Assembly: GCF_003347595.2 (NCBI RefSeq)
Contig: NZ_QCZK02000055.1
Location: forward strand, 186,001 to 250,000
Direction: 5' to 3'
DNA length: 64,000 nucleotides
DNA from: Botryobacter ruber
GTDB taxonomy: Bacteria; Bacteroidota; Bacteroidia; Cytophagales; Hymenobacteraceae
Shown here: piece by piece, positions 1 through 64,000 of the stretch
How positions within the stretch are numbered: the stretch's first letter is position 1
Layout: each line of letters starts with the position of its first letter
Program-made: the position numbers and the translations under genes
Notes under the pieces: model-generated
The model's database searches: none
Told to the model about the DNA's origin: nothing
Seen by the model: only the letters and a program-made list of their open reading frames with translations

Positions 1-1
1 G

Positions 2-517
2 TTTCCGGTTGGCCTTATCAGCACGACCATTTATGTGTACCTGAGCTTTAAGTATGACCTGATTGGCGAGGCCAGTGTTAATATTTACTACACCGTGTTG
101 AGTGTGTATGGCTGGTGGCTCTGGGCCAGAAAAGACAAGCGGGATCAGCCGGTGCTGCACATTAGTTCTTCCAACCTGAAGCAGTGGCTGTGGCACCTAT
201 CCTTTTTTGCAAGCTTGTACCTTATTATCTATTTCAGCCTGGTATACCTGCAAACCGCCTTTTACCCGGGCGTTATTCCCTGGGCCGATGCTTTTGCCAG
301 TGCCACGGCGTATACAGGCATGTGGCTGATGGCCAAAAAGAAAGTCGAAAGCTGGTACTGGTGGATTGCCACCAACATCACGTCCATCCCGCTTTATTTT
401 GTGAAGGGGCTGGTGTTTACCTCCGTGTTCTACCTGGTGCTGCTGCTGATGGCTTTTGCGGGGCTGGTAGAATGGAAGCGCCGGGCAAAGGAAGCGAAAA
501 TAATGGCTGAGGTCTAA
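2..517 (+). CDS. pnuC: PnuC-family vitamin transporter, 3' part
   Basis: This inner-membrane transporter takes up nicotinamide riboside or, in the PnuT branch, thiamine; the imported vitamin is then trapped by a kinase. The frame is open to the left edge, so the N-terminus lies outside the window, and the GTG at 35 is probably an internal valine. Several hydrophobic segments are visible. Family-type motifs are WLWARKD, WYWWIATNITSIPLYFVKG near the C-terminus, and a charged cytoplasmic tail. A NadR-like kinase follows 570 bases downstream, as expected for salvage. A TPP-riboswitched TonB receptor lies 2.9 kb away, so thiamine is a real alternative substrate; the sequence seen does not decide. 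Confidence 0.85.
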   Translation, partial: FPVGLISTTIYVYLSFKYDLIGEASVNIYYTVLSVYGWWLWARKDKRDQPVLHISSSNLKQWLWHLSFFASLYLIIYFSLVYLQTAFYPGVIPWADAFASATAYTGMWLMAKKKVESWYWWIATNITSIPLYFVKGLVFTSVFYLVLLLMAFAGLVEWKRRAKEAKIMAEV

Positions 518-733
518 GGCTTTGCTGCTGAGGTGGGTAAAGCGCCCGAAAGAAGCTGTAACAGCAGGTAAGATTAAATTTTTCTTAGCCGGTTTGCATT
601 TCCTGCTATCCTGATGCGGGTTGCTTACGTACATACTGATGGCTGCCTTGCCCATTACGGCACCCTTGCCAGCCAATGCCCGAGTACCAATACCGTGTTT
701 ACACTTTGTTCAACCCCCTAAACATGCACTAAG

Positions 734-910
734 ATGAAGCATCGTAAGATAGAATTGCCCGAAGAGTTGAAGTATGTTAACAGGTTAAAGTGGGGATATG
801 AGTCACCTGATGAAAGCCCTAAACAAATTTTTTACAGACAGTATGGAGATAAACGACCCAAAGAAGTAGAGGTGTACAACTTTTACGGCTACAACTTCTC
901 CGAAAACTGA
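734..910 (+). CDS. small hypothetical protein (58 aa)
   Basis: This ATG-started frame encodes 58 residues beginning MKHRKIELPEELKYVNRLKW and rich in Lys, Glu and Tyr, with no membrane segment. It lies between pnuC and the NadR-like gene and is followed 23 bases later by a strong terminator, which supports a real transcribed unit. I do not recognise a family. The ordinary amino-acid composition and clean placement favour a gene; the short length keeps confidence moderate. Confidence 0.5.
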   Translation: MKHRKIELPEELKYVNRLKWGYESPDESPKQIFYRQYGDKRPKEVEVYNFYGYNFSEN

Positions 911-933
911 GCCATTGAACAGACTCCCGTGAG

Positions 934-979
934 GGCTTAGAAACTGCAACAGCTGTTAAAGTTTCTAAGCCTTTTTTTA
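934..979 (+). terminator. intrinsic terminator
   Basis: A perfect 12-bp stem (GGCTTAGAAACT at 934-945 with its complement at 960-971) is followed by a run of seven T. It ends the pnuC/small-ORF transcript. Confidence 0.85.
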
Positions 980-1036
980 TTGCCTGTAGTGTAGGAGGAT
1001 TTTCGCTTCTTCACCCATAAAATACACGCTTTCCTT

Positions 1037-1044
1037 TATCTTTG
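1037..1044 (+). promoter_or_regulatory. Bacteroidota -7 box for the NadR-like gene
   Basis: TATCTTTG matches TAnnTTTG exactly. Transcription would start near 1049, which places the GTG at 1056 almost at the 5' end and supports the ATG at 1086 as the start codon. Confidence 0.65.
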
Positions 1045-1085
1045 GCAGTATTGCCGTGGCGCAGCTGCCGTATAAAAAGTATTTC

Positions 1086-1613
1086 ATGTTAAAAGTTTCG
1101 ATTACCGGGCCGGAATCTACGGGCAAGTCTACCTTGTCGGAGCGGCTGGCGCAGCATTACAATACCGTGTGGGTGCCGGAATATGCCCGCACCTATATTG
1201 GCAACCTGGGCAGCCACTACACCTTAGCCGACATCGAGGCGATTGCTGCCGGGCAGCTGGCCCTGGAGCAGCAACTGGAGCCGCAAGCCAACACGCTTTT
1301 GTTTGCCGATACCGATATGCTGGTGCTCCGGATCTGGAGCGAACATGCCTTTGGCCACTGCCCCAACTGGATTCAGGAAAAACTAAAGCAGCAAGAGTAT
1401 AACCTTTACCTGCTCATGGGCGTTGATTTGCCGTGGGAGCCGGACCCGCAACGGGAGCACCCGCACCTGCGGCAGTACTTTTACGATTGGTATAAAAGCG
1501 AGCTGCAGCAGCTGGGAGCACGCTATGTCGAAATTTCCGGGCTGCAGGATGCCCGCTTCGAGCTGGCCGTACAGCACGTAGAGGCGCTGCTGCACGAACA
1601 TCATTTACGCTAA
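1086..1613 (+). CDS. NadR-type ribosylnicotinamide kinase-like ATPase
   Basis: This P-loop kinase (175 aa) matches the kinase half of NadR, which phosphorylates nicotinamide riboside to NMN in the cytoplasm and so traps the vitamin. Visible are the Walker A motif GPESTGKSTL at about residues 7-16, EYARTYI after it, and FADTDMLVLRIW as a second conserved block. The adenylyltransferase domain of full NadR is absent. The ATG at 1086 is preferred over the upstream GTG at 1056 because of the -7 box at 1037. The mutarotase gene follows after 9 bases, so the two are probably co-transcribed. If the nearby PnuC protein carries thiamine, the substrate here could differ from nicotinamide riboside. Confidence 0.8.
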   Translation: MLKVSITGPESTGKSTLSERLAQHYNTVWVPEYARTYIGNLGSHYTLADIEAIAAGQLALEQQLEPQANTLLFADTDMLVLRIWSEHAFGHCPNWIQEKLKQQEYNLYLLMGVDLPWEPDPQREHPHLRQYFYDWYKSELQQLGARYVEISGLQDARFELAVQHVEALLHEHHLR

Positions 1614-1622
1614 CAGGAACCT

Positions 1623-2501
1623 ATGCTACACTTTATCCAAAACGACTTTTTAAAAATAGGCGTCGACACCAAAGGCGCCGAACTGCAACACCTCATTCTA
1701 AAACTGGATGCGCAACTGGAACTGCTCTGGCAGGGCGATCCTGCCATCTGGGCTGGCCAGGCGCCCAACCTGTTCCCGATAATAGGAGAACTCCCCGACG
1801 GGCAGTATACCTACGAGGGGCAAAGCTATCAGATGAAGCGCCACGGTTTTGCCCGCCTGCACGAGTTCCGGCTGGTGGAGGAGCACCACGACAAACTGGT
1901 GCTCGAACTGAAATACAACGACGACATACTGGCGCAGTACCCGTTCAGGTTCCGGCTGCTGGTTGCTTACAAGCTTATAGATAACAGGCTGGAGGTAAGC
2001 TATCTGGTAAACAGCGAAGACGACAAAGCAATTTACTTCTCGGTGGGCGCACATCCGGGCTTCAACGTGCCGCTGTACGCGGGGGAGCAGTACTCCGACT
2101 ATTACATCGAGTTTGAGCAGGAAGAAACGGCCAGGCGGTACCTGCTGAACGAGAAAGGACTGCTTTCCGGCGAAACAGAGCCGCTGCTGGAGCAGGAGCG
2201 CATCCTGCCGCTGCGCCACAGCTACTTCGATAAAGATGCCATTGTGCTCAAAAACCTGAAGTCGGAAAAGCTGGTGCTGGCGAGCAAGACAAATTCCATT
2301 CGCCTGGAAATAGCCTATCCCGGCTTTCCTTACCTGGGTATCTGGGCCAAGCCCGGTCCGTCGCCTTATGTGTGCATCGAGCCCTGGTGTGGCATTGCCA
2401 GCCGCGCAGGCGACACAGGAGCACTGGAAGAGAAAGAAGGCATTAACTCCCTGGGGCCGAAGCAGGCATTTGAGAGAACGTTCAGCATTACGGTTAAATA
2501 A
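1623..2501 (+). CDS. aldose 1-epimerase family protein (LacX-like)
   Basis: This 292-residue cytoplasmic protein belongs to the galactose mutarotase-like superfamily, whose members interconvert alpha and beta anomers of sugars or hexose phosphates. Visible family features are the N-terminal strand region with GAELQHLI, the segment WAGQAPNLFPIIGEL, the MKRHGFAR motif with the likely active-site His around residues 70-80, SVGAHPGFNVPL with a second His near 150, and CIEPWCG with a Glu near the C-terminus. Length is normal for the LacX/YeaD-like branch. It starts 9 bases after the NadR-like gene. The actual substrate cannot be read from sequence. Confidence 0.85.
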   Translation: MLHFIQNDFLKIGVDTKGAELQHLILKLDAQLELLWQGDPAIWAGQAPNLFPIIGELPDGQYTYEGQSYQMKRHGFARLHEFRLVEEHHDKLVLELKYNDDILAQYPFRFRLLVAYKLIDNRLEVSYLVNSEDDKAIYFSVGAHPGFNVPLYAGEQYSDYYIEFEQEETARRYLLNEKGLLSGETEPLLEQERILPLRHSYFDKDAIVLKNLKSEKLVLASKTNSIRLEIAYPGFPYLGIWAKPGPSPYVCIEPWCGIASRAGDTGALEEKEGINSLGPKQAFERTFSITVK

Positions 2502-2549
2502 AAGATTAGCCCGCGGCGGCTTTTGCACGCTCGTTTTTAACTGTTTTTA

Positions 2550-2583
2550 TTCTGCTGCCCCTGCCACCACAGCCTCTGCTGTT
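2550..2583 (+). repeat. R1 dispersed repeat, forward copy
   Basis: This copy contains the full core CTGCCACCACAGCCTCTGCT, preceded by TTCTGCTGCC. It lies 48 bases after the mutarotase stop and before its terminator. It is one of about twenty R1 copies in the window. Confidence 0.8.
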
Positions 2584-2625
2584 AAGCGACGAGCCAAGCC
2601 AAAACAGAACCGTACCTACACAAGA

Positions 2626-2660
2626 AAGCCCCGGTTGATTTGCATCAGCTGGGGCTTTTT
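2626..2660 (+). terminator. terminator after the mutarotase gene, possibly bidirectional
   Basis: A stem of AAGCCCC with GGGGCTT, extended by TTGAT/ATCAG, is followed by five T. On the other strand the same hairpin lies just past the stop of the convergent small gene at 2668, so it may serve both. Confidence 0.8.
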
Positions 2661-2667
2661 CTGTTCT

Positions 2668-2916
2668 TCATTGTAAAGACGGTTCCGGAAACTTGGGGAC
2701 CCTGATCTTTTTAATGTTATAATCTGGTTCAAAATCATTAATCGGTAATGATATTCCAGGTGGGAGGTCCAAATCCGGCAGGTCGTCACCAATTGGCTCT
2801 CCTCCGTCGTCGTCGTTGTCGGTAGACGGGGGAGTACCATATTTTTTATGTGGCGAGAATGCATAGAACGCCAGAATCGAAAGCAAAGCAAAGGTATAAA
2901 GTAAGCTGATCATCAT
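2668..2916 (-). CDS. small membrane-anchored acidic protein
   Basis: This protein of about 82 residues has one N-terminal hydrophobic segment (LLYTFALLSILAFYAF), then a short basic stretch, a very acidic linker (STDNDDDGGEP) and a Pro/Asp tail with DLDLPPGISLP. A GTG at 2919 could also start it, and a second ATG follows at 2913. A single membrane anchor with an acidic soluble tail is inferred; orientation and function are unknown. It converges with the mutarotase gene. The structured composition, distinct from random translation, supports a genuine gene. Confidence 0.65.
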   Translation of the reverse strand: MMISLLYTFALLSILAFYAFSPHKKYGTPPSTDNDDDGGEPIGDDLPDLDLPPGISLPINDFEPDYNIKKIRVPKFPEPSLQ

Positions 2917-2919
2917 CAC

Positions 2920-3223
2920 ATTTCTACTTAATCATATTACATCGTGTTAGTTGTCAGGTCTTTGTTGTACCCCTTTTGTAGAGGGGGGTGTAAGAGCTGT
3001 TTATTGTTTTCAACGTACTTTTGGGCTATGTGGTTTTTCTGTTTGCCCAAAAAATAATGCACTGTATTTAGATAGCATTCAGGCCTTGCACCAGCCTGTA
3101 AGGGAGTGGGATAAACAACCGTTACAGCAGCGGAATGTGGTGTAAATCATGTGTTTATTTATGGATTTTTTTATGATTTTGCCTGCTGGCTGCATTTCGT
3201 TCCCGGTAGTCTGAAAATAGGAT
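2920..3223. other. intergenic region upstream of the thiamine riboswitch
   Basis: These 300 bases hold no convincing gene. The frames here, including a 64-residue one at 2951-3145, lack a recognisable family or start signal. No repeat of the R1-R6 families is visible. The divergent promoters for the small acidic protein and the TonB receptor must lie at its two ends. Confidence 0.5.
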
Positions 3224-3231
3224 TAACTTTG
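3224..3231 (+). promoter_or_regulatory. -7 box of the thiamine receptor gene
   Basis: TAACTTTG fits TAnnTTTG. The predicted start point (about 3236) falls at the first base-paired position of the TPP riboswitch, which makes both calls stronger. Confidence 0.75.
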
Positions 3232-3237
3232 CAGTTG

Positions 3238-3316
3238 GTTTTAGGGGTGCCTTACAACAACGGGCTGAGATCATACCCATTGCACCTGATCCGGGTAATG
3301 CCGGCGAAGGGAAAAC
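3238..3316 (+). ncRNA. TPP riboswitch (THI element)
   Basis: The aptamer shows the hallmark blocks of the thiamine pyrophosphate riboswitch: GGGGTGCC at 3244, GGCTGAGA at about 3262, ACCC and CACCTGATCCGGGTAATGCC (3284-3303), then GGCGAAGGGA. The closing P1 helix is GTTTT (3238-3242) with AAAAC (3312-3316). It lies 75 bases before the TonB receptor start, so the receptor should be turned down when cellular TPP is high. Confidence 0.96.
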
Positions 3317-3333
3317 GAGGGAACAAAACGAAC

Positions 3334-3368
3334 GGACAGCTAGCCCCTGGCTTGTCTGGGTTTTATTT
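3334..3368 (+). promoter_or_regulatory. candidate expression platform of the TPP riboswitch
   Basis: Downstream of the aptamer a weak hairpin (GACA..AGCC with GGCT..GTC) is followed by GGGTTTTATTT. This could be a ligand-controlled terminator. The stem is interrupted, so the call is tentative. Confidence 0.4.
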
Positions 3369-3390
3369 AAATTATTACAATTCACTTTCC

Positions 3391-5871
3391 ATGAAAAATT
3401 TACTTATGGCAGTGGCACTTGTGCTGTTGCCGTTGCAATTGCTTGCCCAGCACACCATAAGCGGGCAGGTTACCGATGCGGCCACCGGCGAAGCCTTGCC
3501 GGGCGCCACCATTTTGTTAGAACATCCGGTTGACGCGACAGCGATGGAAGCTGACCGGTACGGAAACTATATGTTTGAGGATATGCCTGCCTTAACCTAC
3601 CAGCTTACGGCAAGCTTCCTGGGCTACGAAACCGTGAAAAAGCAGGTGGTGCTGACGAAAAGCACCGTGGTCGATTTTCAGCTGAAGTCTGCCAGTTTAA
3701 GTGCAGGAGAGGTTGTGGTGACAGCTACACGAGCCAACAAAAACACCGGCACCACCTATACCAACGTCAGCAGAGAAGAAATTGAAGCGCGTAACTTCGG
3801 CCAGGACCTGCCTTACCTGCTGGAGCAGACGCCTTCGGTGGTGGTTAACTCCGATGCCGGGGCCGGTGTCGGTTATACCGGCATCCGCATCCGGGGCTCC
3901 GACATTACCCGCATCAATGTTACCGTAAACGGCATCCCGGTAAACGATGCGGAGAGCCACGGTGTCTTTTTTGTGAACATGCCCGACTTTGCCTCTTCGG
4001 TGCAGGACATGCAGGTGCAGCGCGGGGTAGGAACATCTACCAACGGAGCCGGTGCTTTCGGAGCCAGCATCAACATACAAACCCAGCAGCTGCGCCGCGA
4101 AGCCTACGCCGAAACCGACCACACCTACGGCTCTTTTGATACCTGGAAGAACAACGTACGCTTTGGCACCGGCCTGATCAACGGTAAATTTGCCTTCGAT
4201 GGCCGCTTGTCGCGCATCACCTCCGATGGCTACATCGACCGCGCCTCCTCCGACCTGAAGTCGTTTTACTTTTCGGGGGGCTATTTCGGCGAGAAGACTA
4301 CCCTGAAGTTCGTAACGTTCTCGGGTCAGGAAAAGACCTACCAGGCCTGGTACGGCACGCCCGAAGCGCTGGTGTACGGCAATGCCGCTGACCTGCAGGC
4401 CTATATCGAGCGCAACTACATCGGGGGCAGCGACAGCCTGAACCTTGTTACCGCCGGCCGCCGCTATAACTACTACACCTACGACAACGAAACCGACAAT
4501 TACCAGCAGGACCACTACCAGCTGCACTTTGCACAGGAGCTGACTACAGCGCTCAACTTTTCCGGCGCCCTGCACTACACCTATGGCCACGGCTACTACG
4601 AGCAGTTCCGGGCAGAGGACGAGCTGGCAAGTTACGGTTTGCCTGATGTAGTGATCGGTTCTGAGACCATCACCACCACCGACCTGATCCGCCGCCGCTG
4701 GCTCGACAATGATTTTTATGGCGTAACCTATGCCTTACGCTACAACCCCAGCGCCCGCCTCGACGCAACGCTGGGAGGAGCCTGGAACAGGTACGACGGC
4801 AGGCACTTCGGCGAAATTATCTGGGCCCGCTATGCCTCCACCTCCAACATCCGCGACAGGTACTACGACAACAACGGGAACAAAACCGACTTTAACATCT
4901 TCGGAAAGGTTAGCTACGGCCTCACCGATAAACTGAATGTTTTCACGGACCTGCAGTTGCGTACCGTCGGTTACTCCTTCCTGGGGTACGATAACGACCT
5001 TTCCAACATCACGCAGGAGGCAGACTTCACGTTCTTTAACCCCAAAGCCGGTGTTACCTACAGCCTGAATGCCCTGAACCAGCTGTATGCTTCTTATGCC
5101 ATCGGGAACAGGGAACCGGTGCGGGAAGATTTTATCAGCTCCACCCCGAGCAGCCGCCCCAGCCATGAAACACTTCGAAACGTGGAAGCAGGCTACAGAG
5201 GCTCCCAGTCCCTTGGCAGCGTTGCCGGAAAAACACTGGTAGCACAAGTCGACCTGAATTACTTCTACATGAACTACAAAAACCAGCTGGTACTGACGGG
5301 GCAGATAAACGATGTGGGCGCCTACATCCGGACCAACATCGATAAAAGTTACCGACAGGGCGTAGAGCTGGCCGGTGCGCTGAAAGTGGGTTCCTTTACC
5401 ACCTTAAGCTCCAATATTGCCTACAGCCAGAATAAGATTAACAACTTCAGCGAGTTTATCGACAATTACGATTCCGGAGAGCAGCAACGCAACACCTATC
5501 ATAAAACAGACATCGCCTTTTCGCCCGATTGGGTAACGGCCAGTCAGCTGGAGGTAGAGGTGCTGAAGGGCCTGCGTGGCGCCTTCCTCTTCAAAACCGT
5601 GAGCAAGCAGTACCTGGACAATACCTCCAACGAAAGCCGCATAATTCCGGGCTACCAGGTAGGCGACCTGCGCCTGCGCTACAATGTTGGCTTCGGGAAG
5701 GTGCTGAAAGAGCTGGAGCTGGGGCTGCAGATAAACAATCTGTTTAACGAGCGCTATGCCGCCAATGGCTATACCTTCAGCTACATTTATGGAGCGCAGC
5801 AAACAACCGAGAATTTCTACTACCCGCAGGCAACGCGCAACTTCCTGCTGTCGGTGGGGCTGAAGTTTTAA
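3391..5871 (+). CDS. TonB-dependent receptor, probable thiamine uptake
   Basis: This outer-membrane active transporter is predicted to import thiamine or its phosphates using TonB energy. The ATG at 3391 begins a signal peptide ending near LLAQH. It is followed by a CarboxypepD_reg-like beta-sandwich (about residues 22-100, HTISGQVTDAATGEALPGA), a plug domain (GYTGIRIRGSDITRINVTVN, then GAGAFGASINIQT), and a long beta-barrel ending in the aromatic signature FLLSVGLKF. The 826-residue length is normal. The upstream in-frame extension to 3151 runs through the riboswitch and is rejected. Substrate is inferred from the TPP riboswitch, not from the protein itself. Confidence 0.93.
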   Translation: MKNLLMAVALVLLPLQLLAQHTISGQVTDAATGEALPGATILLEHPVDATAMEADRYGNYMFEDMPALTYQLTASFLGYETVKKQVVLTKSTVVDFQLKSASLSAGEVVVTATRANKNTGTTYTNVSREEIEARNFGQDLPYLLEQTPSVVVNSDAGAGVGYTGIRIRGSDITRINVTVNGIPVNDAESHGVFFVNMPDFASSVQDMQVQRGVGTSTNGAGAFGASINIQTQQLRREAYAETDHTYGSFDTWKNNVRFGTGLINGKFAFDGRLSRITSDGYIDRASSDLKSFYFSGGYFGEKTTLKFVTFSGQEKTYQAWYGTPEALVYGNAADLQAYIERNYIGGSDSLNLVTAGRRYNYYTYDNETDNYQQDHYQLHFAQELTTALNFSGALHYTYGHGYYEQFRAEDELASYGLPDVVIGSETITTTDLIRRRWLDNDFYGVTYALRYNPSARLDATLGGAWNRYDGRHFGEIIWARYASTSNIRDRYYDNNGNKTDFNIFGKVSYGLTDKLNVFTDLQLRTVGYSFLGYDNDLSNITQEADFTFFNPKAGVTYSLNALNQLYASYAIGNREPVREDFISSTPSSRPSHETLRNVEAGYRGSQSLGSVAGKTLVAQVDLNYFYMNYKNQLVLTGQINDVGAYIRTNIDKSYRQGVELAGALKVGSFTTLSSNIAYSQNKINNFSEFIDNYDSGEQQRNTYHKTDIAFSPDWVTASQLEVEVLKGLRGAFLFKTVSKQYLDNTSNESRIIPGYQVGDLRLRYNVGFGKVLKELELGLQINNLFNERYAANGYTFSYIYGAQQTTENFYYPQATRNFLLSVGLKF

Positions 5872-5892
5872 CTTCCCAAGCTGCTACAGAAG

Positions 5893-5924
5893 AGCCTCAT
5901 CAGCAAGCTGATGGGGCTTTTTTT
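5893..5924 (+). terminator. intrinsic terminator of the TonB receptor gene
   Basis: AGCCTCATCAGC pairs with GCTGATGGGGCT (one G-T pair) around a two-base loop and is followed by seven T. Confidence 0.85.
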
Positions 5925-6024
5925 ATGGGCTTTTGCCAAAATTGCTGTTTCGTCTTTTGCTGCTTTTATGCCGTATTACGTACTGCTAAAGAAAGGCAAA
6001 CCTCAACAACAAACAAGCAAACCC

Positions 6025-7203
6025 ATGGCCTACGAATCTTCAGACGCACCGGACTACTACAACATCGACGAACTGCTCAACAGCGAACACAAGCTCATCC
6101 GCCAGACCATGCGCGACTTTGTGAAGCGCGAAATTTCGCCTTACATCGAAGAGTGGGCACAGCAGGCGCACTTCCCGTCGGAGATCGTAAAGAAGTTTGG
6201 CGAAGTTGGCGCTTTTGGTCCGACCATCCCCACCGAATATGGTGGCGGCGGGCTCGACTACATTTCGTACGGGCTGATCATGCAGGAAATAGAACGGGGC
6301 GATTCCGGCATGCGCTCCACGGCATCGGTGCAGGGTTCGCTGGTGATGTTCCCGATTTACGAATACGGCTCCGAAGAGCAGCGCGAGAAATTTCTGCCCA
6401 AGCTGGCAAGCGGGGAGTGGCTGGGCTGCTTCGGCCTGACCGAACCCGATTATGGCTCCAACCCCGCCGGCATGGTGACCAACATCAAAGACAAAGGCGA
6501 CCACTACCTGCTGAACGGCGCCAAAATGTGGATTTCCAATGCACCGGAGGCGCAGGTGGCGGTGGTGTGGGCCAAAAACGAGGAAGGCCGCATCAAAGGT
6601 TTAATCGTGGAACGTGGCATGGAAGGCTTCACGACGCCGGTTATCCACAACAAGTGGAGCCTGCGGGCCAGCAGCACCGGCGAACTGGTATTCGACAATG
6701 TGAAAGTGCCGAAAGAAAACCTGTTTCCGAACGTAGAGGGCCTGCGCGGTCCCCTGGGCTGCCTCGACTCCGCCCGCTACGGCATTGCCTGGGGAGCGAT
6801 AGGCGCCGCCATCGACTGCTACGAAACCGCCCGGAAATATGCAGCAGAACGCATCCAGTTCGATAAGCCGATAGCAGCCTTTCAGCTCAGCCAGAAAAAA
6901 CTGGCCGAAATGCTGACCGAAATTACCAAAGCACAGCTGCTGGCCTGGCGGCTGGGCACCCTGAAAAACGAGGGCGAGGCCACCACGCAGCAAATTTCCA
7001 TGGCCAAACGAAACAACGTGGAAATGGCCCTGAAAATAGCCCGGGAGGCACGGCAATTACTAGGCGGCATGGGCATCACCGGCGATTACCCCATCATGCG
7101 CCACATGATGAACCTGGAGTCGGTCATCACCTACGAAGGCACCCACGAAATCCACCTGCTCATTACCGGTTCCGACATTACGGGTATTCAAGCGTTTAAG
7201 TAA
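6025..7203 (+). CDS. glutaryl-CoA dehydrogenase-like acyl-CoA dehydrogenase
   Basis: This FAD enzyme (392 aa) oxidises an acyl-CoA and passes electrons to ETF. It resembles glutaryl-CoA dehydrogenase (lysine/tryptophan degradation) more than short-chain enzymes: DSGMRSTASVQGSLVM keeps the Arg and Ser that bind the glutaryl carboxylate, CFGLTEPDYGSNP is the FAD loop, and YEGTHEIHLLITGSDITG holds the catalytic Glu near the C-terminus. The start at 6025 is chosen because the upstream in-frame extension begins inside the previous gene's terminator. It stands alone; no ETF or crotonase gene is adjacent, so the pathway is inferred from the family. Confidence 0.88.
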   Translation: MAYESSDAPDYYNIDELLNSEHKLIRQTMRDFVKREISPYIEEWAQQAHFPSEIVKKFGEVGAFGPTIPTEYGGGGLDYISYGLIMQEIERGDSGMRSTASVQGSLVMFPIYEYGSEEQREKFLPKLASGEWLGCFGLTEPDYGSNPAGMVTNIKDKGDHYLLNGAKMWISNAPEAQVAVVWAKNEEGRIKGLIVERGMEGFTTPVIHNKWSLRASSTGELVFDNVKVPKENLFPNVEGLRGPLGCLDSARYGIAWGAIGAAIDCYETARKYAAERIQFDKPIAAFQLSQKKLAEMLTEITKAQLLAWRLGTLKNEGEATTQQISMAKRNNVEMALKIAREARQLLGGMGITGDYPIMRHMMNLESVITYEGTHEIHLLITGSDITGIQAFK

Positions 7204-7218
7204 AGCGGTTTATGGGAG

Positions 7219-7250
7219 GAGCTAAGGCAATGGTGGCTGCTGTAGCAAAA
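7219..7250 (-). repeat. R1 dispersed repeat, reverse copy (divergent)
   Basis: On the plus strand it reads GGCAATGGTGGCTGCTG inside this span. It is the CCATTGCC variant of R1 and lies 16 bases after the acyl-CoA dehydrogenase stop. Confidence 0.6.
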
Positions 7251-7320
7251 CGATTTGCAGTCTAAAGTAGCGGTTCAACAGTAGTAGTTGGGCAGGAAGT
7301 GTGGTAACTTCACCAGGGCG

Positions 7321-7383
7321 TGCCGGCGAGCTGCGCAAGCCGTCAGGCTCTCGCGGCTCGCTCTCCGGCAGAAAAAGCCGGAG
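7321..7383 (+). promoter_or_regulatory. GC-rich element with two competing hairpins
   Basis: TGCCGGCGAGC (7321-7331) can pair with GCTCTCCGGCA (7360-7370), while CTCCGGC (7363-7369) can instead pair with GCCGGAG (7377-7383). The two stems exclude each other. It is not followed by a T run. Function is unknown; it may be structural RNA or a decayed repeat. Confidence 0.35.
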
Positions 7384-7418
7384 GAGCTCAAACAACCGCT
7401 CCATCCTTCACGCAAAAG

Positions 7419-7450
7419 TTCACTGCACCTGCCACCACAGCCACTGCTGA
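7419..7450 (+). repeat. R1 dispersed repeat, forward copy
   Basis: It contains CTGCCACCACAGCCACTGCT, one change from the core. With the reverse copy at 7219 it forms a distant inverted pair. Confidence 0.8.
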
Positions 7451-7472
7451 AGCAGATGGAATCCCATATCTT

Positions 7473-7509
7473 TACTGCATCTGTCACCACCACTGCTATT
7501 TTTGTTGCT
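7473..7509 (+). repeat. R1 dispersed repeat, shortened forward copy
   Basis: CTGTCACCACCACTGCT lacks a few bases of the middle of the core and is followed by a T-rich tail, as in several other copies. It is a direct repeat of the copy at 7419. Confidence 0.5.
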
Positions 7510-7645
7510 TTTGCTAATATGATTAGATAAATGGTGAGTTTGTGTAAAAAAGTTAGCAAAATTGAGTAACTTCGTAGGCAGAATTGGAGCCAATCTGACG
7601 CTGAAACTGTTATAGGAGCAGCTGATTTTAACGCATAAGATTACC

Positions 7646-8686
7646 ATGAGAGAAGATTATCTCACCGGCGACAACGACTACATGTCGCCAGCCGAAAAAG
7701 AAGTAGACAAGGCCCTTCGCCCCCTTAGCTTCAGCGACTTTACCGGTCAGGCGAAGGTGGTGGAAAACCTGAAAATATTTGTGCAGGCCGCCAGCCGTCG
7801 CGGCGATGCCCTGGACCATGTGCTGCTGCACGGGCCTCCGGGACTAGGCAAAACCACCCTTTCCCACATCATCGCCTCCGAACTGAACGCCAATATTAAA
7901 ATGACGTCCGGGCCGGTGCTGGATAAGCCAAGCGACCTGGCGGGGCTGCTGACGAACCTGGAGCAGAACGATGTGCTGTTCATCGACGAGATCCACCGCC
8001 TCAACCCGATTGTGGAAGAGTACCTGTACTCGGCCATGGAAGATTACAAGATCGACATCATGCTCGATTCTGGCCCGAATGCCCGGTCTGTGCAGATTGG
8101 CCTGAACCCGTTCACACTGATTGGCGCCACCACCCGTTCCGGCTTGTTGACTTCCCCGCTGCGGGCGCGCTTTGGTATCAATGCCCGGCTCGAGTACTAC
8201 GATGCGGAGCTGCTGACTTCTATCGTGAAGCGTTCGGCCGCCATACTGGGTTCGCCTATCCATGCCGAAGCAGCGTACGAGATAGCCCGCCGCAGCCGCG
8301 GCACACCCCGTATTGCCAACAACCTGCTGCGCCGCACCCGCGACTTCGCCCAGGTAAAAGGCGACGGTACCATCACGGTAGAAATTGCCCGCTTTGCCCT
8401 CAACGCCCTCGACGTAGACCACAGCGGCCTCGACGACATGGACAAACGCATCCTGTCCTGCATCATCGACAAGTACAAAGGTGGTCCGGTTGGGATATCA
8501 ACCATAGCCACAGCCTGCGGCGAGGAAGCGGAAACTATTGAAGAAGTGTACGAACCCTTCCTGATACAGGAAGGCTACATCAAACGGACAGCCCGCGGCC
8601 GCGAAGCAACGGAAGCTGCTTACAGGCACCTCGGCAAGATTCCACCGCAACAGGTAATGGGCGGCAGCCTGTTCGATCAGCAGTAA
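7646..8686 (+). CDS. ruvB: Holliday junction branch migration helicase RuvB
   Basis: RuvB is the hexameric AAA+ motor that drives branch migration with RuvA during recombinational repair. At 346 residues it has the normal length. Visible are [12 protein letters not shown], Walker [12 protein letters not shown] at about 62-72, Walker [10 protein letters not shown], sensor 1 [19 protein letters not shown], an arginine-finger region, and the C-terminal winged helix ([16 protein letters not shown]). The start ATG at 7646 is followed by MREDYLTGD, as in relatives. A hairpin follows the gene at 8721. Confidence 0.97.
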
Positions 8687-8720
8687 GTATTTGTTTTGAT
8701 TTTCGTTTCGATTTGTTTAT

Positions 8721-8750
8721 AGCAGAGGCACACTTTAGTGTGTCTCTGCT
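8721..8750 (+). terminator. probable terminator of ruvB
   Basis: A 13-bp stem (AGCAGAGGCACAC with GTGTGTCTCTGCT) is followed by TATTTTG, a broken T run. Confidence 0.6.
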
Positions 8751-8819
8751 TATTTTGTTATCTTTAAAAATATTAATTGAGATTTAGATATAAGGTACCT
8801 CGGTTGTAAATTATATAAT

Positions 8820-9353
8820 ATGAAGGCTTGTACTATCACAGATTTAATGTTGCCTATTTTTGCGCTATTATCTTTTGTGCTATTTTCCTATACCCTTCCC
8901 AGTGCAGGTTGGTTTATAGTAAAAGTGGATTCTAGTATAGCTGTACAATTCCCAGTCCAGCCTGATACTAGTGTAATAAATGGAGTACAAGTTTATAAAG
9001 CCCAGACGGAAGATGCCTTATACATGGCGCTCGTTATTGATCAGCCACTTAGACCTGATCAAGATCACATTGAAAATGCACAAGAGTTTTATAAAGGATT
9101 TATTAGATCTTTCGTCAATAATGCGAAGGGAACTTTTGTTGATTCAGCTTCTTTTACCCTAGAAGGTTTTAAAGGGATTAACTTTTCTTATACAGTACCG
9201 CAGGGAGATGGAAGTAGTGTTAAGAGAACTAACCGAACTATATTGACAAAAGACAAACTATGCTCCTTGACGCATACACCACTTGCACAACCAACTGAAA
9301 CCTCTGAGGAGGCCAAGTTTTACTTTTTAGAGTCTATTGAAATATTAAAATAA
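8820..9353 (+). CDS. AT-rich secreted hypothetical protein
   Basis: This 177-residue protein starts with a hydrophobic signal-like segment (about residues 8-30, LMLPIFALLSFVLFSYTLP). The mature part begins with a pattern (VDSSIAVQFPVQPD) like PsbP/DUF1795-type proteins that open with a short strand and FPxxP, then continues with mixed strands and helices. No catalytic motif is seen. It stands alone between ruvB and queG. The base composition is clearly more A+T-rich than the neighbours, with codons such as TTA and ATA frequent, which suggests later acquisition or relaxed selection. Function unknown. Confidence 0.7.
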   Translation: MKACTITDLMLPIFALLSFVLFSYTLPSAGWFIVKVDSSIAVQFPVQPDTSVINGVQVYKAQTEDALYMALVIDQPLRPDQDHIENAQEFYKGFIRSFVNNAKGTFVDSASFTLEGFKGINFSYTVPQGDGSSVKRTNRTILTKDKLCSLTHTPLAQPTETSEEAKFYFLESIEILK

Positions 9354-9460
9354 GGTTACTTTACGATGTTTTATTCTGAGTAATTTATAAATGAAACTGC
9401 AACCGGATTTAGTTTGCTTCTAAGTGTTGTGCAGTTATAAGTACCACAGTCAATCCTGTT

Positions 9461-10396
9461 TTGTCAAAAGAAAAACACACACAGCTGATTAAGCAGAAAG
9501 CGCAGGAACTGGGTTTTATGTACTGCGGCGTATCGAAAGCGGAGTTCCTGGAGGAAGAGGCGCCCCGGCTGGAGAACTGGCTCAACCAGCGCATGCACGG
9601 GCAGATGCACTACATGGAAAACCATTTCGATAAGCGCCTGGACCCGCGCCTGCTTGTGGATGGCGCTAGGTCGGTGGTGTCGCTGCTGCTGAATTATTAC
9701 CCGGAGGAGCGCCAGCCGGAGGAGGATACCTACAAAATATCGAAATACGCCTACGGCACCGATTACCACTTTGTAATCAAGGATAAGCTGAAGGACCTGC
9801 TGCGGTACATAAATGAGGAAATAGGAGAGGTAGGCGGACGCTGTTTCGTAGATTCGGCCCCGGTGCTCGATAAAGCCTGGGCAAAAAAGAGCGGCTTAGG
9901 CTGGGTAGGCAAAAACAGCAACCTGATCACCCCGCAGGTGGGCAGCTTTTATTTTATAGCCGAACTCATTATCGACCTGGAACTGGAATACGATGGGCCC
10001 ATCAAAGATTACTGCGGCTCCTGCACCCGTTGCCTGGATGCCTGTCCCACCGACGCCATTGTAGCGCCTTACGTAGTAGATGGCAGCAAATGCATTTCGT
10101 ACTTTACCATTGAGCTGAAGGACCAGCTGCCGCAGGAAATGGAGGGGAAATTCGGGAACTGGGTGTTTGGCTGCGATATCTGCCAGGATGTTTGCCCCTG
10201 GAACCGTTTCAGCAAACCACATAAAGAACAGGCCTTCGATCCGCACCCGCAGCTGAAGGAGTTGAAAAAAGCGGACTGGCAGGAAATAACACAAGAAATT
10301 TTTTCGCAGCTGTTCAGGAAGTCAGCTGTGAAAAGAACAGGTTATAGCGGCCTGCTGCGCAATATCCGGTTTGTGCAGGATAATCCGGATAAATAG
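9461..10396 (+). CDS. queG: epoxyqueuosine reductase QueG
   Basis: QueG uses cobalamin and two 4Fe-4S clusters to reduce epoxyqueuosine to queuosine in tRNA, the last step of Q synthesis. The 311-residue product has the N-terminal cobalamin-binding domain ([18 protein letters not shown]), the conserved [20 protein letters not shown] with an active-site Asp, and ferredoxin-type cysteines [12 protein letters not shown] and [10 protein letters not shown]. The start appears to be TTG at 9461, giving [19 protein letters not shown]; no in-frame ATG or GTG fits the family N-terminus. The stop codon lies inside the stem of its terminator. Confidence 0.93.
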
Positions 10397-10425
10397 CAGA
10401 GATACTATTTATCCGGATTTTTTTA
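10382..10425 (+). terminator. terminator of queG containing its stop codon
   Basis: AATCCGGATAAATA pairs perfectly with TATTTATCCGGATT, followed by TTTTTT. The TAG at 10394-10396 sits at the end of the left stem arm. Confidence 0.85.
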
Positions 10426-10426
10426 G

Positions 10427-10621
10427 TTAAGCAGCCTGTGATTTAGAGAAAACCCGGTTCAGTACGCGCAGGTACATGCCAGAAAATTTTTCGTAGCACC
10501 AGCTTTTAAGTTGCGTAATCTCGTCCAGTCCCAGGAATTTTAACGACTTTTTTAACTCTTTTTCAAAAAGCTCTTTGTCGAAACTCACTTTTTGTAAAAT
10601 GGTCTTAACGTATTCTAACAT
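10427..10621 (-). CDS. small conserved-looking hypothetical protein (64 aa)
   Basis: The product begins MLEYVKTILQKVSFDKELFE and is mostly helical and charged, with one Trp and one Cys in LKSWCYEKF. It has no signal or membrane segment. I recall similar short proteins in related Cytophagales but cannot name a function. It converges with queG and shares its terminator region. Its upstream side is a long AT-rich spacer. Confidence 0.7.
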   Translation of the reverse strand: MLEYVKTILQKVSFDKELFEKELKKSLKFLGLDEITQLKSWCYEKFSGMYLRVLNRVFSKSQAA

Positions 10622-11162
10622 TGTCGTATTGATATAATATATTAGATGTAGGTTTTTTGCGTTGTTACTATAATTTGTTCTTTAAGTCTTTCTTCTTCTC
10701 TTGGTTATCTGGTGCTGTAAAGGTAGGAAGAAAATAATATTTAAATCAATAAAAACTAACAAATATTTGTAAGAATTTTTTCTTTTAGCCCGGTTGACAG
10801 TTATGTCTATCTGCTGTTATTACGTTGTTGTAACATAAAAGTTAAGCTGTTAAGTGTAAACAGCTTCTGCTTATAATGCTATGCAACGTTTAAAAATGAA
10901 AATAATGTAGCGATACATGAATTTGCTTTGATCATACCCCTTGCTGACCAGCTTCGGCTGCAGAAAAATGGCTTGAGGCGGTTCAGATATACTGCTGCTA
11001 CTGCCACCATTCCCTTACCGCCTGCCAGGCAAGCACAGCAGAAGTGCGGTTTTGCAGAAAAAGAATGGTGCAGTTTACAGGAAAGTTACCCGGTTGCCGG
11101 TTATTTAGCGCGGTATCTGCACCCAAATGGTTGTGCAGCTGTGTACTAATGCCAAAATTTCA
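10622..11162. other. AT-rich spacer between a small gene and batD
   Basis: No gene is supported in these 541 bases. A 73-residue frame at 10928-11149 has no start signal and overlaps a repeat. One divergent R1 copy lies at 10990. The left half is strongly A+T-rich and should carry the promoter of the small minus-strand gene, but I see no exact TAnnTTTG there. Confidence 0.5.
10990..11015 (+). repeat. R1 dispersed repeat, divergent forward copy
   Basis: TACTGCTGCTACTGCCACCA then TTCCC; only the left half of R1 is well kept. Confidence 0.45.
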
Positions 11163-11170
11163 TAAATTTG
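11163..11170 (+). promoter_or_regulatory. -7 box for batD-aroC
   Basis: TAAATTTG matches TAnnTTTG. It lies on top of the TTG at 11168, so that codon cannot be the start; the ATG at 11219 is used. Confidence 0.7.
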
Positions 11171-11218
11171 CTTTTTATTCCTGATACAACTCATGCCGCA
11201 CAGTGGCGGTTCCGGTTT

Positions 11219-12667
11219 ATGCGCTTATTGCTTGTCGCTTTGTTCTTTATCGTCTGTCATGTGCCGGTGCTGGCGCAGCAAGTCAGTATTGAGCTGGGTA
11301 AGACGACATTCCCGATCAACCAGTATTTTACAGTATCGGTGGTGCTGGAAAACCAGGAACTGAAAGAGCATTCTCCTTTTCCGGATATCGAGGGCTTTAA
11401 AAAGAGCAGCCGGTTTTCGTCTACTAAAACCATAACAGCCGGCGGTAAAAGTACAGTAGTGTACACGCTCACGCAAAACTATGCTGCCTTCGAGGAAGGT
11501 GAATTTGAACTGGAGCCCTTTACCATGCGGGTGAACGGGCAAACGGTGCAGTCGAAGGGGGCCGTGCTGCAGGTGCAGCCAATGGCTGTAAGCAATGGGC
11601 AGGGAGTGCCGCTGCCAGAGGAGGGGTTAACCGACGAAGAGCCGGGGGAGGTGGTGTCGGATGAGCCGCAGGAGTACATCGACATGGAAGATAATGCCTT
11701 CCTGTCGCTTTATACAAACAAGCAGGAAGTGTTTATAGGCGAAGGGTTAACAGTGGCCTTATATTTTTACCTGGCCATAGAGGACCAGCGCCTGCTCGAT
11801 TTTTACGACTTTGGCAACCAGATTTCAACCATCCTGCGGCAGCTGAAACAGCCCAATGCCTGGGAAGAAACCTTTGAAACCACGGAAATAACGCCTGAAG
11901 AAGTAACGGTTGGCGGTAAATCTTTTCTCAGGTTTAAGCTCTACGAGGCCGTTATGTATCCCATAAACCCGGAGCCGCTTACTTTTCCTGCACTTTCTTT
12001 GAAGATGATAAAGTATAAGGTGGCTAAAAACCTTAACTTGTTGAGCCAAGACAGGTTGGAAGGGTATAAAACCTTTTTTTCGTGGGAACGGGTGGTTTCG
12101 GTGAAAGAACTGCCGCCGCACCCCCTGCGCGAACAGGTGCCCGTTGGCATTTACAGCTTACAGGAAAGCCTGTCGCAGCGTACGGTGCCTGTGAACAAAA
12201 GTGTAACATACCAGTTCAGGATTGTGGGGGAAGGAAACCTGGCGGCTATCCTGGCGCCGGAGCCTGCGCCGGTGCAGGGGCTGGAGTTTTACCCGCCCGA
12301 CCTGCGGCAGGATATTACCAGGCGCAGAGGCAGAGTAGTAGGAGCTAAAACCTTTGCCTATCGTGTAATAGGCCGTGAACCGGGAACATATCCCTTACAC
12401 GAAACCATGCAGTGGATCTTTTTTAACCCTGTTACGGCAGCCTACGATACGCTAAGACCGTCGGTAACGGTACATGTTACAGGCGAGCGCGATACCGATG
12501 CCCTGATTTTGTCGCGGGACCTGGGGCCTTTTTACAAGATTATTCAAAACGAAGACGACACTTTAGTCAGCCTGCATTCTTTTGAGGAAATCAGGCGCTA
12601 CACCAATATTATTTTGCTGGTACTACTGCTGGTATCGGCTTTTGTGTTTTATAAAAAAGAAGTATAA
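11219..12667 (+). CDS. batD: BatD family protein
   Basis: BatD-like proteins are membrane-anchored periplasmic proteins of the Bacteroides aerotolerance (Bat) family, usually working with MoxR/VWA-domain partners. The ATG at 11219 starts a signal peptide (MRLLLVALFFIVCHVPVLAQ). The mature part is a series of Ig-like beta domains, starting QVSIELGKTTFPINQYFTVS, and the C-terminus has one membrane segment (IILLVLLLVSAFVFY) and a short charged tail. Length is 482 aa. The other bat genes are not in the window; here it is directly followed by aroC with the next codon starting the new gene. Confidence 0.85.
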   Translation: MRLLLVALFFIVCHVPVLAQQVSIELGKTTFPINQYFTVSVVLENQELKEHSPFPDIEGFKKSSRFSSTKTITAGGKSTVVYTLTQNYAAFEEGEFELEPFTMRVNGQTVQSKGAVLQVQPMAVSNGQGVPLPEEGLTDEEPGEVVSDEPQEYIDMEDNAFLSLYTNKQEVFIGEGLTVALYFYLAIEDQRLLDFYDFGNQISTILRQLKQPNAWEETFETTEITPEEVTVGGKSFLRFKLYEAVMYPINPEPLTFPALSLKMIKYKVAKNLNLLSQDRLEGYKTFFSWERVVSVKELPPHPLREQVPVGIYSLQESLSQRTVPVNKSVTYQFRIVGEGNLAAILAPEPAPVQGLEFYPPDLRQDITRRRGRVVGAKTFAYRVIGREPGTYPLHETMQWIFFNPVTAAYDTLRPSVTVHVTGERDTDALILSRDLGPFYKIIQNEDDTLVSLHSFEEIRRYTNIILLVLLLVSAFVFYKKEV

Positions 12668-13747
12668 ATGAGCAATTCATACGGAAAGCTTTTCAGGATC
12701 ACGACTTTCGGAGAATCCCATGGGGCTGCTGTAGGCGTTATTGTGGATGGCTGCCCTGCAGGCCTCGACATCACCACAGAAGAAATACAACATGCCCTGG
12801 ACCGCCGCCGCCCGGGCCAGTCCAACATTACCACTCCCCGCAAAGAGGAAGACAAGGTAACCGTGCTATCGGGGGTATTCGAAGGCAAAACACTGGGCAC
12901 GCCCATTGCCATGGTGGTAAATAACAAAGACCAGGCCAGCCACGATTACAGCCATATCGAGCACGCCTTCCGCCCTTCGCATGCCGACTATACCTACACC
13001 GCCAAGTACGGCCTGAGAGACTATCGTGGCGGCGGCAGAAGCTCTGCCCGCGAAACTGTAGCGCGTGTGGCCGCCGGTGCACTGGCAGCCAAATTCCTGC
13101 AGCAGCACGGCATCAGCGTGCATGCTTATGTATCGCAGGTAGGCAGCATTAAAATGCAGAAATCATACACCGAGCTTGACCTGAGCCAGATCGACTCCAA
13201 CATCGTGCGCTGCCCCGACAGTACCGAAGCAGCCCGTATGATTGGTCTGATAGAAGACGCCCGCGACAGCCTGGATACCATTGGCGGCGTGGTGAGCTGT
13301 GTGGTAAAAGGTGTGCCGGCCGGACTGGGTGAGCCTGTGTTCGATAAGCTTCATGCCGAACTGGGAAAAGCCATGCTCAGCATCAATGCCGTGAAAGGCT
13401 TTGAGTATGGCAGCGGCTTTGAGGGTGTGAAAATGCGAGGTTCGCAGCACAACGACCAGTTCTATACCGACGAGCAAGGCAACATCCGGACAAAAACAAA
13501 CTACTCCGGTGGTATCCAGGGCGGTATCTCCAATGGCCAGGATATTTATTTCAACGTTGCGTTCAAGCCGGTTGCTACCATTCTGCAGCCCCAGCAAACC
13601 ATCGACGACAGCGGTCAGGAAATCACCCTGAAAGGCAAAGGCCGCCACGACCCCTGTGTGCTGCCGCGTGCCGTGCCTATCGTAGATGCCATGGCTGCCC
13701 TCGTGCTCGCTGATTTTATCATGCGTCAGCAGGCAAACAAAGTATAA
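12668..13747 (+). CDS. aroC: chorismate synthase
   Basis: AroC converts EPSP to chorismate in the last shikimate step and needs reduced FMN. The 359-residue protein shows the family signatures: [19 protein letters not shown] near the N-terminus, [25 protein letters not shown], the long signature [18 protein letters not shown], and the C-terminal [16 protein letters not shown]. It abuts batD (stop and start codons are adjacent), so both are in one transcript. A strong shared terminator follows. Confidence 0.97.
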
Positions 13748-13768
13748 ACAAAGCGTTTAGTTAGCCAT

Positions 13769-13815
13769 AAAAGCAGCGGGGCCATCCTTTTCAAGAGTGG
13801 CCCCGCTGCTTTTTT
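13769..13815. terminator. bidirectional terminator between aroC and the antiporter gene
   Basis: A perfect 16-bp stem (AAAAGCAGCGGGGCCA with TGGCCCCGCTGCTTTT) has T runs on both sides in the respective senses. It lies between convergent genes. Confidence 0.9.
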
Positions 13816-13830
13816 ATTATATTCCTTGGC

Positions 13831-15216
13831 TTAGAAAAGCTTCAGTTCAACTACCAGGAACCAAACCAGCAGAAGGATGGGCAGCAGGAACGGAATGGAG
13901 AAGCGGATAATGTAGGCAAAGAAAGAAGGCATTTTGATACCGGCACTTTCGGCGATGGCTTTCACCATAAAGTTAGGCCCGTTACCGATGTAGGTAAAGG
14001 CGCCAAAGAGCACAGCTGCCAGCGAGATAGCCTCCAGCAGGATAATGGTGCCCGGATCTGCTCCGGTACCGGTAGCAAACTGCCGCACCTCCACCACACT
14101 GTTCTGAGCCATATCGTACTTGGCCATGGCCAGCGACATAAAGTTGGCATACGTTGGCGCGTTATCCAGGAAACCGGAGAGGGAGCCTGTGGCCCAGTAA
14201 AGGAAGTTTGGCGTAATGTAGGATGCAAACTGTGGCGATGAGGCAATCTCAGCAGAAAGCTGCAGTGCCGGCATCATTGAGAAGAATATGCCAAAGAACA
14301 GGAACACCACCTCCAGGATCGGGTGGAAGTTAAACTGGTTACCCGCCAGCGCTGTTTTAGATGAAAACCGGAAGCAGAAGAAAGCGGCCGTTAACTGAAT
14401 AATTTCGCGCAGGAAAGAGAACCTGTTGCCGTCGTAGTTTACATGGGGCAGACCATCAATTACGTTCGGGTCCAGGAAAATGGCGCCAATAATAATCGCT
14501 AACCAGAACAGGTTGCGCTTCCCGCTGATGTAGAACTCTGTTTTAGCTTCGTTCCTGGCTTTCACTTCAGGACGGGGAACAAAGGCTTCTTTGTTGCGGC
14601 GGTCGAGCAGGAAGAACAGGAGGCACAGTAACGCAATGCTCAGGATCCAGGGCATAAAGAGGTGCTGCAGTGTCCAGAAGAAGGGTACGCCTTTCAGGAA
14701 CCCGATGAACAGGGGCGGATCGCCGAGCGGGGTTAAAAGGCCACCTGCGTTACTTACAATGAAGATAAAGAAGATGATCTGGTACGGCTTGATGCGGTGT
14801 ATGTTTAGCCGGATAAAAGGACGAATCAAAAGCAGCGAAGCGCCTGTGGTTCCCACAATATTTGCCAGAAAAGCGCCGAGGGCCACCAGAGCCACATTCA
14901 TCAGTGGCGTAGCATTGGCATTGATGTTAATGTAAATACCTCCTGCTGCTATGTAAAGCGAACTAAGCAGAACCGCAAAAGAGAAGTATTCAAAGAATGT
15001 GTGAATGGGCATGTGCACGTCGTGCAGCACAAATACGTAATAGGCCAGCACCGTTAAACCCAGTGTAACAGCTACAGTTTTATAGTTGTGTTCCCAGAAA
15101 TGACCAAAGAAAATAGGGCCGCTGGCAATCATGCCAATCAGGAGCAGGAACGGTATAATCAGAAAGCCCGGAACAGCAGCGTGGGCCTGTGCCAGAATTG
15201 CAAAGCTATACAGCAT
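13831..15216 (-). CDS. CitMHS/NhaD-type sodium:proton antiporter
   Basis: This polytopic inner-membrane protein (461 aa, about a dozen hydrophobic segments) belongs to the ion transporter superfamily that includes NhaD antiporters and citrate-type carriers. It probably exchanges sodium for protons. Conserved-looking segments are NIVGTTGASLLLIRPF and SNAGGLLTPLGDPPLFIGFL, the paired re-entrant motifs of this superfamily, and TGSLSGFLDNAPTYANF near the C-terminus. The ATG at 15216 is preferred to a TTG at 15246 because the -7 box at 15263 would leave almost no leader for the latter. Substrate is inferred. Confidence 0.85.
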   Translation of the reverse strand: MLYSFAILAQAHAAVPGFLIIPFLLLIGMIASGPIFFGHFWEHNYKTVAVTLGLTVLAYYVFVLHDVHMPIHTFFEYFSFAVLLSSLYIAAGGIYININANATPLMNVALVALGAFLANIVGTTGASLLLIRPFIRLNIHRIKPYQIIFFIFIVSNAGGLLTPLGDPPLFIGFLKGVPFFWTLQHLFMPWILSIALLCLLFFLLDRRNKEAFVPRPEVKARNEAKTEFYISGKRNLFWLAIIIGAIFLDPNVIDGLPHVNYDGNRFSFLREIIQLTAAFFCFRFSSKTALAGNQFNFHPILEVVFLFFGIFFSMMPALQLSAEIASSPQFASYITPNFLYWATGSLSGFLDNAPTYANFMSLAMAKYDMAQNSVVEVRQFATGTGADPGTIILLEAISLAAVLFGAFTYIGNGPNFMVKAIAESAGIKMPSFFAYIIRFSIPFLLPILLLVWFLVVELKLF

Positions 15217-15262
15217 GTTAAACGTGAGGTAATTTTTTCTGAACAAAAATTTAACTGCGGCG

Positions 15263-15270
15263 CAAAGTTA
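15263..15270 (-). promoter_or_regulatory. -7 box of the antiporter gene
   Basis: TAACTTTG on the minus strand; predicted start near 15258, about 40 bases before the ATG at 15216. Confidence 0.65.
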
Positions 15271-15372
15271 CGTTTTCTGGTATAAATAGCTAGAAATAGT
15301 AAAACATTGTGCAAACCGGCTCCGCAATTTGCATAGTTGTGGCAGGAAATACAGGAATTCAGAAATAATGAT

Positions 15373-15380
15373 TAATTTTG
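15373..15380 (+). promoter_or_regulatory. -7 box of the Nfu gene
   Basis: TAATTTTG matches TAnnTTTG and lies 49 bases before the ATG at 15429. Confidence 0.7.
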
Positions 15381-15428
15381 GAAACTTTAAAACATGTGCA
15401 AAAGTTTTAATATAAAAGAAAGAATTCT

Positions 15429-16037
15429 ATGACAGAAAATAAAGGAAACACGGTTTCGGTTTATGCCGAAGCTAGTCCAAACCCCGAATCAATGAAGTTT
15501 GTGCTGAACACGTCTTTTCTGCCAGAAGGCCAGAGCGTGGATTATCCAAACCTCGAGAGCGCTGTAAATTCACCATTGGCACAGGAACTGTTCAACTTCG
15601 ACTACGTGTCGCGGGTGTTCATTGCCAGCAATTTTGTTACCGTTACCAAAAACTCTGACCTGGAGTGGGTACGACTGATACCGGAACTGCGCACTTTCCT
15701 GAAGTCGTATGTAGAGGCTGGTGGGCCTATCTTTACCGAAATGCCCGTTGCTGCCACAGCAGAGCCTGCTGCCGGTGCCGATACTACGCCTGAAGATGCT
15801 GCTCTTTCTCAGAAGATCATCGACCTGCTGGATAACTATGTGCGTCCGGCGGTGGAGCAGGATGGTGGTAACATTACCTTTAAATCATTTCATGATGGCG
15901 TGGTTACTGTTTACCTGCAGGGCTCCTGCAGCGGCTGTCCGTCTGCTACCGTTACGCTGAAGGCCGGTATCGAAAACCTGCTCAAGCGCATGATACCAGA
16001 GGTAAAAGAGGTTGTAGCCGATGGCGTGACTTACTAA
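15429..16037 (+). CDS. Nfu-type iron-sulfur cluster carrier
   Basis: This 202-residue protein delivers Fe-S clusters to target enzymes in the cytoplasm. It has an Nfu N-terminal domain (about residues 10-100, ASPNPESMKFVLN), an Ala/Pro/Thr linker (about 105-125), and a NifU C-terminal domain with VRPAVEQDGGNITF and the cluster-binding CSGCPSATVTLK (CxxC). It stands alone with its own promoter and terminator and converges with secDF. Confidence 0.92.
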   Translation: MTENKGNTVSVYAEASPNPESMKFVLNTSFLPEGQSVDYPNLESAVNSPLAQELFNFDYVSRVFIASNFVTVTKNSDLEWVRLIPELRTFLKSYVEAGGPIFTEMPVAATAEPAAGADTTPEDAALSQKIIDLLDNYVRPAVEQDGGNITFKSFHDGVVTVYLQGSCSGCPSATVTLKAGIENLLKRMIPEVKEVVADGVTY

Positions 16038-16057
16038 TCATAAAACCATACAACGCG

Positions 16058-16093
16058 AAATGCCAGCTTTCCTTCGAAGGCTGGCATTTTTTA
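16058..16093 (+). terminator. terminator of the Nfu gene
   Basis: AAATGCCAGC pairs with GCTGGCATTT across a short loop, then TTTT. Confidence 0.85.
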
Positions 16094-16099
16094 TTTCCT

Positions 16100-16133
16100 C
16101 AGCAGCAGAGGCAGTGGTGGCAGCTGCAGCAGA
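16100..16133 (-). repeat. R1 dispersed repeat, reverse copy
   Basis: The plus strand reads GCAGAGGCAGTGGTGGCAGC inside this span. It pairs with the forward copy at 16196 as an inverted repeat of about 32 bases per arm with four differences. Confidence 0.8.
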
Positions 16134-16195
16134 CTTTTTGGAGTGCTACAGCTACTGCCAGGAGTTTCAGAACGACTCTTCCAAGCCATTATTGG

Positions 16196-16229
16196 TCTGC
16201 TGCACCAGCCACCACTGCCGCTGCTGCTT
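16196..16229 (+). repeat. R1 dispersed repeat, forward copy
   Basis: TCTGCTGCACCAGCCACCAC followed by TGCCGCTGCTGCTT. It is the partner of the reverse copy at 16100 in the convergent nfu/secDF spacer. Confidence 0.8.
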
Positions 16230-16240
16230 GTTTATGAATG

Positions 16241-16285
16241 CAAAAAAAAACAGGCTGGAACTCCGGGAGCTCCAGCCTGTTTTTA
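16241..16285 (-). terminator. terminator of secDF
   Basis: AACAGGCTGGA..TCCAGCCTGTT forms a long stem; on the minus strand it is followed by nine T. Confidence 0.85.
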
Positions 16286-16299
16286 CTGTTTAAGATTGA

Positions 16300-19200
16300 T
16301 TAACGGGATTGTGCCTGCTGTACGGGTTTTGCCGGAGTAGCAGCTGGTTCTTTCTTCTTTTTCATGGTATCCACTACAATTGGCGTAGCGATGAACAGGG
16401 AAGAATACGTACCGAAAACCACACCGATGATCATGGCCAGCGAGAAGCCTCTCAGCACCTCACCACCAAAGATGAACAGCACCAGCACCACCAGGAACAG
16501 CGTTAACGATGTGATAATCGTACGGCTGAACGTGCTGATAAGCGCAGGGTTCACCACGTCACGGATGTGGGCACGTGGGCTTTCGTTCATGTACTCCCGC
16601 ACACGGTCGAAGATAACCACGGTGTCGTTGATAGAGAAACCGATGATGGTGAGAACCGCAGCAATAAATACCTGGTCGATCTCATAAGAAACGCCAAACA
16701 TATCCAGGATAGCGAATACGGCAATGATCATGAGCGCATCGTGCAGCAAGGCGATAACACCGCCCAAGCTGAACTGCCAGCCTCTGAAACGGAACATTAC
16801 GTACACGAAGATGCCCACCAGCGCCAGCAGGATAGCGATAAGCGCTGTGTTCTGGATGTCGTCGGCCATGGTAGCACCTACTTTAGACGAGCTCAGGATT
16901 TGCGGATTCTGATCGCTGAACTGCTGCAGACCTTCTACCAGCGCTGCTTTCACCTGCTCATCGGCCTCGATGCTCTCATCGTCTGCCTGCCAGCTGGTAA
17001 TTACTTTCAGGCGGTTCGAAGCGCCAAACGTTTTTACCTCTGTACCTGCCGACTGGAAATCATCTACCAGGGCAGCACGCACATCAGATGCAGGAACGGC
17101 AGTATCGAAGTTTACTACGTAAGAACGTCCGCCTTTAAAGTCAACGCCCAGGTTCAGGCCTTTGTTTACAAACATGGCCACAATACCAAACGCAAGAATT
17201 GCAAACGAGAACGCATAAGCTGCTTTTCGGTACTTCATTACATCAAACGTGATGTTGCGGAACATTCTTTCCGTTAAAGCAGTGGAGAAAGATAACTTGC
17301 CACCTTTTTTGAAGGTGCTTTCCACGAATAGTCTTGAGATAAATACCGAGGTAAAGAAAGAGGTTACGATACCGATCATCAGCGTGATAGCAAAACCTTT
17401 TACCGGACCGGAGCCGAAGAAGTACAGGATAAAGCCTACCAGGAAGGTCGTAACGTTCGCATCCAAAATCGTGCTGAATGCTTTGTCGTAGCCCTTGTTG
17501 ATGATTTCGCGCATGCTCAGGCCTTTTTTGGCTTCTTCACGCATACGCTCGAAAATCAGTACGTTCGCATCCACGGCCATACCCAGTGTAAGTACGATAC
17601 CGGCGATACCAGGCAGTGTAAGAGCTGCGTTAAACTGTGCCAGCACGCCCAGGATAAAGAACACGTTAAATAACAGCGCTAAGTCGGCAATAAAACCACC
17701 GCGGCTGTAGTAGGCAATCATGAAGATAACCACCAGCAGCAAACCTGCCAGTGTCGAGATTAACCCCTGGTTGATAGCTTCCTGGCCCAGTGACGGACCA
17801 ACGATTGCTTCTTCCACGATACGGGTAGGAGCAGGCATTTTACCGGCTTTCAGGATGTTGGCAAGGTCTTGTGCTTCTTCGATGGTAAAGTTACCGCTGA
17901 TAGAGGAGTTACCACCTGTAATTTCGCTTTGTACCACCGGGGCAGAGTATACATAATCGTCGAGTACGATAGCGACCTGGCGGCCAATGTTGGCACCTGT
18001 TAAGCGGGCCCATTTTTTAGCACCATTCGGGTTCATGCTCATCGAGATCTCCGGACGACCGCTCTGGTCAAAATCCTGGCGGGCTTCGTTAATGGCATCG
18101 CCGCCGAGTGGCGCTTTTCCGTCACGTCCTTTTTTGATCGCATACAGCTCTACGAACTGCTGACGACCATCGCCTGAAATTGGCTTCACACCCCACAGGA
18201 ACTTCATGTTCGGCGGGAAGATAGCGCGTACTTCAGATCTTGAGAACAGGTCGTTGATTTTAGCTGTGTCGCGTACGTTAGCGCCCAGGCCGTTTGGTGT
18301 CATGGTGAACAAACGGGCCATTACGCTGCTTTGCTGCATGGCCAGCGAATCTATAGCGGCTGAATCGGGCTTAGCTGTTTCTGCCTGTGCCAGTGCTGCG
18401 GTTGTGTCTGCAGCTGCCGAATCGGTAAGGGCTGCACGGGCCAGCACGTCGTCCGTTTCTTCGGTAACAACGGCTTTGGTTGCATCTTCAACTTTAGGTT
18501 GGGCAGTAGTGCCACCCAGGTTCAGTTTACCCGCTTTTTCCTGCTCTACCAGGTAGTCATTCAATTGCGAGAAATAAGGCGAAAATTCTTCAGGCGACCA
18601 TACTTCCCAGAACTCCAGGTTTGCCATACCGGAAAGGAGCTTACGAACACGGTCCGGGTTGTCGATACCAGGAAGCTCGATCTGGATACGGTTAGAGCCT
18701 CTGAGGCGCTGGATGTTTGGCTGTGTTACACCAAATTTGTCGATACGTGTGCGCAGGATGTTGAAAGAGCGGTCGATGGCGGCGTCTACTTCTTTTTCGA
18801 TCTCGGCCAGTACTTCGGCATTGGACGACTCGTAGCTGATGCGGCCACGGTTGGCCGGGTTAGAGAAGATGCGGCTTAGGCGGCCATCCGGATCGATTTC
18901 GCGATAAGCTTCTCCGAACAGGGTGGTGAAATTCTCCTGGCTGTTTTTCTGCATTTCCTGGGCACGGGCAAGTGCTTTCTGGAAATTAGGATCTTTGCTG
19001 TTTCCGGCCATGGATTTGATGATTTCGATAGGCGACACTTCCAGTACCACGTGCATGCCACCTTTCAGGTCAAGACCAAGGCCAAGTTCTTTCTCTTTTA
19101 TTTCCTGGTACGTATAGTTCATGAAAACCGGCTCCTGCCAGATGGAATCCAGGTAAGCCTGTTGTTTTGCAAGACTTACATTGCCTTGTGCATCAGTGGC

Positions 19201-19314
19201 ATACGCCTCTGCGTCATTCTGTACTTTCCGGGAAATAAACGAAAAAGACAGGTAGTACAGGCATAGCGCCGATACGATGAGCGTGAGGATAATAATTAAA
19301 TTTTTGTTCCGCAT
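16300..19314 (-). CDS. secDF: protein translocase subunit SecDF (fused)
   Basis: SecDF uses proton flow to pull preproteins through SecYEG at the inner membrane. The 1004-residue product fuses SecD and SecF, as is usual in Bacteroidota. SecD begins with a TM helix, then LGLGLDLKGGMHVVLEV, a large periplasmic P1 domain, an Ala/Asp/Glu/Thr-rich insertion (about residues 265-330), and GRQVAIVLDDYVYSAPVVQ. The TM block contains GMAVDANVLIFERMREE. SecF starts near residue 690 with FRNITFDVMKYRKAAYAFS, followed by LNLGVDFKGGRSYVV and NDTVVIFDRVRE. It converges with the Nfu gene. Confidence 0.96.
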   Translation of the reverse strand: MRNKNLIIILTLIVSALCLYYLSFSFISRKVQNDAEAYATDAQGNVSLAKQQAYLDSIWQEPVFMNYTYQEIKEKELGLGLDLKGGMHVVLEVSPIEIIKSMAGNSKDPNFQKALARAQEMQKNSQENFTTLFGEAYREIDPDGRLSRIFSNPANRGRISYESSNAEVLAEIEKEVDAAIDRSFNILRTRIDKFGVTQPNIQRLRGSNRIQIELPGIDNPDRVRKLLSGMANLEFWEVWSPEEFSPYFSQLNDYLVEQEKAGKLNLGGTTAQPKVEDATKAVVTEETDDVLARAALTDSAAADTTAALAQAETAKPDSAAIDSLAMQQSSVMARLFTMTPNGLGANVRDTAKINDLFSRSEVRAIFPPNMKFLWGVKPISGDGRQQFVELYAIKKGRDGKAPLGGDAINEARQDFDQSGRPEISMSMNPNGAKKWARLTGANIGRQVAIVLDDYVYSAPVVQSEITGGNSSISGNFTIEEAQDLANILKAGKMPAPTRIVEEAIVGPSLGQEAINQGLISTLAGLLLVVIFMIAYYSRGGFIADLALLFNVFFILGVLAQFNAALTLPGIAGIVLTLGMAVDANVLIFERMREEAKKGLSMREIINKGYDKAFSTILDANVTTFLVGFILYFFGSGPVKGFAITLMIGIVTSFFTSVFISRLFVESTFKKGGKLSFSTALTERMFRNITFDVMKYRKAAYAFSFAILAFGIVAMFVNKGLNLGVDFKGGRSYVVNFDTAVPASDVRAALVDDFQSAGTEVKTFGASNRLKVITSWQADDESIEADEQVKAALVEGLQQFSDQNPQILSSSKVGATMADDIQNTALIAILLALVGIFVYVMFRFRGWQFSLGGVIALLHDALMIIAVFAILDMFGVSYEIDQVFIAAVLTIIGFSINDTVVIFDRVREYMNESPRAHIRDVVNPALISTFSRTIITSLTLFLVVLVLFIFGGEVLRGFSLAMIIGVVFGTYSSLFIATPIVVDTMKKKKEPAATPAKPVQQAQSR

Positions 19315-19485
19315 TGTCAGTTTTAAATATTAAAAGTATTGGTATTGATTCGTTGAAATATATCATGGGCAGCATCCTGCCAATAGCCCGGAAGCTTTAA
19401 CAGTTGCCTGGTTGTCCTGCAGGAGCTATATTATTATCGCTGTGGCAGGGCAAAAAAGAATAATGGAAAGGGTGTGGATGTCAGC

Positions 19486-19857
19486 CTAGGGAGCCTGGGG
19501 CTGAATTGTGATCGGGAACAGTACTGCCGCAAACCCAGCGCCGGGCAGCGAGGCCACAAGAGCAGGTAATGCTTCGTCGGAAGGAGCGGCAAACGTTTGA
19601 TTCGGTACAGGAATGACAGCCTGCTGCAGATTCAGGGCAACAAAGGAGGTGGTTGCCTCCAGCGATACCTTCTGCTTTACTTCTGTCCTGGTGTCAGCGT
19701 CTGATGTGGTGTTGAACTGTACTGCTTTGGGGGCAGTGGCTTTGGCCGGCGCACGATAGGCTACAACTTCCTGCCCGTTGAGCATGAGAGCCCAGAGCAG
19801 GGTGAAAGACAACAGCAGGTGTCTTAAGTGATAGCTTATGTTGTAGTGCTTTGGCAT
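19486..19857 (-). CDS. small secreted or membrane-anchored hypothetical protein
   Basis: This 123-residue product has an N-terminal hydrophobic segment (LLLSFTLLWALMLNG, about residues 14-28) preceded by His/Arg residues, then an Ala/Val/Thr/Pro-rich part without cysteines or known motifs. It looks like a secreted or tethered small protein. A -7 box (TACATTTG) lies only about 10 bases before the ATG, so the mRNA would have almost no leader. No relative is recognised. It could alternatively be a spurious frame, but the signal-like start and promoter argue for a gene. Confidence 0.55.
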   Translation of the reverse strand: MPKHYNISYHLRHLLLSFTLLWALMLNGQEVVAYRAPAKATAPKAVQFNTTSDADTRTEVKQKVSLEATTSFVALNLQQAVIPVPNQTFAAPSDEALPALVASLPGAGFAAVLFPITIQPQAP

Positions 19858-19867
19858 AATTTGGCTA

Positions 19868-19875
19868 CAAATGTA
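19868..19875 (-). promoter_or_regulatory. -7 box next to the 19857 start
   Basis: TACATTTG on the minus strand. The predicted start point is about 6 bases before the ATG. Confidence 0.5.
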
Positions 19876-19903
19876 GCGCCTTTTTTACAAAAAAGTCAAA
19901 CGC

Positions 19904-20596
19904 TTAACGATTAATCTCAATAAATCGTTTAATATCGTGTTTTTTTCCGATAAGGATCAGAATATCAGAAGGATAAATGATGGTCTCGGCCTTTGGAACA
20001 CCTATGATATGTTCTACCTGGGTGGCTTTGCCGTCCTGTATTTCCTCGAACGCACGTTTGATAGTTATCAGGTTGAGGTTATATTTCTCGCGGAGCGATA
20101 TTTTAGCGATGCTGCGGTTGGCAATGCCGCGTGGTGCATTTATCTCTACGATCTCGTAATTATCGGGCAGCGGCAGGAACGTCCGGATGCTTGGCTGCAG
20201 CAGGCGTTCTGCCACGGTTTTACCCACCTCACCCTCCGGCGACAGGATTTCCTGCACCCCCATTTTCTCCAGTATCCGGCGCTGCTGTTTGTTGGAGGCC
20301 CTGGTAATGACACGCTTTATGTTGAGCTCCTGCAGGTTGGCGGTCGTGATGAGGAGTGCCTCAAAGTCCTCGCCAATGGCAACCACTACCGCGTCCATGT
20401 CCTGCACGTTCTGTGCCTCCAGGGCCCGGATATCGGTAGAGTCGAGGGTGACGGCATAAGCAACCACCTCTTTAATGTTCTCCACATAATCCTCGTTTAT
20501 ATCGATCGCCAGTACTTCTGCGCCCCGCTCTGCCAGGGTCCGGGCAATGGAGTTGCCGAAAATTCCGAGTCCTATTACTGCAAACTTATGCCTCAT
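19904..20596 (-). CDS. KtrA/TrkA-type potassium channel regulatory subunit
   Basis: This cytoplasmic gating subunit of a Ktr/Trk potassium uptake system (230 aa) has an N-terminal RCK/TrkA_N Rossmann domain with GLGIFGNSIARTLAERG and the acidic residue at the end of the second strand (AIDIN). A C-terminal TrkA_C domain follows from about residue 140. It senses nucleotides such as ATP/ADP or NADH in the family. The membrane partner KtrB is not adjacent. Its ATG overlaps the uridine kinase stop by four bases, so the two are co-translated. Confidence 0.88.
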   Translation of the reverse strand: MRHKFAVIGLGIFGNSIARTLAERGAEVLAIDINEDYVENIKEVVAYAVTLDSTDIRALEAQNVQDMDAVVVAIGEDFEALLITTANLQELNIKRVITRASNKQQRRILEKMGVQEILSPEGEVGKTVAERLLQPSIRTFLPLPDNYEIVEINAPRGIANRSIAKISLREKYNLNLITIKRAFEEIQDGKATQVEHIIGVPKAETIIYPSDILILIGKKHDIKRFIEINR

Positions 20597-21213
20597 GCTT
20601 TTATGTTACTATTCAGGAAGGTGACAAGCACATCGAGCGCTTTTTCAAAATGATTGTTGTTGGGTATAATAATGTCAGCGTCGTGTTTGTAAGGCTCGAT
20701 GTACTTTTCGTAGGTAGGCGCCACATGGTGTGTGTAGCGGTACAGTACATCGTCCAGGTCATAGCCGCGTTCTATCCTGTCGCGCACAATGCGGCGCTGC
20801 AGTTTTATGTAATCTTTGGCGTCTATAAACACTTTCAGGTCGAGCAGACGGGCAACTTCTTCAAAATGAAATACAAAAATGCCTTCTACCACTACGATGG
20901 GCGCCGGCTTAAACGCCAGTTGCCGGGGTGTTGCATCGGGGTTGTTAAAGGTGTACTCGGTGCGGTAAACCGTTTCGCCCCGGCTTACTTTCAGGATGTC
21001 CTGTGCATAGGCTTCATCGTCAATACAGGAAGGTAGATCGAAGTTGATAACTCCGTTCGGATCAATTGTATGGTGTTCGCGGTCTTTGTAATAAGTATCC
21101 TGCGAGATCAGGCAAACGTGCTCCGGAGCGAACGACGTAAGCAGTTTATTCAAAAATGTTGTTTTCCCTGAAGCACTACCTCCTGTAATCCCGACAATAA
21201 ATGGCTTTTGCAT
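20593..21213 (-). CDS. udk: uridine kinase
   Basis: Udk phosphorylates uridine and cytidine to UMP/CMP in pyrimidine salvage. The 206-residue protein shows Walker A GITGGSASGKTTFL at about residues 8-21, SQDTYYKD, NFDLPSCIDDEAYA, VVVEGIFVFH, and RRIVRDRIERGYDLDDVLYRY near the C-terminal third. It is followed in a four-base ATGA overlap by the KtrA-type gene. A -7 box lies at 21236. Confidence 0.93.
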   Translation of the reverse strand: MQKPFIVGITGGSASGKTTFLNKLLTSFAPEHVCLISQDTYYKDREHHTIDPNGVINFDLPSCIDDEAYAQDILKVSRGETVYRTEYTFNNPDATPRQLAFKPAPIVVVEGIFVFHFEEVARLLDLKVFIDAKDYIKLQRRIVRDRIERGYDLDDVLYRYTHHVAPTYEKYIEPYKHDADIIIPNNNHFEKALDVLVTFLNSNIKA

Positions 21214-21235
21214 AGGAAACTTTAATTTCAGAACG

Positions 21236-21243
21236 CAAAATTA
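21236..21243 (-). promoter_or_regulatory. -7 box of the udk operon
   Basis: TAATTTTG on the minus strand; predicted start about 21231, 18 bases before the ATG. Confidence 0.65.
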
Positions 21244-21254
21244 CGCTTTTGCAA

Positions 21255-21340
21255 GTTAATGTGCTAATGTGTTAATGTGCTGATGAGTTAATTTGCTCAT
21301 GTGTTAGTGTGCTGATAGCGTAATGTGCTTATGGGCTAAA
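21255..21340 (+). repeat. R2 tandem array (TTAATGTGCTGATG-type)
   Basis: About six imperfect units of 12-16 bases (GTTAATGTGCTAATGT and relatives) run head to tail. An inverted short copy lies at 21431-21453. Confidence 0.8.
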
Positions 21341-21345
21341 TTGTT

Positions 21346-21390
21346 CTAATCCTGAAAATTCAAAAATTCTGTAAATCCTGATTCAGACAA
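21346..21390 (-). repeat. R3 repeat (AAATCCTG/CAGGATTT-type)
   Basis: The span contains CTGTAAATCCTGATTCAGAC, the complement of the motif GTCTGAATCAGGATTTACAG seen at 56670. It lies between the two R2 blocks. Confidence 0.7.
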
Positions 21391-21430
21391 TGAAGCAGTG
21401 CAGCCTTTCAACCTGATCAACAATATAAAA

Positions 21431-21453
21431 ATTAACACATCAGCACATTAACC
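21431..21453 (-). repeat. R2 inverted copy supplying the rdgB stop codon
   Basis: The minus strand reads GGTTAATGTGCTGATGTGTT. The TAA that ends rdgB (21448-21450) is part of this repeat. Confidence 0.7.
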
Positions 21454-22029
21454 ATGGTTTTTCAGGAACTCCACCAGTTTTCGGATGGCGGCGCCCCGGT
21501 GGCTGATGGCGTTTTTTTCTTCGGTGCTCATCTGGGCAAACGTCCGGGTGTGGTTGTCGGGGATGAAGATGGGGTCGTAGCCAAAGCCTTTGTCGCCTTC
21601 CCACCTGGTGGTGATGTGTCCGTTTACGATGCCTTCGAAGTGGTGCTCCTGCCCGTCGAGGAACAGCGTAATGGAGGTTCTGAAGCGGGCTTTGCGGTTT
21701 TCTGCTTTCTTCAGGTTGTTCAGCAGCAGTTGTATGTTATCGGTGTCGCTGCGCTGGGGGCCGGCGTAGCGGGCAGAATAAACACCCGGAGCGCCTCCCA
21801 GGGCCTCCACTTCCAGGCCGGTATCGTCGGCAAAGCAGTTAACGTGGTACTTCTCCCATACATAGGCCGCCTTCTGCCGCGAATTGCCTTCCAGCGTGTA
21901 CTGGTCTTCGCGCAGCTCTTCGTGGCAGCCAATATCTTCCAGTGTCAGCAATTTGTACCTGCCTTCCAGCATGCGGCCTACCTCGGCGGCTTTGTGCTTG
22001 TTGTTGGTGGCAAAGCAAAGCTCTTTCAT
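21448..22029 (-). CDS. rdgB: XTP/dITP pyrophosphatase (RdgB/HAM1 family)
   Basis: This enzyme hydrolyses non-canonical purine triphosphates such as dITP and XTP, keeping them out of nucleic acids. The 193-residue product contains FATNNKHKAAEV at the N-terminus, FADDTGLEVEALGGAPGVYS, RTSITLFL, GDKGFGYDPIFIP, and SHRGAAIRKL near the C-terminus, all typical. Both ends abut R2 repeats: the stop codon is inside one, and another lies three bases before the start. No promoter box is obvious, so it may be read with the phosphoribosyltransferase gene upstream. Confidence 0.94.
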   Translation of the reverse strand: MKELCFATNNKHKAAEVGRMLEGRYKLLTLEDIGCHEELREDQYTLEGNSRQKAAYVWEKYHVNCFADDTGLEVEALGGAPGVYSARYAGPQRSDTDNIQLLLNNLKKAENRKARFRTSITLFLDGQEHHFEGIVNGHITTRWEGDKGFGYDPIFIPDNHTRTFAQMSTEEKNAISHRGAAIRKLVEFLKNHG

Positions 22030-22031
22030 GG

Positions 22032-22062
22032 GGTTAATTTGCTAATGAGTTAATGTGCTAAA
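22032..22062 (-). repeat. R2 repeat upstream of rdgB
   Basis: GTTAATTTGCTAATGAGTTA and GTGCTAAAT (plus strand) lie directly before the rdgB start codon. Confidence 0.6.
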
Positions 22063-22100
22063 TTTTGTATTGCTAAACGGTTAAATTGTTAAAAGATTCA

Positions 22101-22147
22101 ATTCTCTAACTCTCTAACTCCCAAACTTTCTAACTCCTATACTTCCT
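22101..22147 (-). repeat. R4 repeat (GTTAGAGAG-type) at a stop codon
   Basis: On the minus strand GGAAGTATAGGAGTTAGAAA begins directly after the stop of the phosphoribosyltransferase gene and continues with GTTTGGGAGTTAGAGAG. The same family occurs after two stops at 56422 and 56941. Confidence 0.7.
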
Positions 22148-22656
22148 TATATCAGGTAGGCAGCCACTTCGCTTTCCTGCAGCACCACTCTCACGTGCTC
22201 GTGCAGCGTAGTTGCCAGCGAGTAGCCGGTGTAACTGGCAGAAACCGGGAAGAGCTTATGGCGTCTGTCCACGAGGGTGGCAATTTCTACTTTACGGGGA
22301 GCGTGCTTTAAAAAGGTGGCCAGTGTGTAAGCCAGAATCCGACCGGTGTTCAGTACGTCGTCTACCACAATCACTACCTTTCCTGCCAGGTCAATGGTGT
22401 CGGGCAACAAGGTAACCTGGCTCTCTACCGGCGCCGATTTATCGATGGTGACCTCCAGGAGTGTTACCGACAAGCCGGAGATCTTTTGTAGCTCCTGTGT
22501 CAGCATCTGCGCCAGGATATACCCGTTTTCGTGGATGCCGGCCAGCACAAGTTCCTTTTCCTCAAAATTATGCTCGTACATTTCGTAAGCCATCCGGGTT
22601 ATTTTCTGTCGGATTTGCTGCTGGTCCAGTATCTGGTTTTGGTGCGGGTGCGTCAT
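22147..22656 (-). CDS. PyrR-like phosphoribosyltransferase
   Basis: This type I PRTase-fold protein (169 aa) has the PRPP-binding loop VVIVVDDVLNTGRIL at about residues 93-107. Such PyrR-like proteins act as uracil phosphoribosyltransferases or pyrimidine regulators; here the role is uncertain. The ATG at 22656 is chosen over an upstream alternative at 22719, because the -7 box at 22706 places the transcript start between them. Its stop is directly followed by an R4 repeat. A long spacer of repeats separates it from rdgB. Confidence 0.82.
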   Translation of the reverse strand: MTHPHQNQILDQQQIRQKITRMAYEMYEHNFEEKELVLAGIHENGYILAQMLTQELQKISGLSVTLLEVTIDKSAPVESQVTLLPDTIDLAGKVVIVVDDVLNTGRILAYTLATFLKHAPRKVEIATLVDRRHKLFPVSASYTGYSLATTLHEHVRVVLQESEVAAYLI

Positions 22657-22705
22657 AAGTTTTTTACGATTAGCTGCCGGTATTGCCGCTATGGTGCGGC
22701 AGGGG

Positions 22706-22713
22706 CAAAAATA
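22706..22713 (-). promoter_or_regulatory. -7 box of the PRTase gene
   Basis: TATTTTTG on the minus strand, about 50 bases before the ATG at 22656. Confidence 0.65.
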
Positions 22714-22796
22714 AAACAATATTTCGGAGGATTGCCTGTTTTAAAGTATCTGTAAAATAATTTGGTTCATAGCATTTTATATTAAAAAAAACTTGT

Positions 22797-22804
22797 TAAT
22801 TTTG
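22797..22804 (+). promoter_or_regulatory. -7 box of rpmE2
   Basis: TAATTTTG, 42 bases before the ATG at 22847. Confidence 0.7.
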
Positions 22805-22846
22805 CAGTCCGATTGAGAATTAAGGTTAATAAACGTTTATATAATA

Positions 22847-23092
22847 ATGAAAAAAGACATTCACCCAACATACAGAGAGGTGGTTTTTCAGGATACTTCC
22901 AGTGATTTCAAATTCGTTACCCGCTCTACCATGACTTCTGACGAGACCATCACCATGGAAGACGGTAAAGAATATCCTGTAATTAAAGTAGAGGTTTCTT
23001 CTGCTTCACATCCTTTCTACACTGGTAAAAACATCTTTGTGGACACGGCAGGACGTGTTGAGAAATTCAACAAGCGTTATCAGAAAAAATAA
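22847..23092 (+). CDS. rpmE2: ribosomal protein L31 type B
   Basis: This 81-residue protein of the large ribosomal subunit starts [16 protein letters not shown] and ends FNKRYQKK. It lacks the zinc-binding cysteines of type A L31, so it is the type B (zinc-independent) form, the common one in Bacteroidota. [21 protein letters not shown] is the conserved C-terminal block. It has its own promoter and a strong terminator. Confidence 0.96.
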
Positions 23093-23118
23093 GCCTTTTT
23101 GGGTTAAAACGTTTAAAA

Positions 23119-23155
23119 GAAAAGTCTTCCCGTTTATTTCGGGAAGACTTTTTTA
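23119..23155 (+). terminator. terminator of rpmE2
   Basis: AAAAGTCTTCCCG pairs with CGGGAAGACTTTT; T run follows and merges into the next promoter. Confidence 0.85.
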
Positions 23156-23161
23156 TTTTTG
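23154..23161 (+). promoter_or_regulatory. -7 box of the GlmU-like gene, leaderless mRNA predicted
   Basis: TATTTTTG ends six bases before the ATG at 23167, so transcription should begin at or next to the start codon. Confidence 0.55.
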
Positions 23162-23166
23162 CGCCT

Positions 23167-24369
23167 ATGAACATCATTCTCTTCGACGAACCTACCATAC
23201 GGCAGTCGCTCGTGCCGCTAACCTATACACGGCCTGTTGCCGAAATCCGAATCGGTATCCTGACCATCGCTGAAAAATGGCAGCATTATGCAGGAGCAGC
23301 AACAAGTTACCTCACACAGCCTTACCTGCAGCAAAAGTACCCGAAGCAGCCCGGAACACCTGCAGTATATATAAACGGCGCTGTTTGCCCGGATGAACAG
23401 TTAGTGGCGCAGGTAAAGCAACTGAAGCAGGGCGAAGGATTGTACCACAACGGCATGCTGGTGGCCCTGCATAGCGGCGGACAGCAACTGCAGTCGGTGG
23501 AAGAGCTTCTGCAATTTGTCGTAACGGAGAAGCAGGAGGTTGAAAACTGCGTGGTGGTGCGCCAGGTGTGGGAGATATTCCAGTTTAACGGAGCGCAAAT
23601 CCGGAGCGATTTTAAGCTCATAACAGCCGGGCGCAAAAGCCAGCCGCTGCAGGACAGGCACACGATGGTGTACGGCGAAGAAAATATTTTTATTGAAGAG
23701 GGAGTGGTGGTACGTGCAGCCGTACTAAACGCGGAAGCCGGTCCTATTTACCTCGGGAAAAACGCGCAGGTGGAAGAGGGGGCGCTGATTCGTGGACCGT
23801 TTGCGCTTTGCGAAGGCAGCACCGTGAACATGGGCGGCAAAATGCGCGGCGATACCACCGTTGGACCGCAATCGAAAGTAGGCGGCGAAATAGGCAATTC
23901 GGTTATCCTGGGCTACTCCAACAAAGGCCACGACGGTTACCTGGGCAATTCGGTGCTGGGCGAGTGGTGCAACCTGGGGGCAGATACAAACACTTCGAAC
24001 CTGAAAAACAACTATGCGCCTGTAAAACTCTGGAGCTACGCCAGAAATGGTTTTGTGAATACCGGGCAACAGTTCTGCGGCCTCATCATGGGCGACCATT
24101 CCAAAAGCGGCATCAATACAATGTTCAACACCGGTACGGTGGTAGGCGTAGCGGCCAATGTGTTTGGTGCCGGGTTTCCGCGCAACATGATACCCTCCTT
24201 CGCGTGGGGCGGTGCAGCCGGTTTCGAAACGTTCCAGCTAAACAAAGCCTACGAAGTAGCCGAGCGCGTTATGGCCCGCCGTAAAATCGATCTCACCGAT
24301 ACCGACAAAGCCATCCTGGCCGAAGTATTCGAACAGTCGAAGCAATACAGGGTGTGGGAGAATGTTTAA
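23167..24369 (+). CDS. GlmU-like putative sugar nucleotidyltransferase
   Basis: This 400-residue protein pairs a divergent N-terminal nucleotidyltransferase-like domain (LTYTRPVAEIRIGILTIAEKW) with a C-terminal left-handed beta-helix (about residues 180-340; repeats such as VVRAAVLNAEAGPIYLGKNA and GTVVGVAANVFG). Such proteins are annotated in Bacteroidota as GlmU family or glucose-1-phosphate thymidylyltransferase-like. The classical GlmU N-terminal pyrophosphorylase motif is not obvious, so the exact sugar nucleotide is uncertain. The stop codon is inside an R2 repeat (TTTAATGTGC). Confidence 0.82.
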   Translation: MNIILFDEPTIRQSLVPLTYTRPVAEIRIGILTIAEKWQHYAGAATSYLTQPYLQQKYPKQPGTPAVYINGAVCPDEQLVAQVKQLKQGEGLYHNGMLVALHSGGQQLQSVEELLQFVVTEKQEVENCVVVRQVWEIFQFNGAQIRSDFKLITAGRKSQPLQDRHTMVYGEENIFIEEGVVVRAAVLNAEAGPIYLGKNAQVEEGALIRGPFALCEGSTVNMGGKMRGDTTVGPQSKVGGEIGNSVILGYSNKGHDGYLGNSVLGEWCNLGADTNTSNLKNNYAPVKLWSYARNGFVNTGQQFCGLIMGDHSKSGINTMFNTGTVVGVAANVFGAGFPRNMIPSFAWGGAAGFETFQLNKAYEVAERVMARRKIDLTDTDKAILAEVFEQSKQYRVWENV

Positions 24370-24402
24370 TGTGCTAATTTTTTAATGTGCTGATGTGTTA
24401 AT
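24365..24402 (+). repeat. R2 repeat at the GlmU-like stop codon
   Basis: TTTAATGTGCTAATTTTTTA then ATGTGCTGATGTGTTAATTT. It supplies the TAA at 24367-24369. Confidence 0.7.
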
Positions 24403-24418
24403 TTTGAAAATTGTTAAA

Positions 24419-24458
24419 TTGTCTGAACCAGGATTAACCAGATTCAGGGATTAGCAGG
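24419..24458 (+). repeat. R3 repeat
   Basis: GTCTGAACCAGGATTAACCA followed by GATTCAGGGATTAGCAGG. Confidence 0.6.
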
Positions 24459-24490
24459 ATGAGAGGCAATGGTGGCAGGAGCAGTAACAA
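24459..24490 (-). repeat. R1 dispersed repeat, reverse copy
   Basis: The plus strand reads GAGGCAATGGTGGCAGGAGC. It is the CCATTGCC variant. Confidence 0.75.
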
Positions 24491-24522
24491 TTTTTAACTC
24501 CTGTACTTTCTAATTCTTTAAT

Positions 24523-24604
24523 CCAATAACGAATAACGAATAATCAATAACTAAAACAGCGCATTAAGTCCCTCCCCAATAACGAATAACCAATAACTAA
24601 AACA
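24523..24604 (+). repeat. R5 duplicated unit upstream of holB
   Basis: CCAATAACGAATAAC...CAATAACTAAAACAGCGC occurs at 24523-24564 and again at 24575-24607 as CCAATAACGAATAACC...AATAACTAAAACAGTGC, running into the GTG start at 24605. A fragment is at 32755. Confidence 0.75.
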
Positions 24605-25735
24605 GTGCAATTCTCGCAGATAACAGGTCATCAGGAAACGAAGAAGCTTCTGGTAAGCTCGGTACAGCAGAACCATGTGGCGCACGCGCAGCTTTTTCTG
24701 GGGCAGGAGGGGAGCGCGAACCTGGCGCTGGCGCTGGCCTATGCCACGTACATCAACTGCGAAAACAAACTGCCCGACGATTCATGTGGAACCTGCGGCA
24801 GCTGTACCAAAATGAACAAGCTGGTGCACCCGGACTTCAACTTCGTGATGCCGGTTACCAGCACCAAAAACGTGACGGGCAAAGATGTGCTGAGCCAGAA
24901 GTTTTTGGCGGAGTGGCGGGAGTTTGTGCTGGCAAGTCCGTACCAGGGGTTGAACGAGTGGATGCAGTTTATCGGGGCCGAAAACAAGCAGGGCAACATT
25001 TCCAGGGAGGAGAGCCGGCAGTTGGTAAGGCTGGTATCGCTGAAGGCCTTTGAAGGCGATTACAAGATCGTGCTCATCTGGCTGCCCGAGCTCATGCACA
25101 CCACTGCTGCCAATGCGCTGCTCAAGCTGCTCGAAGAGCCGCCTGCCAAAACGCTTTTCCTGCTGGTGTCGCAGTCGGCGGAGAAGCTGCTGGCCACCAT
25201 CACCTCCCGCACGCAGATTGTGCAGGTGCGCAACTTCACCGATGACGAGGTAAAAGCCTGGCTGCAGGAAAATTACCAGACCAATGAGCAGGCGGCCTAC
25301 CAGGTAGCCCAGTTGGCAGAAGGCAGCCTGAATGCAGCCACCAAACTGGTTACCGAAGTCAGCAGCGACTATTTTGTGTTCTTCCAGGACTGGATGCGCC
25401 ACTGTTATTCCTATAAGTTTGCAGAGGTAGTGGATATGAGCGAGGAATTCCAGAAGCTGGGCCGCGAAAACCAGAAGAACTTCCTGCTCTACGCCCTCAA
25501 CCTGTTCCGGAAAGTTACGCTTTATGGCGTAGATGCGTCGCTGGTGCCGTTTATGCCACCTGCCGAACAGAACTTTATACAGAATTTCTCGAAAGTAATT
25601 ACGCAGCAAAACGCAGGGCAACTGGCCGAAGAACTGAACGAAGCACACTACCACATCGAGCGCAACGCCAATCCTAAAATGGTGTTCGTCGACAGCTCCA
25701 TCAGCATTGCCGGCTACCTGCGCCACAACAGATAA
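24605..25735 (+). CDS. holB: DNA polymerase III subunit delta'
   Basis: The delta' subunit is a structural part of the clamp loader that opens the beta sliding clamp. The 376-residue product has an AAA+ fold with a degenerate P-loop (LFLGQEGSANLALALA, no Lys), a zinc-type cysteine cluster CENKLPDDSCGTCGSC, LLKLLEEPPAKTLFLLVS, and the SRTQIV sensor/SRC-like motif. The start is GTG at 24605, immediately after a duplicated R5 repeat, with MQFSQITGHQETKK fitting the family. hemC begins six bases after the stop. Confidence 0.9.
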   Translation: MQFSQITGHQETKKLLVSSVQQNHVAHAQLFLGQEGSANLALALAYATYINCENKLPDDSCGTCGSCTKMNKLVHPDFNFVMPVTSTKNVTGKDVLSQKFLAEWREFVLASPYQGLNEWMQFIGAENKQGNISREESRQLVRLVSLKAFEGDYKIVLIWLPELMHTTAANALLKLLEEPPAKTLFLLVSQSAEKLLATITSRTQIVQVRNFTDDEVKAWLQENYQTNEQAAYQVAQLAEGSLNAATKLVTEVSSDYFVFFQDWMRHCYSYKFAEVVDMSEEFQKLGRENQKNFLLYALNLFRKVTLYGVDASLVPFMPPAEQNFIQNFSKVITQQNAGQLAEELNEAHYHIERNANPKMVFVDSSISIAGYLRHNR

Positions 25736-25741
25736 GAATTT

Positions 25742-26692
25742 ATGCAGACGGATACTCCAAAACTAATACGCATCGGCACCCGCGGCAGCAAACTGGCCCT
25801 CTGGCAGGCAAATGCCGTCGCCGATAAACTCACAGCTTCCGGTTTCGCCACCGAAATCGTGATCATCAGCACCAAAGGCGACCAGGTGCTCGACCGCTCC
25901 CTCGACAAGATAGGAGCCAAGGGGGTGTTTACCGAAGAACTGGAAGTGAGCCTGCGTACAGGGGCTACCGAAATTGCCGTACACAGCGCCAAGGATGTGC
26001 AGTCTACCATCCCCGACGACCTGGAGCTGCTGGCGTTTATGGAGCGGGAGCAAGTAATAGATGTGCTGCTGTCGTTCAACCCCGGTTTCAAACTCACCCC
26101 GGAAACAGCTGCTGTTATCGGCACTTCCTCCACCCGCCGCAAAGCGCTGCTTAAAAAGTATTACCCTAATGTAACGACCGAAGAGTGCCGCGGCAACCTG
26201 CAGACGCGCCTGCAAAAGCTGGAGAACGGGCAGTACGACGCCATCATGCTCGCCTTCGCCGGCGTTACCCGCATGGGCTACGACAACCTGATTGTGCACA
26301 GGTTTCCGGAAAACCAGTTCATACCAGCTGCCGGACAAGGAAGTGTGGCGATAGAATGCGCGAAAACCCTGGATGCGGAACTAAAGCAGCAACTGAAAGA
26401 AGCCCTCGACCACACCGATACCCACACCTGTTTGCTGGCAGAGCGTGCTTTTTTAAGAACCATGGAAGGCGGCTGCAGTATCCCGTCTTTTGCACTAGCC
26501 ACCATAGCCACTGCTGGCGTGCAGATAGAAGGCGGCATCGTGAGCCTGGACGGACAAACGCTGCTGCAGGAATCCAGAACAGCACCGGCAGCCGAAGCAG
26601 CACAGCTGGGCGTGCAACTGGCGCAGTCTATCCTGGCAAAAGGCGGCGCTGAGATTTTGAAAGACATTCGCAGCAGCAGGGGAGAAGCGTAG
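25742..26692 (+). CDS. hemC: hydroxymethylbilane synthase
   Basis: HemC joins four porphobilinogens into hydroxymethylbilane in heme synthesis. The 316-residue enzyme shows IRIGTRGSKLALWQA, STKGD, GVFTEELE, AVHSAKD, GTSSTRRKALL, RGNLQTRLQKL, and EGGCSIPSFALA, where Cys is the dipyrromethane cofactor anchor near residue 246. Right after this Cys the DNA at 26487-26519 matches the R1 repeat in frame (SFALATIATAG). It follows holB by six bases. Its stop lies in the loop of the terminator. Confidence 0.95.
   Translation: MQTDTPKLIRIGTRGSKLALWQANAVADKLTASGFATEIVIISTKGDQVLDRSLDKIGAKGVFTEELEVSLRTGATEIAVHSAKDVQSTIPDDLELLAFMEREQVIDVLLSFNPGFKLTPETAAVIGTSSTRRKALLKKYYPNVTTEECRGNLQTRLQKLENGQYDAIMLAFAGVTRMGYDNLIVHRFPENQFIPAAGQGSVAIECAKTLDAELKQQLKEALDHTDTHTCLLAERAFLRTMEGGCSIPSFALATIATAGVQIEGGIVSLDGQTLLQESRTAPAAEAAQLGVQLAQSILAKGGAEILKDIRSSRGEA
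26487..26519 (+). repeat. R1-like sequence inside hemC
   Basis: TTTTGCACTAGCCACCATAG then CCACTGCTGGC matches the R1 consensus at most positions, in the coding sense and in the same frame (x-A-T-x-A-x-A) as three other in-gene copies. The region aligns without length change to other HemC proteins from memory, so chance similarity is possible. Confidence 0.4.
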
Positions 26693-26707
26693 GCTTCTCC
26701 TTTTTTT
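26681..26707 (+). terminator. terminator of hemC
   Basis: GGAGAAGC and GCTTCTCC flank a four-base loop that contains the stop codon's first bases, followed by seven T. Confidence 0.85.
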
Positions 26708-28121
26708 ATCTCTTCAGTACCTTGTGTGTCTGCACTTTCTGCTCCTGTGTTACGCGGATAAAATACAGACCTGCCGGGTGATGACCTAAATCAAGCGTTA
26801 TTTTCTCCTGCTCCCGGAACTCATGTTTCAGGAGTAACCTGCCTTGTGCATCCAGCAGAGCTACTGAAATAGTTTTACCGGTAACAGCGTGTGGGGTGAT
26901 GTAAACGGTGTGCTGCGTGGGGTTGGGGTAAAGAACCGCTATATCGGTCTTTTCCCGTGGAACAGCTGTAGGCGATGTTACGGTTACATAGTCGCCGTAC
27001 CGGATGGTGCGCCTGCCGGCATAGGTGTCGTTTCGCAAGGTAAGGCCCATTTCCGAGCGTAATGTGCCATCCATATTATAGAAAAGGGAATCGGTTTGCT
27101 CCAGCACCGTAAAATTTCGCTCATCTTTCAGGTAAGAATAATACGGTTGCCCCGATGCATTAAAGCCTTGCCGTTGCGTGAGCTGCGGTTTCCAGGTGCC
27201 GTCCGATAATTTAGTTTCTTCGGTATAAACGCTTGTCTGGTCCGGTTGGGTGAAATGATGGTACCTGGTAATTTCTGTCCAGGCGTTGTTGCTCCAGACG
27301 TACCTTGTATAAGCTACGTCCGCATGTTCGGAGGCGCTGCCATAAACGAAGTTGGCGTAGCGGCTGGATGGGTTCCAGTTGCCGCCCGATGCCAGGTACT
27401 CCACCCGCTCTGTTACACGCCCGTCCGTGAAAGTGTTTACTGTTTTCTTTGTGTCGGACCAGCCGGTTGTTCTGTAAACCTGGTAAATTTCTTCATGAAA
27501 CTGGCCGTTGGTGAGGCCTGTGCGGATGTGCTTTTCGCCCATGGAAGGTTCCCAGGCATTGTTTCGCCACACGTGGAAAAGCCATTCGGTTACTTCTCCG
27601 TTGCTGTCTTTCCGGGTGGTGGTGAGGGTGAAATTGGTCCAGGGGCCTGTCGAGAAGTTGCTGGTTTGTTCTATGACAGAGTCCGGGGCGCTGCCATTGC
27701 TGTATTTGTAATGGTACTTTTTGGTTTCAATCCATTTGTCTTCGCGCCAGGCCGAATAGGTTGCCTGCTCCAGTCTGTTGTCGGTGCCGAATTGCCGGAG
27801 CATACGCTCAAACGGTAAAAAGCTTTTTGTAGCCGTCTGGTAAATGTACAGGATATAGGAAATCTCGTTGCCGGAAGCGTCGTACTCGTAGCGGGCGCTG
27901 TCGGTGGAGCCATAGAAGTTGGTGGTTGTCTGGTCGGAGGTCCATTCTTCCCTGAATTTATAGCCCGGCTTTTGAACAGGAGCAGCAGAGGCTGTGGTGG
28001 CAGGTGCAGAAAAGAAAAACGGGCCAACAGGCGACTTTGGCGTTAAAACAGGACTGCTTTGCGCAAGCGCAGCAGCACTACAAGCCAGTAAGAACAGGCT
28101 CAGCAGCAACAGTCGGTTCAT
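26706..28121 (-). CDS. T9SS type A sorting domain-containing secreted protein
   Basis: This 471-residue protein is probably exported by Sec and then moved over the outer membrane by the type IX system. It has a signal peptide (MNRLLLLSLFLLACSAAALA), a Pro/Ala/Thr linker, a central region of repeated YxY and Trp-rich strands (residues about 55-390, WTNFTLTTTRKDSNGEV and similar, resembling YD/RHS-like short repeats), and a C-terminal sorting domain (LYPNPTQHTVYI ... PAGLYFIRV ... KVLKR). The linker is encoded by an R1 repeat. Function of the central part is unknown. Confidence 0.85.
   Translation of the reverse strand: MNRLLLLSLFLLACSAAALAQSSPVLTPKSPVGPFFFSAPATTASAAPVQKPGYKFREEWTSDQTTTNFYGSTDSARYEYDASGNEISYILYIYQTATKSFLPFERMLRQFGTDNRLEQATYSAWREDKWIETKKYHYKYSNGSAPDSVIEQTSNFSTGPWTNFTLTTTRKDSNGEVTEWLFHVWRNNAWEPSMGEKHIRTGLTNGQFHEEIYQVYRTTGWSDTKKTVNTFTDGRVTERVEYLASGGNWNPSSRYANFVYGSASEHADVAYTRYVWSNNAWTEITRYHHFTQPDQTSVYTEETKLSDGTWKPQLTQRQGFNASGQPYYSYLKDERNFTVLEQTDSLFYNMDGTLRSEMGLTLRNDTYAGRRTIRYGDYVTVTSPTAVPREKTDIAVLYPNPTQHTVYITPHAVTGKTISVALLDAQGRLLLKHEFREQEKITLDLGHHPAGLYFIRVTQEQKVQTHKVLKR
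27979..28014 (-). repeat. R1 dispersed repeat inside the T9SS gene
   Basis: In the coding sense it contains the exact core CTGCCACCACAGCCTCTGCT and encodes SAPATTASAAP just after the signal peptide. Confidence 0.8.
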
Positions 28122-28173
28122 ACAAAAGAGGTAAGCAGAAATCTGGAAATGAACTATCGGGTAATCTGGTCTG

Positions 28174-28181
28174 CAAAGATA
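28174..28181 (-). promoter_or_regulatory. -7 box of the T9SS gene
   Basis: TATCTTTG on the minus strand, 53 bases before the ATG at 28121. Confidence 0.65.
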
Positions 28182-28289
28182 CGGGAAAGACAGGTGCTTT
28201 CCGCGTAAAAAATTTGTTTAAACTTGGATAAAAGCCAAAAAAGCGGAAACTTAGCCTATTATTGCCGCAACGTAACATACACTGACTCT

Positions 28290-28925
28290 ATGAAATTAAC
28301 GTATCTGCTGCTCTTGTTCCTGCTGGCTGGCAGCGCCTGCTCCGTACTTTCACCTAATAAAAGCAGTGGAAAGGACGAACTTATTACCATCTCCACACCA
28401 CAGGGCGACATAAAAATGGTGTTGTTCGACGATACGCCGCAACACAAAGAGAACTTCCTGAAGCTGGCCCGCGAAGGCTTTTACAACGGCACCACTTTTC
28501 ACCGTGTCATTCCCGGCTTTATGATCCAGGGCGGCGATCCGAACACCAAAGACAACGACCCCAACAACGACGGCACCGGCAATCCGGGCTACACCGTTCC
28601 TGCCGAAATCAAACCAAACCACACGCATGTGCATGGTGCCGTGGCAGCTGCCCGCATGGGTGATCAGGTAAACCCGTCGCGCGCCTCCAGCGGATCGCAG
28701 TTTTACATTGTCGAGAACATGAACGGCACACCGCAGCTGGACGGCGCCTACACCGTATTCGGGCAGGTAGTGGAAGGGCTGGATGTGGTAAGCAAAATTG
28801 CTGGTCAGTCTACTGGTGCCCGTAACCGTCCGCGTACCGATATTCCCATGACGGTGAAAGTGGAGACGATGAAAAAGAAAAAGATTGCTGATAAATACAA
28901 CTATACCTACCCAGGCGAATCATGA
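28290..28925 (+). CDS. cyclophilin-type peptidyl-prolyl isomerase lipoprotein
   Basis: This periplasmic or outer-membrane-anchored foldase (211 aa) isomerises peptidyl-proline bonds. The ATG at 28290 starts a lipoprotein signal peptide with the lipobox LAGSAC. The cyclophilin domain follows with TPQGDIKMVLFDDTPQHKEN, the catalytic FHRVIPGFMIQGGDP, SSGSQFYIVEN and YTVFGQVVEGLDVV. The upstream in-frame extension to 28224 would mask the lipoprotein signal and is rejected. Its stop overlaps the start of the RmlD-like gene by four bases (ATGA). Confidence 0.92.
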   Translation: MKLTYLLLLFLLAGSACSVLSPNKSSGKDELITISTPQGDIKMVLFDDTPQHKENFLKLAREGFYNGTTFHRVIPGFMIQGGDPNTKDNDPNNDGTGNPGYTVPAEIKPNHTHVHGAVAAARMGDQVNPSRASSGSQFYIVENMNGTPQLDGAYTVFGQVVEGLDVVSKIAGQSTGARNRPRTDIPMTVKVETMKKKKIADKYNYTYPGES

Positions 28926-29839
28926 AAAAAAAGATACTGATAACGGGCTCCAACGGACTGCTGGGCCAGAAGCTGGCAGAGCTGCTGCTGCCCCGCACCG
29001 ACATAGAACTGCTGGCCACCAGCCGCGGCGAAAACAAACTCAAAGACCTTTATTCCAACCTGCCTTTTGCCGCCATGGACGTAACCGACCCGGAGCAGGT
29101 AGAGCAGGTGGTAAGCCAGCACAAACCCACCCACATCATCCACACCGCCGCCATGACCAACGTGGACCAGTGCGAGTCGGACCGGGAGATGGCGCTCAAG
29201 CTGAACCGCGATGCCGTGCAATACCTCGTGGATGCCTGCGAAAAACACAACGTACACCTGGTGCATCTTTCCACCGACTTTATTTTTGACGGTGAGGCAG
29301 GTCCCTATAAAGAAGATGCAGCGGCAAACCCGATCAGTTTTTATGGCGAAACCAAGCTGATGGCCGAGGAGATTGTGAAGAAAGCCAACTGCAAATGGGC
29401 TATCCTACGCACAGTATTGGTGTATGGGGTGGTGCATGAGTACGGCAGAACGAACATCGTGCTGTGGGTGCGCGACAGCCTGCGGTCCGGCAAACAAATT
29501 AAAGTAGTAACCGACCAGTTCCGGACTCCGACGCTGGCCGAGGACCTGGCCATGGGCTGCTGGCTGGCTGTTCAACACGACGCAGAAGGCATCTACAACA
29601 TCTCCGGAAAAGAAATGCTGACGCCCTACGACATGGCCCTGATGGTGGCAGATTATTTTGATTTAGACAAGTCGCTGATAGAGAAGGCGGATGCTTCTAC
29701 TTTCTCACAACCGGCAAAGCGTCCGCCGCGCACCGGTTTCGATATTACCAAAGCCGAGACCGAACTCGGGTACAAACCGCACTCTTTCCAGGAAGGTATA
29801 GGTATGGTGGCCGCACAAGCCGATAAATTAGCAAGGTAG
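28922..29839 (+). CDS. RmlD-like NAD(P)-dependent sugar reductase (extended SDR)
   Basis: This 305-residue SDR resembles dTDP-4-dehydrorhamnose reductase. It has the nucleotide-binding ITGSNGLLGQKLAELL, HTAAMTNVDQCE, LSTDFIFDGEAGPYKE and the catalytic FYGETKLMAEE (Tyr and Lys). RmlA, B and C partners are absent here, so a true role in dTDP-rhamnose synthesis is not shown; related proteins are often annotated simply as SDR or NAD(P)-dependent oxidoreductases. It is translationally coupled to the cyclophilin gene. Confidence 0.82.
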   Translation: MKKKILITGSNGLLGQKLAELLLPRTDIELLATSRGENKLKDLYSNLPFAAMDVTDPEQVEQVVSQHKPTHIIHTAAMTNVDQCESDREMALKLNRDAVQYLVDACEKHNVHLVHLSTDFIFDGEAGPYKEDAAANPISFYGETKLMAEEIVKKANCKWAILRTVLVYGVVHEYGRTNIVLWVRDSLRSGKQIKVVTDQFRTPTLAEDLAMGCWLAVQHDAEGIYNISGKEMLTPYDMALMVADYFDLDKSLIEKADASTFSQPAKRPPRTGFDITKAETELGYKPHSFQEGIGMVAAQADKLAR

Positions 29840-29975
29840 CAGGTGGTTCGTTAGAAATTTTATATTAAAAATAGCGAATTTTTGATGAACCAGTCAAATG
29901 CATTGCTTAACTTGAAAGCTTAAAGTTTTGTGGCTCCTATGGCTGCAGATTGATTAAACACCTTCTTTCCTTTCT

Positions 29976-31628
29976 ATGAGTGCTAACAAAGAATCGTGGG
30001 GTTCACGTGTGGGTCTTATTCTGGCCATGGCTGGTAATGCAGTTGGTCTCGGTAACTTTCTCCGCTTCCCGGTGCAGGCTGTGCAGAATGGCGGCGGAGC
30101 CTTTATCATCCCCTACCTGATCTGCTTCCTGGTAATGGGAATTCCGTTGCTCTGGATCGAGTGGTCGATGGGGCGCTTCGGCGGTAAGTACGGCCACCAC
30201 TCCACCCCCTTCATCGTCGATACCATGGGCAAAAGCCGCCTCTGGAAATACATCGGCGTGTTTGGAATCTGGACCAACATTGCGGTAGCCTCTTACTACT
30301 GCTACCTCGAATCCTGGACGCTTTCTTATGTTTTCCATTCCGTAGTAGGTACGTTCAGCGACCTGGACCAGGAGGGGGTGTCGAACTTTTTTAACACCTA
30401 TGTAAGCCTGGGGAAATCGACGTTCGGTATACCCTACGAGCCCATCGTTTTCTTTGTAGGCTGCCTGTTGCTCAATACCTGGATTCTTTCCAAAGGACTG
30501 GCTTCGGGCGTGGAACGTGTGGCGAAAATAGGCATGCCTTTGCTGATCTTTTTTGGTATTTTCCTGGCTTTTAAAGGCGTAACGATAGAAGCAGGCGAAA
30601 ACGGCGCCTCTTTCGACAGTGCTGTCGGCCTGAACTTTCTCTGGACACCGAACTTTGAGGAACTGTGGTCGCCGACGGTGTGGCTGGCGGCTGCCGGTCA
30701 GATCTTTTTCACCTTATCGGTGGGGATGGGTACGGTGCAGTGCTATGCCTCCTATGTCCGCTCCAGGGACGATATTGCCCTCAACGCCATGTCGGCAGGC
30801 TGGATGAACGAGTTTGTGGAAGTAGTGCTGGGTGGCGCCATCCTGATCCCGATTTCCATTGGTTACCTGGGCGTGGACCGGGTGACGGAACTGGTGCAAA
30901 GCGGTGGCCTGGGGCTTGGTTTCCGGACGCTGCCGTACCTGTTTTACCAGTGGGGCGATTTCCTGGGGGCTTTGGCTGGTTTCATGTGGTTTGGCCTGCT
31001 GTTTTTTGCCGGTATTACGTCTTCGCTGGCCATGGGCACACCCTGGATCGGTTTTCTGCAGGATGAGTTTGGCTGGCGGCGCAAATCGGCTGCCTGGTCG
31101 TTCGGGGTGATCGTGCTCGTGCTTGGTATGCCGACGGTGCTGTTCTTTAAGTACGGCGTGTTTGATGAATACGATTACTGGGCAGGTACTGTGTCGCTGG
31201 TGGTGTTTGCGCTGTGTGAGTCTATCCTTTTTGCCTGGGTGTTTGGGATGGGCAATGGCTGGCGCGAAATTACCTCGGGCGCCGATATCAATGTGCCGGG
31301 TTTTTACAGGTTCATCATCAAGTTTATCACGCCGCTGCTGCTGATCTGGGTATTCCTGGGGTCGCTGTTTACGCCTCTGAACAACGACTGGGGGAAAGCG
31401 TTTGCCGGAAACTGGGTGCTGGACAATGGCTCCATCATTAAAAAGATCATGAACAGCGGCTTAAAGGAACAGTTAGCAGCCGCCACGGACCCTGCCCAGA
31501 TAGAAATGCTGCAGGATACGATGTTCTTCGTAAACGCTTCGCGCATCCTGTTGCTGGGCGTGTGGCTTACGCTGGCGCTGCTGGTATACATTGCGTATAA
31601 AAAAAGAGTTAGAGAAGGTAGAATTTAG
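29976..31628 (+). CDS. NSS (SNF) family sodium-dependent transporter
   Basis: This inner-membrane sodium symporter (550 aa, about 12 TM helices) takes up amino acids or similar solutes. The N-terminal WGSRVGLILAMAGNAVGLGN and FPVQAVQNGGGAFIIPYL form the sodium- and substrate-binding TM1 and following segment of the LeuT-type fold. The substrate is not readable. A 54-residue single-TM gene follows after six bases and resembles the MetS small subunit that accompanies some NSS transporters, so both are probably one transport unit. Confidence 0.9.
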   Translation: MSANKESWGSRVGLILAMAGNAVGLGNFLRFPVQAVQNGGGAFIIPYLICFLVMGIPLLWIEWSMGRFGGKYGHHSTPFIVDTMGKSRLWKYIGVFGIWTNIAVASYYCYLESWTLSYVFHSVVGTFSDLDQEGVSNFFNTYVSLGKSTFGIPYEPIVFFVGCLLLNTWILSKGLASGVERVAKIGMPLLIFFGIFLAFKGVTIEAGENGASFDSAVGLNFLWTPNFEELWSPTVWLAAAGQIFFTLSVGMGTVQCYASYVRSRDDIALNAMSAGWMNEFVEVVLGGAILIPISIGYLGVDRVTELVQSGGLGLGFRTLPYLFYQWGDFLGALAGFMWFGLLFFAGITSSLAMGTPWIGFLQDEFGWRRKSAAWSFGVIVLVLGMPTVLFFKYGVFDEYDYWAGTVSLVVFALCESILFAWVFGMGNGWREITSGADINVPGFYRFIIKFITPLLLIWVFLGSLFTPLNNDWGKAFAGNWVLDNGSIIKKIMNSGLKEQLAAATDPAQIEMLQDTMFFVNASRILLLGVWLTLALLVYIAYKKRVREGRI

Positions 31629-31634
31629 GAAACT

Positions 31635-31799
31635 ATGAACACAGCTGCGCTTGTTGTCATGCTTACCACGCTCATGCTGGTAACAGGACTCATGTTATAC
31701 TTTTTCTGGAGGGTAATCAGTGCACCCCCCAAGCCGGAACCTGACTCTTTCCTTAACAATGACGAGGAGGACGGGCGGAGGAACCGGAAACCACAGTGA
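31635..31799 (+). CDS. MetS-like small subunit of the NSS transporter (54 aa)
   Basis: The ATG at 31635 opens a 54-residue product with one hydrophobic helix (LVVMLTTLMLVTGLMLYFFW) and a Pro/Asp/Asn/Arg-rich cytoplasmic tail (APPKPEPDSFLNNDEEDG). It lies six bases after the NSS transporter and five before the helix-hairpin-helix gene. The layout and single-TM design match the MetS family, small partners needed for activity of MetP-type NSS transporters; homology is inferred from size, position and topology. Confidence 0.75.
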   Translation: MNTAALVVMLTTLMLVTGLMLYFFWRVISAPPKPEPDSFLNNDEEDGRRNRKPQ

Positions 31800-31804
31800 T
31801 GTAA

Positions 31805-32752
31805 ATGAAAAAAATAAGGCTTTGGATTCGTCGGTACTTTGGCTTCTCGCAAACCGAGGTAAACGGATTTATAGCCCTGATAGGGGTGATGGTGCTGCTG
31901 GCGGTAGCACCATTGCTGTTTGATACCTTCTACAAACCGGCAATTCAAACCGACCAGGCCCGCGACCAACAGCTGCTCGACAGCCTGGTGGCGCAGCTGG
32001 AGGCCAGGCAGCCGGTAAAAAGCAAACAACCGCAATTTAAAGCGCCTTCGGTGCCGCTCCGTCCCTTCGACCCGAACACCCTGACGGCGGAGCAATGGCA
32101 GCAACTTGGTCTGCCGAAGTACCTGGCACAGCGCATCATCAACTACCGCAGCAAAGCCGGCGACTTTACCTACAAAGCACAGCTCGCCAGAATCTACGGA
32201 CTGCCCGATTCTGTTTACCAGCAGCTGTCACCCTACCTGCTGCTGCCTGAGGAGCGGCCCTCCAGGTACGGAAAACGTTCTGCTGCAGCAGCCACCACAC
32301 CCTCTCCACATCAATACGAAAGCAGGCGCTTTGCCAAAGAGAAGTTTGTGCTGGCACCCTTCAACATCAACACCGCTGACACCACGCAACTTAAGCAGAT
32401 CAGGGGCATTGGCAGTAAACTGTCGGCCCGGATTGTGAAGTACCGCGATGGCTTGGGCGGCTTCAATAACATGGCACAGCTGCGGGAGGTGTATGGGCTG
32501 CAGCCGGAGGTGGTGGACAGTCTGCAGAAGTACAGTTATGTGCAGAAGGCCTATGTGCCGCAGCAAATCAACCTGAATACAGCTACTGTGGATGTGTTGC
32601 GTGCTCATCCCTATATTTCTAATAATGTGGCCCGGGTAATTGTAGCCTACCGCGAGCAGCACGGCCCCTACCAGCGCGTAGAGGATGTGCAGCAGGTGAA
32701 ACTGGTAACGCCGGAGCTGTACGAGAAACTGAAGCCGTACCTGGCGCTGTAG
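31805..32752 (+). CDS. helix-hairpin-helix (ComEA-like) membrane-anchored protein
   Basis: This 315-residue protein has a short basic N-terminus, one TM segment (FIALIGVMVLLAVAPLLF, about residues 22-40), a Pro/Gln linker and three helix-hairpin-helix domains, each opening with NxNTAxxxxL-like patterns (FDPNTLTAEQWQQLGLP, FNINTADTTQLKQIRGIGSK, INLNTATVDVLRAHPYIS). It probably binds DNA outside the inner membrane, as ComEA does in DNA uptake. The linker between the first two domains is encoded by an R1-like sequence (SAAAATTPSP). The stop is followed at once by an R5 fragment. Confidence 0.85.
   Translation: MKKIRLWIRRYFGFSQTEVNGFIALIGVMVLLAVAPLLFDTFYKPAIQTDQARDQQLLDSLVAQLEARQPVKSKQPQFKAPSVPLRPFDPNTLTAEQWQQLGLPKYLAQRIINYRSKAGDFTYKAQLARIYGLPDSVYQQLSPYLLLPEERPSRYGKRSAAAATTPSPHQYESRRFAKEKFVLAPFNINTADTTQLKQIRGIGSKLSARIVKYRDGLGGFNNMAQLREVYGLQPEVVDSLQKYSYVQKAYVPQQINLNTATVDVLRAHPYISNNVARVIVAYREQHGPYQRVEDVQQVKLVTPELYEKLKPYLAL
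32278..32308 (+). repeat. R1-like sequence inside the ComEA-like gene
   Basis: TCTGCTGCAGCAGCCACCAC then ACCCTCTCCA; same orientation and frame as the gene, encoding SAAAATTPSP in a linker. Compare the copy at 16100 (minus strand). Confidence 0.5.
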
Positions 32753-32754
32753 GT

Positions 32755-32776
32755 TGGTTATTAGTTATTGGGGAGG
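32755..32776 (-). repeat. R5 fragment after the ComEA-like stop
   Basis: GGTTATTAGTTATTGGGGAG (plus strand) is the complement of the CCTCCCCAATAAC...AATAACC motif seen upstream of holB. Confidence 0.6.
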
Positions 32777-32789
32777 TCAGGATGTTGAA

Positions 32790-34106
32790 TTATTTTTCCG
32801 GAAAGCGGAAGCAGAAGGTGGTGCCAACGCCGGGGGTAGAATCTACAGTCAGTTTTATCTGATGATATTGGGCCACCGTCTGTACAATTGCCAGGCCCAG
32901 GCCGTGGCTTTCTTTGTCGGGGCTGTGCAGCCGTTTAAAACGGTTAAAGATATTTGATAATTGTTCTTTGGGTATGCCCACGCCTGTGTCTGTCACACAT
33001 AACTGGTATCTGTTATCCAGTAAATTTCCTTTTATTGTGATGCTGCCACCGGGCTTATTGTATTTGATGGCATTGTTTACCACATTAAACAACATGGTGA
33101 ACAGCAAAGCCTGGTTTCCTTTCGGGAGCGTCCAGTGCGCTTCGGTTTCAAGGTGCATGGTAATCTCTCTGGCTTCGGCCCGGTCCTGTATCTCTTCAGC
33201 AACTTCTTCGGCCAGGATCTTAATATCGACCGCTTCGTCTTTCAGGTACTGCTCGTTTTCTACTTTGGATATAAGTAAAAGCGCCTGCACTATGTGCTTC
33301 AGGCGGTGAAGGGTTTTCTGGTTGTCTACCAGCTTTTCCAGCATGTTCTCCGGCGTTTCCGGGTCGGAAAGCAGGTTTTCCTGCCGGGTCTGCAGGATGG
33401 CAATAGGCGTTTGCAGCTCATGCGATACATTGCTGATAAACTCTTTCTCTTTTACGAAGGCCGCCTGTATCTGCTCCATCATGTTGTTGATGGTGTTGTT
33501 GAGGTAAATAAAATCGTCGGTGGTGGAGCGGATGGTGTTTGGCTTAAACGTGCCGGGATGCCCGATGCGCTGCAGACGCCGGACAATCAGCTCAAGCGGG
33601 CGGAACAAAATTTTACTGAAGGCCAGGTCTGCGAATACGGTAATCAGGACCACCGCAAGCAGGAAATAAATGATGTACTCCTGCAGCGTCCGGATGTTTT
33701 CGCGGATGGTGGCAAGGCTGCGGCCAATCTCCATCAGGTACATCTGTTCATCCACTTCAAAGGTAAGGCTCAGCACACGGTATTCTACCACCTCGTTTTC
33801 CACTTTCCGGAAGCTGTTCGTGATGGTGTAGACAGGCTCCCGCGGGGCAATCTGCTCAATGGAGATAAATTCCTCTTTCAGTAGATTATAGCTGCCGAAA
33901 GATCCTGCTTCTTCACCGGCTACAAAGCTTTCGATGCCCCGTCTCTCTATCATGCGAATAACCTCATCCTGGTGGTTGAGCAGTCGCTGGTCTGTGTTGT
34001 GCAGCGCCACCCGTTGCACGAGGGGCGGGAGCAGCACCACAAACAAAAGCAGAATGATAATCTTGGAAGCCGCACTAAAGAGCGTGATCTTGGTCCGGAG
34101 CCGCAT
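32790..34106 (-). CDS. two-component sensor histidine kinase
   Basis: This 438-residue inner-membrane kinase has two TM helices (about residues 13-32 and 146-165) around a periplasmic sensor domain, then a HAMP-like linker, the H-box FISNVSHELQTPIAILQTR (phosphorylated His), an N-box VVNNAIKYNKPGGSI, and G-boxes VTDTGVGIPKEQL and SHGLGLAIVQ. It starts one base after the response regulator stop, so they form a pair. Signal unknown; adjacent envelope-protein genes are possible but unproven targets. Confidence 0.93.
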   Translation of the reverse strand: MRLRTKITLFSAASKIIILLLFVVLLPPLVQRVALHNTDQRLLNHQDEVIRMIERRGIESFVAGEEAGSFGSYNLLKEEFISIEQIAPREPVYTITNSFRKVENEVVEYRVLSLTFEVDEQMYLMEIGRSLATIRENIRTLQEYIIYFLLAVVLITVFADLAFSKILFRPLELIVRRLQRIGHPGTFKPNTIRSTTDDFIYLNNTINNMMEQIQAAFVKEKEFISNVSHELQTPIAILQTRQENLLSDPETPENMLEKLVDNQKTLHRLKHIVQALLLISKVENEQYLKDEAVDIKILAEEVAEEIQDRAEAREITMHLETEAHWTLPKGNQALLFTMLFNVVNNAIKYNKPGGSITIKGNLLDNRYQLCVTDTGVGIPKEQLSNIFNRFKRLHSPDKESHGLGLAIVQTVAQYHQIKLTVDSTPGVGTTFCFRFPEK

Positions 34107-34107
34107 G

Positions 34108-34782
34108 TTATGCCGTTAGTCTGTAGCCTACACCACGAACCGTTTCCAGCCAGTCGCCGGGCAGGTAACCCGAAAGCTTTTTGCGCAGGTTCTTGATGTG
34201 TACATCGATGTAGTTTGAATCGTAATCGTCTTCCAGGATGTTGCCCCAGATGTGCTCCGTCAGTTGCAGCCGCGTCAGGATGCGGTTTTTGTGCAGCAAC
34301 AGGTACTGGAGCAGATCAAATTCTTTTTTTGTGAGGGAAATCTCCTGCCCCTTATGGCTTACGCGCCGGGCACTGGTGTCTATTTCCAGCTCATGAAACG
34401 GCATCACCGACGATTTAACGTTATACTTGCGGCGGATGATAGCCTGCATGCGGGCCTGCAGTTCCAGCAGCGAAAAAGGCTTGGGCAGGTAATCGTCTGC
34501 ACCCATGCCCAAACCATTTACGCGGTCTTCTACAGCGCCACGTGCCGTCAGGATGATAACAGCCGGTTCATGGTCCAGTTCTTTCGTTTCCCGGAGCAGG
34601 TCCAGGCCGTCGTAGTCGGGCAGGCCCAGGTCGAGCAGGATAAAATCGTAGCGGTTTACAGCTATCTTCTCAGAAGCCTCGCGTCCGGTAACGGCCCAGT
34701 CGCAGGTGTAATGCTCCTTTTTCAGAAAGTGAGTCAGTTCGTTTGCCAGGCTCACTTCGTCTTCAACAATCAGAACATGCAT
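34108..34782 (-). CDS. OmpR-family response regulator
   Basis: This 224-residue regulator has a receiver domain with the acidic pocket VEDE at residues 6-9, the phospho-acceptor Asp in FILLDLGLPDYDG (about residue 51) and the switch Lys in DYLPKPF, and a C-terminal winged-helix DNA-binding domain (SLTKKEFDLLQYLLLHK ... DVHIKNLRKKL ... VRGVGYRL). It is the first gene of the pair with the downstream kinase. A clear -7 box lies upstream at 34814. Confidence 0.94.
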   Translation of the reverse strand: MHVLIVEDEVSLANELTHFLKKEHYTCDWAVTGREASEKIAVNRYDFILLDLGLPDYDGLDLLRETKELDHEPAVIILTARGAVEDRVNGLGMGADDYLPKPFSLLELQARMQAIIRRKYNVKSSVMPFHELEIDTSARRVSHKGQEISLTKKEFDLLQYLLLHKNRILTRLQLTEHIWGNILEDDYDSNYIDVHIKNLRKKLSGYLPGDWLETVRGVGYRLTA

Positions 34783-34813
34783 AATCCTACAGTTTAATGA
34801 CGTTAGAACAATA

Positions 34814-34821
34814 CAAATTTA
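34814..34821 (-). promoter_or_regulatory. -7 box of the two-component operon
   Basis: TAAATTTG on the minus strand, overlapping the stop of the upstream gene (34819-34821); predicted start about 34809. Confidence 0.7.
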
Positions 34822-35799
34822 AAAGGTATAACTTCCTTTAACAGAAAAAATTGACTGTGCTTTAGATTCGTCGCCTTCCAGCAGGTTTACAGGAATGGAA
34901 TAACGCCAGGAAGGTTCTACTTCCAGGCTGCCAAAGCTGATGACTACCGGTACTTTAAAATCGTAATTCAGGATACGGAATTTGTGTTCGGTTACTGTGG
35001 TGGTAGTTGTGGTAGTTGTAGTGGTAGAGCCGCTGTTGTTACTACCGCCGTTACCATTCCCATTTCCCGGATTAAGCGGGTTTAATATGTCGCCCACCAG
35101 GCCGCCACCGGTACCAGGCGAGCCGGAGTTGTTATTATTTTTGGTTTGCTGCACCTGCGTATAGGTTTGCGAAAATTCCTGCGTGCCTGCTGTAATACCG
35201 ATTTTGGGATCGAGGCCAATCTGCCGCTTCCCTTTCCACAGCGGATTAAGCGGGAGGTAGCGGGAGTTCTCGAGCACCACAAACAGGTCGTTGCTGCCGC
35301 CGAATACGTAGCTAGTGGTTAAAGCGGTATAAAGAATATTCCAGTCTACGGCAGAGTAAATGCTTGCCGCATTAGAGGTTACTGCCTTTAACAGGGGCGA
35401 TTGTTCGCTGAAGAAAAAGCGGGAATAAATAATATTGTTTGTGACACGCTTGCCAACTTTAAACGCATACCCCACCGAAACGTCTGTTTCGTCTACCACA
35501 GCCTTTGTATTAAAAAGTTTGTAGGTGGTAGCCGATGCCCATAAACCACTGTTATGCACATAGGTCAGGCTGGTAGCGGCATAGGGGAATTTGGTAGCGG
35601 TGTTGCGTCCGTAAAAAGAGGAGTTGCTGGCTGTTTCCAGCTCAACTGTCCACCATCCTTTTTTTACGATTGTATCAGAAGCGGCTGTAGCTTCAGGCTT
35701 ATCAGCGCTGAAGGCTATGTTGGATGATGCTCCGGACCAGGAAGGAAATGCCAGCAGCATCCACCCCAGTACCATACATAAGCTGATTGGCTGTTTCAT
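34819..35799 (-). CDS. secreted envelope protein with a poly-Thr and Asn/Gly insert
   Basis: This 326-residue protein starts with a signal peptide (about residues 1-24) and continues with many short amphipathic strands (WWTVELETASNSSFYGRNT, AYAFKVGKRV-like), suggesting an outer-membrane beta-barrel. Between about residues 215 and 275 it carries a low-complexity insert: NNNNSGSPGTGGG, NPLNPGNGNGNGGSNNSG, then ten Thr in a row, encoded by slippage-prone ACT/ACA/ACC triplets. It ends in a Phe (KGSYTF), typical of barrels. Its end overlaps the promoter of the two-component operon. Confidence 0.75.
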   Translation of the reverse strand: MKQPISLCMVLGWMLLAFPSWSGASSNIAFSADKPEATAASDTIVKKGWWTVELETASNSSFYGRNTATKFPYAATSLTYVHNSGLWASATTYKLFNTKAVVDETDVSVGYAFKVGKRVTNNIIYSRFFFSEQSPLLKAVTSNAASIYSAVDWNILYTALTTSYVFGGSNDLFVVLENSRYLPLNPLWKGKRQIGLDPKIGITAGTQEFSQTYTQVQQTKNNNNSGSPGTGGGLVGDILNPLNPGNGNGNGGSNNSGSTTTTTTTTTTVTEHKFRILNYDFKVPVVISFGSLEVEPSWRYSIPVNLLEGDESKAQSIFSVKGSYTF

Positions 35800-35823
35800 T
35801 TGTTAATTGATAAGTGAAGGAAT

Positions 35824-35852
35824 AGCAGCCGCTGCAAAAAGCAGCGGCTGCT
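35824..35852 (-). terminator. hairpin after the LEA-like gene
   Basis: AGCAGCCGCTGC and GCAGCGGCTGCT form a perfect 12-bp stem around five A. No strong T run follows on either strand, so termination strength is uncertain. Confidence 0.5.
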
Positions 35853-35875
35853 GTATGTTAGGTAGCCGGCTATAA

Positions 35876-36886
35876 TTAGCGGCCGATTTTGATAGAGGTA
35901 CCTGCTTTTACGCCGGCATCTACTTTTACAGGCTTAGCAGCACCTCCGCCTATGTTTACAACTCTGGAAGGGCGTGCAGCACCTGGACGACCTGCACCCT
36001 GCGGACGACCGGCAGGAACTACACGGGCAGCTCCGGCAGCTCTGCCGGCAGTTTCAGTAGCGGCGCCGGCATCTACTTTTACCGGTTTTTCTTTGGCTTT
36101 AGTCTTGGCTACTTCTTTTACAGTTTCTGCTTTAACTTCGGTGTTGTGTGTTGCTTCTGTTGTAGCTTCACCTGCAGCTTCTTTGGTTCTCTTTGCTTCT
36201 TTTTTCGTTCCTTTCTGCTTGCCATTTTCTTGTTCCTGAGCAGGTCTTTCTGCTGAACCCTTGGCAGATGCCTCTGCCTCTGACTGGCCGTTTACAGAAG
36301 CAACTTCGCTGATAACCTGGCCTTTGCTTGACGTAGTGGCAGAAGCATCGAACGAATGAGCGGCTTCAGCTACTAAGCGGCCATGCGTGTCGCGCTTTTC
36401 TTTTTGCTGCTCATTTACAGCTCCTGCCGTTTCTTTGGCAGCCCTGCCAGCTCTTTCTTTTACATGGGTAGTGGCCTCCGTAGTGGCATTTACTGTAGTT
36501 TCGGTAGCTACTTCGGTTGTTGTAGCAGCCGATTCTCTGGCAGCTTCGCCTTTAGCCGTGGCCGTTGCTTTTACAGAACCTGAAGTCGTATGCGCTGCTT
36601 CGGCTACCGTCTGGCCATGGTTCTCTGCTTTTGTTTTGGCTTCCTTAGACTTTTCTTTCACTCTTTTAGCTTTCGATTTAGCCTTGTTACCTGCTTCTGC
36701 AACATCTTCAGTTGCTACAGTAGCCGTGGTGCCGGCCTGAACATCTCCGTTAGCTGCTACTCCGTTTTTGTCAGCAGAAACATGCTGGTTTGCGTTAGAC
36801 GCTGAATTTAATGTAGCCGTGTTAGACTGGGCAAAAGCAGTGCTGGTACTGATAAGGGCGGCAATTACAAAAGTTATCTTTTTCAT
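35876..36886 (-). CDS. exported Ala/Lys/Glu/Thr-rich low-complexity protein
   Basis: This 336-residue protein has a signal peptide (MKKITFVIAALISTSTAFAQ) and a highly charged, Ala/Thr/Lys/Glu-rich body without aromatic residues, resembling LEA or apolipoprotein-like helical proteins. A motif recurs three times: GQTVAEAAHTTSGSV, GRLVAEAAHSFDASA and GQVISEVASVNGQSE. The C-terminus is Gly/Arg/Pro-rich and repeats KPVKVDAG twice, ending SIKIGR. A periplasmic or surface role in envelope stress is a guess. A -7 box lies 32 bases upstream. Confidence 0.75.
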   Translation of the reverse strand: MKKITFVIAALISTSTAFAQSNTATLNSASNANQHVSADKNGVAANGDVQAGTTATVATEDVAEAGNKAKSKAKRVKEKSKEAKTKAENHGQTVAEAAHTTSGSVKATATAKGEAARESAATTTEVATETTVNATTEATTHVKERAGRAAKETAGAVNEQQKEKRDTHGRLVAEAAHSFDASATTSSKGQVISEVASVNGQSEAEASAKGSAERPAQEQENGKQKGTKKEAKRTKEAAGEATTEATHNTEVKAETVKEVAKTKAKEKPVKVDAGAATETAGRAAGAARVVPAGRPQGAGRPGAARPSRVVNIGGGAAKPVKVDAGVKAGTSIKIGR

Positions 36887-36917
36887 TTTCTTCGTTGTTT
36901 TAGTTTAGATTATGTGC

Positions 36918-36925
36918 CAAAACTA
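36918..36925 (-). promoter_or_regulatory. -7 box of the LEA-like gene
   Basis: TAGTTTTG on the minus strand. Confidence 0.65.
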
Positions 36926-37005
36926 TAATGTCAACATGAAGAGAACATGAAGAATCGCTTTTCTGAAAAATTTTTTTAATTTTTTTTCGCAAGCCCTTAG
37001 CAACC

Positions 37006-37728
37006 TCACTTTATCCCGCCAAACGCTGCGAAGCATAAATTCTTGTGCAGCACCTCCACCTTCCGGAAGCCCGCCTGCCGCATCAGGCCGAGCTGGAAGT
37101 TAACCGAACGGGGCGAATCCTCTTTCTCGATGTAGTCGAGCACATGCTGCCGGTAAGCGGCTCCGCCAATGCCTTCCAGGTACTCGCCGTAGCGGCTCCA
37201 GATGAAGCTGTTTATTTCCTCCGAATCCTGGGCTACCAAATCCGATATCCAGAAGCTGCCGCCGGGCCTGAGCATCCGGTAAATCTTGTTGAACATCCGC
37301 TCCCAATCGGCATCGTCGCGGAGGTGGTGGAGCGTGGCGCCGGCTAAAATAACATCGAACTGCTCGTCCGGAAGCTCCAGTTCACGCATATCGGCTTGTA
37401 TAGCTGTAACAGTGCCTGTGGTGGCAGCTGCAGTCCGTTCTTTGGCCTTATCGAGCATGGGCTGGCTCAGGTCCACCAGCGTGCAGTGGAGGTTGGGGAT
37501 TTTCTGCAGCATTTTGAGGGTGTAGTTACCGGCGCCGCAGCCAAGGTCGAGCAGGGTAGTGGCAGCAGGATTAACGGCTTTGGCTGCTTCGGTGATGAGC
37601 TCCAGCGAGAGCGGCGCATCGATGGTGGACTGCTGCCCGGTGTCGAGGTTGGCGAATCGTGCTACATCGTTGTCGAAACGGGCTCTGATGTCGGCTACGC
37701 TTGATTTTGTCCTGAAATCTGGCTTCAT
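37006..37728 (-). CDS. class I SAM-dependent methyltransferase
   Basis: This 240-residue cytoplasmic protein has the Rossmann SAM-binding core: motif I LLDLGCGAGNYTLKML (about residues 60-75), VDLSQPML (acidic motif II), QADMRELELPDEQFDVI and ILAGATLHHLRDD. The substrate is not identifiable; the pattern fits the large small-molecule methyltransferase group. The start ATG at 37728 (MKPDFRTKSS) is preferred to 37755. Between motif II and the next strand (KERTAAATTGTVT) the DNA matches R1 in the coding frame. Confidence 0.85.
   Translation of the reverse strand: MKPDFRTKSSVADIRARFDNDVARFANLDTGQQSTIDAPLSLELITEAAKAVNPAATTLLDLGCGAGNYTLKMLQKIPNLHCTLVDLSQPMLDKAKERTAAATTGTVTAIQADMRELELPDEQFDVILAGATLHHLRDDADWERMFNKIYRMLRPGGSFWISDLVAQDSEEINSFIWSRYGEYLEGIGGAAYRQHVLDYIEKEDSPRSVNFQLGLMRQAGFRKVEVLHKNLCFAAFGGIK
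37411..37436 (-). repeat. R1-like sequence inside the methyltransferase gene
   Basis: In the coding sense it reads CTGCAGCTGCCACCACAGGC and encodes TAAATTG in a loop. Confidence 0.5.
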
Positions 37729-37907
37729 AGTTCTTTTAATAAAAAGCTGAAGCACAATTTTACAGCATTACCTGGTAGCAGTAAATTTAAAAACGGAAGG
37801 ATTTACAAAGGCTAAAGAGGGAAAAAACAGCGCCGGATTCGGCTTTTGTCAGAGGGGGTGTTGTTGTATTTACTTGATCATCATGTTGTTAATTGATTTA
37901 CGTGCCT

Positions 37908-38384
37908 TCACTGCTGCTGAATTAAGACCCCGGCTTTTTCCAATGCCTGTTGTTCGTTTTTAAATGTAAGCATCTGCTTTGCCTGCGCCAGTGGTACCCA
38001 GCGGGCTTCGTTTACTTCCCGGTCGTGGTTGCTTACCTGGCCGGAGCGGTACTCGAGCAGGTAAAAGTGCACGAATTTGTGGTACCGGACACGTTGCGCT
38101 CCTTTGCTGCCCACATACCAATACTCAATTGTTGCTATCCGGTCTTTTAAAACTGTATCGATGCCGGTTTCTTCCCGGACTTCGCGGACTGCTGTTGCCT
38201 CGGGTGTTTCGTCTGCTTCTACAATACCCTTCGGAAGCTGCCACCGCGCCTGTGTCCCTACGGAAATCAGGGCGACTTCCAGGCCCGAAGCACCTGTGCG
38301 GTAAGCCACACCACCAGCTGATACCTGCTCCAGGACCGGAAGTTTTGGCTTGCCTGGTGTTGCGCCCGCGTCGGTATCTGCCAT
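37908..38384 (-). CDS. Nudix hydrolase
   Basis: This 158-residue product hydrolyses a nucleoside diphosphate linked to another group. The Nudix box GIVEADETPEATAVREVREE then TGI (GX5EX7REUXEEXGU) is complete at about residues 50-72. It opens MADTDAGATPGKPKLPVLEQ. A longer frame to 38546 is rejected because its N-terminal part (LLLLPPQPLL) is translated from an R1 repeat. LPKG before the box and a basic loop (KGAQRVRYHKF) suggest a dinucleotide polyphosphate-like substrate, but this is not certain. Confidence 0.85.
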   Translation of the reverse strand: MADTDAGATPGKPKLPVLEQVSAGGVAYRTGASGLEVALISVGTQARWQLPKGIVEADETPEATAVREVREETGIDTVLKDRIATIEYWYVGSKGAQRVRYHKFVHFYLLEYRSGQVSNHDREVNEARWVPLAQAKQMLTFKNEQQALEKAGVLIQQQ

Positions 38385-38484
38385 AGGATGAAGGTAAAAT
38401 ATGAAAGCCTGTTCAGTTGTTTGCCGCACCACGGTTGTTCCTGTTACGAAAGGATAGGAATAAATGATGTAACAGGACAGGTAC

Positions 38485-38518
38485 GGCAGCAGTGGCTGTG
38501 GTGGCAGGAGCAGAAGGT
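38485..38518 (-). repeat. R1 dispersed repeat, reverse copy
   Basis: The plus strand contains AGTGGCTGTGGTGGCAGGAG; the minus strand reads CTGCCACCACAGCCACTGCT. It lies upstream of the Nudix gene. Confidence 0.8.
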
Positions 38519-38711
38519 TTTTTTGCTTAATTTCCGTTGAAATCAAGGAGCTGCAGGTATTGCCTGCGTGTTTGTTGACAGGCTGCCTCTTTTTCCGCTT
38601 CGAAACAATCCTGAAAATTCACTGGCTGATGGTGTAAGAATGGATTCCATTGGCTGATGTTTTGTAGGTTGTTTTTGCATACTTCCCGTTATAACTTAAT
38701 TTGGCAATAAA

Positions 38712-39038
38712 ATGAGGATACTTCGATTTATCAATTATATTGTTATTGTGGTAGCATTCTGCCTTGTCCTGTTTCTGTCAGCTTCATTTTATCTAGGAAC
38801 CCAAGAAAGTCTTGAAATTCTGAAAGAAGAGATGCTGCTGAATTTTATTGGAAGGTTTGCTGGATTTAGTATTTTAAGCTTAGTAATGGCTTTTGGTATC
38901 TGGTTATTCAACTGGCTTCTGAGAAAAGTGGGAATGGTTTCGGTTGACAAGGCATATCCTCTAAAAATTGCTAAAACTGCTTTTTTAGTTTTAACTACTG
39001 GGGCACTGATAGGAACAGCAGTATTTTTCTTCAACTAA
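38712..39038 (+). CDS. small membrane protein (hypothetical)
   Basis: This 108-residue protein has three hydrophobic stretches (about residues 8-27, 48-70, 86-106) and short basic loops, consistent with a small polytopic inner-membrane protein. It is A+T-rich compared with the genes on both sides. No motif or relative is recognised. The helicase gene starts 40 bases downstream, but coupling is not shown. Confidence 0.65.
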   Translation: MRILRFINYIVIVVAFCLVLFLSASFYLGTQESLEILKEEMLLNFIGRFAGFSILSLVMAFGIWLFNWLLRKVGMVSVDKAYPLKIAKTAFLVLTTGALIGTAVFFFN

Positions 39039-39078
39039 AAAAGAACATCAACAGCAGCATTAAGTAAGAAAGCAGTAA

Positions 39079-42000
39079 GTGAAAAACATCCTGAAAAACT
39101 ACCGCCGACGGCTCCTCAACCTGAGTTCCAGCAACAGGTCGCTGGTGCTGCTGCGCCTCTCCAGGGAGCAGCACCTGGATGTGCAGGAACTCGATTTCCT
39201 GCAGGATAAGCCTGCCTTTAATATCGTGCAGCAGGTAATCAGCGGGAAGAAAAAGATTGTCCTCAGCCCCTATGCCGACAGCCGCTACGCTCCCGTTACG
39301 CCCGTGAGCCGCAGGCTGCGCAACATCAGGCGCAAAGCCGACATGATTTTCGAGGAACGTGGCAGCAAGGAGCTTTTCCTGGGCTGGCCGTTTGTGCATG
39401 GCATGTTCCCGGACGGAACGGTGGTACGTTGTCCGCTGCTGTTTTTCCCGGTGCGGCTGCAGGTGAACGGGGCGCAGGAGTGGGAACTGCTGCCCGACGA
39501 GTCGCAGCCGCCGCAGTTTAACCAGAGCTTCCTGCTGGCTTACGCGCACTACCTGGGCACACCACTCGCCGAACCCTTAACCGAACTCGACCTCCAGACG
39601 CTCCCCCCGGACCCGCTGGCTTTCCGGACGGCCATTTACGAACTGCTGAAAGAGCACCAGCTGAAGGTGCATGCCGGGGCCGAATTCTTTGCCGACAAGC
39701 TCCATCCCTTCCGCGACTATAAAAAAGCCGATTTTGAAGAGAACCTGAAACCGGGGCAGCTGCACCTGGAGCAGGAGGCGGTGCTGGGGATATTCCCGCA
39801 GGCAGCTTCGTTTCTGCTCTCCGATTACGACGAGCTGCTGGAGCGTGAAGACCTGCAGGAGATGGAGCAATTGTTCCCGTTTACTGATGGCTTCGCCAAC
39901 ACCCTTGCCCAGAACACCTTCACGTTTCTGCCGATGGATGCCTCGCAGGAGGCGGCGCTGCAAACTGTAAAGCAGGGGAAATCGCTGGTGGTGCAGGGGC
40001 CGCCGGGAACAGGCAAATCGCAGCTCATCTGCAACCTAGTTTCGGACTTTACGGCGCGGGGCAAGCGGGTGCTGGTGGTGAGCCAGAAGCGGGCGGCCCT
40101 TGATGTGGTGCACCAGCGGCTCAGTTCCAGAGGCATGGGCAGCTTTGCAGCCCTTGTGCACGACATCAACGCCGACAGGCGCAGCATCTATAACCAGCTG
40201 GCGCAGCAAATAGAGCAGGTAGAAGAATACAAAAAGCAGAACCTCGCCCTTAACAGCATCTACACCGACCGCGTGTTCCTGGAAGTAAGCCGCGGCATCA
40301 ACCAGGCAACGCAGCGGCTGGAGGCGTTTAAGCAGGCGCTGTTCGATACGGGCACAAGTGGCTGGTCTGCCAAAGATCTTTACCTCAGGAGCAACCCAAG
40401 GCAGCCTTCGCTGTCGCTGGGCAATGCCTACAAACATTTTACGGCAGCTACGGTACCGGCTTTTCTTCCCCGTTTGCGGCAGTATTTTCAGCATGCGCTG
40501 GTGTTTGAGCAGGAAAGTTTTGTGCTCAAAAACCGCTACCCGATGCAGGGCTGGCACCTGGCGCAAAAGCAGGAATTAGAACAGCTTATCCGGCAGCTAC
40601 CGGGGCAGTACAAACAGCTGCAGGAAAAACTGGAGCAGCTGACAGGTTTTGCTTTTTCACTGGCGCAATTGCCGGCACTCCTGGCTGCTTTGCCTGTTAT
40701 AGCAGAATTGCAGCACCTGCTGCGCGAAGAGGAAGTAGATGAAGTGCTGCAAACGCTCCTGGAAAAGCAGGCAAAGCCTGTGGAGCTGAAGAAGCAGGTT
40801 GGCGAACTGAAGGATTTGTACCTGGTTTGTCCTGCTCCGGATGCCACCATACCCACTGCTCAGGTTCCTGCGGTAGCAGCAGCGATCAAGGAATATGATG
40901 CGCAGCAGGGGAACCTCTTGAAAAGCATCGGCTGGACTTTTTCGCCGGAAAAGAAGGTGCTGAAACAGGCGCTGGCAAAGTATAACTGGGAGCTGAACGA
41001 GGCGCAGGTGGGCAAACTGCAGCACCGCCTCGACCTGCACCGGCAGGCCCTGCAGCTCATGGAGCAGTTAAACCCGGTGCTGCCTTTCAACCTGAAAATT
41101 GAAGAACACCCCACGCCCATGCTGCGCAAGCTGGAGCTGGTAGAACAGGCGCTGGCAGCGCAGAAACTACTGAAGCAGCTGCACAAACAGCAGGTGCTGC
41201 ACGAAAAATACTACCCGGAAATCAACCTGAAAGAGCACCTGCACAAGCTGTCGCAGGCCATCTCCACCACCCACCATACCCACAGCAGCTGGCTAAAGGC
41301 CCTGCCGGAGGAACAGCTGCAGCTGCTGATTGCTGATGCTACACACGGCGCCAAACTGGAGCAGGCCCTGAAGCAGCACTTCGAACATTTGGTGGCCTAC
41401 GATACGCTGCAGGCATCGTTCCTGGAGGTGGAGCGGCAGGTAGTGACACTGCTGGTAGCGCAAAGGCTGCCAACGCCGGAAACAGGGGAGCAGCTGTTCC
41501 TGAACAGCCTCTACCTGGCCTGGCTGCAGGACATCGAGCAGCAGCACCCCGAGCTGCGCATGCCTTCCAACGGCGAGCTGGAGCGGGAAGAAGAAGAACT
41601 GCAGCGCCTGTTGCAGGAAAAAGAAAAGCTGAGCCAGGAGATGGTGCTCTCCAAGCTGCGGGAGCAAACCTACCGGAACATCGCGTACAACCGCCTGGGC
41701 AACGCTGTGACCTACCGGAGGCTGCTGGCGCAGGTAAGCAAGAAACGAAGCCTGTACCCCATCCGGAAGCTGTTTGCTCTTTTTGCATATGAGATGTTGG
41801 ACCTGGTGCCCTGCTGGCTGGCGTCGCCCGAGACCGTGTCGGCGGTGATGCCGCTGCAGGAATGTTTTGATTTAGTTATTTTTGATGAAGCCTCACAGTG
41901 TTTTGCCGAAACCGGTATCCCGTCTATTGTGCGGGGGCGGCAGGTGGTGGTGGCCGGCGATGCGCAGCAGCTTCAGCCATCGGACCTCTACCGCACCCGC

Positions 42001-43041
42001 TGGAACTCCGGCGAGGAAGAAACCGAAGAACTCTCCGCCGAATCGCTTTTGCAGCTCTGCACATTGCACCTGCCCCAGACTATGCTCACGCAGCACTACC
42101 GCAGCCGCTACCCCGAGCTCATCGAATTTTCGAACCTGCACTTCTATGGGCACAAACTGGAGCAGGTCCCGCACTTTGCCGATGCCACGGCAGGTACACC
42201 GGCCATCTCGTTTGTGCACGTGCCGAATGGGGTCTGGCAGGATAACACCAATTTGCCCGAAGCTGAGGAGGTTGTCAAGCTGGTGCTGAAGCAATTGGCA
42301 GCAGGAGAGGAGCAGGTAGGTGTGATTACCTTTAACTATAACCAGCAGATGCTCGTGCAGGACCTCCTCGAAGACACCCTGCGGCAGCAGGGGCGAGAGG
42401 TGCCGCCAACGGTGCTGGTGAAAAACATCGAGAACATCCAGGGCGATGAAAAAGAGGTCATCCTCCTCTCGGTAGGCTATGCACCTGACGAAAACGGAAA
42501 GCTCAAAATGCTCTTCGGCAGCCTGAATGCCGCCGGTGGCGAAAACCGCCTGAATGTGGCGGTAACACGGGCCAAGCAGCAGATATTTGTCGTCAGCAGC
42601 ATATTACCCGAACAACTGCAGGTTACGGAAACGCAGCATCCGGGCCCGAAGCTGCTGAAGGCCTACCTGGCCTATGCGCAGCAGGTAAGCCAGGGACTGT
42701 TTACGCCCAAACCACGCCACGCACAGGCGCCCGTCCACACCACGCTGCTGAAAGAAAAGCTGCAGCAGGAAACGCTGCCTGCCGGTATCACGCTCAAACC
42801 GGAACTGCCCTTCGCCGACTTAACTGTTTTGCAGCAGGGGCGCTACCAGGGGGTGGTGCTGACCGACGATGACCTGTACTACAGCCAACTCTCGGTGCGG
42901 CAGTCGCATGCCGATGTGCCGCAGCTCCTGCAACAGCGCCAGTGGCCTTACCGGCGGGTGTACAGCAGGCAGTATTGGGCAGCGCCGGAGGAGGTGCTGC
43001 AGCGCCTGGTGCAGGTGCAGCAGGAGGAAAAAAAGCGATGA
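39079..43041 (+). CDS. UPF1/DNA2-like superfamily 1 helicase, 1320 aa
   Basis: This large protein has an N-terminal DUF4011-like region, then a split AAA_11/AAA_12 helicase: Walker A VQGPPGTGKSQLICNLVSD (about residue 305), QKRAALDVVHQRL, Walker B LVIFDEASQCFAETGIPSIV (about 935), VVAGDAQQLQPSDLY, and motifs V-VI ENIQGDEKEVILLS and NRLNVAVTRAKQQIFVV. A long coiled, Gln/Leu-rich insertion fills about residues 370-880. The last 80 residues look like the C-terminal restriction-endonuclease-like domain of such helicases but lack its catalytic Glu. The start is GTG at 39079. Role may be repair or defence. Confidence 0.85.
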   Translation: MKNILKNYRRRLLNLSSSNRSLVLLRLSREQHLDVQELDFLQDKPAFNIVQQVISGKKKIVLSPYADSRYAPVTPVSRRLRNIRRKADMIFEERGSKELFLGWPFVHGMFPDGTVVRCPLLFFPVRLQVNGAQEWELLPDESQPPQFNQSFLLAYAHYLGTPLAEPLTELDLQTLPPDPLAFRTAIYELLKEHQLKVHAGAEFFADKLHPFRDYKKADFEENLKPGQLHLEQEAVLGIFPQAASFLLSDYDELLEREDLQEMEQLFPFTDGFANTLAQNTFTFLPMDASQEAALQTVKQGKSLVVQGPPGTGKSQLICNLVSDFTARGKRVLVVSQKRAALDVVHQRLSSRGMGSFAALVHDINADRRSIYNQLAQQIEQVEEYKKQNLALNSIYTDRVFLEVSRGINQATQRLEAFKQALFDTGTSGWSAKDLYLRSNPRQPSLSLGNAYKHFTAATVPAFLPRLRQYFQHALVFEQESFVLKNRYPMQGWHLAQKQELEQLIRQLPGQYKQLQEKLEQLTGFAFSLAQLPALLAALPVIAELQHLLREEEVDEVLQTLLEKQAKPVELKKQVGELKDLYLVCPAPDATIPTAQVPAVAAAIKEYDAQQGNLLKSIGWTFSPEKKVLKQALAKYNWELNEAQVGKLQHRLDLHRQALQLMEQLNPVLPFNLKIEEHPTPMLRKLELVEQALAAQKLLKQLHKQQVLHEKYYPEINLKEHLHKLSQAISTTHHTHSSWLKALPEEQLQLLIADATHGAKLEQALKQHFEHLVAYDTLQASFLEVERQVVTLLVAQRLPTPETGEQLFLNSLYLAWLQDIEQQHPELRMPSNGELEREEEELQRLLQEKEKLSQEMVLSKLREQTYRNIAYNRLGNAVTYRRLLAQVSKKRSLYPIRKLFALFAYEMLDLVPCWLASPETVSAVMPLQECFDLVIFDEASQCFAETGIPSIVRGRQVVVAGDAQQLQPSDLYRTRWNSGEEETEELSAESLLQLCTLHLPQTMLTQHYRSRYPELIEFSNLHFYGHKLEQVPHFADATAGTPAISFVHVPNGVWQDNTNLPEAEEVVKLVLKQLAAGEEQVGVITFNYNQQMLVQDLLEDTLRQQGREVPPTVLVKNIENIQGDEKEVILLSVGYAPDENGKLKMLFGSLNAAGGENRLNVAVTRAKQQIFVVSSILPEQLQVTETQHPGPKLLKAYLAYAQQVSQGLFTPKPRHAQAPVHTTLLKEKLQQETLPAGITLKPELPFADLTVLQQGRYQGVVLTDDDLYYSQLSVRQSHADVPQLLQQRQWPYRRVYSRQYWAAPEEVLQRLVQVQQEEKKR

Positions 43042-43278
43042 TAAAAATCATTAACAAAAGTGATATTTTGTTAGTTTTATTCAACCGGAAAGCTGCCACC
43101 TTTACGCAGGTTTTCCTGTTGGTTGTTGCAGTATAGTTTTGAGAAAGAAGAGCTTAGTTGTCGGAAAGCTCGGGTTAGACAACGATACAGGAGATAACCT
43201 GGTCTTTCTGCAACCGGACGTAATTGTTCTGTTGCCGGAAGGCATTTAGCGTCTTTTTCAAAGTTTTATATCTATAAG
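43042..43278. other. spacer after the helicase gene
   Basis: No terminator or promoter box is evident. A 36-residue TTG-started frame (43139-43249, ending LLPEGI) is open but not supported. Confidence 0.4.
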
Positions 43279-43833
43279 ATGAACTGTATCAAACCAACAC
43301 TCGCCCTTGTTATTTTCTCCCTGCTTTCCTCCTTACAGCTTTTCGGGCAACATGTAGCAGACAATCATAAAAAAAATGAAGTGCACGAGGAGAAGCATTT
43401 CAGGTGTAGCCTGACTATGGACCATACCTATATCGGTACAGAAACAGCCAGGGGGATAAGCTATCATGCTGTACCGGCTGTTGGCTTTGACGCGGAGTAC
43501 TGGTTTACCGGAAAATGGGGGCTGGGACTACATAACGACATGGAGCTGGTTACCTACGTAATACACAAAGGCGAGGAACTACTGCATGAGCGAAACACCC
43601 CTTTGCTGGTTACCATGGATGGCTTATGGAAACCGTACAAACATTTCGTTTTTCTGATTGGTCCCGGGGTAGAACTGGAAGAAGAGGAAACGCTGTTTGT
43701 GGTGCGCGGAGGGTTGGAATATGAGATAGAGCTGAGCTCACACTGGGATATTGCCCCAACTGTTTTTTACGACACCCGCCTGCATGCCTTCGATACCTTC
43801 TCGATCGGAATTGGGATAGGGAAGCGGTTTTAA
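43279..43833 (+). CDS. secreted beta-barrel-like hypothetical protein
   Basis: This 184-residue product has a signal peptide (about residues 1-23, ending LFGQ), a His/Lys/Glu-rich start (HVADNHKKNEVHEEKHF), then alternating strands (YWFTGKWGLGLHND, YEIELSSHWDIAPTVFYD) ending in KRF. It resembles small outer-membrane barrels of Bacteroidota. No enzyme motif is seen. An R1 copy lies 16 bases after the stop. Confidence 0.7.
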   Translation: MNCIKPTLALVIFSLLSSLQLFGQHVADNHKKNEVHEEKHFRCSLTMDHTYIGTETARGISYHAVPAVGFDAEYWFTGKWGLGLHNDMELVTYVIHKGEELLHERNTPLLVTMDGLWKPYKHFVFLIGPGVELEEEETLFVVRGGLEYEIELSSHWDIAPTVFYDTRLHAFDTFSIGIGIGKRF

Positions 43834-43848
43834 GTAGGTTCACTTCGT

Positions 43849-43882
43849 GTGCTGAGGCTGTGGTGACTGGAGCAGCAGAATA
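43849..43882 (-). repeat. R1 dispersed repeat, divergent reverse copy
   Basis: The plus strand reads GCTGAGGCTGTGGTGACTGG then AGCAGCAGAAT; one base of the core is changed and two bases are inserted. Confidence 0.55.
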
Positions 43883-43941
43883 AATTAGCTTATTTAAGGC
43901 AGGAAGCTATCGAAAGGCTGGTGTTGCAATAGGTTCCCGGG

Positions 43942-43949
43942 TATTTTTG
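43942..43949 (+). promoter_or_regulatory. -7 box of the lipoprotein gene
   Basis: TATTTTTG, 45 bases before the ATG at 43995. Confidence 0.6.
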
Positions 43950-43994
43950 TCGGAATTCCGAACCTCTGCTTAACACTTAAGGTAAGTACAGCAC

Positions 43995-44867
43995 ATGCAG
44001 CCTCTGATACTAAAATTATTTGCCGTGTACGTGTACCTGCAGGCGCTTTTCTGCGGCTGCCTCCCCGACAGGCGTAACAGCGGTTTTGTAAGACTGCGGC
44101 AGGAGTACAAGGTAAAGGTGCAGCGTATTGGCCGCCTCGACAGCCGCATTACCGAAAGCTCCGGCCTGGCCCGCGCCTCCGACTCCACCTTCTGGACACA
44201 TGCCGACGGCGGACCACTGAACGAACTGTACCTGGTGAACCTTACTGGTGAATTGCTGCAGACAGTGCCCCTGCAGGTGCCGAATAACGACTGGGAAGAC
44301 CTGGCGCAGGAGGGGCCGGATACCCTGTACATCGGTGACTTTGGCAACAACACCAACACCAGGCGCAATCTGCAGGTATTTAAAGTTAATCCCGGAACAA
44401 GGGCCGTGCTTGATACCATCCGTTTCAGCTTTGGCGACCAGGCGGCATTTCCGCCTCCACGCAAGGAGCGCCACTTCGACCTGGAAGCTTTTTTCCACTA
44501 CAACGACACACTTCATCTTTTCACAAAGAGCCGTGCCCTTAAGCCCGTTACCAGGCTTTATAAATTGCCCGCATCCGGTGGGAACTACAAACTTCAGCCA
44601 GAAGAAGAACTTCGGCTGCAGTCGGCTGTAACGGCGGCTGATGTTTCGGGGGCGCACGATAAATTTGCGCTGTTGGGCTACGGCAGGCTTTACCTGTTTC
44701 AGTTGGAGCCGGAGCAGGCATCGGTAACTTTCAGGGACAGGCGCTTTTGTCTGCCGCTGGGGCGGACGGGGCAGGCGGAGGCCGTGTTATTCCTGTCGCC
44801 GGAGCAGCTGCTTATCAGCAACGAGAAAGGGAACCTTTATCTGGTCACAATTCACGAAAAAAAATAA
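43995..44867 (+). CDS. lipoprotein with a predicted beta-propeller
   Basis: This 290-residue protein starts with a lipobox-like LFCGC (about residues 18-22) after a hydrophobic segment, so it is probably lipid-anchored. The body has repeated strands with the pattern ESSGLARASDSTFWTHADGG, NDWEDLAQEGPDTLYIGDFG and YKLQPEEELRLQ, suggesting a propeller of the SdiA-regulated/esterase-like type. No catalytic residues can be assigned. Its function is unknown. Confidence 0.75.
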   Translation: MQPLILKLFAVYVYLQALFCGCLPDRRNSGFVRLRQEYKVKVQRIGRLDSRITESSGLARASDSTFWTHADGGPLNELYLVNLTGELLQTVPLQVPNNDWEDLAQEGPDTLYIGDFGNNTNTRRNLQVFKVNPGTRAVLDTIRFSFGDQAAFPPPRKERHFDLEAFFHYNDTLHLFTKSRALKPVTRLYKLPASGGNYKLQPEEELRLQSAVTAADVSGAHDKFALLGYGRLYLFQLEPEQASVTFRDRRFCLPLGRTGQAEAVLFLSPEQLLISNEKGNLYLVTIHEKK

Positions 44868-44940
44868 GTGTTGTAATTCAGTTAGTTAGCGGCAGGTTTG
44901 TGACTGCCCTGTTACGCCCGTTGCGGGAGGCAGGCTTTTT

Positions 44941-44964
44941 AGAAAATGGTATATACTATTTTCT
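44941..44964 (+). promoter_or_regulatory. palindromic operator candidate before the NmrA-type gene
   Basis: A 24-bp near-palindrome (AGAAAATGGTATATAC and TATTTTCT at its right end; two mismatched pairs) lies 60 bases before the ATG of the reductase at 45025. A second TATACT follows, making a direct repeat. A repressor site (e.g. HxlR- or MarR-type) is possible; the regulator is not in the window. Confidence 0.4.
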
Positions 44965-45024
44965 ATACTCAATGTGCAGTTTCTCCGTAGTTATGGAAAT
45001 TAAGAGCCAACTAACTGAACAAAC

Positions 45025-45909
45025 ATGAGAGAAACAATATTGGTAACGGGAGCCACAGGTACCGTTGGGAGAGAGATTGTAGCCCTGCTCTCCATGCTGG
45101 ATGTGAAAGTACGTGCCGGGGTCCATTCCATCATTAAAGGGGAAAACCTGAAACGGCTGCCAGATGTGGATATTGTAGAAATGGAGTTTGCGGCACCGGG
45201 TTCGCTTACGGCGGCTTTTACCCATGTCGATCGGGTTATGCTAATTACTCCTTTTACCGAGAACCAGGTGGCATTATCCAACATGTTGGTGGATGAAGCT
45301 GTGAAAGCAGGTGTAAAGCATATTGTAAAATTATCGATAGCAGGCGCTGAACAGGAGACAGGCGTTCAGGTGTTGCAGTGGCACCGTGAGGCGGAAGCAT
45401 ACATAGAAGCAAGCGGAATTCCGTACACTTTTTTGAGGCCTGCTTATTTTATGCAGAATTACTACAAATATTTCGGCGATACCATCAAAAAGGAAAATGC
45501 CTTTTATTTGCCCACCGGCAACGCACAGGTAGCTCTTGTAGATTCCAGAGATGTTGCCACTACTGCCGTTGCTGTATTAACCGGTACAGGTCATGAAGGG
45601 AAAGCCTATGAACTGACTGGACCAGAAGCTATTTCGAATGAACAGGTTGCTGCCCTACTGAGCCAGGTAACAGGGCGGGAGATAAACTATGTGGAGGTGC
45701 CGGCAGAAAAAGCACGAGAGGCAATGGTGGCCAGGCACATGCCTGAAAAACTGGCAGATGCGATGGTAGAACTTTACAGTGCCTACAAGGCCGGTTTTGG
45801 CACCCGGGTAACCAACACTGTTGCTGAAGTTTCAGGACGGGAGCCCTACACTTTCCAGCTCTTTGCCGAAGACTACAAGGATTGTTTTTCTGAGTCCGAA
45901 ACAAAATAA
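45025..45909 (+). CDS. NmrA/atypical SDR NAD(P)-binding reductase
   Basis: This 294-residue protein has an N-terminal Rossmann fold (ILVTGATGTVGREIVALL) and the NmrA-like segments VMLITPFTENQ, HIVKLSIAGAE, WHREAEAYIEASGIPYTFLRP and YELTGPEAISNEQVA. The canonical SDR YxxxK is missing, as in NmrA/HSCARG-type and quinone-reductase-like relatives. It may reduce quinones or sense NADP(H). A palindrome upstream suggests specific repression. A strong hairpin terminator follows the R1 pair. Confidence 0.85.
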   Translation: MRETILVTGATGTVGREIVALLSMLDVKVRAGVHSIIKGENLKRLPDVDIVEMEFAAPGSLTAAFTHVDRVMLITPFTENQVALSNMLVDEAVKAGVKHIVKLSIAGAEQETGVQVLQWHREAEAYIEASGIPYTFLRPAYFMQNYYKYFGDTIKKENAFYLPTGNAQVALVDSRDVATTAVAVLTGTGHEGKAYELTGPEAISNEQVAALLSQVTGREINYVEVPAEKAREAMVARHMPEKLADAMVELYSAYKAGFGTRVTNTVAEVSGREPYTFQLFAEDYKDCFSESETK

Positions 45910-45961
45910 TAAAGGCCGGCTTCAGGCTTAAATTTTCGGTGGTTTGCCTGCAAACAGTAGG

Positions 45962-45994
45962 AGCAAAGGCTATGGTGGCAGGGGCTGCAGAAAA
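45962..45994 (-). repeat. R1 dispersed repeat, left arm of a perfect inverted pair
   Basis: AGCAAAGGCTATGGTGGCAG (45962-45981) is the exact complement of 46022-46041. It is the CCATAGCC variant. Confidence 0.85.
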
Positions 45995-46014
45995 AAATTA
46001 CCTGGTTTCCGGGT

Positions 46015-46045
46015 TAAGCAGCTGCCACCATAGCCTTTGCTGCTG
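46015..46045 (+). repeat. R1 dispersed repeat, right arm of a perfect inverted pair
   Basis: CTGCCACCATAGCCTTTGCT (46022-46041). With the left arm it can form a 20-bp stem and 40-base loop in RNA from either strand. Confidence 0.85.
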
Positions 46046-46052
46046 TTAAAAC

Positions 46053-46110
46053 CAGCCACAAAAAAAACAGCCGCCTTCTGTTCGGAAAGCGGCTGTTTTT
46101 TTGTGGCTTT
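46053..46110. terminator. bidirectional terminator
   Basis: AGCCACAAAAAAAACAGCCG pairs with CGGCTGTTTTTTTGTGGCT, giving an A/T-rich lower and GC-rich upper stem, between convergent genes. Confidence 0.85.
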
Positions 46111-46121
46111 TACGCCTTAGC

Positions 46122-47999
46122 TTAGTCTCGGTCTAGATCCCGGTAGCGGTTGCTGCGCCTGCTCTGATGCTCCTGGTCCTCATCGTAATAGTTAGAGGAA
46201 CCGCTGCGCTGCGAACTACCCTGGTTTCTATTGTCTCCACGGAAATTCTCGCGGGAAGTAGAGCCCTTGTTGTCGCTGTAATAGGAGGTGTGGCTATCCA
46301 TAGAACCATAACGGCTCTGGTCGCCGCTGCGTCCGCCCTGGCTATAGCCGCCTTCGCGGTAGTCGCTCTGGCCGTAGTTGCCCTGGCTAGAACCATAGCC
46401 GCCACCGCTCATGCCGCGGCTGCTTTCGCCCCAGCTACCGCGCTGTTCTCTGCCATAGCCCGATGGAGAACCATAGCCAGACTGTCCGTAGCTGCTGCCG
46501 CGGTCGCCCCTGGATGAACGGTACTCATCGTTGTAAGAGCCGCCCCTGGAGCCGTAGCCGCCCTGGCTGCCATAACCACCCTGCATGTCGCGTTGCGAGC
46601 TGTAGCCTCTGCTGGAGCCATAATCGTCGCGGTCGTACTCCCGCATGTTTCTGAAGTCGGAATTGTTGCGGCCGTAACCATAGTCTCTGTTCTGGCCATA
46701 GTCGGAACGGCCATAGCTGGAGCCGCCACCAGAGGTGCTGCCGCCTTCGCCGTAGGAAGTGCCGCGGCTGTAATCGCCGGTTGCACCGGAACTGAAGTCT
46801 CTGTAGGAGCTTTGTCTGCCACGCGAAGAACTCATATCATCCCAGTCGCCGCGGGAACCATAATTGCTCTGGCTTCCCCAGTCGTCGCTGCGGTCGTGGT
46901 CGCCTCTGCGTGAGCCATAGGTGTCGCGGTCCTGCATTCTGCTGCTGTAGTCGCGGCCTGCATAGCCACCGCCGCTGATGCCGCGGTTGCCAAAGCCTTG
47001 TCCGCTTCGGCCGCTGTCGTAGCTGCCATAGCCGCCCTGTGCCGAGTTACCTTCCATCCCGAAAGCGCCTGAGGCACCACCATAGATGTTACCACCCTGC
47101 ATGTCGCCTTCCCGGTCCTGGTAGCCGCCCTGCATACCGCCTCTGGAAGCCCCGAAATCCTGGTCTTGGTTTCTGACACGGTTGCCTTCCATGCCTCCCT
47201 GGTTGCCGTAGTTGTAGCCGCCGCTGGAGCCCATGTTACCTTGCATGCCGTAGTCGCTTCCCTGCGAGCCATAGCGTGCGCTTCTGTTCCAGTCCTGCTC
47301 CTGCGAAGAAGAGCCATAGCCGCCGCTCTGGTTGCTGAAGCCGGTATTGTCGCCGTAGCCGCGTTGCATGCCGCCACCCTGCGAGGAGGAGCCATAATCG
47401 CCCTGGTAGCCATAGCCACTCTGGCCGCCATAGTTGCCATGTTGCGAGCCGTAGCCGTAGCCACCCTGGCTGCCATAGCCCCCTCTGTTGCCCTGTTGCG
47501 AGCCCCAGTCCTGGTTTCTGTCCTGTTGGGAACCCCAGTCCTGCTGTGCATTCCAACTGCCCTGGCCTCTCTGGAAATCTTTTTGCTGGCTGCTGCTGCC
47601 TTGTGCATATTGATCTGACGTGGCACCAGTGCTGCTCATAGCGCTGCTTCCTGCCTTCTGTGTGGTAGCGCTGCTTTTACTTTTTTTACCGGTTGAAGCA
47701 GAGGTGCCGGCAGTTGCTGTTGAAGCTTTGCCGCTCTTGCTGTCGGTTGTTTTGGCTTCTTTGCTGCTGGTGCTGGATTTTGCTTTTGTACCTGTTGTTT
47801 TAGAGTCAGATGCAGAAGCTTTACTGCTTTTGGCAGAACCGGAAGCTGACATCTGGCCTGTTGATGTGCCTGCTGTACCGGAAGCAGTAGGAGTGTTTGT
47901 GCGTGATGTATCCGTTGATGATGCTTTACTCTGATCGTTGAAGCCGCTTGAAGATGAGGACGGCTGGTTCATGTTCTGATCTTTTTCGTTGTCTTTCAT
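46122..47999 (-). CDS. Gly/Ser/Tyr/Arg-rich prion-like low-complexity protein (625 aa)
   Basis: No folded domain or signal peptide is visible. Residues 1-120 are Ser/Thr/Ala/Lys-rich (SKASASDSKTTGTKAKSSTS) and lack aromatics. Residues 125-625 are dominated by Gly, Ser, Tyr, Gln, Asp and Arg with roughly thirty YG dipeptides in [G/S/D]Y[G/S] contexts (GGYGSQGGYGYGSQ, SSYGQSGYGSPSGYG) and many SRG/DRG/RGG steps. This composition resembles the FUS/EWS/hnRNP prion-like plus RGG regions that phase-separate with RNA. A good Shine-Dalgarno-like AGGAG precedes the ATG. It is divergent from a cold-shock gene. Function unknown; condensate or desiccation/stress role is inference. Confidence 0.85.
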   Translation of the reverse strand: MKDNEKDQNMNQPSSSSSGFNDQSKASSTDTSRTNTPTASGTAGTSTGQMSASGSAKSSKASASDSKTTGTKAKSSTSSKEAKTTDSKSGKASTATAGTSASTGKKSKSSATTQKAGSSAMSSTGATSDQYAQGSSSQQKDFQRGQGSWNAQQDWGSQQDRNQDWGSQQGNRGGYGSQGGYGYGSQHGNYGGQSGYGYQGDYGSSSQGGGMQRGYGDNTGFSNQSGGYGSSSQEQDWNRSARYGSQGSDYGMQGNMGSSGGYNYGNQGGMEGNRVRNQDQDFGASRGGMQGGYQDREGDMQGGNIYGGASGAFGMEGNSAQGGYGSYDSGRSGQGFGNRGISGGGYAGRDYSSRMQDRDTYGSRRGDHDRSDDWGSQSNYGSRGDWDDMSSSRGRQSSYRDFSSGATGDYSRGTSYGEGGSTSGGGSSYGRSDYGQNRDYGYGRNNSDFRNMREYDRDDYGSSRGYSSQRDMQGGYGSQGGYGSRGGSYNDEYRSSRGDRGSSYGQSGYGSPSGYGREQRGSWGESSRGMSGGGYGSSQGNYGQSDYREGGYSQGGRSGDQSRYGSMDSHTSYYSDNKGSTSRENFRGDNRNQGSSQRSGSSNYYDEDQEHQSRRSNRYRDLDRD

Positions 48000-48165
48000 A
48001 GTATTGTTCTCCTGAGTTTTAGTTAATATAGTTTTGATTTATTGTTTTATTGTAGATGTTTTAAAGCATATCAATGGATTGATTTTCTGTTTTCAAGAAA
48101 GTTCAGGTGCAAGTCAATTTTGTTACAGACCGTTTAAACTATACGAGCACTTTAAGAGAGAGTTA

Positions 48166-48187
48166 TTGATATAGCGCGATATATCAA
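48166..48187. promoter_or_regulatory. palindrome 1 (TTGATATA...TATATCAA)
   Basis: Two perfect 8-bp arms around GCGCGA, a typical operator size for a dimeric regulator. Confidence 0.45.
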
Positions 48188-48197
48188 CGTTGCGACC

Positions 48198-48213
48198 TAA
48201 CAAAAGTTTGTTA
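48198..48213. promoter_or_regulatory. palindrome 2 (TAACAAAAGTTTGTTA)
   Basis: Perfect 7-bp arms around AG, 10 bases from palindrome 1, about one helical turn. Confidence 0.45.
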
Positions 48214-48397
48214 TTGCGGGAGGCGGAAAGGCATAAACAGAAACAGAAATATGCAGGTAAAATGAGAAGGGGAGGAATAGTTGTAAATGCTTGTTTTTTT
48301 GGTATTTGTGTTTGTTTTCTTAAGCAGTAACAACTGCTGTGCGCCTGTTTTCGGTTATTAATTTTTTTGACGATAGTAAGAATTTAAAACTAATTAC

Positions 48398-48405
48398 TAT
48401 CTTTG
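48398..48405 (+). promoter_or_regulatory. -7 box of the cold-shock gene
   Basis: TATCTTTG, 26 bases before the ATG at 48432; the leader is short compared with cspA-type thermosensor leaders. Confidence 0.7.
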
Positions 48406-48431
48406 CTTCTCTTATTTAATTATTCATTATC

Positions 48432-48623
48432 ATGAAAACAGGTAAAGTTAAATTCTACAATGTGTCTAAAGGCTTTGGATTCATCATCGCTGACGATACA
48501 AACCAGGACATCTTTGTACATCAGACAGGTCTGATCCACGAAATCCGTGAGAACGATCTGGTGTCTTTCGACGTGAAGGAAGGCAAAAAAGGATTGAATG
48601 CAATTAACGTAGAGAAAATCTAA
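48432..48623 (+). CDS. cold-shock domain protein
   Basis: This 63-residue single-domain OB-fold protein binds single-stranded RNA/DNA and melts RNA structure. RNP1 is KGFGFI at about residues 13-18 and RNP2 is DIFVHQ at 26-31. It starts MKTGKVKFYNVSKGFGFI and ends NAINVEKI. It has its own promoter and a strong terminator and is transcribed away from the prion-like gene. Confidence 0.95.
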   Translation: MKTGKVKFYNVSKGFGFIIADDTNQDIFVHQTGLIHEIRENDLVSFDVKEGKKGLNAINVEKI

Positions 48624-48676
48624 TTTCTCAGGTTAACGATATATAGTGCCCTTTGGGGCAATCATTCATCTGATTT

Positions 48677-48708
48677 AACCCGCTCTTTTTGGAAGAGCGG
48701 GTTTTTTT
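48677..48708 (+). terminator. terminator of the cold-shock gene
   Basis: AACCCGCTCTT pairs with AAGAGCGGGTT around five bases, then TTTTT. Confidence 0.88.
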
Positions 48709-48711
48709 GGT

Positions 48712-49806
48712 TTAAACCTGACCGCTCTGTCTTTTCTTATGGTTTAGCTCATCCCCTTTTTCCAGGCCCTCCTGTATCAGCTCGTTTGCTTCTTTTTTAT
48801 CGTCCTGGTCAGCAACGGGTTTTTCCTGCTCCTCTTTCTCCTGTGGTTCATAATTTAACGTGATCAGGATAGGGAAGTGGTCTGAACCAAATTCCGGCAA
48901 CTTCTTCAGGTCAACCAACCGGAAATCGTGATCATAAAAAACATGATCGAGCGGGTACCGGAAAAAAGGAATAAATGCATTATAGGTGTTGAAAAAGCCG
49001 CGGCCCACCCGCGGGTCCAGCAAACCGCTTATTTGTTTAAAAAGCTTTGTGGTGTGCGACCAGGCCACATCATTCAGGTCGCCGGCTACGATGGAGGGAC
49101 GTTGTGTTTCCTTCACCATTTTTGCTACTAGCAATAATTCTGCTTCTCTTGTTTCCGTGTTCTGCATCAGGCGTGGTGGCTGTGGGTGCACGGTGTACAG
49201 GTCGAATTTGGTTTGGTAAGGAAGCTCTACTTCGGTATAAAAGGACGGAATGCCATCTTCTACCAGGAACCGAACTTCGCTGTTCGAAAGTTTGAACTTG
49301 CTGTACAGGATCATACCATACGTATTTTCGAGCGGCTTCTTGATTGCAAACGGAAAACGCTTATCCAGTTCGGGCTTCAGGCTCTGGTGCCATGCTTCGT
49401 TAGGCTCATTTATAATAAGTATATCCGGGTTGTTTTTCAGGACGAGTTGCAGAAACTTGTTGTGTTTTTTATTGGTCATCCGCACATTCGCGATCATGAT
49501 GCTGAAGCATTTGGATGGTGGGGTTTCCTCCGTAGAAAGGGCCTCTTTAGAAGCAAGTGGCGTGAAAGAATAGATGTATCTTACTTCATTAAAAATGGCG
49601 ATAAGCCAGACAATAAGTAAAATTGTTTCCTGTGTGCCTCCTTGTCTGTAGAAGCCAATATAAGCCAGAAAAGTAGCTGTCAGGAAAAGCGCAACGTGCG
49701 CTCTTGGAAAATCGAAGACCCTCACCCACCACAATGGGGTTCTGAGTAATGCCAGAAATGAAACTAGAGTCAGTACAGACCCTAAAATGAGCAGGGTAAG
49801 TTTCAT
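48712..49806 (-). CDS. membrane-anchored endonuclease/exonuclease/phosphatase family protein
   Basis: This 364-residue protein has three N-terminal TM helices (about residues 5-85), a Thr/Glu linker, then an EEP domain facing outside or inside the membrane. Visible EEP motifs are MIANVRMTNKKHNKF, ILIINEP (acidic metal ligand), VAGDLNDVAWS, YPLDHVFY and GSDHFPILI with the catalytic Asp/His. The C-terminus is a charged Glu/Lys tail. The substrate may be a nucleic acid or a phospho-lipid/sugar; not determinable. No promoter box was found. Confidence 0.85.
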   Translation of the reverse strand: MKLTLLILGSVLTLVSFLALLRTPLWWVRVFDFPRAHVALFLTATFLAYIGFYRQGGTQETILLIVWLIAIFNEVRYIYSFTPLASKEALSTEETPPSKCFSIMIANVRMTNKKHNKFLQLVLKNNPDILIINEPNEAWHQSLKPELDKRFPFAIKKPLENTYGMILYSKFKLSNSEVRFLVEDGIPSFYTEVELPYQTKFDLYTVHPQPPRLMQNTETREAELLLVAKMVKETQRPSIVAGDLNDVAWSHTTKLFKQISGLLDPRVGRGFFNTYNAFIPFFRYPLDHVFYDHDFRLVDLKKLPEFGSDHFPILITLNYEPQEKEEQEKPVADQDDKKEANELIQEGLEKGDELNHKKRQSGQV

Positions 49807-49929
49807 GTAGATTTACAAGGTACTAGTTTAAAGAATCGGTAAACGGAAACCTGTTTTTAAATGTATTTTATATCAGGGTTCTTTATGTACGTGCACAGAC
49901 CAGCATAGTCTATCCTGATGCAATAGAAA

Positions 49930-49983
49930 ATATAAAAAAAATAGTCCTCCTGCCAGTCTCTAAAAGACATGACAGGAGGACTA
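49930..49983 (-). terminator. terminator of ricT-gldH
   Basis: TAGTCCTCCTG pairs with CAGGAGGACTA; on the minus strand it is followed by eight T. Confidence 0.8.
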
Positions 49984-50005
49984 TATTAAGAGGGTTGTTC
50001 TGATC

Positions 50006-50485
50006 CTATTTCTCTTCCTGTTTTGCTACCCGTACCCCCACGGCCATGATATTTGTTAAAGGGTCGCGGCGCATATATTGGGTAAGCTTGAGTTTATAAG
50101 TACCCACTTTTTTGAACCGGACATTTTTGAGCGCCAAAGCCTGTATATCATAAATATTGCTGGAGCCTTTGCCTAATGGCTTGCCGGTTTTTGCATCCAT
50201 TAAGGTAAGTTCGTGCAAAGCCGCTGAGAGTTCCTTTTCATCCGGTCCCAGCAGTTGGTGCCGCAGGTACAGGTTGTAGAACTCATAAGACAGCTGGTAG
50301 CGCACATTCAGGTAAATATTATATGTCTGTGTTGTGTCCTGAATCTGAAACGCAAATACAGGGGTGTTCTCCACATACCAATTGTTATCAGGCAGGTTAA
50401 TATTTTCCTCAAATACACGTGCTTTATCGCAGCCGGCTGTTATTAGCGCCAACGCAAGGATAAGCCAGGCAACAGTTTTATGCAT
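50006..50485 (-). CDS. gldH: gliding motility lipoprotein GldH
   Basis: GldH is a lipoprotein needed for Bacteroidota gliding and for T9SS function. The ATG at 50485 starts a lipoprotein signal peptide with LALITAGC (Cys at about residue 19). The body has LPDNNWYVENTPVFAFQIQD and YNLYLRHQLLGP, as in the family. The longer frame to 50689 runs within the upstream gene and is rejected. The start overlaps the ricT-like stop by eight bases, so the two are translationally coupled. Length is 159 aa, normal. Confidence 0.88.
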   Translation of the reverse strand: MHKTVAWLILALALITAGCDKARVFEENINLPDNNWYVENTPVFAFQIQDTTQTYNIYLNVRYQLSYEFYNLYLRHQLLGPDEKELSAALHELTLMDAKTGKPLGKGSSNIYDIQALALKNVRFKKVGTYKLKLTQYMRRDPLTNIMAVGVRVAKQEEK

Positions 50486-51869
50486 CGGTTGGCGTTTTGG
50501 GTTGATCCGGCCTTCTGCCTTTATTAAAAGGTTTTCGTGGCTTCTGCTTTTTAGGTTGTTGCTGGTTTGCATCTGTAGTTCCCTGCTTCGTTTCCGGAGC
50601 CGACTGCCTGGGAGCCCCTTCTTTATGCTTGGGCCTGTTTGGTCTTTGCTTACGGGGTGCCTGTTCAGTCGCAGGCTTCGCCTTGGCATCTGCTGTAGCA
50701 GGTTGTGCTGCAGCAGCGGTATTGTCTGGTTTGTTTTTTCTTTTCTTCTTCTTCTTTTTGCTTTTGAACTTTTCGTCGAGACGCTCCAGGTTGCCTTCGA
50801 CCTGCGCCACGAATTCGTTTTGCTTTGGTTCTGGTGGTGCTTCTTCCAGCAGCGCTTCCACTACAATACCTTTCGCATTCTGGTCCAGTATCTCGCGCAC
50901 GCGCTCTACCGGCACCGGGTACCAGTTGTTGTCGCCTTTAAAGCCAAACCACATCATCTTTTTAAAGATATCGGTTTTCTGTAGCAGGGCATCGCCTGTT
51001 TTAGTTTGTAAGGCACGGGTAACGGTAGGAATATCCTTTAAGGCTTCCATGTACGTTTCCAGTTCGTAGTTGAGGCAGCACTTTAAGCGGCCACACTGCC
51101 CCGACAGTTTGCTGGGGTTGAGCGACAGGTTCTGGTAACGGGCAGCAGTTGTAGAAACGCTCTTAAAATCGGTAAGCCAGGTAGAACAGCAAAGTTCCCG
51201 GCCACAGGAGCCGATACCGCCCAGGCGACCAGCTTCGTGGCGCAGACTGATCTGGCGCATTTCTATGCGTACTTTAAACTCTTCTGCCAGCTTTTTAATC
51301 AGGTCCCTGAAGTCGACACGGTCGTCGGCAGAGTAGTAGAAAGTGGCTTTAGACCTGTCGGCCTGGTACTCTACATCCGAGAGTTTCATTTTCAGCCCGA
51401 GGGTTTGTATTATTTCCCGGGCTCTGTACATGGTAGTACCTTCCAGGTCACGCACCTCGTTAAATTTTTCCATGTCGCGCTCGCTGGCTACACGGTAAAC
51501 AGGGCGGATTTCCTCGTTATTGTCTACCTTCTTTTTCAGCATCTGGAGGCGCACAAGCTCTCCCTTCAGCGATACATGCCCGATATGGTGCCCGTTAGGC
51601 ACATCTACCACCACCGGGTCACCGGTAATCAGCTCAATTTTGCCTGTATTACGGAAGAAATCTTTTCGTCCGCCTTTAAACCGGACCTCCACAATATCGA
51701 ATTCCTCGAATGCGGTTGGCAGGTCCATATCGCTAAGCCAGTCAAATACATTTAATCGGTTACAGCCTCCTGTGCTGCATCCGCCATTATTTTTGCAGCC
51801 GGCGGGGCTGCCGTCAGCGGTGTTGCTCTTTGAGCCACATCCGCCACTAGAACATGAACTACATCCCAC
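50478..51869 (-). CDS. RicT-like PSP1-domain protein with basic C-terminal tail
   Basis: This 463-residue protein belongs to the PSP1/YaaT (RicT) family; in Bacillus RicT is part of an Fe-S complex that assists RNase Y. It has a Cys-rich N-terminus (MGCSSCSSGGCGSKS), the PSP1 domain (about residues 55-210), and a cysteine cluster GIGSCGRELCCSTWL and GQCGRLKCCLNYELE that could bind a cluster. After about residue 365 it turns into a Lys/Arg/Pro/Gln-rich disordered tail (KKKKKKRKNK), suited to RNA binding. It is first in the operon with gldH; a -7 box lies at 51925. Confidence 0.88.
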   Translation of the reverse strand: MGCSSCSSGGCGSKSNTADGSPAGCKNNGGCSTGGCNRLNVFDWLSDMDLPTAFEEFDIVEVRFKGGRKDFFRNTGKIELITGDPVVVDVPNGHHIGHVSLKGELVRLQMLKKKVDNNEEIRPVYRVASERDMEKFNEVRDLEGTTMYRAREIIQTLGLKMKLSDVEYQADRSKATFYYSADDRVDFRDLIKKLAEEFKVRIEMRQISLRHEAGRLGGIGSCGRELCCSTWLTDFKSVSTTAARYQNLSLNPSKLSGQCGRLKCCLNYELETYMEALKDIPTVTRALQTKTGDALLQKTDIFKKMMWFGFKGDNNWYPVPVERVREILDQNAKGIVVEALLEEAPPEPKQNEFVAQVEGNLERLDEKFKSKKKKKKRKNKPDNTAAAAQPATADAKAKPATEQAPRKQRPNRPKHKEGAPRQSAPETKQGTTDANQQQPKKQKPRKPFNKGRRPDQPKTPTDA

Positions 51870-51924
51870 AATTTTATCTCCTTATATAGTCAGGTAAATT
51901 CTTGTTTTCAATTCTGATAATTAA

Positions 51925-51932
51925 CAAATATA
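51925..51932 (-). promoter_or_regulatory. -7 box of ricT-gldH
   Basis: TATATTTG on the minus strand. Confidence 0.65.
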
Positions 51933-52097
51933 CTAAATTTTTGAGCTTTTGCTTTAGCTGTGGCTATTTGTGCCCGGGTTATTAACTTCACAAAATCGTT
52001 TTTTGTGCAGTATTTCCGTTCTGGCTAGCAGAAGGCTCCTCATAAGATAATTTGGGCAAGTTACTAAACGACGCCAAATAAGCATTAATTTTAGGCA

Positions 52098-53531
52098 ATG
52101 CTTCGAAAACTACTGTCTCATGCTGCAATTTATGGTTTAGCGGCCCAGGTACCCCGGCTGGCCGGCGTGCTGGCGCTCCCGGTTGTAACACCCTACCTGA
52201 CACCGGATGACTATGGGGTGGCGGGTGTGGTAATGGCAGTAGCATCCGGGTTAGGATTTTTGCAGTATCTGGGGTTGGGTGTTGTAATGGTAAACAGCTT
52301 CGTAAAGTACCCCTTGCGGTATACCTGGATATGGCGGCAAATTAATGGTTTTACCACGCTCTGGACACTGGTTTTCGGATTACTGCTCGGTATTATTTTA
52401 TATTTTGTTGTTCCGTCGGGGGCTCATGAGAACCGTCTGCAGATAGCGTTACTGTTTGCTGTGCCGGTAATGCTTTTTACAAGTGCAGATATACATGCTA
52501 ATCTTTTTTGCCAGCTCTCAATGCGGCCGCTGCCGATTGCCATAAAAACTTTTATTGTCGGGTGCCTGGGGGTGGTACTTAATGTTTTTTTTATAAGGTA
52601 CATGAGGTTAGGCTACATGGGGTGGTTTTATGCAAATTTTGTAGGCGCTGCTGCCGGTTTTTTAATTAGTGCCTACATCGTATATGTACGTCAGAAGCTG
52701 TGGCCAATCCTGAATTTTAAATGGTACCGGATTAAAGGCGCTTTACGGGTTGCATTGCCCGTGTTACCTCATAGCATGTCTTTTTTCCTGCTCGATACCT
52801 CAGACAGGCTGGTAATGACAGCTCTGCGGGTACCCATTCCATCGATAGGCTTATACAATGTGGCTTCCAACTTCGGAAGCTATTTTCAGGCAGCCAGTGG
52901 GGCACTGGTGCAGGCTGCAACGCCCCTGTATGTGGAAAACTACGGACGTACTGGCGATCTTAAGGCTGCCCTGGAGGTGCGGCGGGTAACATTCTTTTTG
53001 CAGATTTTATTTTTAGGAGTGACATCGCTTGTCAGTCTTTGGATGAAAGAAATTTTTGAGATTCTGATACGGAATGAGGAATTGCAGCAGGCTTACCCGC
53101 TGGCAATTATTATCCTGATGGGGTATAATGCGAGGCCGATGTATTTGGCGGCTATTAATCTACTTGCGGTGCAGGAGCATACTTCAAAACTCTGGAAGGT
53201 ATCTTTTGTAGCTGGTGCAGGGAACGTTGTATTAAATTTCCTGCTGATTCCGGTTTATGGTTTCCAAGCTGCTGCGTTTACTACTTTTGCTGCCCTGATG
53301 TATATGGGGTATTCGGGATACTTTCTGAAAGAGTATAAACAATTGACTTTAGTTAAATACTACCCTGTGCTTTGGTTGTGCATAACTGTGGTGATGCTGG
53401 GAGTTGTATTTGAATTATCAGTTTTTGGGCAGTTATATAAAGCCTTTTTTTCTGTTGTATTGGCACTTGCTATGCTAGTTGGAACTTTTGTCATAAAACA
53501 CCAACACCAGCATTCTGCCTTTAAACTTTAA
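52098..53531 (+). CDS. polysaccharide flippase (Wzx-type, MOP superfamily)
   Basis: This 477-residue inner-membrane protein with about 14 hydrophobic helices flips lipid-linked sugars to the periplasm for surface polysaccharide assembly. The start ATG at 52098 opens MLRKLLSHAAIYGLAAQVPR, with RLAGVLALPVVTPYLTPDDYG typical of the family's TM1. The next gene, a putative glycosyltransferase, begins 12 bases after the stop. The A+T content rises along this gene towards that one. Confidence 0.88.
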   Translation: MLRKLLSHAAIYGLAAQVPRLAGVLALPVVTPYLTPDDYGVAGVVMAVASGLGFLQYLGLGVVMVNSFVKYPLRYTWIWRQINGFTTLWTLVFGLLLGIILYFVVPSGAHENRLQIALLFAVPVMLFTSADIHANLFCQLSMRPLPIAIKTFIVGCLGVVLNVFFIRYMRLGYMGWFYANFVGAAAGFLISAYIVYVRQKLWPILNFKWYRIKGALRVALPVLPHSMSFFLLDTSDRLVMTALRVPIPSIGLYNVASNFGSYFQAASGALVQAATPLYVENYGRTGDLKAALEVRRVTFFLQILFLGVTSLVSLWMKEIFEILIRNEELQQAYPLAIIILMGYNARPMYLAAINLLAVQEHTSKLWKVSFVAGAGNVVLNFLLIPVYGFQAAAFTTFAALMYMGYSGYFLKEYKQLTLVKYYPVLWLCITVVMLGVVFELSVFGQLYKAFFSVVLALAMLVGTFVIKHQHQHSAFKL

Positions 53532-53543
53532 GTATAGCAGCTT

Positions 53544-54602
53544 ATGAATCATATCTTCTATATCCATAGCTATATTACCTTTTTAGTTGCAAAGACGGTT
53601 ATCCATATTCAAGACATTCAGAAAAATTTGTGTGTCTTTATGTACGGTAGGGGATTTAGCCCTTCTGAAGAAATAGAGGGTATAAAAGAAATTGTAGTTC
53701 CTTACACGCATCATCCTGTTAATTCTTTTTCAATAAAGTATGTGTTCTGGAAAAGCTGGAAAGAATTAGCTGACTTTGATGCGTTTGTACAGAGCCTAAC
53801 TGCTGGGGCAGACTTTATGCTCTATACCAACCAAACAGGTATAGACTTCATCAGGTTATTTACGTCTCACAAAAACTGTAAGGGATTTTCTTTTTTAGAA
53901 GAGGGGATAGCATCGTATCATCCTATTCAGTTTGTAAATAATGTTTTATGTCCAGCAGGGAATTCTACATTTTTTTACAAAGTCTTACTTCTGTTAAATT
54001 ATAAAGGTAGGCTTACCTTAGGTAAGTGGTTTTATGATCCTGCTTATACCGTTGCTTATGGTGTTACCGAACATGCTTTTCCTGATTATGAAAGAAAAGT
54101 ACTTTTGCCCTCCCCTTTTATTAACCAATCTAAAGCTCCGGCCTTAAACAATATACTGGTTTTTGATGCTACGGCAGAGTATGGTTTGGTGACAGATGAA
54201 AGTATTATCACTGCATTAGCTGAAGCCTTAAATATACTTGTTAAAAGAGGTGTACATGAAATCTGTGTAAAATATCACCCAGATCAGCTGCTTAATTCAA
54301 AAACTATGCGGCTCTACAGAAACTTCTTTAAAAGTATTGAGCACAAGATTCGTGTTCAGGAACTCCCACAGGAATTATGTCTTGAGATGATAGCGGGAAA
54401 CCAAAATTTAGAAGAAGTAAATTTTTATGTTTTTCTCAGTTCGGTGGGATTGTACGCTGGTCTAATGGGTAGAAGTGTTTACTCTTTTGCACAGCTTGTA
54501 GTAAAATTCGAGCCTAAATATCAGCAATTAGTTAAAACCTTGCCATCAATTTATACAAAAGTTGTTTCCTTCTGGTCAGATGATGAAAAAAGGGAGGATT
54601 GA
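53544..54602 (+). CDS. putative GT52/polysialyltransferase-like glycosyltransferase
   Basis: This 352-residue cytoplasmic protein is A+T-rich compared with its surroundings. It has the layout of capsule/sialic-type transferases: SFLEEGIASYHP near residue 117-128, VKYHPDQ (His-Pro motif) near 242-248, and SSVGLYAGLMGRSVYSF near 302-318, the [Asp/Glu]-[Glu/Asp]-Gly, HP and Ser-rich motifs of that fold. The acceptor and donor sugar cannot be read. It follows the flippase after 12 bases; together they look like a small acquired surface-glycan unit without other pathway genes. Confidence 0.6.
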   Translation: MNHIFYIHSYITFLVAKTVIHIQDIQKNLCVFMYGRGFSPSEEIEGIKEIVVPYTHHPVNSFSIKYVFWKSWKELADFDAFVQSLTAGADFMLYTNQTGIDFIRLFTSHKNCKGFSFLEEGIASYHPIQFVNNVLCPAGNSTFFYKVLLLLNYKGRLTLGKWFYDPAYTVAYGVTEHAFPDYERKVLLPSPFINQSKAPALNNILVFDATAEYGLVTDESIITALAEALNILVKRGVHEICVKYHPDQLLNSKTMRLYRNFFKSIEHKIRVQELPQELCLEMIAGNQNLEEVNFYVFLSSVGLYAGLMGRSVYSFAQLVVKFEPKYQQLVKTLPSIYTKVVSFWSDDEKRED

Positions 54603-54613
54603 CTCTCCTCCCT
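54585..54613 (-). terminator. terminator of the alcohol dehydrogenase gene
   Basis: AGGGAGGA and TCCTCCCT form the stem; six T follow on the minus strand. It overlaps the end of the convergent glycosyltransferase gene. Confidence 0.75.
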
Positions 54614-54622
54614 CTGCCATGC

Positions 54623-55783
54623 CTACGGCTTCAGCACCACCTTCATGCAGTTATCTTCTTTCTTGTTAAAGATATCGTACATTTTAGAGGCTTCGCTTAG
54701 CGGTACGGTGTGGGTAATGATGTCGTCGAGGACTACTTTCTTCTCCTGCACCAGCGAGATGAGGTGGTCTATGTAGCGGTGCACCCAGGCCTGCCCGCCC
54801 ATTAATTTAATGCTCTTGTCAAACCATTTGTACAGCGGGAACTTATAGGGCGATCCGTATACACCTACAACGGTTACAGTACCTCCCCTGCGAACAGCAG
54901 ACAGACATTTTTCGAGTGCTTCCATCGATCCTTTTTCCAACTGCACCACATTCAGTGCTTTGTCCAGTATGCTTCGGTGGGCTTCCATGCCTACTGCGTC
55001 CACACAAACATCGGCACCGTAGCCACCGGTCATCTCACGGATAACCTCCACGGCATCTACTTCGGCGGCATTTATTACTTCTGCTTTAGCACTGTTCTGG
55101 GCAATCTGCATACGGTAAGGTTGTATATCCACCCCAATCACCCGTTTGGCGCCCTGCAGCCAGGCCGATTTCATGGCCATCACCCCCACAGGACCGCAGC
55201 CCCACACTACTACTGTCTCTCCACCTTTCAGATCAGCCCAGTCGATGGCAGACCAGCCGGTCGGGAATATGTCGGTCAGGAACAGGACCTGCTCGTCGGT
55301 TAATTCGTCGGGCACTTTTCGGGGGCCATAATCGGCATAAGGAACCCGCACGTACTCTGCCTGTCCGCCGGCATAGCCGCCGTACAAGTCGGTGTAGCCG
55401 AATAAGGCAGCTCCCGTTCCTTTTCCAAGAATTACATCACCCTCAGGACCGTAGGTTTTATGGTTTGAATTTTCGCAGTGCGTAGGCAGCTGCATGTTGC
55501 AGAAATGGCAGTTGCCGCAGGAGATAGGAAAAGGTACCACCACCCGGTCGCCTTTTTTCAGGTTTGTTACCCCTGAGCCTACCTCTTCTACGATGCCCAT
55601 GAACTCATGGCCCATCACCATACTTCGGGGTTGTGGCACCATGCCGTTGTAAATATGAAGGTCTGAGCCACAGATGGCGGTGGATGTTACCCGTAGAATC
55701 GCATCGCGTGGCTCCTCTATACGCGGATCTTCTACCGTCTCGACACGCATGTCTTTCGGTTTGTGAAATACTACTGCTTTCAT
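54623..55783 (-). CDS. zinc-dependent alcohol/formaldehyde dehydrogenase-like protein
   Basis: This 386-residue MDR-family enzyme oxidises an alcohol or aldehyde with NAD(P). It shows the catalytic zinc ligands in STAICGSDLHIYNG and GHEFMGIVEEVG, the structural-zinc cysteines CGNCHFCNMQLPTHC, and the Rossmann motif VVWGCGPVGVMAMKSA. An extended segment (KTYGPEGDVILGKGTGAALF) and the C-terminal DNCMKVVLKP match the glutathione-independent formaldehyde dehydrogenase-like branch. Substrate is inferred. No neighbour indicates a pathway. Confidence 0.9.
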   Translation of the reverse strand: MKAVVFHKPKDMRVETVEDPRIEEPRDAILRVTSTAICGSDLHIYNGMVPQPRSMVMGHEFMGIVEEVGSGVTNLKKGDRVVVPFPISCGNCHFCNMQLPTHCENSNHKTYGPEGDVILGKGTGAALFGYTDLYGGYAGGQAEYVRVPYADYGPRKVPDELTDEQVLFLTDIFPTGWSAIDWADLKGGETVVVWGCGPVGVMAMKSAWLQGAKRVIGVDIQPYRMQIAQNSAKAEVINAAEVDAVEVIREMTGGYGADVCVDAVGMEAHRSILDKALNVVQLEKGSMEALEKCLSAVRRGGTVTVVGVYGSPYKFPLYKWFDKSIKLMGGQAWVHRYIDHLISLVQEKKVVLDDIITHTVPLSEASKMYDIFNKKEDNCMKVVLKP

Positions 55784-56060
55784 AGTTTATATTTGAGGTT
55801 AAAGTATTTTGCCCGCTTCCGGGATTATGTGAAGTATGTTTAACGGCTTTACAAGTAAGTTGTTCTGACATGATAATATAGGGTATGTCCAATATTGACT
55901 TGCCATAAGTGACGCTATGAAGTGTTTTGTGGCTGCATGAAAAAAATGATCGGGAAATCCAGGATTCAACCTTTCGCTTTTGTTCTGCTCCTGCCACCAC
56001 AGCCTCTGCTCCTGTTTTTAATCAGATTTACGGGATCAGGTGCTATTAATGGAAAACCTG
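55784..56060. other. spacer upstream of the SMR gene
   Basis: No gene is visible. It contains one exact-core R1 copy and, at its right end, the promoter of the SMR gene. No guanidine riboswitch is seen, and the leader would be too short for one. Confidence 0.55.
55981..56014 (+). repeat. R1 dispersed repeat, forward copy
   Basis: TTCTGCTCCTGCCACCACAG then CCTCTGCTCCTG, with a T run after it. Confidence 0.85.
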
Positions 56061-56068
56061 TACTTTTG
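56061..56068 (+). promoter_or_regulatory. -7 box of the SMR exporter gene
   Basis: TACTTTTG, 24 bases before the ATG at 56093. Confidence 0.65.
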
Positions 56069-56092
56069 TAGCTGTTCCAGGAATAAGAGGAT

Positions 56093-56422
56093 ATGAATAC
56101 AGCGTGGTTTTATCTGGTGCTTGCCGGGATCTGTGAGATCGGGTGGGCTTTTGGCTTGAAGTACAGCGAAGGATTTACAAAGCCGGTGGCAAGTGTGGTT
56201 ACCGTGGTTGTGATGATACTGAGCTTTGTGTTGTTGGCGCAGGCGATGAAAACATTGCCGCTTGGCACTGCCTACGCCATCTGGACAGGTATTGGAGCTG
56301 CGGGTACAGCCATATTGGGTATCTTTATTTTAGGAGAACCAAAAGACCTGATGCGCATCCTGTGCTTGCTGATGATCGTGGCGGGAGTTGTCGGGCTGAA
56401 GTTCTTTTCAGAGAGCCAATAG
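56093..56422 (+). CDS. SMR-family exporter, Gdx/SugE type
   Basis: This 109-residue four-helix membrane protein exports a cation in exchange for protons. The conserved TM1 Glu is in LVLAGICEIGWAFGLKYSEG and the later segments TLPLGTAYAIWTGIGAAGTAI and ILGEPKDLMRIL match the Gdx/SugE branch, which exports guanidinium, rather than EmrE (broad quaternary ammonium). It has its own promoter. An R4 repeat begins directly after its stop. Confidence 0.88.
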   Translation: MNTAWFYLVLAGICEIGWAFGLKYSEGFTKPVASVVTVVVMILSFVLLAQAMKTLPLGTAYAIWTGIGAAGTAILGIFILGEPKDLMRILCLLMIVAGVVGLKFFSESQ

Positions 56423-56517
56423 GGGAAGTTAGAGAGTTAGAGAGTTTAGGAGTTTGAGAGGTAGAAAAGTAGAGAGGTTAGGATTTTGTGGGGGGGGAAG
56501 ATTTTCAACCCTATCAC
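56423..56517 (+). repeat. R4 repeat, left arm of the island
   Basis: GGGAAGTTAGAGAGTTAGAG begins after the SMR stop and runs to GAAGATTTTCAACCC (56498-56512), which recurs inverted at 56849-56863. Confidence 0.75.
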
Positions 56518-56529
56518 AAACCACATACA

Positions 56530-56577
56530 AACTTAATCCTGTAAATTCTAAAATTCTGTAAATCCTGGTTCAGACAA
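56530..56577 (-). repeat. R3 repeat
   Basis: TTCTGTAAATCCTGGTTCAG on the plus strand; same family as 21346. Confidence 0.7.
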
Positions 56578-56585
56578 AAAAATCC

Positions 56586-56620
56586 TTTCTGCTCCTGCCT
56601 CCATTGCTTCTGCTGTTTGT
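56586..56620 (+). repeat. R1 dispersed repeat, forward variant
   Basis: TTCTGCTCCTGCCTCCATTG then CTTCTGCTG; variant with one A changed and ATTG in place of CAG. Confidence 0.6.
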
Positions 56621-56750
56621 CTGAACCGTTGATTTACGGTGATTATTTTGATTTCTGTGATTTTATGTTTGTCTGAATCAGGATTTACAGAATTTTAGGA
56701 TTTTCAGGATTAGGTTTGTCTGAACAAGATTAAGATGATTTAAGGAATAA
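56617..56750 (+). repeat. R3 repeat cluster
   Basis: Three partial units beginning TTTGTCTGAA: one with ACCGTTGATTTACGG, one complete (GTCTGAATCAGGATTTACAG), and one truncated. Confidence 0.7.
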
Positions 56751-56780
56751 CAGGTCTGGGTTTGTTTGTGGTTCGTGCAG

Positions 56781-56804
56781 GAGACGCGAGCACCTCGTCT
56801 CTAC
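56781..56804. repeat. R6 palindromic element (GAGACG...CGTCTC)
   Basis: GAGACGCGAGCACCTCGTCT then CTAC forms a short hairpin; I recall similar GTAGAGACG-type palindromes as widespread small repeats in several phyla. Confidence 0.5.
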
Positions 56805-56848
56805 AGATCACAATGCCCAACGCTCTAACTTTCTGTGCTGCTGTTACA

Positions 56849-56941
56849 GGGTTGAAAATCTTCAACCCCTACAAAATTCCTACCTCTTTACCTTTCTACC
56901 TCTCTAACTTTCTAACTCCCAAACTCCCAAACTTTCAAACT
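56849..56941 (-). repeat. R4 repeat, right arm of the island
   Basis: Inverse of the left arm: GGGTTGAAAATCTTC at its left end, then CTACCTCTCTAACTTTCTAA. On the minus strand it starts right at the stop codon of the gene ending at 56941. Confidence 0.75.
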
Positions 56942-57771
56942 TACTGCAGCAGGTAGGCATCCATTTTATCTTTAGTAAAGAGGTAGATATGCCGGTCAGC
57001 TACCAGCGCCGATACGTAGGCTGGGGTAGGAGGCAGGGTAATGCTTCGGGTCTGCTGCTTGTAGAGGTCGTAAAAAATAAGTTGTCCGTCTTTTACAAAG
57101 TACAGTTCATTTCCCAGGAAATTGATGTAGGAAAGCCCTGTGAAAGGAAGCTTTGTTTTGTAGTTGCCCAGGTTGTCGAACACGAAAATGCCGCCGTTGG
57201 TATCGAGCAGGTAAAGCATGTTCTGGTACTCGCGCAACAGCCTGATATCAAAGCGTTCCTTGTCGAGGATAAGCCCGATGGGGGTTTCGACGGTTAGTTT
57301 CTGGTAGCGCAGGTCCAGCTTGCTGAGCGTGAAATTGGTTTCGCTGAAAAGCCAGAAGCTGTCGTCGCTGGCGAGGGTGGCGGCTGTTACGGTGCCCGGG
57401 AAATCAAAATCGGTAAGCGAGGCGCTGGTAATTGGTCGTAAAAACCGGTCGAGCAGCAGGATTTCCTGTTTGTCTCCGTAAAAAACAAACACCTTCATCG
57501 GGTTCCAGGCTTCGATGGTGGTTGGCCTGCTATGCGCCGGTGGTGAATAGGTGAAAACTGCCCGCCCCAGCGAATCGAGGGTATAGAGGTTGCGCCTGGG
57601 GCCCAGCAGGTAAACACTGCCCCTGCGGTCGATGGAAATGGTGGTGGGAGAACTGATGCCTACGCTGTGGCTGTATACCAGTTGCTTCTCGGGTTGTTGC
57701 GCAAATCCGGGTGCCGCAGCCAATGCAAACAGCAGCAAAAGAAACAGGATGTACAGTGGGCTAGTTTTCAA
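56941..57771 (-). CDS. secreted beta-propeller-like hypothetical protein
   Basis: This 276-residue product has a signal peptide (about residues 1-24, ending APGFAQ). The rest is a run of strands with repeated ISSPTTISIDRRGSVYLLG, GNYKTKLPFTGLSYINFLGN and similar blades, resembling NHL/propeller folds. It is the last gene of the rsfS operon and overlaps lpxH by 11 bases. Its stop is followed by the R4 repeat. Function unknown. Confidence 0.75.
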   Translation of the reverse strand: MKTSPLYILFLLLLFALAAAPGFAQQPEKQLVYSHSVGISSPTTISIDRRGSVYLLGPRRNLYTLDSLGRAVFTYSPPAHSRPTTIEAWNPMKVFVFYGDKQEILLLDRFLRPITSASLTDFDFPGTVTAATLASDDSFWLFSETNFTLSKLDLRYQKLTVETPIGLILDKERFDIRLLREYQNMLYLLDTNGGIFVFDNLGNYKTKLPFTGLSYINFLGNELYFVKDGQLIFYDLYKQQTRSITLPPTPAYVSALVADRHIYLFTKDKMDAYLLQ

Positions 57772-58531
57772 AATGCATCAGTTTTAATGATTCTCCGTCA
57801 TATACGGCATACGAGCAAAAATTGACCCATTCTCCTAAATTCACATAACGGCTTTTATCGCCTATGGGCAGGTCGAGGGGGAGGTGCCGGTGCCCGAATA
57901 CGTAATAGTCGTGGTGCTGGGCTGCTTCTACTTCTTTGGCATACTGCACCAGCCACTCGTCGTCGCCTAAAAAGGCCTCGTCTTTTTCATTATTACTGAT
58001 GCGGCTCCGCCGCGACCAGGAATTGGCAATCCCGATGCCTGTGTTGGGATGAATCCGGGCGAAAAGCCATTGGCACAGTTTGTTGCTGAACACCCGCTTC
58101 AGTAGCTTATAGGTATGGTCGCCGGGGCCAAGGCCGTCGCCGTGGCCAATATAAAAAGTTTTACCGCCCAGCGTAGTAGAAATAGGCTCCCGGTAGATGG
58201 GGATATTCAGTTCTTTTGTGAAATAGTCGAACATCCACATGTCGTGGTTGCCCGTGAAAAACATAACCGGTATGCCGGCATCCGTTAATTCCGCCAGCTT
58301 GCCCTGCAGCCGGATAAAGCCTCTCGGGATGGCGTGTTTATATTCAAACCAGAAGTCGAAAATATCGCCCACCAGAAAGATGGCCTGCGCATCCTGTTTA
58401 ATCTCATCGAGCCAGCGTACTATTTTTAGCTCACGCGCTTTGCTTGTTTCAGCATCAGGTGTGCCTAAATGAAAATCGGAAGCGAAATAAACTTTTTTGC
58501 CAGGCGCAAGCGCTTTAATGCGGAATGTCAT
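57761..58531 (-). CDS. lpxH: UDP-2,3-diacylglucosamine diphosphatase-like phosphoesterase (LpxH)
   Basis: LpxH cleaves UDP-2,3-diacylglucosamine to lipid X in lipid A synthesis at the inner membrane. The 256-residue protein shows the calcineurin-like metal motifs ASDFHLG, GDIFDFWFE, FFTGNHDMWM, GHGDGLG and FGHRHLP. Length and motifs fit the LpxH/LpxH2 group, and it is in an operon with ftsH and LUD genes. It overlaps the LUD gene by 17 bases and the downstream propeller gene by 11. Confidence 0.88.
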   Translation of the reverse strand: MTFRIKALAPGKKVYFASDFHLGTPDAETSKARELKIVRWLDEIKQDAQAIFLVGDIFDFWFEYKHAIPRGFIRLQGKLAELTDAGIPVMFFTGNHDMWMFDYFTKELNIPIYREPISTTLGGKTFYIGHGDGLGPGDHTYKLLKRVFSNKLCQWLFARIHPNTGIGIANSWSRRSRISNNEKDEAFLGDDEWLVQYAKEVEAAQHHDYYVFGHRHLPLDLPIGDKSRYVNLGEWVNFCSYAVYDGESLKLMHFEN

Positions 58532-59165
58532 CGATCAGGAAAAGTACTAATTGTTTCGGACCATGCGCCCCCTGTACCAGTGTTTTCTCGATATCAGCCG
58601 TACGGCTTGGGCCACTTACCAGCGACAGCATGGAAGGGAAGTTGTCTTTATGCCTTTCGCGCACCAGCTGCAGACCGTCTTTAATATCGGGTACCAGCTG
58701 GCTGGCCGTAGCCACCACAATGTGCATGGCCGGGTAAATATTGAGCCTTCTGCCACTGGAGTTTGCCGAACTGATCAGGATACTGCCTGTGCGGGTAATG
58801 AGCGCTTCGCAGGTGGTAAGCCCGGCCTCTGCATCTGCAATAAAGTTTTCTTCGTCATGCAGGAAGTCTATGCCGGCATGGTACAGGATTTTTTGCAGGT
58901 TTGGCTCCCAGACAAAGAAGTTGTTGATATTGTTTTCTTTTTTGAAGACAAAAAGCTGATCGAAAAAGTCTTCTTCCGATTCGCAGTAGAAAAACAGGCC
59001 GCTGTTGCGTAAAAAGTTTTCTGCAAACTGAATGGAAGTATCTTCTGACGGTGCCGGATGCAGCGGAGAGGTAAAGTCAGGTGTAGGAGGCAGAAAAGGC
59101 GCTGACAAAGCCAGCGCCTCTCTTACTCTTCTTAATACTATTTCTTTAGATTTTGCTTCGTACAT
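58515..59165 (-). CDS. LUD domain protein (LutC/YkgG-like)
   Basis: This 216-residue protein belongs to the LUD family, which includes LutC of lactate utilisation. Here lutA and lutB are absent, so a lactate role is doubtful. Visible are LTTCEALITRTGSILISSA and GRRLNIYPAMHIVVA, the core strands, and a C-terminal FLIDDIP. It starts 11 bases after the FtsH stop. In Bacteroidota it commonly sits beside ftsH; its function there is not established. Confidence 0.82.
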   Translation of the reverse strand: MYEAKSKEIVLRRVREALALSAPFLPPTPDFTSPLHPAPSEDTSIQFAENFLRNSGLFFYCESEEDFFDQLFVFKKENNINNFFVWEPNLQKILYHAGIDFLHDEENFIADAEAGLTTCEALITRTGSILISSANSSGRRLNIYPAMHIVVATASQLVPDIKDGLQLVRERHKDNFPSMLSLVSGPSRTADIEKTLVQGAHGPKQLVLFLIDDIPH

Positions 59166-59175
59166 ACGTTATGTA

Positions 59176-61299
59176 TCAAGCGGTTTTTGAATTTACCGTG
59201 TTGTCACTCTTAGCGGAAGTGTTGCTGTCGTTTATCGGAGTACCTTGTTCAGCTTTTTTTACTTTTGGCTGCTTCTCATTTTCCAGCAGGAGTTGTTCCT
59301 CCTGTTCCACCTCGCTCAGGGTTTTGCTTCTGTCGGTACCGGCGGTGTGGGCCTGGTACGTAGTCAGGGCATCAAACGGGCGCGGACCAACAAGGCGCTC
59401 CAGGTCGTTTTGGAACAGAATCTCTTTCTCCAGAAGCTCCTTCGCTACGATCTCCAGTTCCTGGCGCTTATCCGATAGTAACTGCTTGGTTCGCTGGTAA
59501 GCAGCGTCTATAATGCTTCGTACCTCGGTATCAATGGTTTCGGCAGTAGCTTCGGAATATGGCTTGTTGAATGAATAGTCGGAGTTCTGCTTTGAGTCGT
59601 AAAACGAAACGTTCCCGATTTTAGCGTTCATGCCATACATGGTCACGATGCTGTAAGCCATTTTGGTAATGCGCTCCAGGTCGCTTAAAGCGCCTGTCGA
59701 GATTTTTCCGAATACCAATTCCTCGGCAGCGCGTCCGCCCAGCGCCATGCACATTTCGTCTATCAGCTGCTCAGTTGTGTACAGGAACTGTTCCTTTGGC
59801 AGATACTGCGCATACCCTAATGCGGCTACACCACGGGGTACAATGCTTACTTTTACCAATGGGTCGGCGTGCTCCAGGAACCAGCCGGCTATAGCATGGC
59901 CCGCTTCGTGGTAAGCTACAATCTGCTTCTCCTGTGGCGAAATGATCTTGTTTTTCTTTTCCAGACCACCGATTACACGGTCGATGGCATCGTTGAAGTC
60001 CTGCTGGTCTACTGCCTTTTTGTTGCGACGGGCGGCAATCAGGGCTGCTTCGTTACAAACGTTGGCGATTTCGGCGCCGGCAAAGCCAGGAGTCTGAGCG
60101 GCCAGGTTCTTGGCGTTTACATCGGCAGCCAGCGTTAACGGTTTCAGGTGTACATTAAATATTTCGGTACGACCGTTAATGTCGGGCTTGTCAATGCTGA
60201 TCTGGCGGTCGAAACGGCCCGGGCGAAGCAGGGCAGAGTCCAAAGTGTCGGGGCGGTTAGTAGCGGCCAGGATAATAACACCAGAGTCTGTGGCAAAGCC
60301 ATCCATTTCAACGAGGAGTGAGTTCAGCGTATTCTCGCGTTCATCGTTTCCGCCTGGTTGTGCACCGCGGCTACGGTGGCGGCCAATAGCATCAATTTCG
60401 TCAATAAAAATGATACAAGGCGCTTTTGCTTTTGCCTGCTTAAAGAGGTCGCGCACACGGGCAGCACCTACTCCCACAAACATCTCCACAAAGTCAGAAC
60501 CTGAAAGCGAGAAGAACGGAACGTCTGCTTCGCCGGCTACTGCTTTAGCCAAAAGGGTTTTACCGGTTCCCGGAGGGCCTACCAGCAAGGCGCCTTTGGG
60601 TATCTTACCACCCAGAATAGTGAACTTAGAAGGATTTTTCAGGAACTCAACGATTTCCTGGATTTCTTCTTTTGCTTCTTCCAGTCCGGCTACATCTTTA
60701 AAAGTGATTTTTACTTTATTTTCGGCATCAAACAAGGCAGCTTTAGATTTCCCGATGTTAAAAATCTGGCCTCCTGCTCCACCTGATGTTACACGGCGCA
60801 TCAGGAACCAGAAGCCAAAAAGCACCAGCAGCAGGAATCCCCAGGTGGAGAATACGTCCATGAAGCCGGTGCGGGTAACTACCTTATAAGGTATCCGCTG
60901 TTCTTTTGGAAGATTTGCCTGCAGTGCATCCAGGTCTTTTTTAAATATCTCAGCCGAAACAACGGTAAAATGATAATGAGGGCCTTCGCCTATGGTAAAA
61001 GAACCTCTTTCGTTCAGTTCTGACTTGTACTTTTCGTTATCCAGGGCTTCCTTCTTCAGGTAAACCTCTACCAGCTTGTCGTTCACGATATCCACGCGTT
61101 GGACATCGTTGCTCAGTAGCATTTCTTCAAAGGCCTGCTGGTTTGTTTCCTTTGAGGCGCTGCTTTTGTTTAACCAGGTTAGTCCGAAGATAAGCAGAAT
61201 GAGCACAGCCAGCATCCACAACTGCATGGTAGGGCGTGGAGGCGTGGTCGGGATCATCGGCTTTTTCTTTCTATTCCCTTTATTATTATTTTCTGCCAT
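59176..61299 (-). CDS. ftsH: ATP-dependent zinc metalloprotease FtsH
   Basis: FtsH is the membrane-bound hexameric AAA+ protease that degrades damaged membrane proteins and some regulators. The 707-residue protein has two TM segments (about residues 28-48 and 128-148), Walker [20 protein letters not shown] (about 230), Walker [12 protein letters not shown], the second region of homology [19 protein letters not shown], and the zinc-binding HEAGH in [17 protein letters not shown]. The C-terminal tail is charged. It is second in the operon after rsfS. Confidence 0.97.
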
Positions 61300-61360
61300 G
61301 AATGTTTATTTACTATAAGATAAAAACACCCAGCCTTACGTTTTTGTTTGGCTGAATCGG

Positions 61361-61735
61361 TTATTCTGATTTTATATGCTCGATGCGGGCGTCGCCCCAG
61401 AGTTCTTCCAGCGCATAGAACTCGCGCTTGTCTTTCAGGAAGATATGTGCGACCACGTCTACATAATCTAACAATACCCACTCTTTGTTTATGCGGCCTT
61501 CGCTCTGCCAGGGGTTCTGGTGTATGGCCTTATAAACTTCTTCTTCTATGGAGGTTGCGATAGCGTCAAGTTGTGTGTCGGAGGTGGCTGATGCTATAAC
61601 GAAATAGTCTGAGACGGCATTTTTAAGCGATTTGAGGTTCATTACGACAATATCAGACGCCTTCTTTTCCTGCATGCCTTTTACTACAAGTTCTGCCAAT
61701 ATGTCCGAATTAGCCTCAACCTTGGTTTCTTTCAT
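61361..61735 (-). CDS. rsfS: ribosome silencing factor RsfS
   Basis: RsfS binds L14 on the large subunit and blocks subunit joining in slow growth. The 124-residue product shows DIVVMNLKSLKNAVSDYFVI, ASATSDTQLDAIATSIEEEV and the C-terminal WVLLDYVDVVAHIF and FYALEELWGDA. It is the first gene of the rsfS-ftsH-LUD-lpxH operon and diverges from birA across a 49-base spacer holding both -7 boxes. Confidence 0.93.
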   Translation of the reverse strand: MKETKVEANSDILAELVVKGMQEKKASDIVVMNLKSLKNAVSDYFVIASATSDTQLDAIATSIEEEVYKAIHQNPWQSEGRINKEWVLLDYVDVVAHIFLKDKREFYALEELWGDARIEHIKSE

Positions 61736-61745
61736 TTGTGATTCT

Positions 61746-61753
61746 TAAATTTG
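61746..61753 (+). promoter_or_regulatory. -7 box of birA
   Basis: TAAATTTG, 31 bases before the ATG at 61785. It overlaps closely with the opposite promoter at 61759. Confidence 0.65.
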
Positions 61754-61758
61754 ATATA

Positions 61759-61766
61759 CAAAAGTA
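61759..61766 (-). promoter_or_regulatory. -7 box of the rsfS operon
   Basis: TACTTTTG on the minus strand, 23 bases before the ATG at 61735; only 5 bases separate it from the birA box, so the two promoters may exclude each other. Confidence 0.65.
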
Positions 61767-61784
61767 TTAAATTTTGATAACTAT

Positions 61785-62534
61785 ATGCTGCCTGATACAT
61801 TGTTTATGGGCCAGCAGCTGTATTTTTTGCCGGAGTGTGAATCTACCAACGCAGAGGCCCAATTGCTTCTTAACAAAAATGAAGCCACAGAGGGTTGTGT
61901 AGTACTTACGGCAAAACAAACCAAAGGTCGCGGGCAGCGCGGAAACAGTTGGGAAGCAGCACCTGGTAAAAACATTACACTCTCCGTAATTTTGTCACCT
62001 TCGTTCCTGGCTGTCAGGCACCAGTTTTATCTTAACATTGCTGTTGCATTGGGTGTGCTGGACCTGCTGCACGAACTGGGGTTAGCAACGGCTACCATTA
62101 AATGGCCCAACGACCTGTTTGTCGAAGATAAGAAACTTGGCGGGATTTTAATTGAAAATACCATTAACAGCCTATGCCTACAACATAGTATTATCGGAAT
62201 TGGTTTAAATGTGAACCAGCTTCGTTTTAGTTATCCTGCCGCAACCTCCATCGCCAGTGTGCTGCAACAGGAGTTGGATGTGCAGGTGCTGGTAAAACGG
62301 CTGCTGGAACTGCTGGAAAAACGCTATCTGCAGCTAAGGGCGGGGCAACATGACCGTTTAAAGTACGCGTACCTGCAACGGCTCTTCCGCTTCCAGGAAA
62401 GGCACCTGTTCGAAGTTGCCGGTAAGCAGGTTGCAGGTCAGATTATCGGGGTGCGCGAAACGGGCGAGCTGGCTGTGGAGATGGAGCAGAAACTCCACTA
62501 TTTTGGCTTTAAAGAAATAAAATATCTTATCTGA
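61785..62534 (+). CDS. birA: biotin-[acetyl-CoA-carboxylase] ligase
   Basis: This enzyme activates biotin with ATP and attaches it to the biotin carboxyl carrier protein. The 249-residue protein shows ECESTNAEAQLLL, TKGRGQRGNSWEAAPGKNIT (the biotinyl-AMP loop), IKWPNDLFVEDKKLGGILIE, and IGIGLNVNQ. The N-terminal DNA-binding HTH of bifunctional BirA is absent, so it is a ligase only, and biotin-gene repression by it is unlikely. The C-terminal domain is short but present. Confidence 0.93.
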   Translation: MLPDTLFMGQQLYFLPECESTNAEAQLLLNKNEATEGCVVLTAKQTKGRGQRGNSWEAAPGKNITLSVILSPSFLAVRHQFYLNIAVALGVLDLLHELGLATATIKWPNDLFVEDKKLGGILIENTINSLCLQHSIIGIGLNVNQLRFSYPAATSIASVLQQELDVQVLVKRLLELLEKRYLQLRAGQHDRLKYAYLQRLFRFQERHLFEVAGKQVAGQIIGVRETGELAVEMEQKLHYFGFKEIKYLI

Positions 62535-62548
62535 CAGGTGTCCGGTGG

Positions 62549-62580
62549 TCTGCAGCACCTGCCTCCATTGCCACAGCACC
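62549..62580 (+). repeat. R1 dispersed repeat, forward variant
   Basis: TCTGCAGCACCTGCCTCCAT then TGCCACAGCACC; variant similar to the copy at 56586. Confidence 0.55.
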
Positions 62581-62620
62581 TCCTTGCTGCCGATAAAGTT
62601 GCATTTTTCGCTCCTGCAGG

Positions 62621-62653
62621 TTTTCTGCTCCTGCCACCACAGCCTCTGCTGTT
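62621..62653 (+). repeat. R1 dispersed repeat, forward copy
   Basis: TTCTGCTCCTGCCACCACAG then CCTCTGCTG. It is a direct repeat of the copy at 62549 between convergent genes. Confidence 0.85.
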
Positions 62654-62730
62654 GCGGGCAACTCATTCAGGCGGTAAAACAGTTAAATGTGCCGGTTTCT
62701 TTAGTAAAGCTGGCGGTGGACAGGGAGCAG

Positions 62731-62764
62731 CAAAAAAAGGAGCGGCCGATGCAGCCGCTCCTTA
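62731..62764 (-). terminator. terminator of the T9SS gene
   Basis: AAGGAGCGGC pairs with GCCGCTCCTT; seven T follow on the minus strand. Confidence 0.8.
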
Positions 62765-62796
62765 CTTGATCCAGATATATACTTAATTTTTTTATT

Positions 62797-64000
62797 CTAT
62801 TTTATTAATAGTTTCTGCGTTTCCACCTTGTGCTCTCCCTGAACTTTTACCAGGTACAGGCCTTTTGCTAACTTCAACTCTGTCAGCGAAACGTTTAGCT
62901 CGTTGTCGCCTGACGAGATCAGTTTTTCATATACCTTGCGTCCGTTCATGTCGGTTAAGCTTACTAGTAGTGCTTTTTTGCCAACCTGTGCCTGGTCAAG
63001 GGTAATGGTGACGTTGTCGCCTGTTACCGGGTTAGGATAGATGGTCATGCTGCTGGCGGCTGTTGCAGAACTGGTGCTTTCCAGGGCTATCACCTTGCTT
63101 AAGGCAGAAGTTCCGTCGGAATCTACCTGTCTTAATCTGTAGTAGTTGATGCCACGGGCTGCAGCCTTGTCGGTGTAAGCGTAGCTTAGTTTAGTTGATG
63201 AGTTACCCGCGCCCTTCACGGAGCCAATGGTAGTGTACTCCTTGCCATCTGAACTGCGTTGCACCTCAAACCTGTCGTTGTTTGTCTCGGTGGCTGTTGT
63301 CCAGGTTAATTCTATGCCGCCTGGAGTTGCTTTGCCGTCAAAGGAAGACAGTTCCACTGGGAGTGGTGTGATTGGTGTGCGGTCGCAGGTTGTGGTGTTG
63401 AAGCCGGTACCGCCGATACCCAGAAAATCTGCAGTAAACACACCTATGTTGTAAAAGGGGAACACTTCAAAGTTAGCAGTTGGAATTGTGAAAGCGAATA
63501 TATCCGAATCGAATCCCGAGTAGTCGCCAGGAATTCTTTCGTATAATATTTCTGGAGTTATTGTTGGGTCATCTGCTCCGATTACAAATACATTGTAAGT
63601 GGGAGTGGTGAGTGCAACAACCGACTCAGGGGCGCCTAGTATACCAAAAGTGACCAATTGCATCGGAGATGCTGTTAAGTTTTTGATCCTGAAGCGTAAG
63701 GTACTTGTATTATCTGCGTTTGGTGTTGCTCCCAGGAAAGTATACACAAAGTCACCTGTTTCGTCCAGAATAACACAATCGTATGCAGCGCATTGCACAA
63801 TATTCGATGTGCTGATATAACTGGCATCACCGTCTTCTGTTACCACTGTAAACTCAAATGAGCGATCTGCCAGCCAGGTAGCAGTAGAAATTGTAAAAGC
63901 CAATACATCTTCTTCCATACCAGTTGAAGTTGCCGAGTTCACCTTTGTGTAGGTAACAGTCTGGTTGTTTTCTATTTCAGGATACCAAAGGTAGATAAAG
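62797..64000 (-). CDS. T9SS type A sorting domain-containing protein, partial
   Basis: Only the C-terminal part (about 400 residues) is in the window; the frame is open to the right edge and the GTG at 63942 is an internal valine. Visible are repetitive beta-sandwich strands (ending about residue 210), a fibronectin-type-III-like domain (LPVELSSFDGKATPGGIELT and FEVQRSSDGKEYTTIG), a linker, and a T9SS sorting domain (MTIYPNPVTGDNVTITL ... LVKVQGEHKVETQKLLIK). It is a secreted or surface protein delivered by the type IX system. Its terminator is at 62731. Confidence 0.88.
   Translation of the reverse strand, partial: FIYLWYPEIENNQTVTYTKVNSATSTGMEEDVLAFTISTATWLADRSFEFTVVTEDGDASYISTSNIVQCAAYDCVILDETGDFVYTFLGATPNADNTSTLRFRIKNLTASPMQLVTFGILGAPESVVALTTPTYNVFVIGADDPTITPEILYERIPGDYSGFDSDIFAFTIPTANFEVFPFYNIGVFTADFLGIGGTGFNTTTCDRTPITPLPVELSSFDGKATPGGIELTWTTATETNNDRFEVQRSSDGKEYTTIGSVKGAGNSSTKLSYAYTDKAAARGINYYRLRQVDSDGTSALSKVIALESTSSATAASSMTIYPNPVTGDNVTITLDQAQVGKKALLVSLTDMNGRKVYEKLISSGDNELNVSLTELKLAKGLYLVKVQGEHKVETQKLLIK

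Follow-up and report, generated by a model that had tools for sequence, protein, structure and literature searches.

The window analyzed here, a stretch of 64,000 nucleotides, encodes on its minus strand a 625-aa low-complexity disordered protein, whose gene lies between a divergent cold-shock-domain (CSD) gene and a convergent NmrA-like gene (Table 1). The span 46122-47999 is interrupted by stops when read on the plus strand. On the minus strand, from 47999 to 46122, the 625-aa protein with a two-block composition that had been proposed in a preliminary description of this DNA was confirmed.

Table 1. Features in and around the gene for the 625-aa protein; positions refer to the window, residues to the protein.
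Feature	Position	Strand	Remarks
Convergent NmrA-like NAD(P)-binding gene	45025..45909	+	Neighbour in 30/33 Pontibacter regions
Terminator-like hairpin	46061..46102	-	A/T runs flanking both sides; between the 625-aa gene and the convergent NmrA-like gene
CDS, 625-aa low-complexity disordered protein	46122..47999	-	ATG at 47999; match in 50 g1 genomes, own genome included
C-block, residues 125-625	46125..47627	-	Gly/Ser/Tyr/Arg/Asp/Gln sticker-and-spacer composition
C-terminal motif 5, residues 613-623	46131..46163	-	SRRSxRYRDLD; alignment of 46 Pontibacter proteins
Motif 4, residues 561-588	46236..46319	-	QSRYGSMDS.TSYYSDN.GS.SREN.RG; alignment of 46 Pontibacter proteins
Family-wide core, residues 483-496	46512-46553	-	GSRGGSYNDEYRSS; end of motif 3
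Motif 3, residues 452-496	46512..46646	-	C-terminal end is the family-wide core; alignments
Motif 2, residues 260-299	47103..47222	-	GGYNYGNQGGMEGNR...QGGYQDREGD; alignment of 46 Pontibacter proteins
Motif 1, residues 180-205	47385..47462	-	GYGYGSQ...GYGYQGDYGSS; alignment of 46 Pontibacter proteins
N-block, residues 1-124	47628..47999	-	Ser/Thr/Ala/Lys composition, net charge +9, Tyr absent; segregation of Lys and Arg in 67 family proteins
Shine-Dalgarno site AGGAG	48009..48013	-	AGGAG in 44/46 Pontibacter
ECF-type promoter	48139..48167	-	-35 AATAAC 48162-48167, spacer 16 nt, -10 CGTATAG 48139-48145; distance to the ATG about 140 nt
Divergent cold-shock-domain (CSD) gene	48432..48623	+	Neighbour, not an obligatory partner

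The N-block contains 13% Lys, about 1% Arg and neither Tyr nor Trp; the N-terminus had been described as free of aromatics, which holds apart from a single Phe (F20). The C-block consists of 24% Gly, 18% Ser, 10% Tyr, 10% Arg, 9% Asp and 15% Gln plus Asn, and Tyr residues of the protein are flanked on both sides by G, S, N, D or Q in 69% of cases. Of the RG/RGG-type steps described earlier, the block has 16 RG but only three RGG; 29 YG steps are also present. With so few RGG steps and a charge close to neutral (net -6, pI 5.5), RGG-type RNA binding by this block is weaker than claimed, and the Lys-rich N-block (net +9) would be the likelier polyanion binder of the two. The whole protein has 21% Gly and a GRAVY of -1.56, lacks Cys, and contains four Ile, Leu or Val residues (V275, I305, I341 and L622). 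A set of 956 non-overlapping open reading frames (150 aa or longer) was taken from 1.50 Mb of the same genome; the 625-aa protein, which is part of this set, ranks last in Ile/Leu/Val fraction as well as in entropy.

AlphaFold2, used with an alignment of 20 Pontibacter proteins, returned a mean pLDDT of 38.9, with none of the 625 residues at 70 or above. Together with the Tyr context and the composition this upholds the disordered sticker-and-spacer design; the reported lack of a hydrophobic core and of a signal peptide is likewise correct, since inspection of the sequence revealed neither a signal peptide nor a hydrophobic stretch at the N-terminus or elsewhere. Searches at curated cut-offs gave no Pfam match for the protein or for 15 family members and no NCBIfam match for four family members, and phmmer found no PDB chain with an E-value up to 1. 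Neither Pfam nor NCBIfam thus returned an RRM, a zinc finger or another folded RNA-binding domain, and the AlphaFold2 model contains no confident residue. Q/N-rich prion domains are recognized by 30 or more Gln plus Asn in 80 residues; the maximum is 22 in the 625-aa protein and 30-37 in three of the four Adhaeribacter-type proteins shown. The protein represents a new family of a known kind, the low-complexity disordered proteins, in an unusual stand-alone bacterial form. A literature search of limited coverage apparently yielded no paper on it, and a term search of the main text of a condensate-database paper did not find the name of the phylum (PMC12532770).

To describe the distribution, genomes were labelled by genus: g1 is Pontibacter, with which the own genome is counted, and g3 is Adhaeribacter, both Hymenobacteraceae; the others are g2, g4, g5 and g6. 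Pooling three family-wide queries and one follow-up, a member was found in 150/150 sampled Hymenobacteraceae genomes (50 g1, 8 g3, 74 g4 and g5, 18 g2 and g6), the g3 total being made up of six genomes from the family-wide query and two (G019 and G034) from the follow-up. Outside Hymenobacteraceae none was detected: profile A2 matched 7 of 291 and profile A3 50 of 390 genomes of the order, and profile A5 matched 4 of 395 genomes of the phylum, all of them within the family. Because every one of the three profiles also overlooks some of the Hymenobacteraceae, distant relatives elsewhere are possible. The 88 pattern matches in viral contigs included no relative. The Pontibacter set used below comprises 46 proteins (the 50 less G073, G117, G119 and G125). 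At the g5 locus L153 a 74-aa fragment stood in for the real 374-aa acidic protein; this locus counts as a miss in the tallies of core motif and promoter over 88 family members and is absent from sets of 87.

The 46 Pontibacter proteins, which are 565-717 aa long, share five ordered blocks that are nearly invariant. They have 77 invariant columns, and 72 of the 73 non-Met ones use at least two synonymous codons, which shows that purifying selection acts at the protein level. The core G[SN][RKQ]GGSY[NSGD][DE] is present in 85/88 family proteins, whereas all composition-shuffled controls lack it. Across genera little can be aligned beyond five columns that are invariant among 15 diverse members; the traits that persist are therefore short motifs, composition (with g5 as an exception) and position.

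The distribution of charged and aromatic residues follows the two blocks. When the boundary was fitted for each of 67 family proteins, 849 Lys residues fell on the N side versus 20 on the C side, compared with 44 versus 2330 for Arg and 9 versus 3549 for Tyr. Misplaced Lys and Arg amounted to 2.0%, versus 26.6% when the order of Lys and Arg was shuffled and the same fitting applied. In the Tyr-Arg sticker model, the partner expected beside Tyr is Arg and not Lys. Aromatic residues are almost always Tyr, with Phe or Trp hardly present. The number of Tyr per protein is 59.1 ± 3.8 in the 46 Pontibacter proteins, a near-constant value next to the several-fold ranges of Asn (14-66), Ala (1-26) and Thr (7-37); RGG occurs 4.9 ± 1.8 times per protein and [FY]GG 4.9 times on average. 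Tyr residues are spaced more evenly than in shuffled sequences (P < 0.05) in all 46 Pontibacter proteins and in 19/21 other family proteins (the spacing ratio is 0.61 in the 625-aa protein), and Arg residues in none of the 46. The argument from the even spacing of Tyr is weakened because this spacing partly follows from repeat-like GYGSQ units. Aromatic residues and Arg are named as stabilising residues in simulations (PMC11163273).

Conservation of the composition in relatives, named as a check in the preliminary description, holds in most family members; the exception is an acidic type found in 14/87 family proteins, all from g5 (15/88 with L153 counted). These proteins are Pro/Ala-rich, 297-505 aa long, contain 10-18 Tyr and have a mean net charge of -28.6. 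The core motif is kept in them, and several other g5 motifs are common to the acidic and the Tyr-rich type. An additional Tyr-rich copy was present in only 2 of 25 g5 genomes searched, three further matches being copies at the slot, so that such a copy is no general compensation. Since the acidic, Tyr-poor form keeps the core motif, the stickers are dispensable in that part of g5, and a FUS-like composition is not indispensable family-wide. Either the sticker block was abandoned in that g5 lineage with the motifs still working, or the ancestral function lies in the motifs throughout the family.

Promoters of ECF sigma factors have the shape AAC at -35, a spacer of about 16 nt and CGT at -10. 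The corresponding pattern AAC-N15..17-CGTATA was detected in 77/88 family upstream regions: in 46/46 from Pontibacter, 2/2 from g2, 5/5 from g6, 6/6 of the Adhaeribacter type, 4/4 from g4 and 14/25 from g5, where some start codons were set mechanically and promoters may be hidden. In Pontibacter the spacer is N16 in 45/46 cases, and shuffling of the 46 upstream regions gave a mean of 0.47 matches. The consensus of the vegetative Bacteroidetes -7 box is TAnnTTTG. This box is found in none of the 46 Pontibacter upstream regions (250 nt; 3.6 expected by shuffling) and upstream of 34/159 other genes of the own genome; its reported lack is thus real, and the absence is conserved. The family-wide occurrence of the ECF-type promoter is compatible with the earlier label "stress-induced". 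Within 364 kb the pattern occurs three times, one occurrence being this gene, which is no more than for scrambled patterns (2-10). Scoring of 1.50 Mb of the own genome (26%) gave 13 matches of at least 11 bits versus 14-26 in shuffled sequence; the promoter of the 625-aa gene, with 25.6 bits, is the sole convincing one. The second-best match (L232, 21.0) was rejected because no gene lies there in the right orientation, and a match near a YgaP-like/SRPBCC gene (L193, 14.9) because the AAC is missing.

The Shine-Dalgarno (SD) site had been called strong; the AGGAG is indeed present, but it pairs with only moderate energy (-7.4 kcal/mol). A pairing energy of -7 kcal/mol or lower was calculated for 45/46 Pontibacter, 5/5 g6 and 2/2 g2 genes and for none of the 14 Adhaeribacter-type, g4 and g5 genes. 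This value is reached by 11 of 221 neighbouring open reading frames with ATG start in the Pontibacter regions (eight of the 11 are GldH) and by 15 of 251 in the own genome, the 625-aa gene included. In ribosomes of Bacteroidia the anti-SD is normally hidden, and a lack of bS21 is described as raising the translation of reporters that have a strong SD (PMC9976891). With the strong-SD mRNAs of bS21 autoregulation the gene shares a conserved SD under these conditions, whereas the extended SDs reported there lie below -13 kcal/mol (PMC9976891). Because the SD is weaker than the published ones, 15/251 open reading frames reach -7 kcal/mol and the own rpsU lacks an SD (-2.2 kcal/mol), translational control of the bS21 type is a lead only. 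A structured RNA was rejected: the five Rfam matches all stay below the gathering score (the best, Thr_leader with 32.2 of 55, covers the terminator region), and no consensus fold emerged for the 5' leader in Pontibacter. Likewise, high expression as judged by codon bias was rejected, since the gene is at the 72nd percentile, far from ribosomal genes.

The gene occupies a defined chromosomal slot. In all 33 Pontibacter regions compared (15-19 kb) one flank consists of the cold-shock gene, an endonuclease/phosphatase-like gene, GldH and PSP1; on the other flank the NmrA-like gene is present in 30 regions and SdiA-like and helicase genes in 32. At least one flank is shared in 6/6 Adhaeribacter-type regions, and the slot is retained by the family protein in g6 (5/5 regions) and g4 (4/4). 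In g5, GldH or the cold-shock gene adjoins the family gene in 16/20 regions, and no matched neighbour surrounds it at L149-L152. In G011 no such protein was found at the slot itself, and G147 and G047 have an extra Tyr/Arg-rich copy away from it. A link to the cold-shock RNA chaperone had been drawn from its divergent orientation, which is correct for this locus; the cold-shock gene was, however, not found at the slot in any of the g6 and g4 regions examined, so that an obligatory partnership was rejected. The link is weakened further because the entire Pontibacter neighbourhood is a conserved backbone. Overall, the two-block, stress-type reading is supported by the sequence comparisons, and the RNA and cold-shock part of the earlier reading is weaker and stays putative, as does the suggested role in desiccation.

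We propose, with a probability of roughly 0.4, that the protein is a stress-induced cytoplasmic disordered scaffold, in which Tyr/Arg stickers would drive condensation and motifs would recruit clients. An ECF-type sigma factor may switch the gene on under stress; the promoter element was computed, and the factor and the stress are what we infer from it. The mRNA also has the rare SD site in Pontibacter and two other genera. Composition, Tyr spacing and exclusion of Lys suggest that the Tyr/Arg block condenses via Tyr-Arg and Tyr-Tyr contacts separated by Gly/Ser/Gln spacers. The Lys block could tether polyanions such as RNA, and the linear motifs computed here, chiefly the GS[RKQ]GGSYND-like one, might dock specific clients. 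More doubtful is the extended proposal of a stand-alone condensate scaffold with a FUS-like Tyr/Arg grammar and no folded domain, which would act as an ECF-controlled stress granule seed, with selection maintaining the separation of the Lys tail from the Tyr/Arg body and with an acidic motif-only form arising by rewriting in one lineage. The presence of a version in every sampled Hymenobacteraceae genome, usually at one slot and behind a stress-type promoter, makes an important function of the protein probable. Counterpoints to a scaffold are the acidic g5 type, the repeat-derived evenness of Tyr, the absence of a regulon in the 1.50 Mb scored and the C-block net charge of -6.

Four other explanations follow in order of decreasing probability. 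The first, which we regard as unlikely, takes the protein as a hydrophilin- or LEA-like protectant, whose large hydrated chain would protect proteins or membranes in drying, freezing or salt stress and would form no defined compartment. High Gly, very low GRAVY, disorder and a stress-type promoter are shared with such proteins: Gly exceeds 6% and GRAVY is below -1 in 87/87 family proteins, which covers two of the three hydrophilin criteria (PMC4190154). The third is a mean hydrophilicity above 1, and here the value is 0.39 on the Hopp-Woods scale, from which the scale of the original authors may differ. The criteria (Gly, GRAVY and hydrophilicity) are moreover said to be insufficient alone (PMC4190154). 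A protectant is also consistent with the acidic Pro/Ala-rich g5 versions, which stay hydrophilin-like while losing the stickers, and with P. korlensis, a Pontibacter described as resistant to desiccation and radiation (PMC4460873). It predicts, however, neither the position-specific invariant motifs nor the segregation of Lys and Arg nor the constant number of Tyr, and Tyr/Arg stickers set the protein apart from hydrophilins.

The Tyr-poor g5 version favours, besides a protectant, a hub of linear motifs: a mostly soluble flexible tether whose short motifs bind partners such as RNA-decay, ribosome or envelope proteins, the rest being spacer. The core is kept in 85/88 proteins, the differently composed acidic ones included, and further g5 motifs are common to both types. 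Such a hub would nevertheless leave the constancy and spacing of Tyr and the Lys/Arg segregation unaccounted for, and the 1.50 Mb scored contained no second gene with a convincing promoter copy; we consider it improbable.

Resilin and spore-coat proteins are rich in Gly, Ser and Tyr. The similar composition, the almost exclusive use of Tyr among aromatics and the nearby GldH, a gliding-motility lipoprotein gene, would suit a structural Gly/Tyr-rich coat or tyrosine cross-linked matrix protein, but this would have to leave the cytoplasm by an unusual route: the protein has no hydrophobic N-terminus or segment, and no Por_Secre_tail or other Pfam domain was found in the 15 members scanned. The nearness of GldH carries little weight because GldH accompanies PSP1 even where the remaining slot genes differ. 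A coat or matrix protein is very improbable. A functionless, neutral low-complexity expansion can practically be discarded, for although repeat slippage can enlarge low-complexity genes and Pontibacter lengths do vary, the 150/150 presence, the conserved slot, promoter and SD, the motifs under purifying selection (77 columns with synonymous variation), the Lys versus Arg/Tyr segregation and the Tyr constancy speak against it.

The prion-like low-complexity domains of FUS, EWS and hnRNP proteins are eukaryotic, combine Tyr, Gly, Ser and Gln with RGG and accompany a folded RNA-binding domain. The 625-aa protein shares with them evenly spaced Tyr in a Gly/Ser/Gln context, Arg together with Tyr, the presence of Gln and Asn and the lack of a hydrophobic core. 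In contrast to them, it is bacterial, has few RGG, a separate Lys block and ordered invariant motifs, and neither a folded RNA-binding domain nor a PDB sequence match was found. In the same phylum, Bacteroides thetaiotaomicron Rho is described as having a disordered region with a prion-like subdomain, in which short conserved sequences control starvation-linked condensation (PMC13269538), a precedent for a condensing disordered region with short specific sequences. That region sits within an enzyme and has a KE-rich subdomain as RNA-dependent driver, whereas the 625-aa protein is stand-alone with Tyr/Arg stickers. The [FY]GG steps in Tyr/Gly-rich disordered stretches resemble the F/YGG motif of hnRNPA2, for which binding of nucleic acids has been measured (PMC9067507). 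The family offers a bacterial Tyr/Arg sticker protein in 150/150 sampled genomes, with 88 natural variants read and a defined slot and promoter. Such sticker proteins have been studied mostly in eukaryotes. With the g5 sister group having lost the stickers and kept the motifs, conservation of composition versus short motifs becomes directly testable in culturable bacteria, the resistant P. korlensis among them, and if the scaffold reading is true, the acidic motif-only g5 lineage would be a natural experiment that separates stickers from motifs.

Disordered proteins of the Tyr/Arg kind appear to form a whole group in the genome containing this stretch. Four small ORFs (two of them in locus L245), encoding proteins of 183-328 aa, smaller than the 625-aa main protein, are rich in Arg, Tyr and Asp and poor in Lys and Ile/Leu/Val (K 0-4, R 32-59). 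None of the four has a Pfam match, and the ECF-type promoter of the main gene was not found within 300 nt of any of them. The L202 ORF contains SWFGDEDAERRRR, a motif known from other bacterial disordered proteins. Two genomes of genus g5 carry an additional Tyr/Arg-rich copy outside the usual chromosomal slot (G147:C22, locus L037; G047:C8, locus L173); the slot copy in both is of the short acidic type.

Features in the window and in other loci (L) of the same genome
Feature	Position	Strand or location
Very low-entropy ORF, 336 aa	window 35876-36886	minus
DUF4011/AAA_11/AAA_12 helicase, 1320 aa	window 39079-43041	plus
Inverted repeat	window 45959-46044	between convergent NmrA-like gene and main gene
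Small Arg/Tyr/Asp-rich ORF	L202:3909-4778	
Small Arg/Tyr/Asp-rich ORF	L245:2283-3269	
Small Arg/Tyr/Asp-rich ORF	L245:4020-4571	
Small Arg/Tyr/Asp-rich ORF	L207:2503-3429	

Besides the main gene, AGGAG starts were found only at L134:2101-2655, L134:3434-3988 and L137:4436-4963 among 208 ORFs of the same genome (ATG start, at least 150 aa); two of them lie in the ribosomal-protein cluster and one looks like a small heat-shock protein, the names being assigned by eye. The block directly 3' of the main gene's -10 element (window about 48121-48138) is conserved in most Pontibacter, with the genus consensus CTAAAACGTTCTGTTACAC, and could be an operator or a leader element.

The low-entropy ORF lacks Tyr, contains Asn/Ser/Thr/Ala repeats (SNTATLNSASNANQH...) and has no Pfam match; the protein looks secreted and, by eye, curlin-like. 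The helicase has a sub-threshold C-terminal match to the MTES_1575 nuclease; of 33 Pontibacter regions, 32 have this gene next to the slot. Arms of 28 nt, 89% complementary and separated by 30 nt, form the inverted repeat; a 19-nt piece of an arm had no exact match elsewhere in 249 loci searched, the three matching loci representing the same place. Upstream of L245:2283 there is a palindrome that resembles it by eye.
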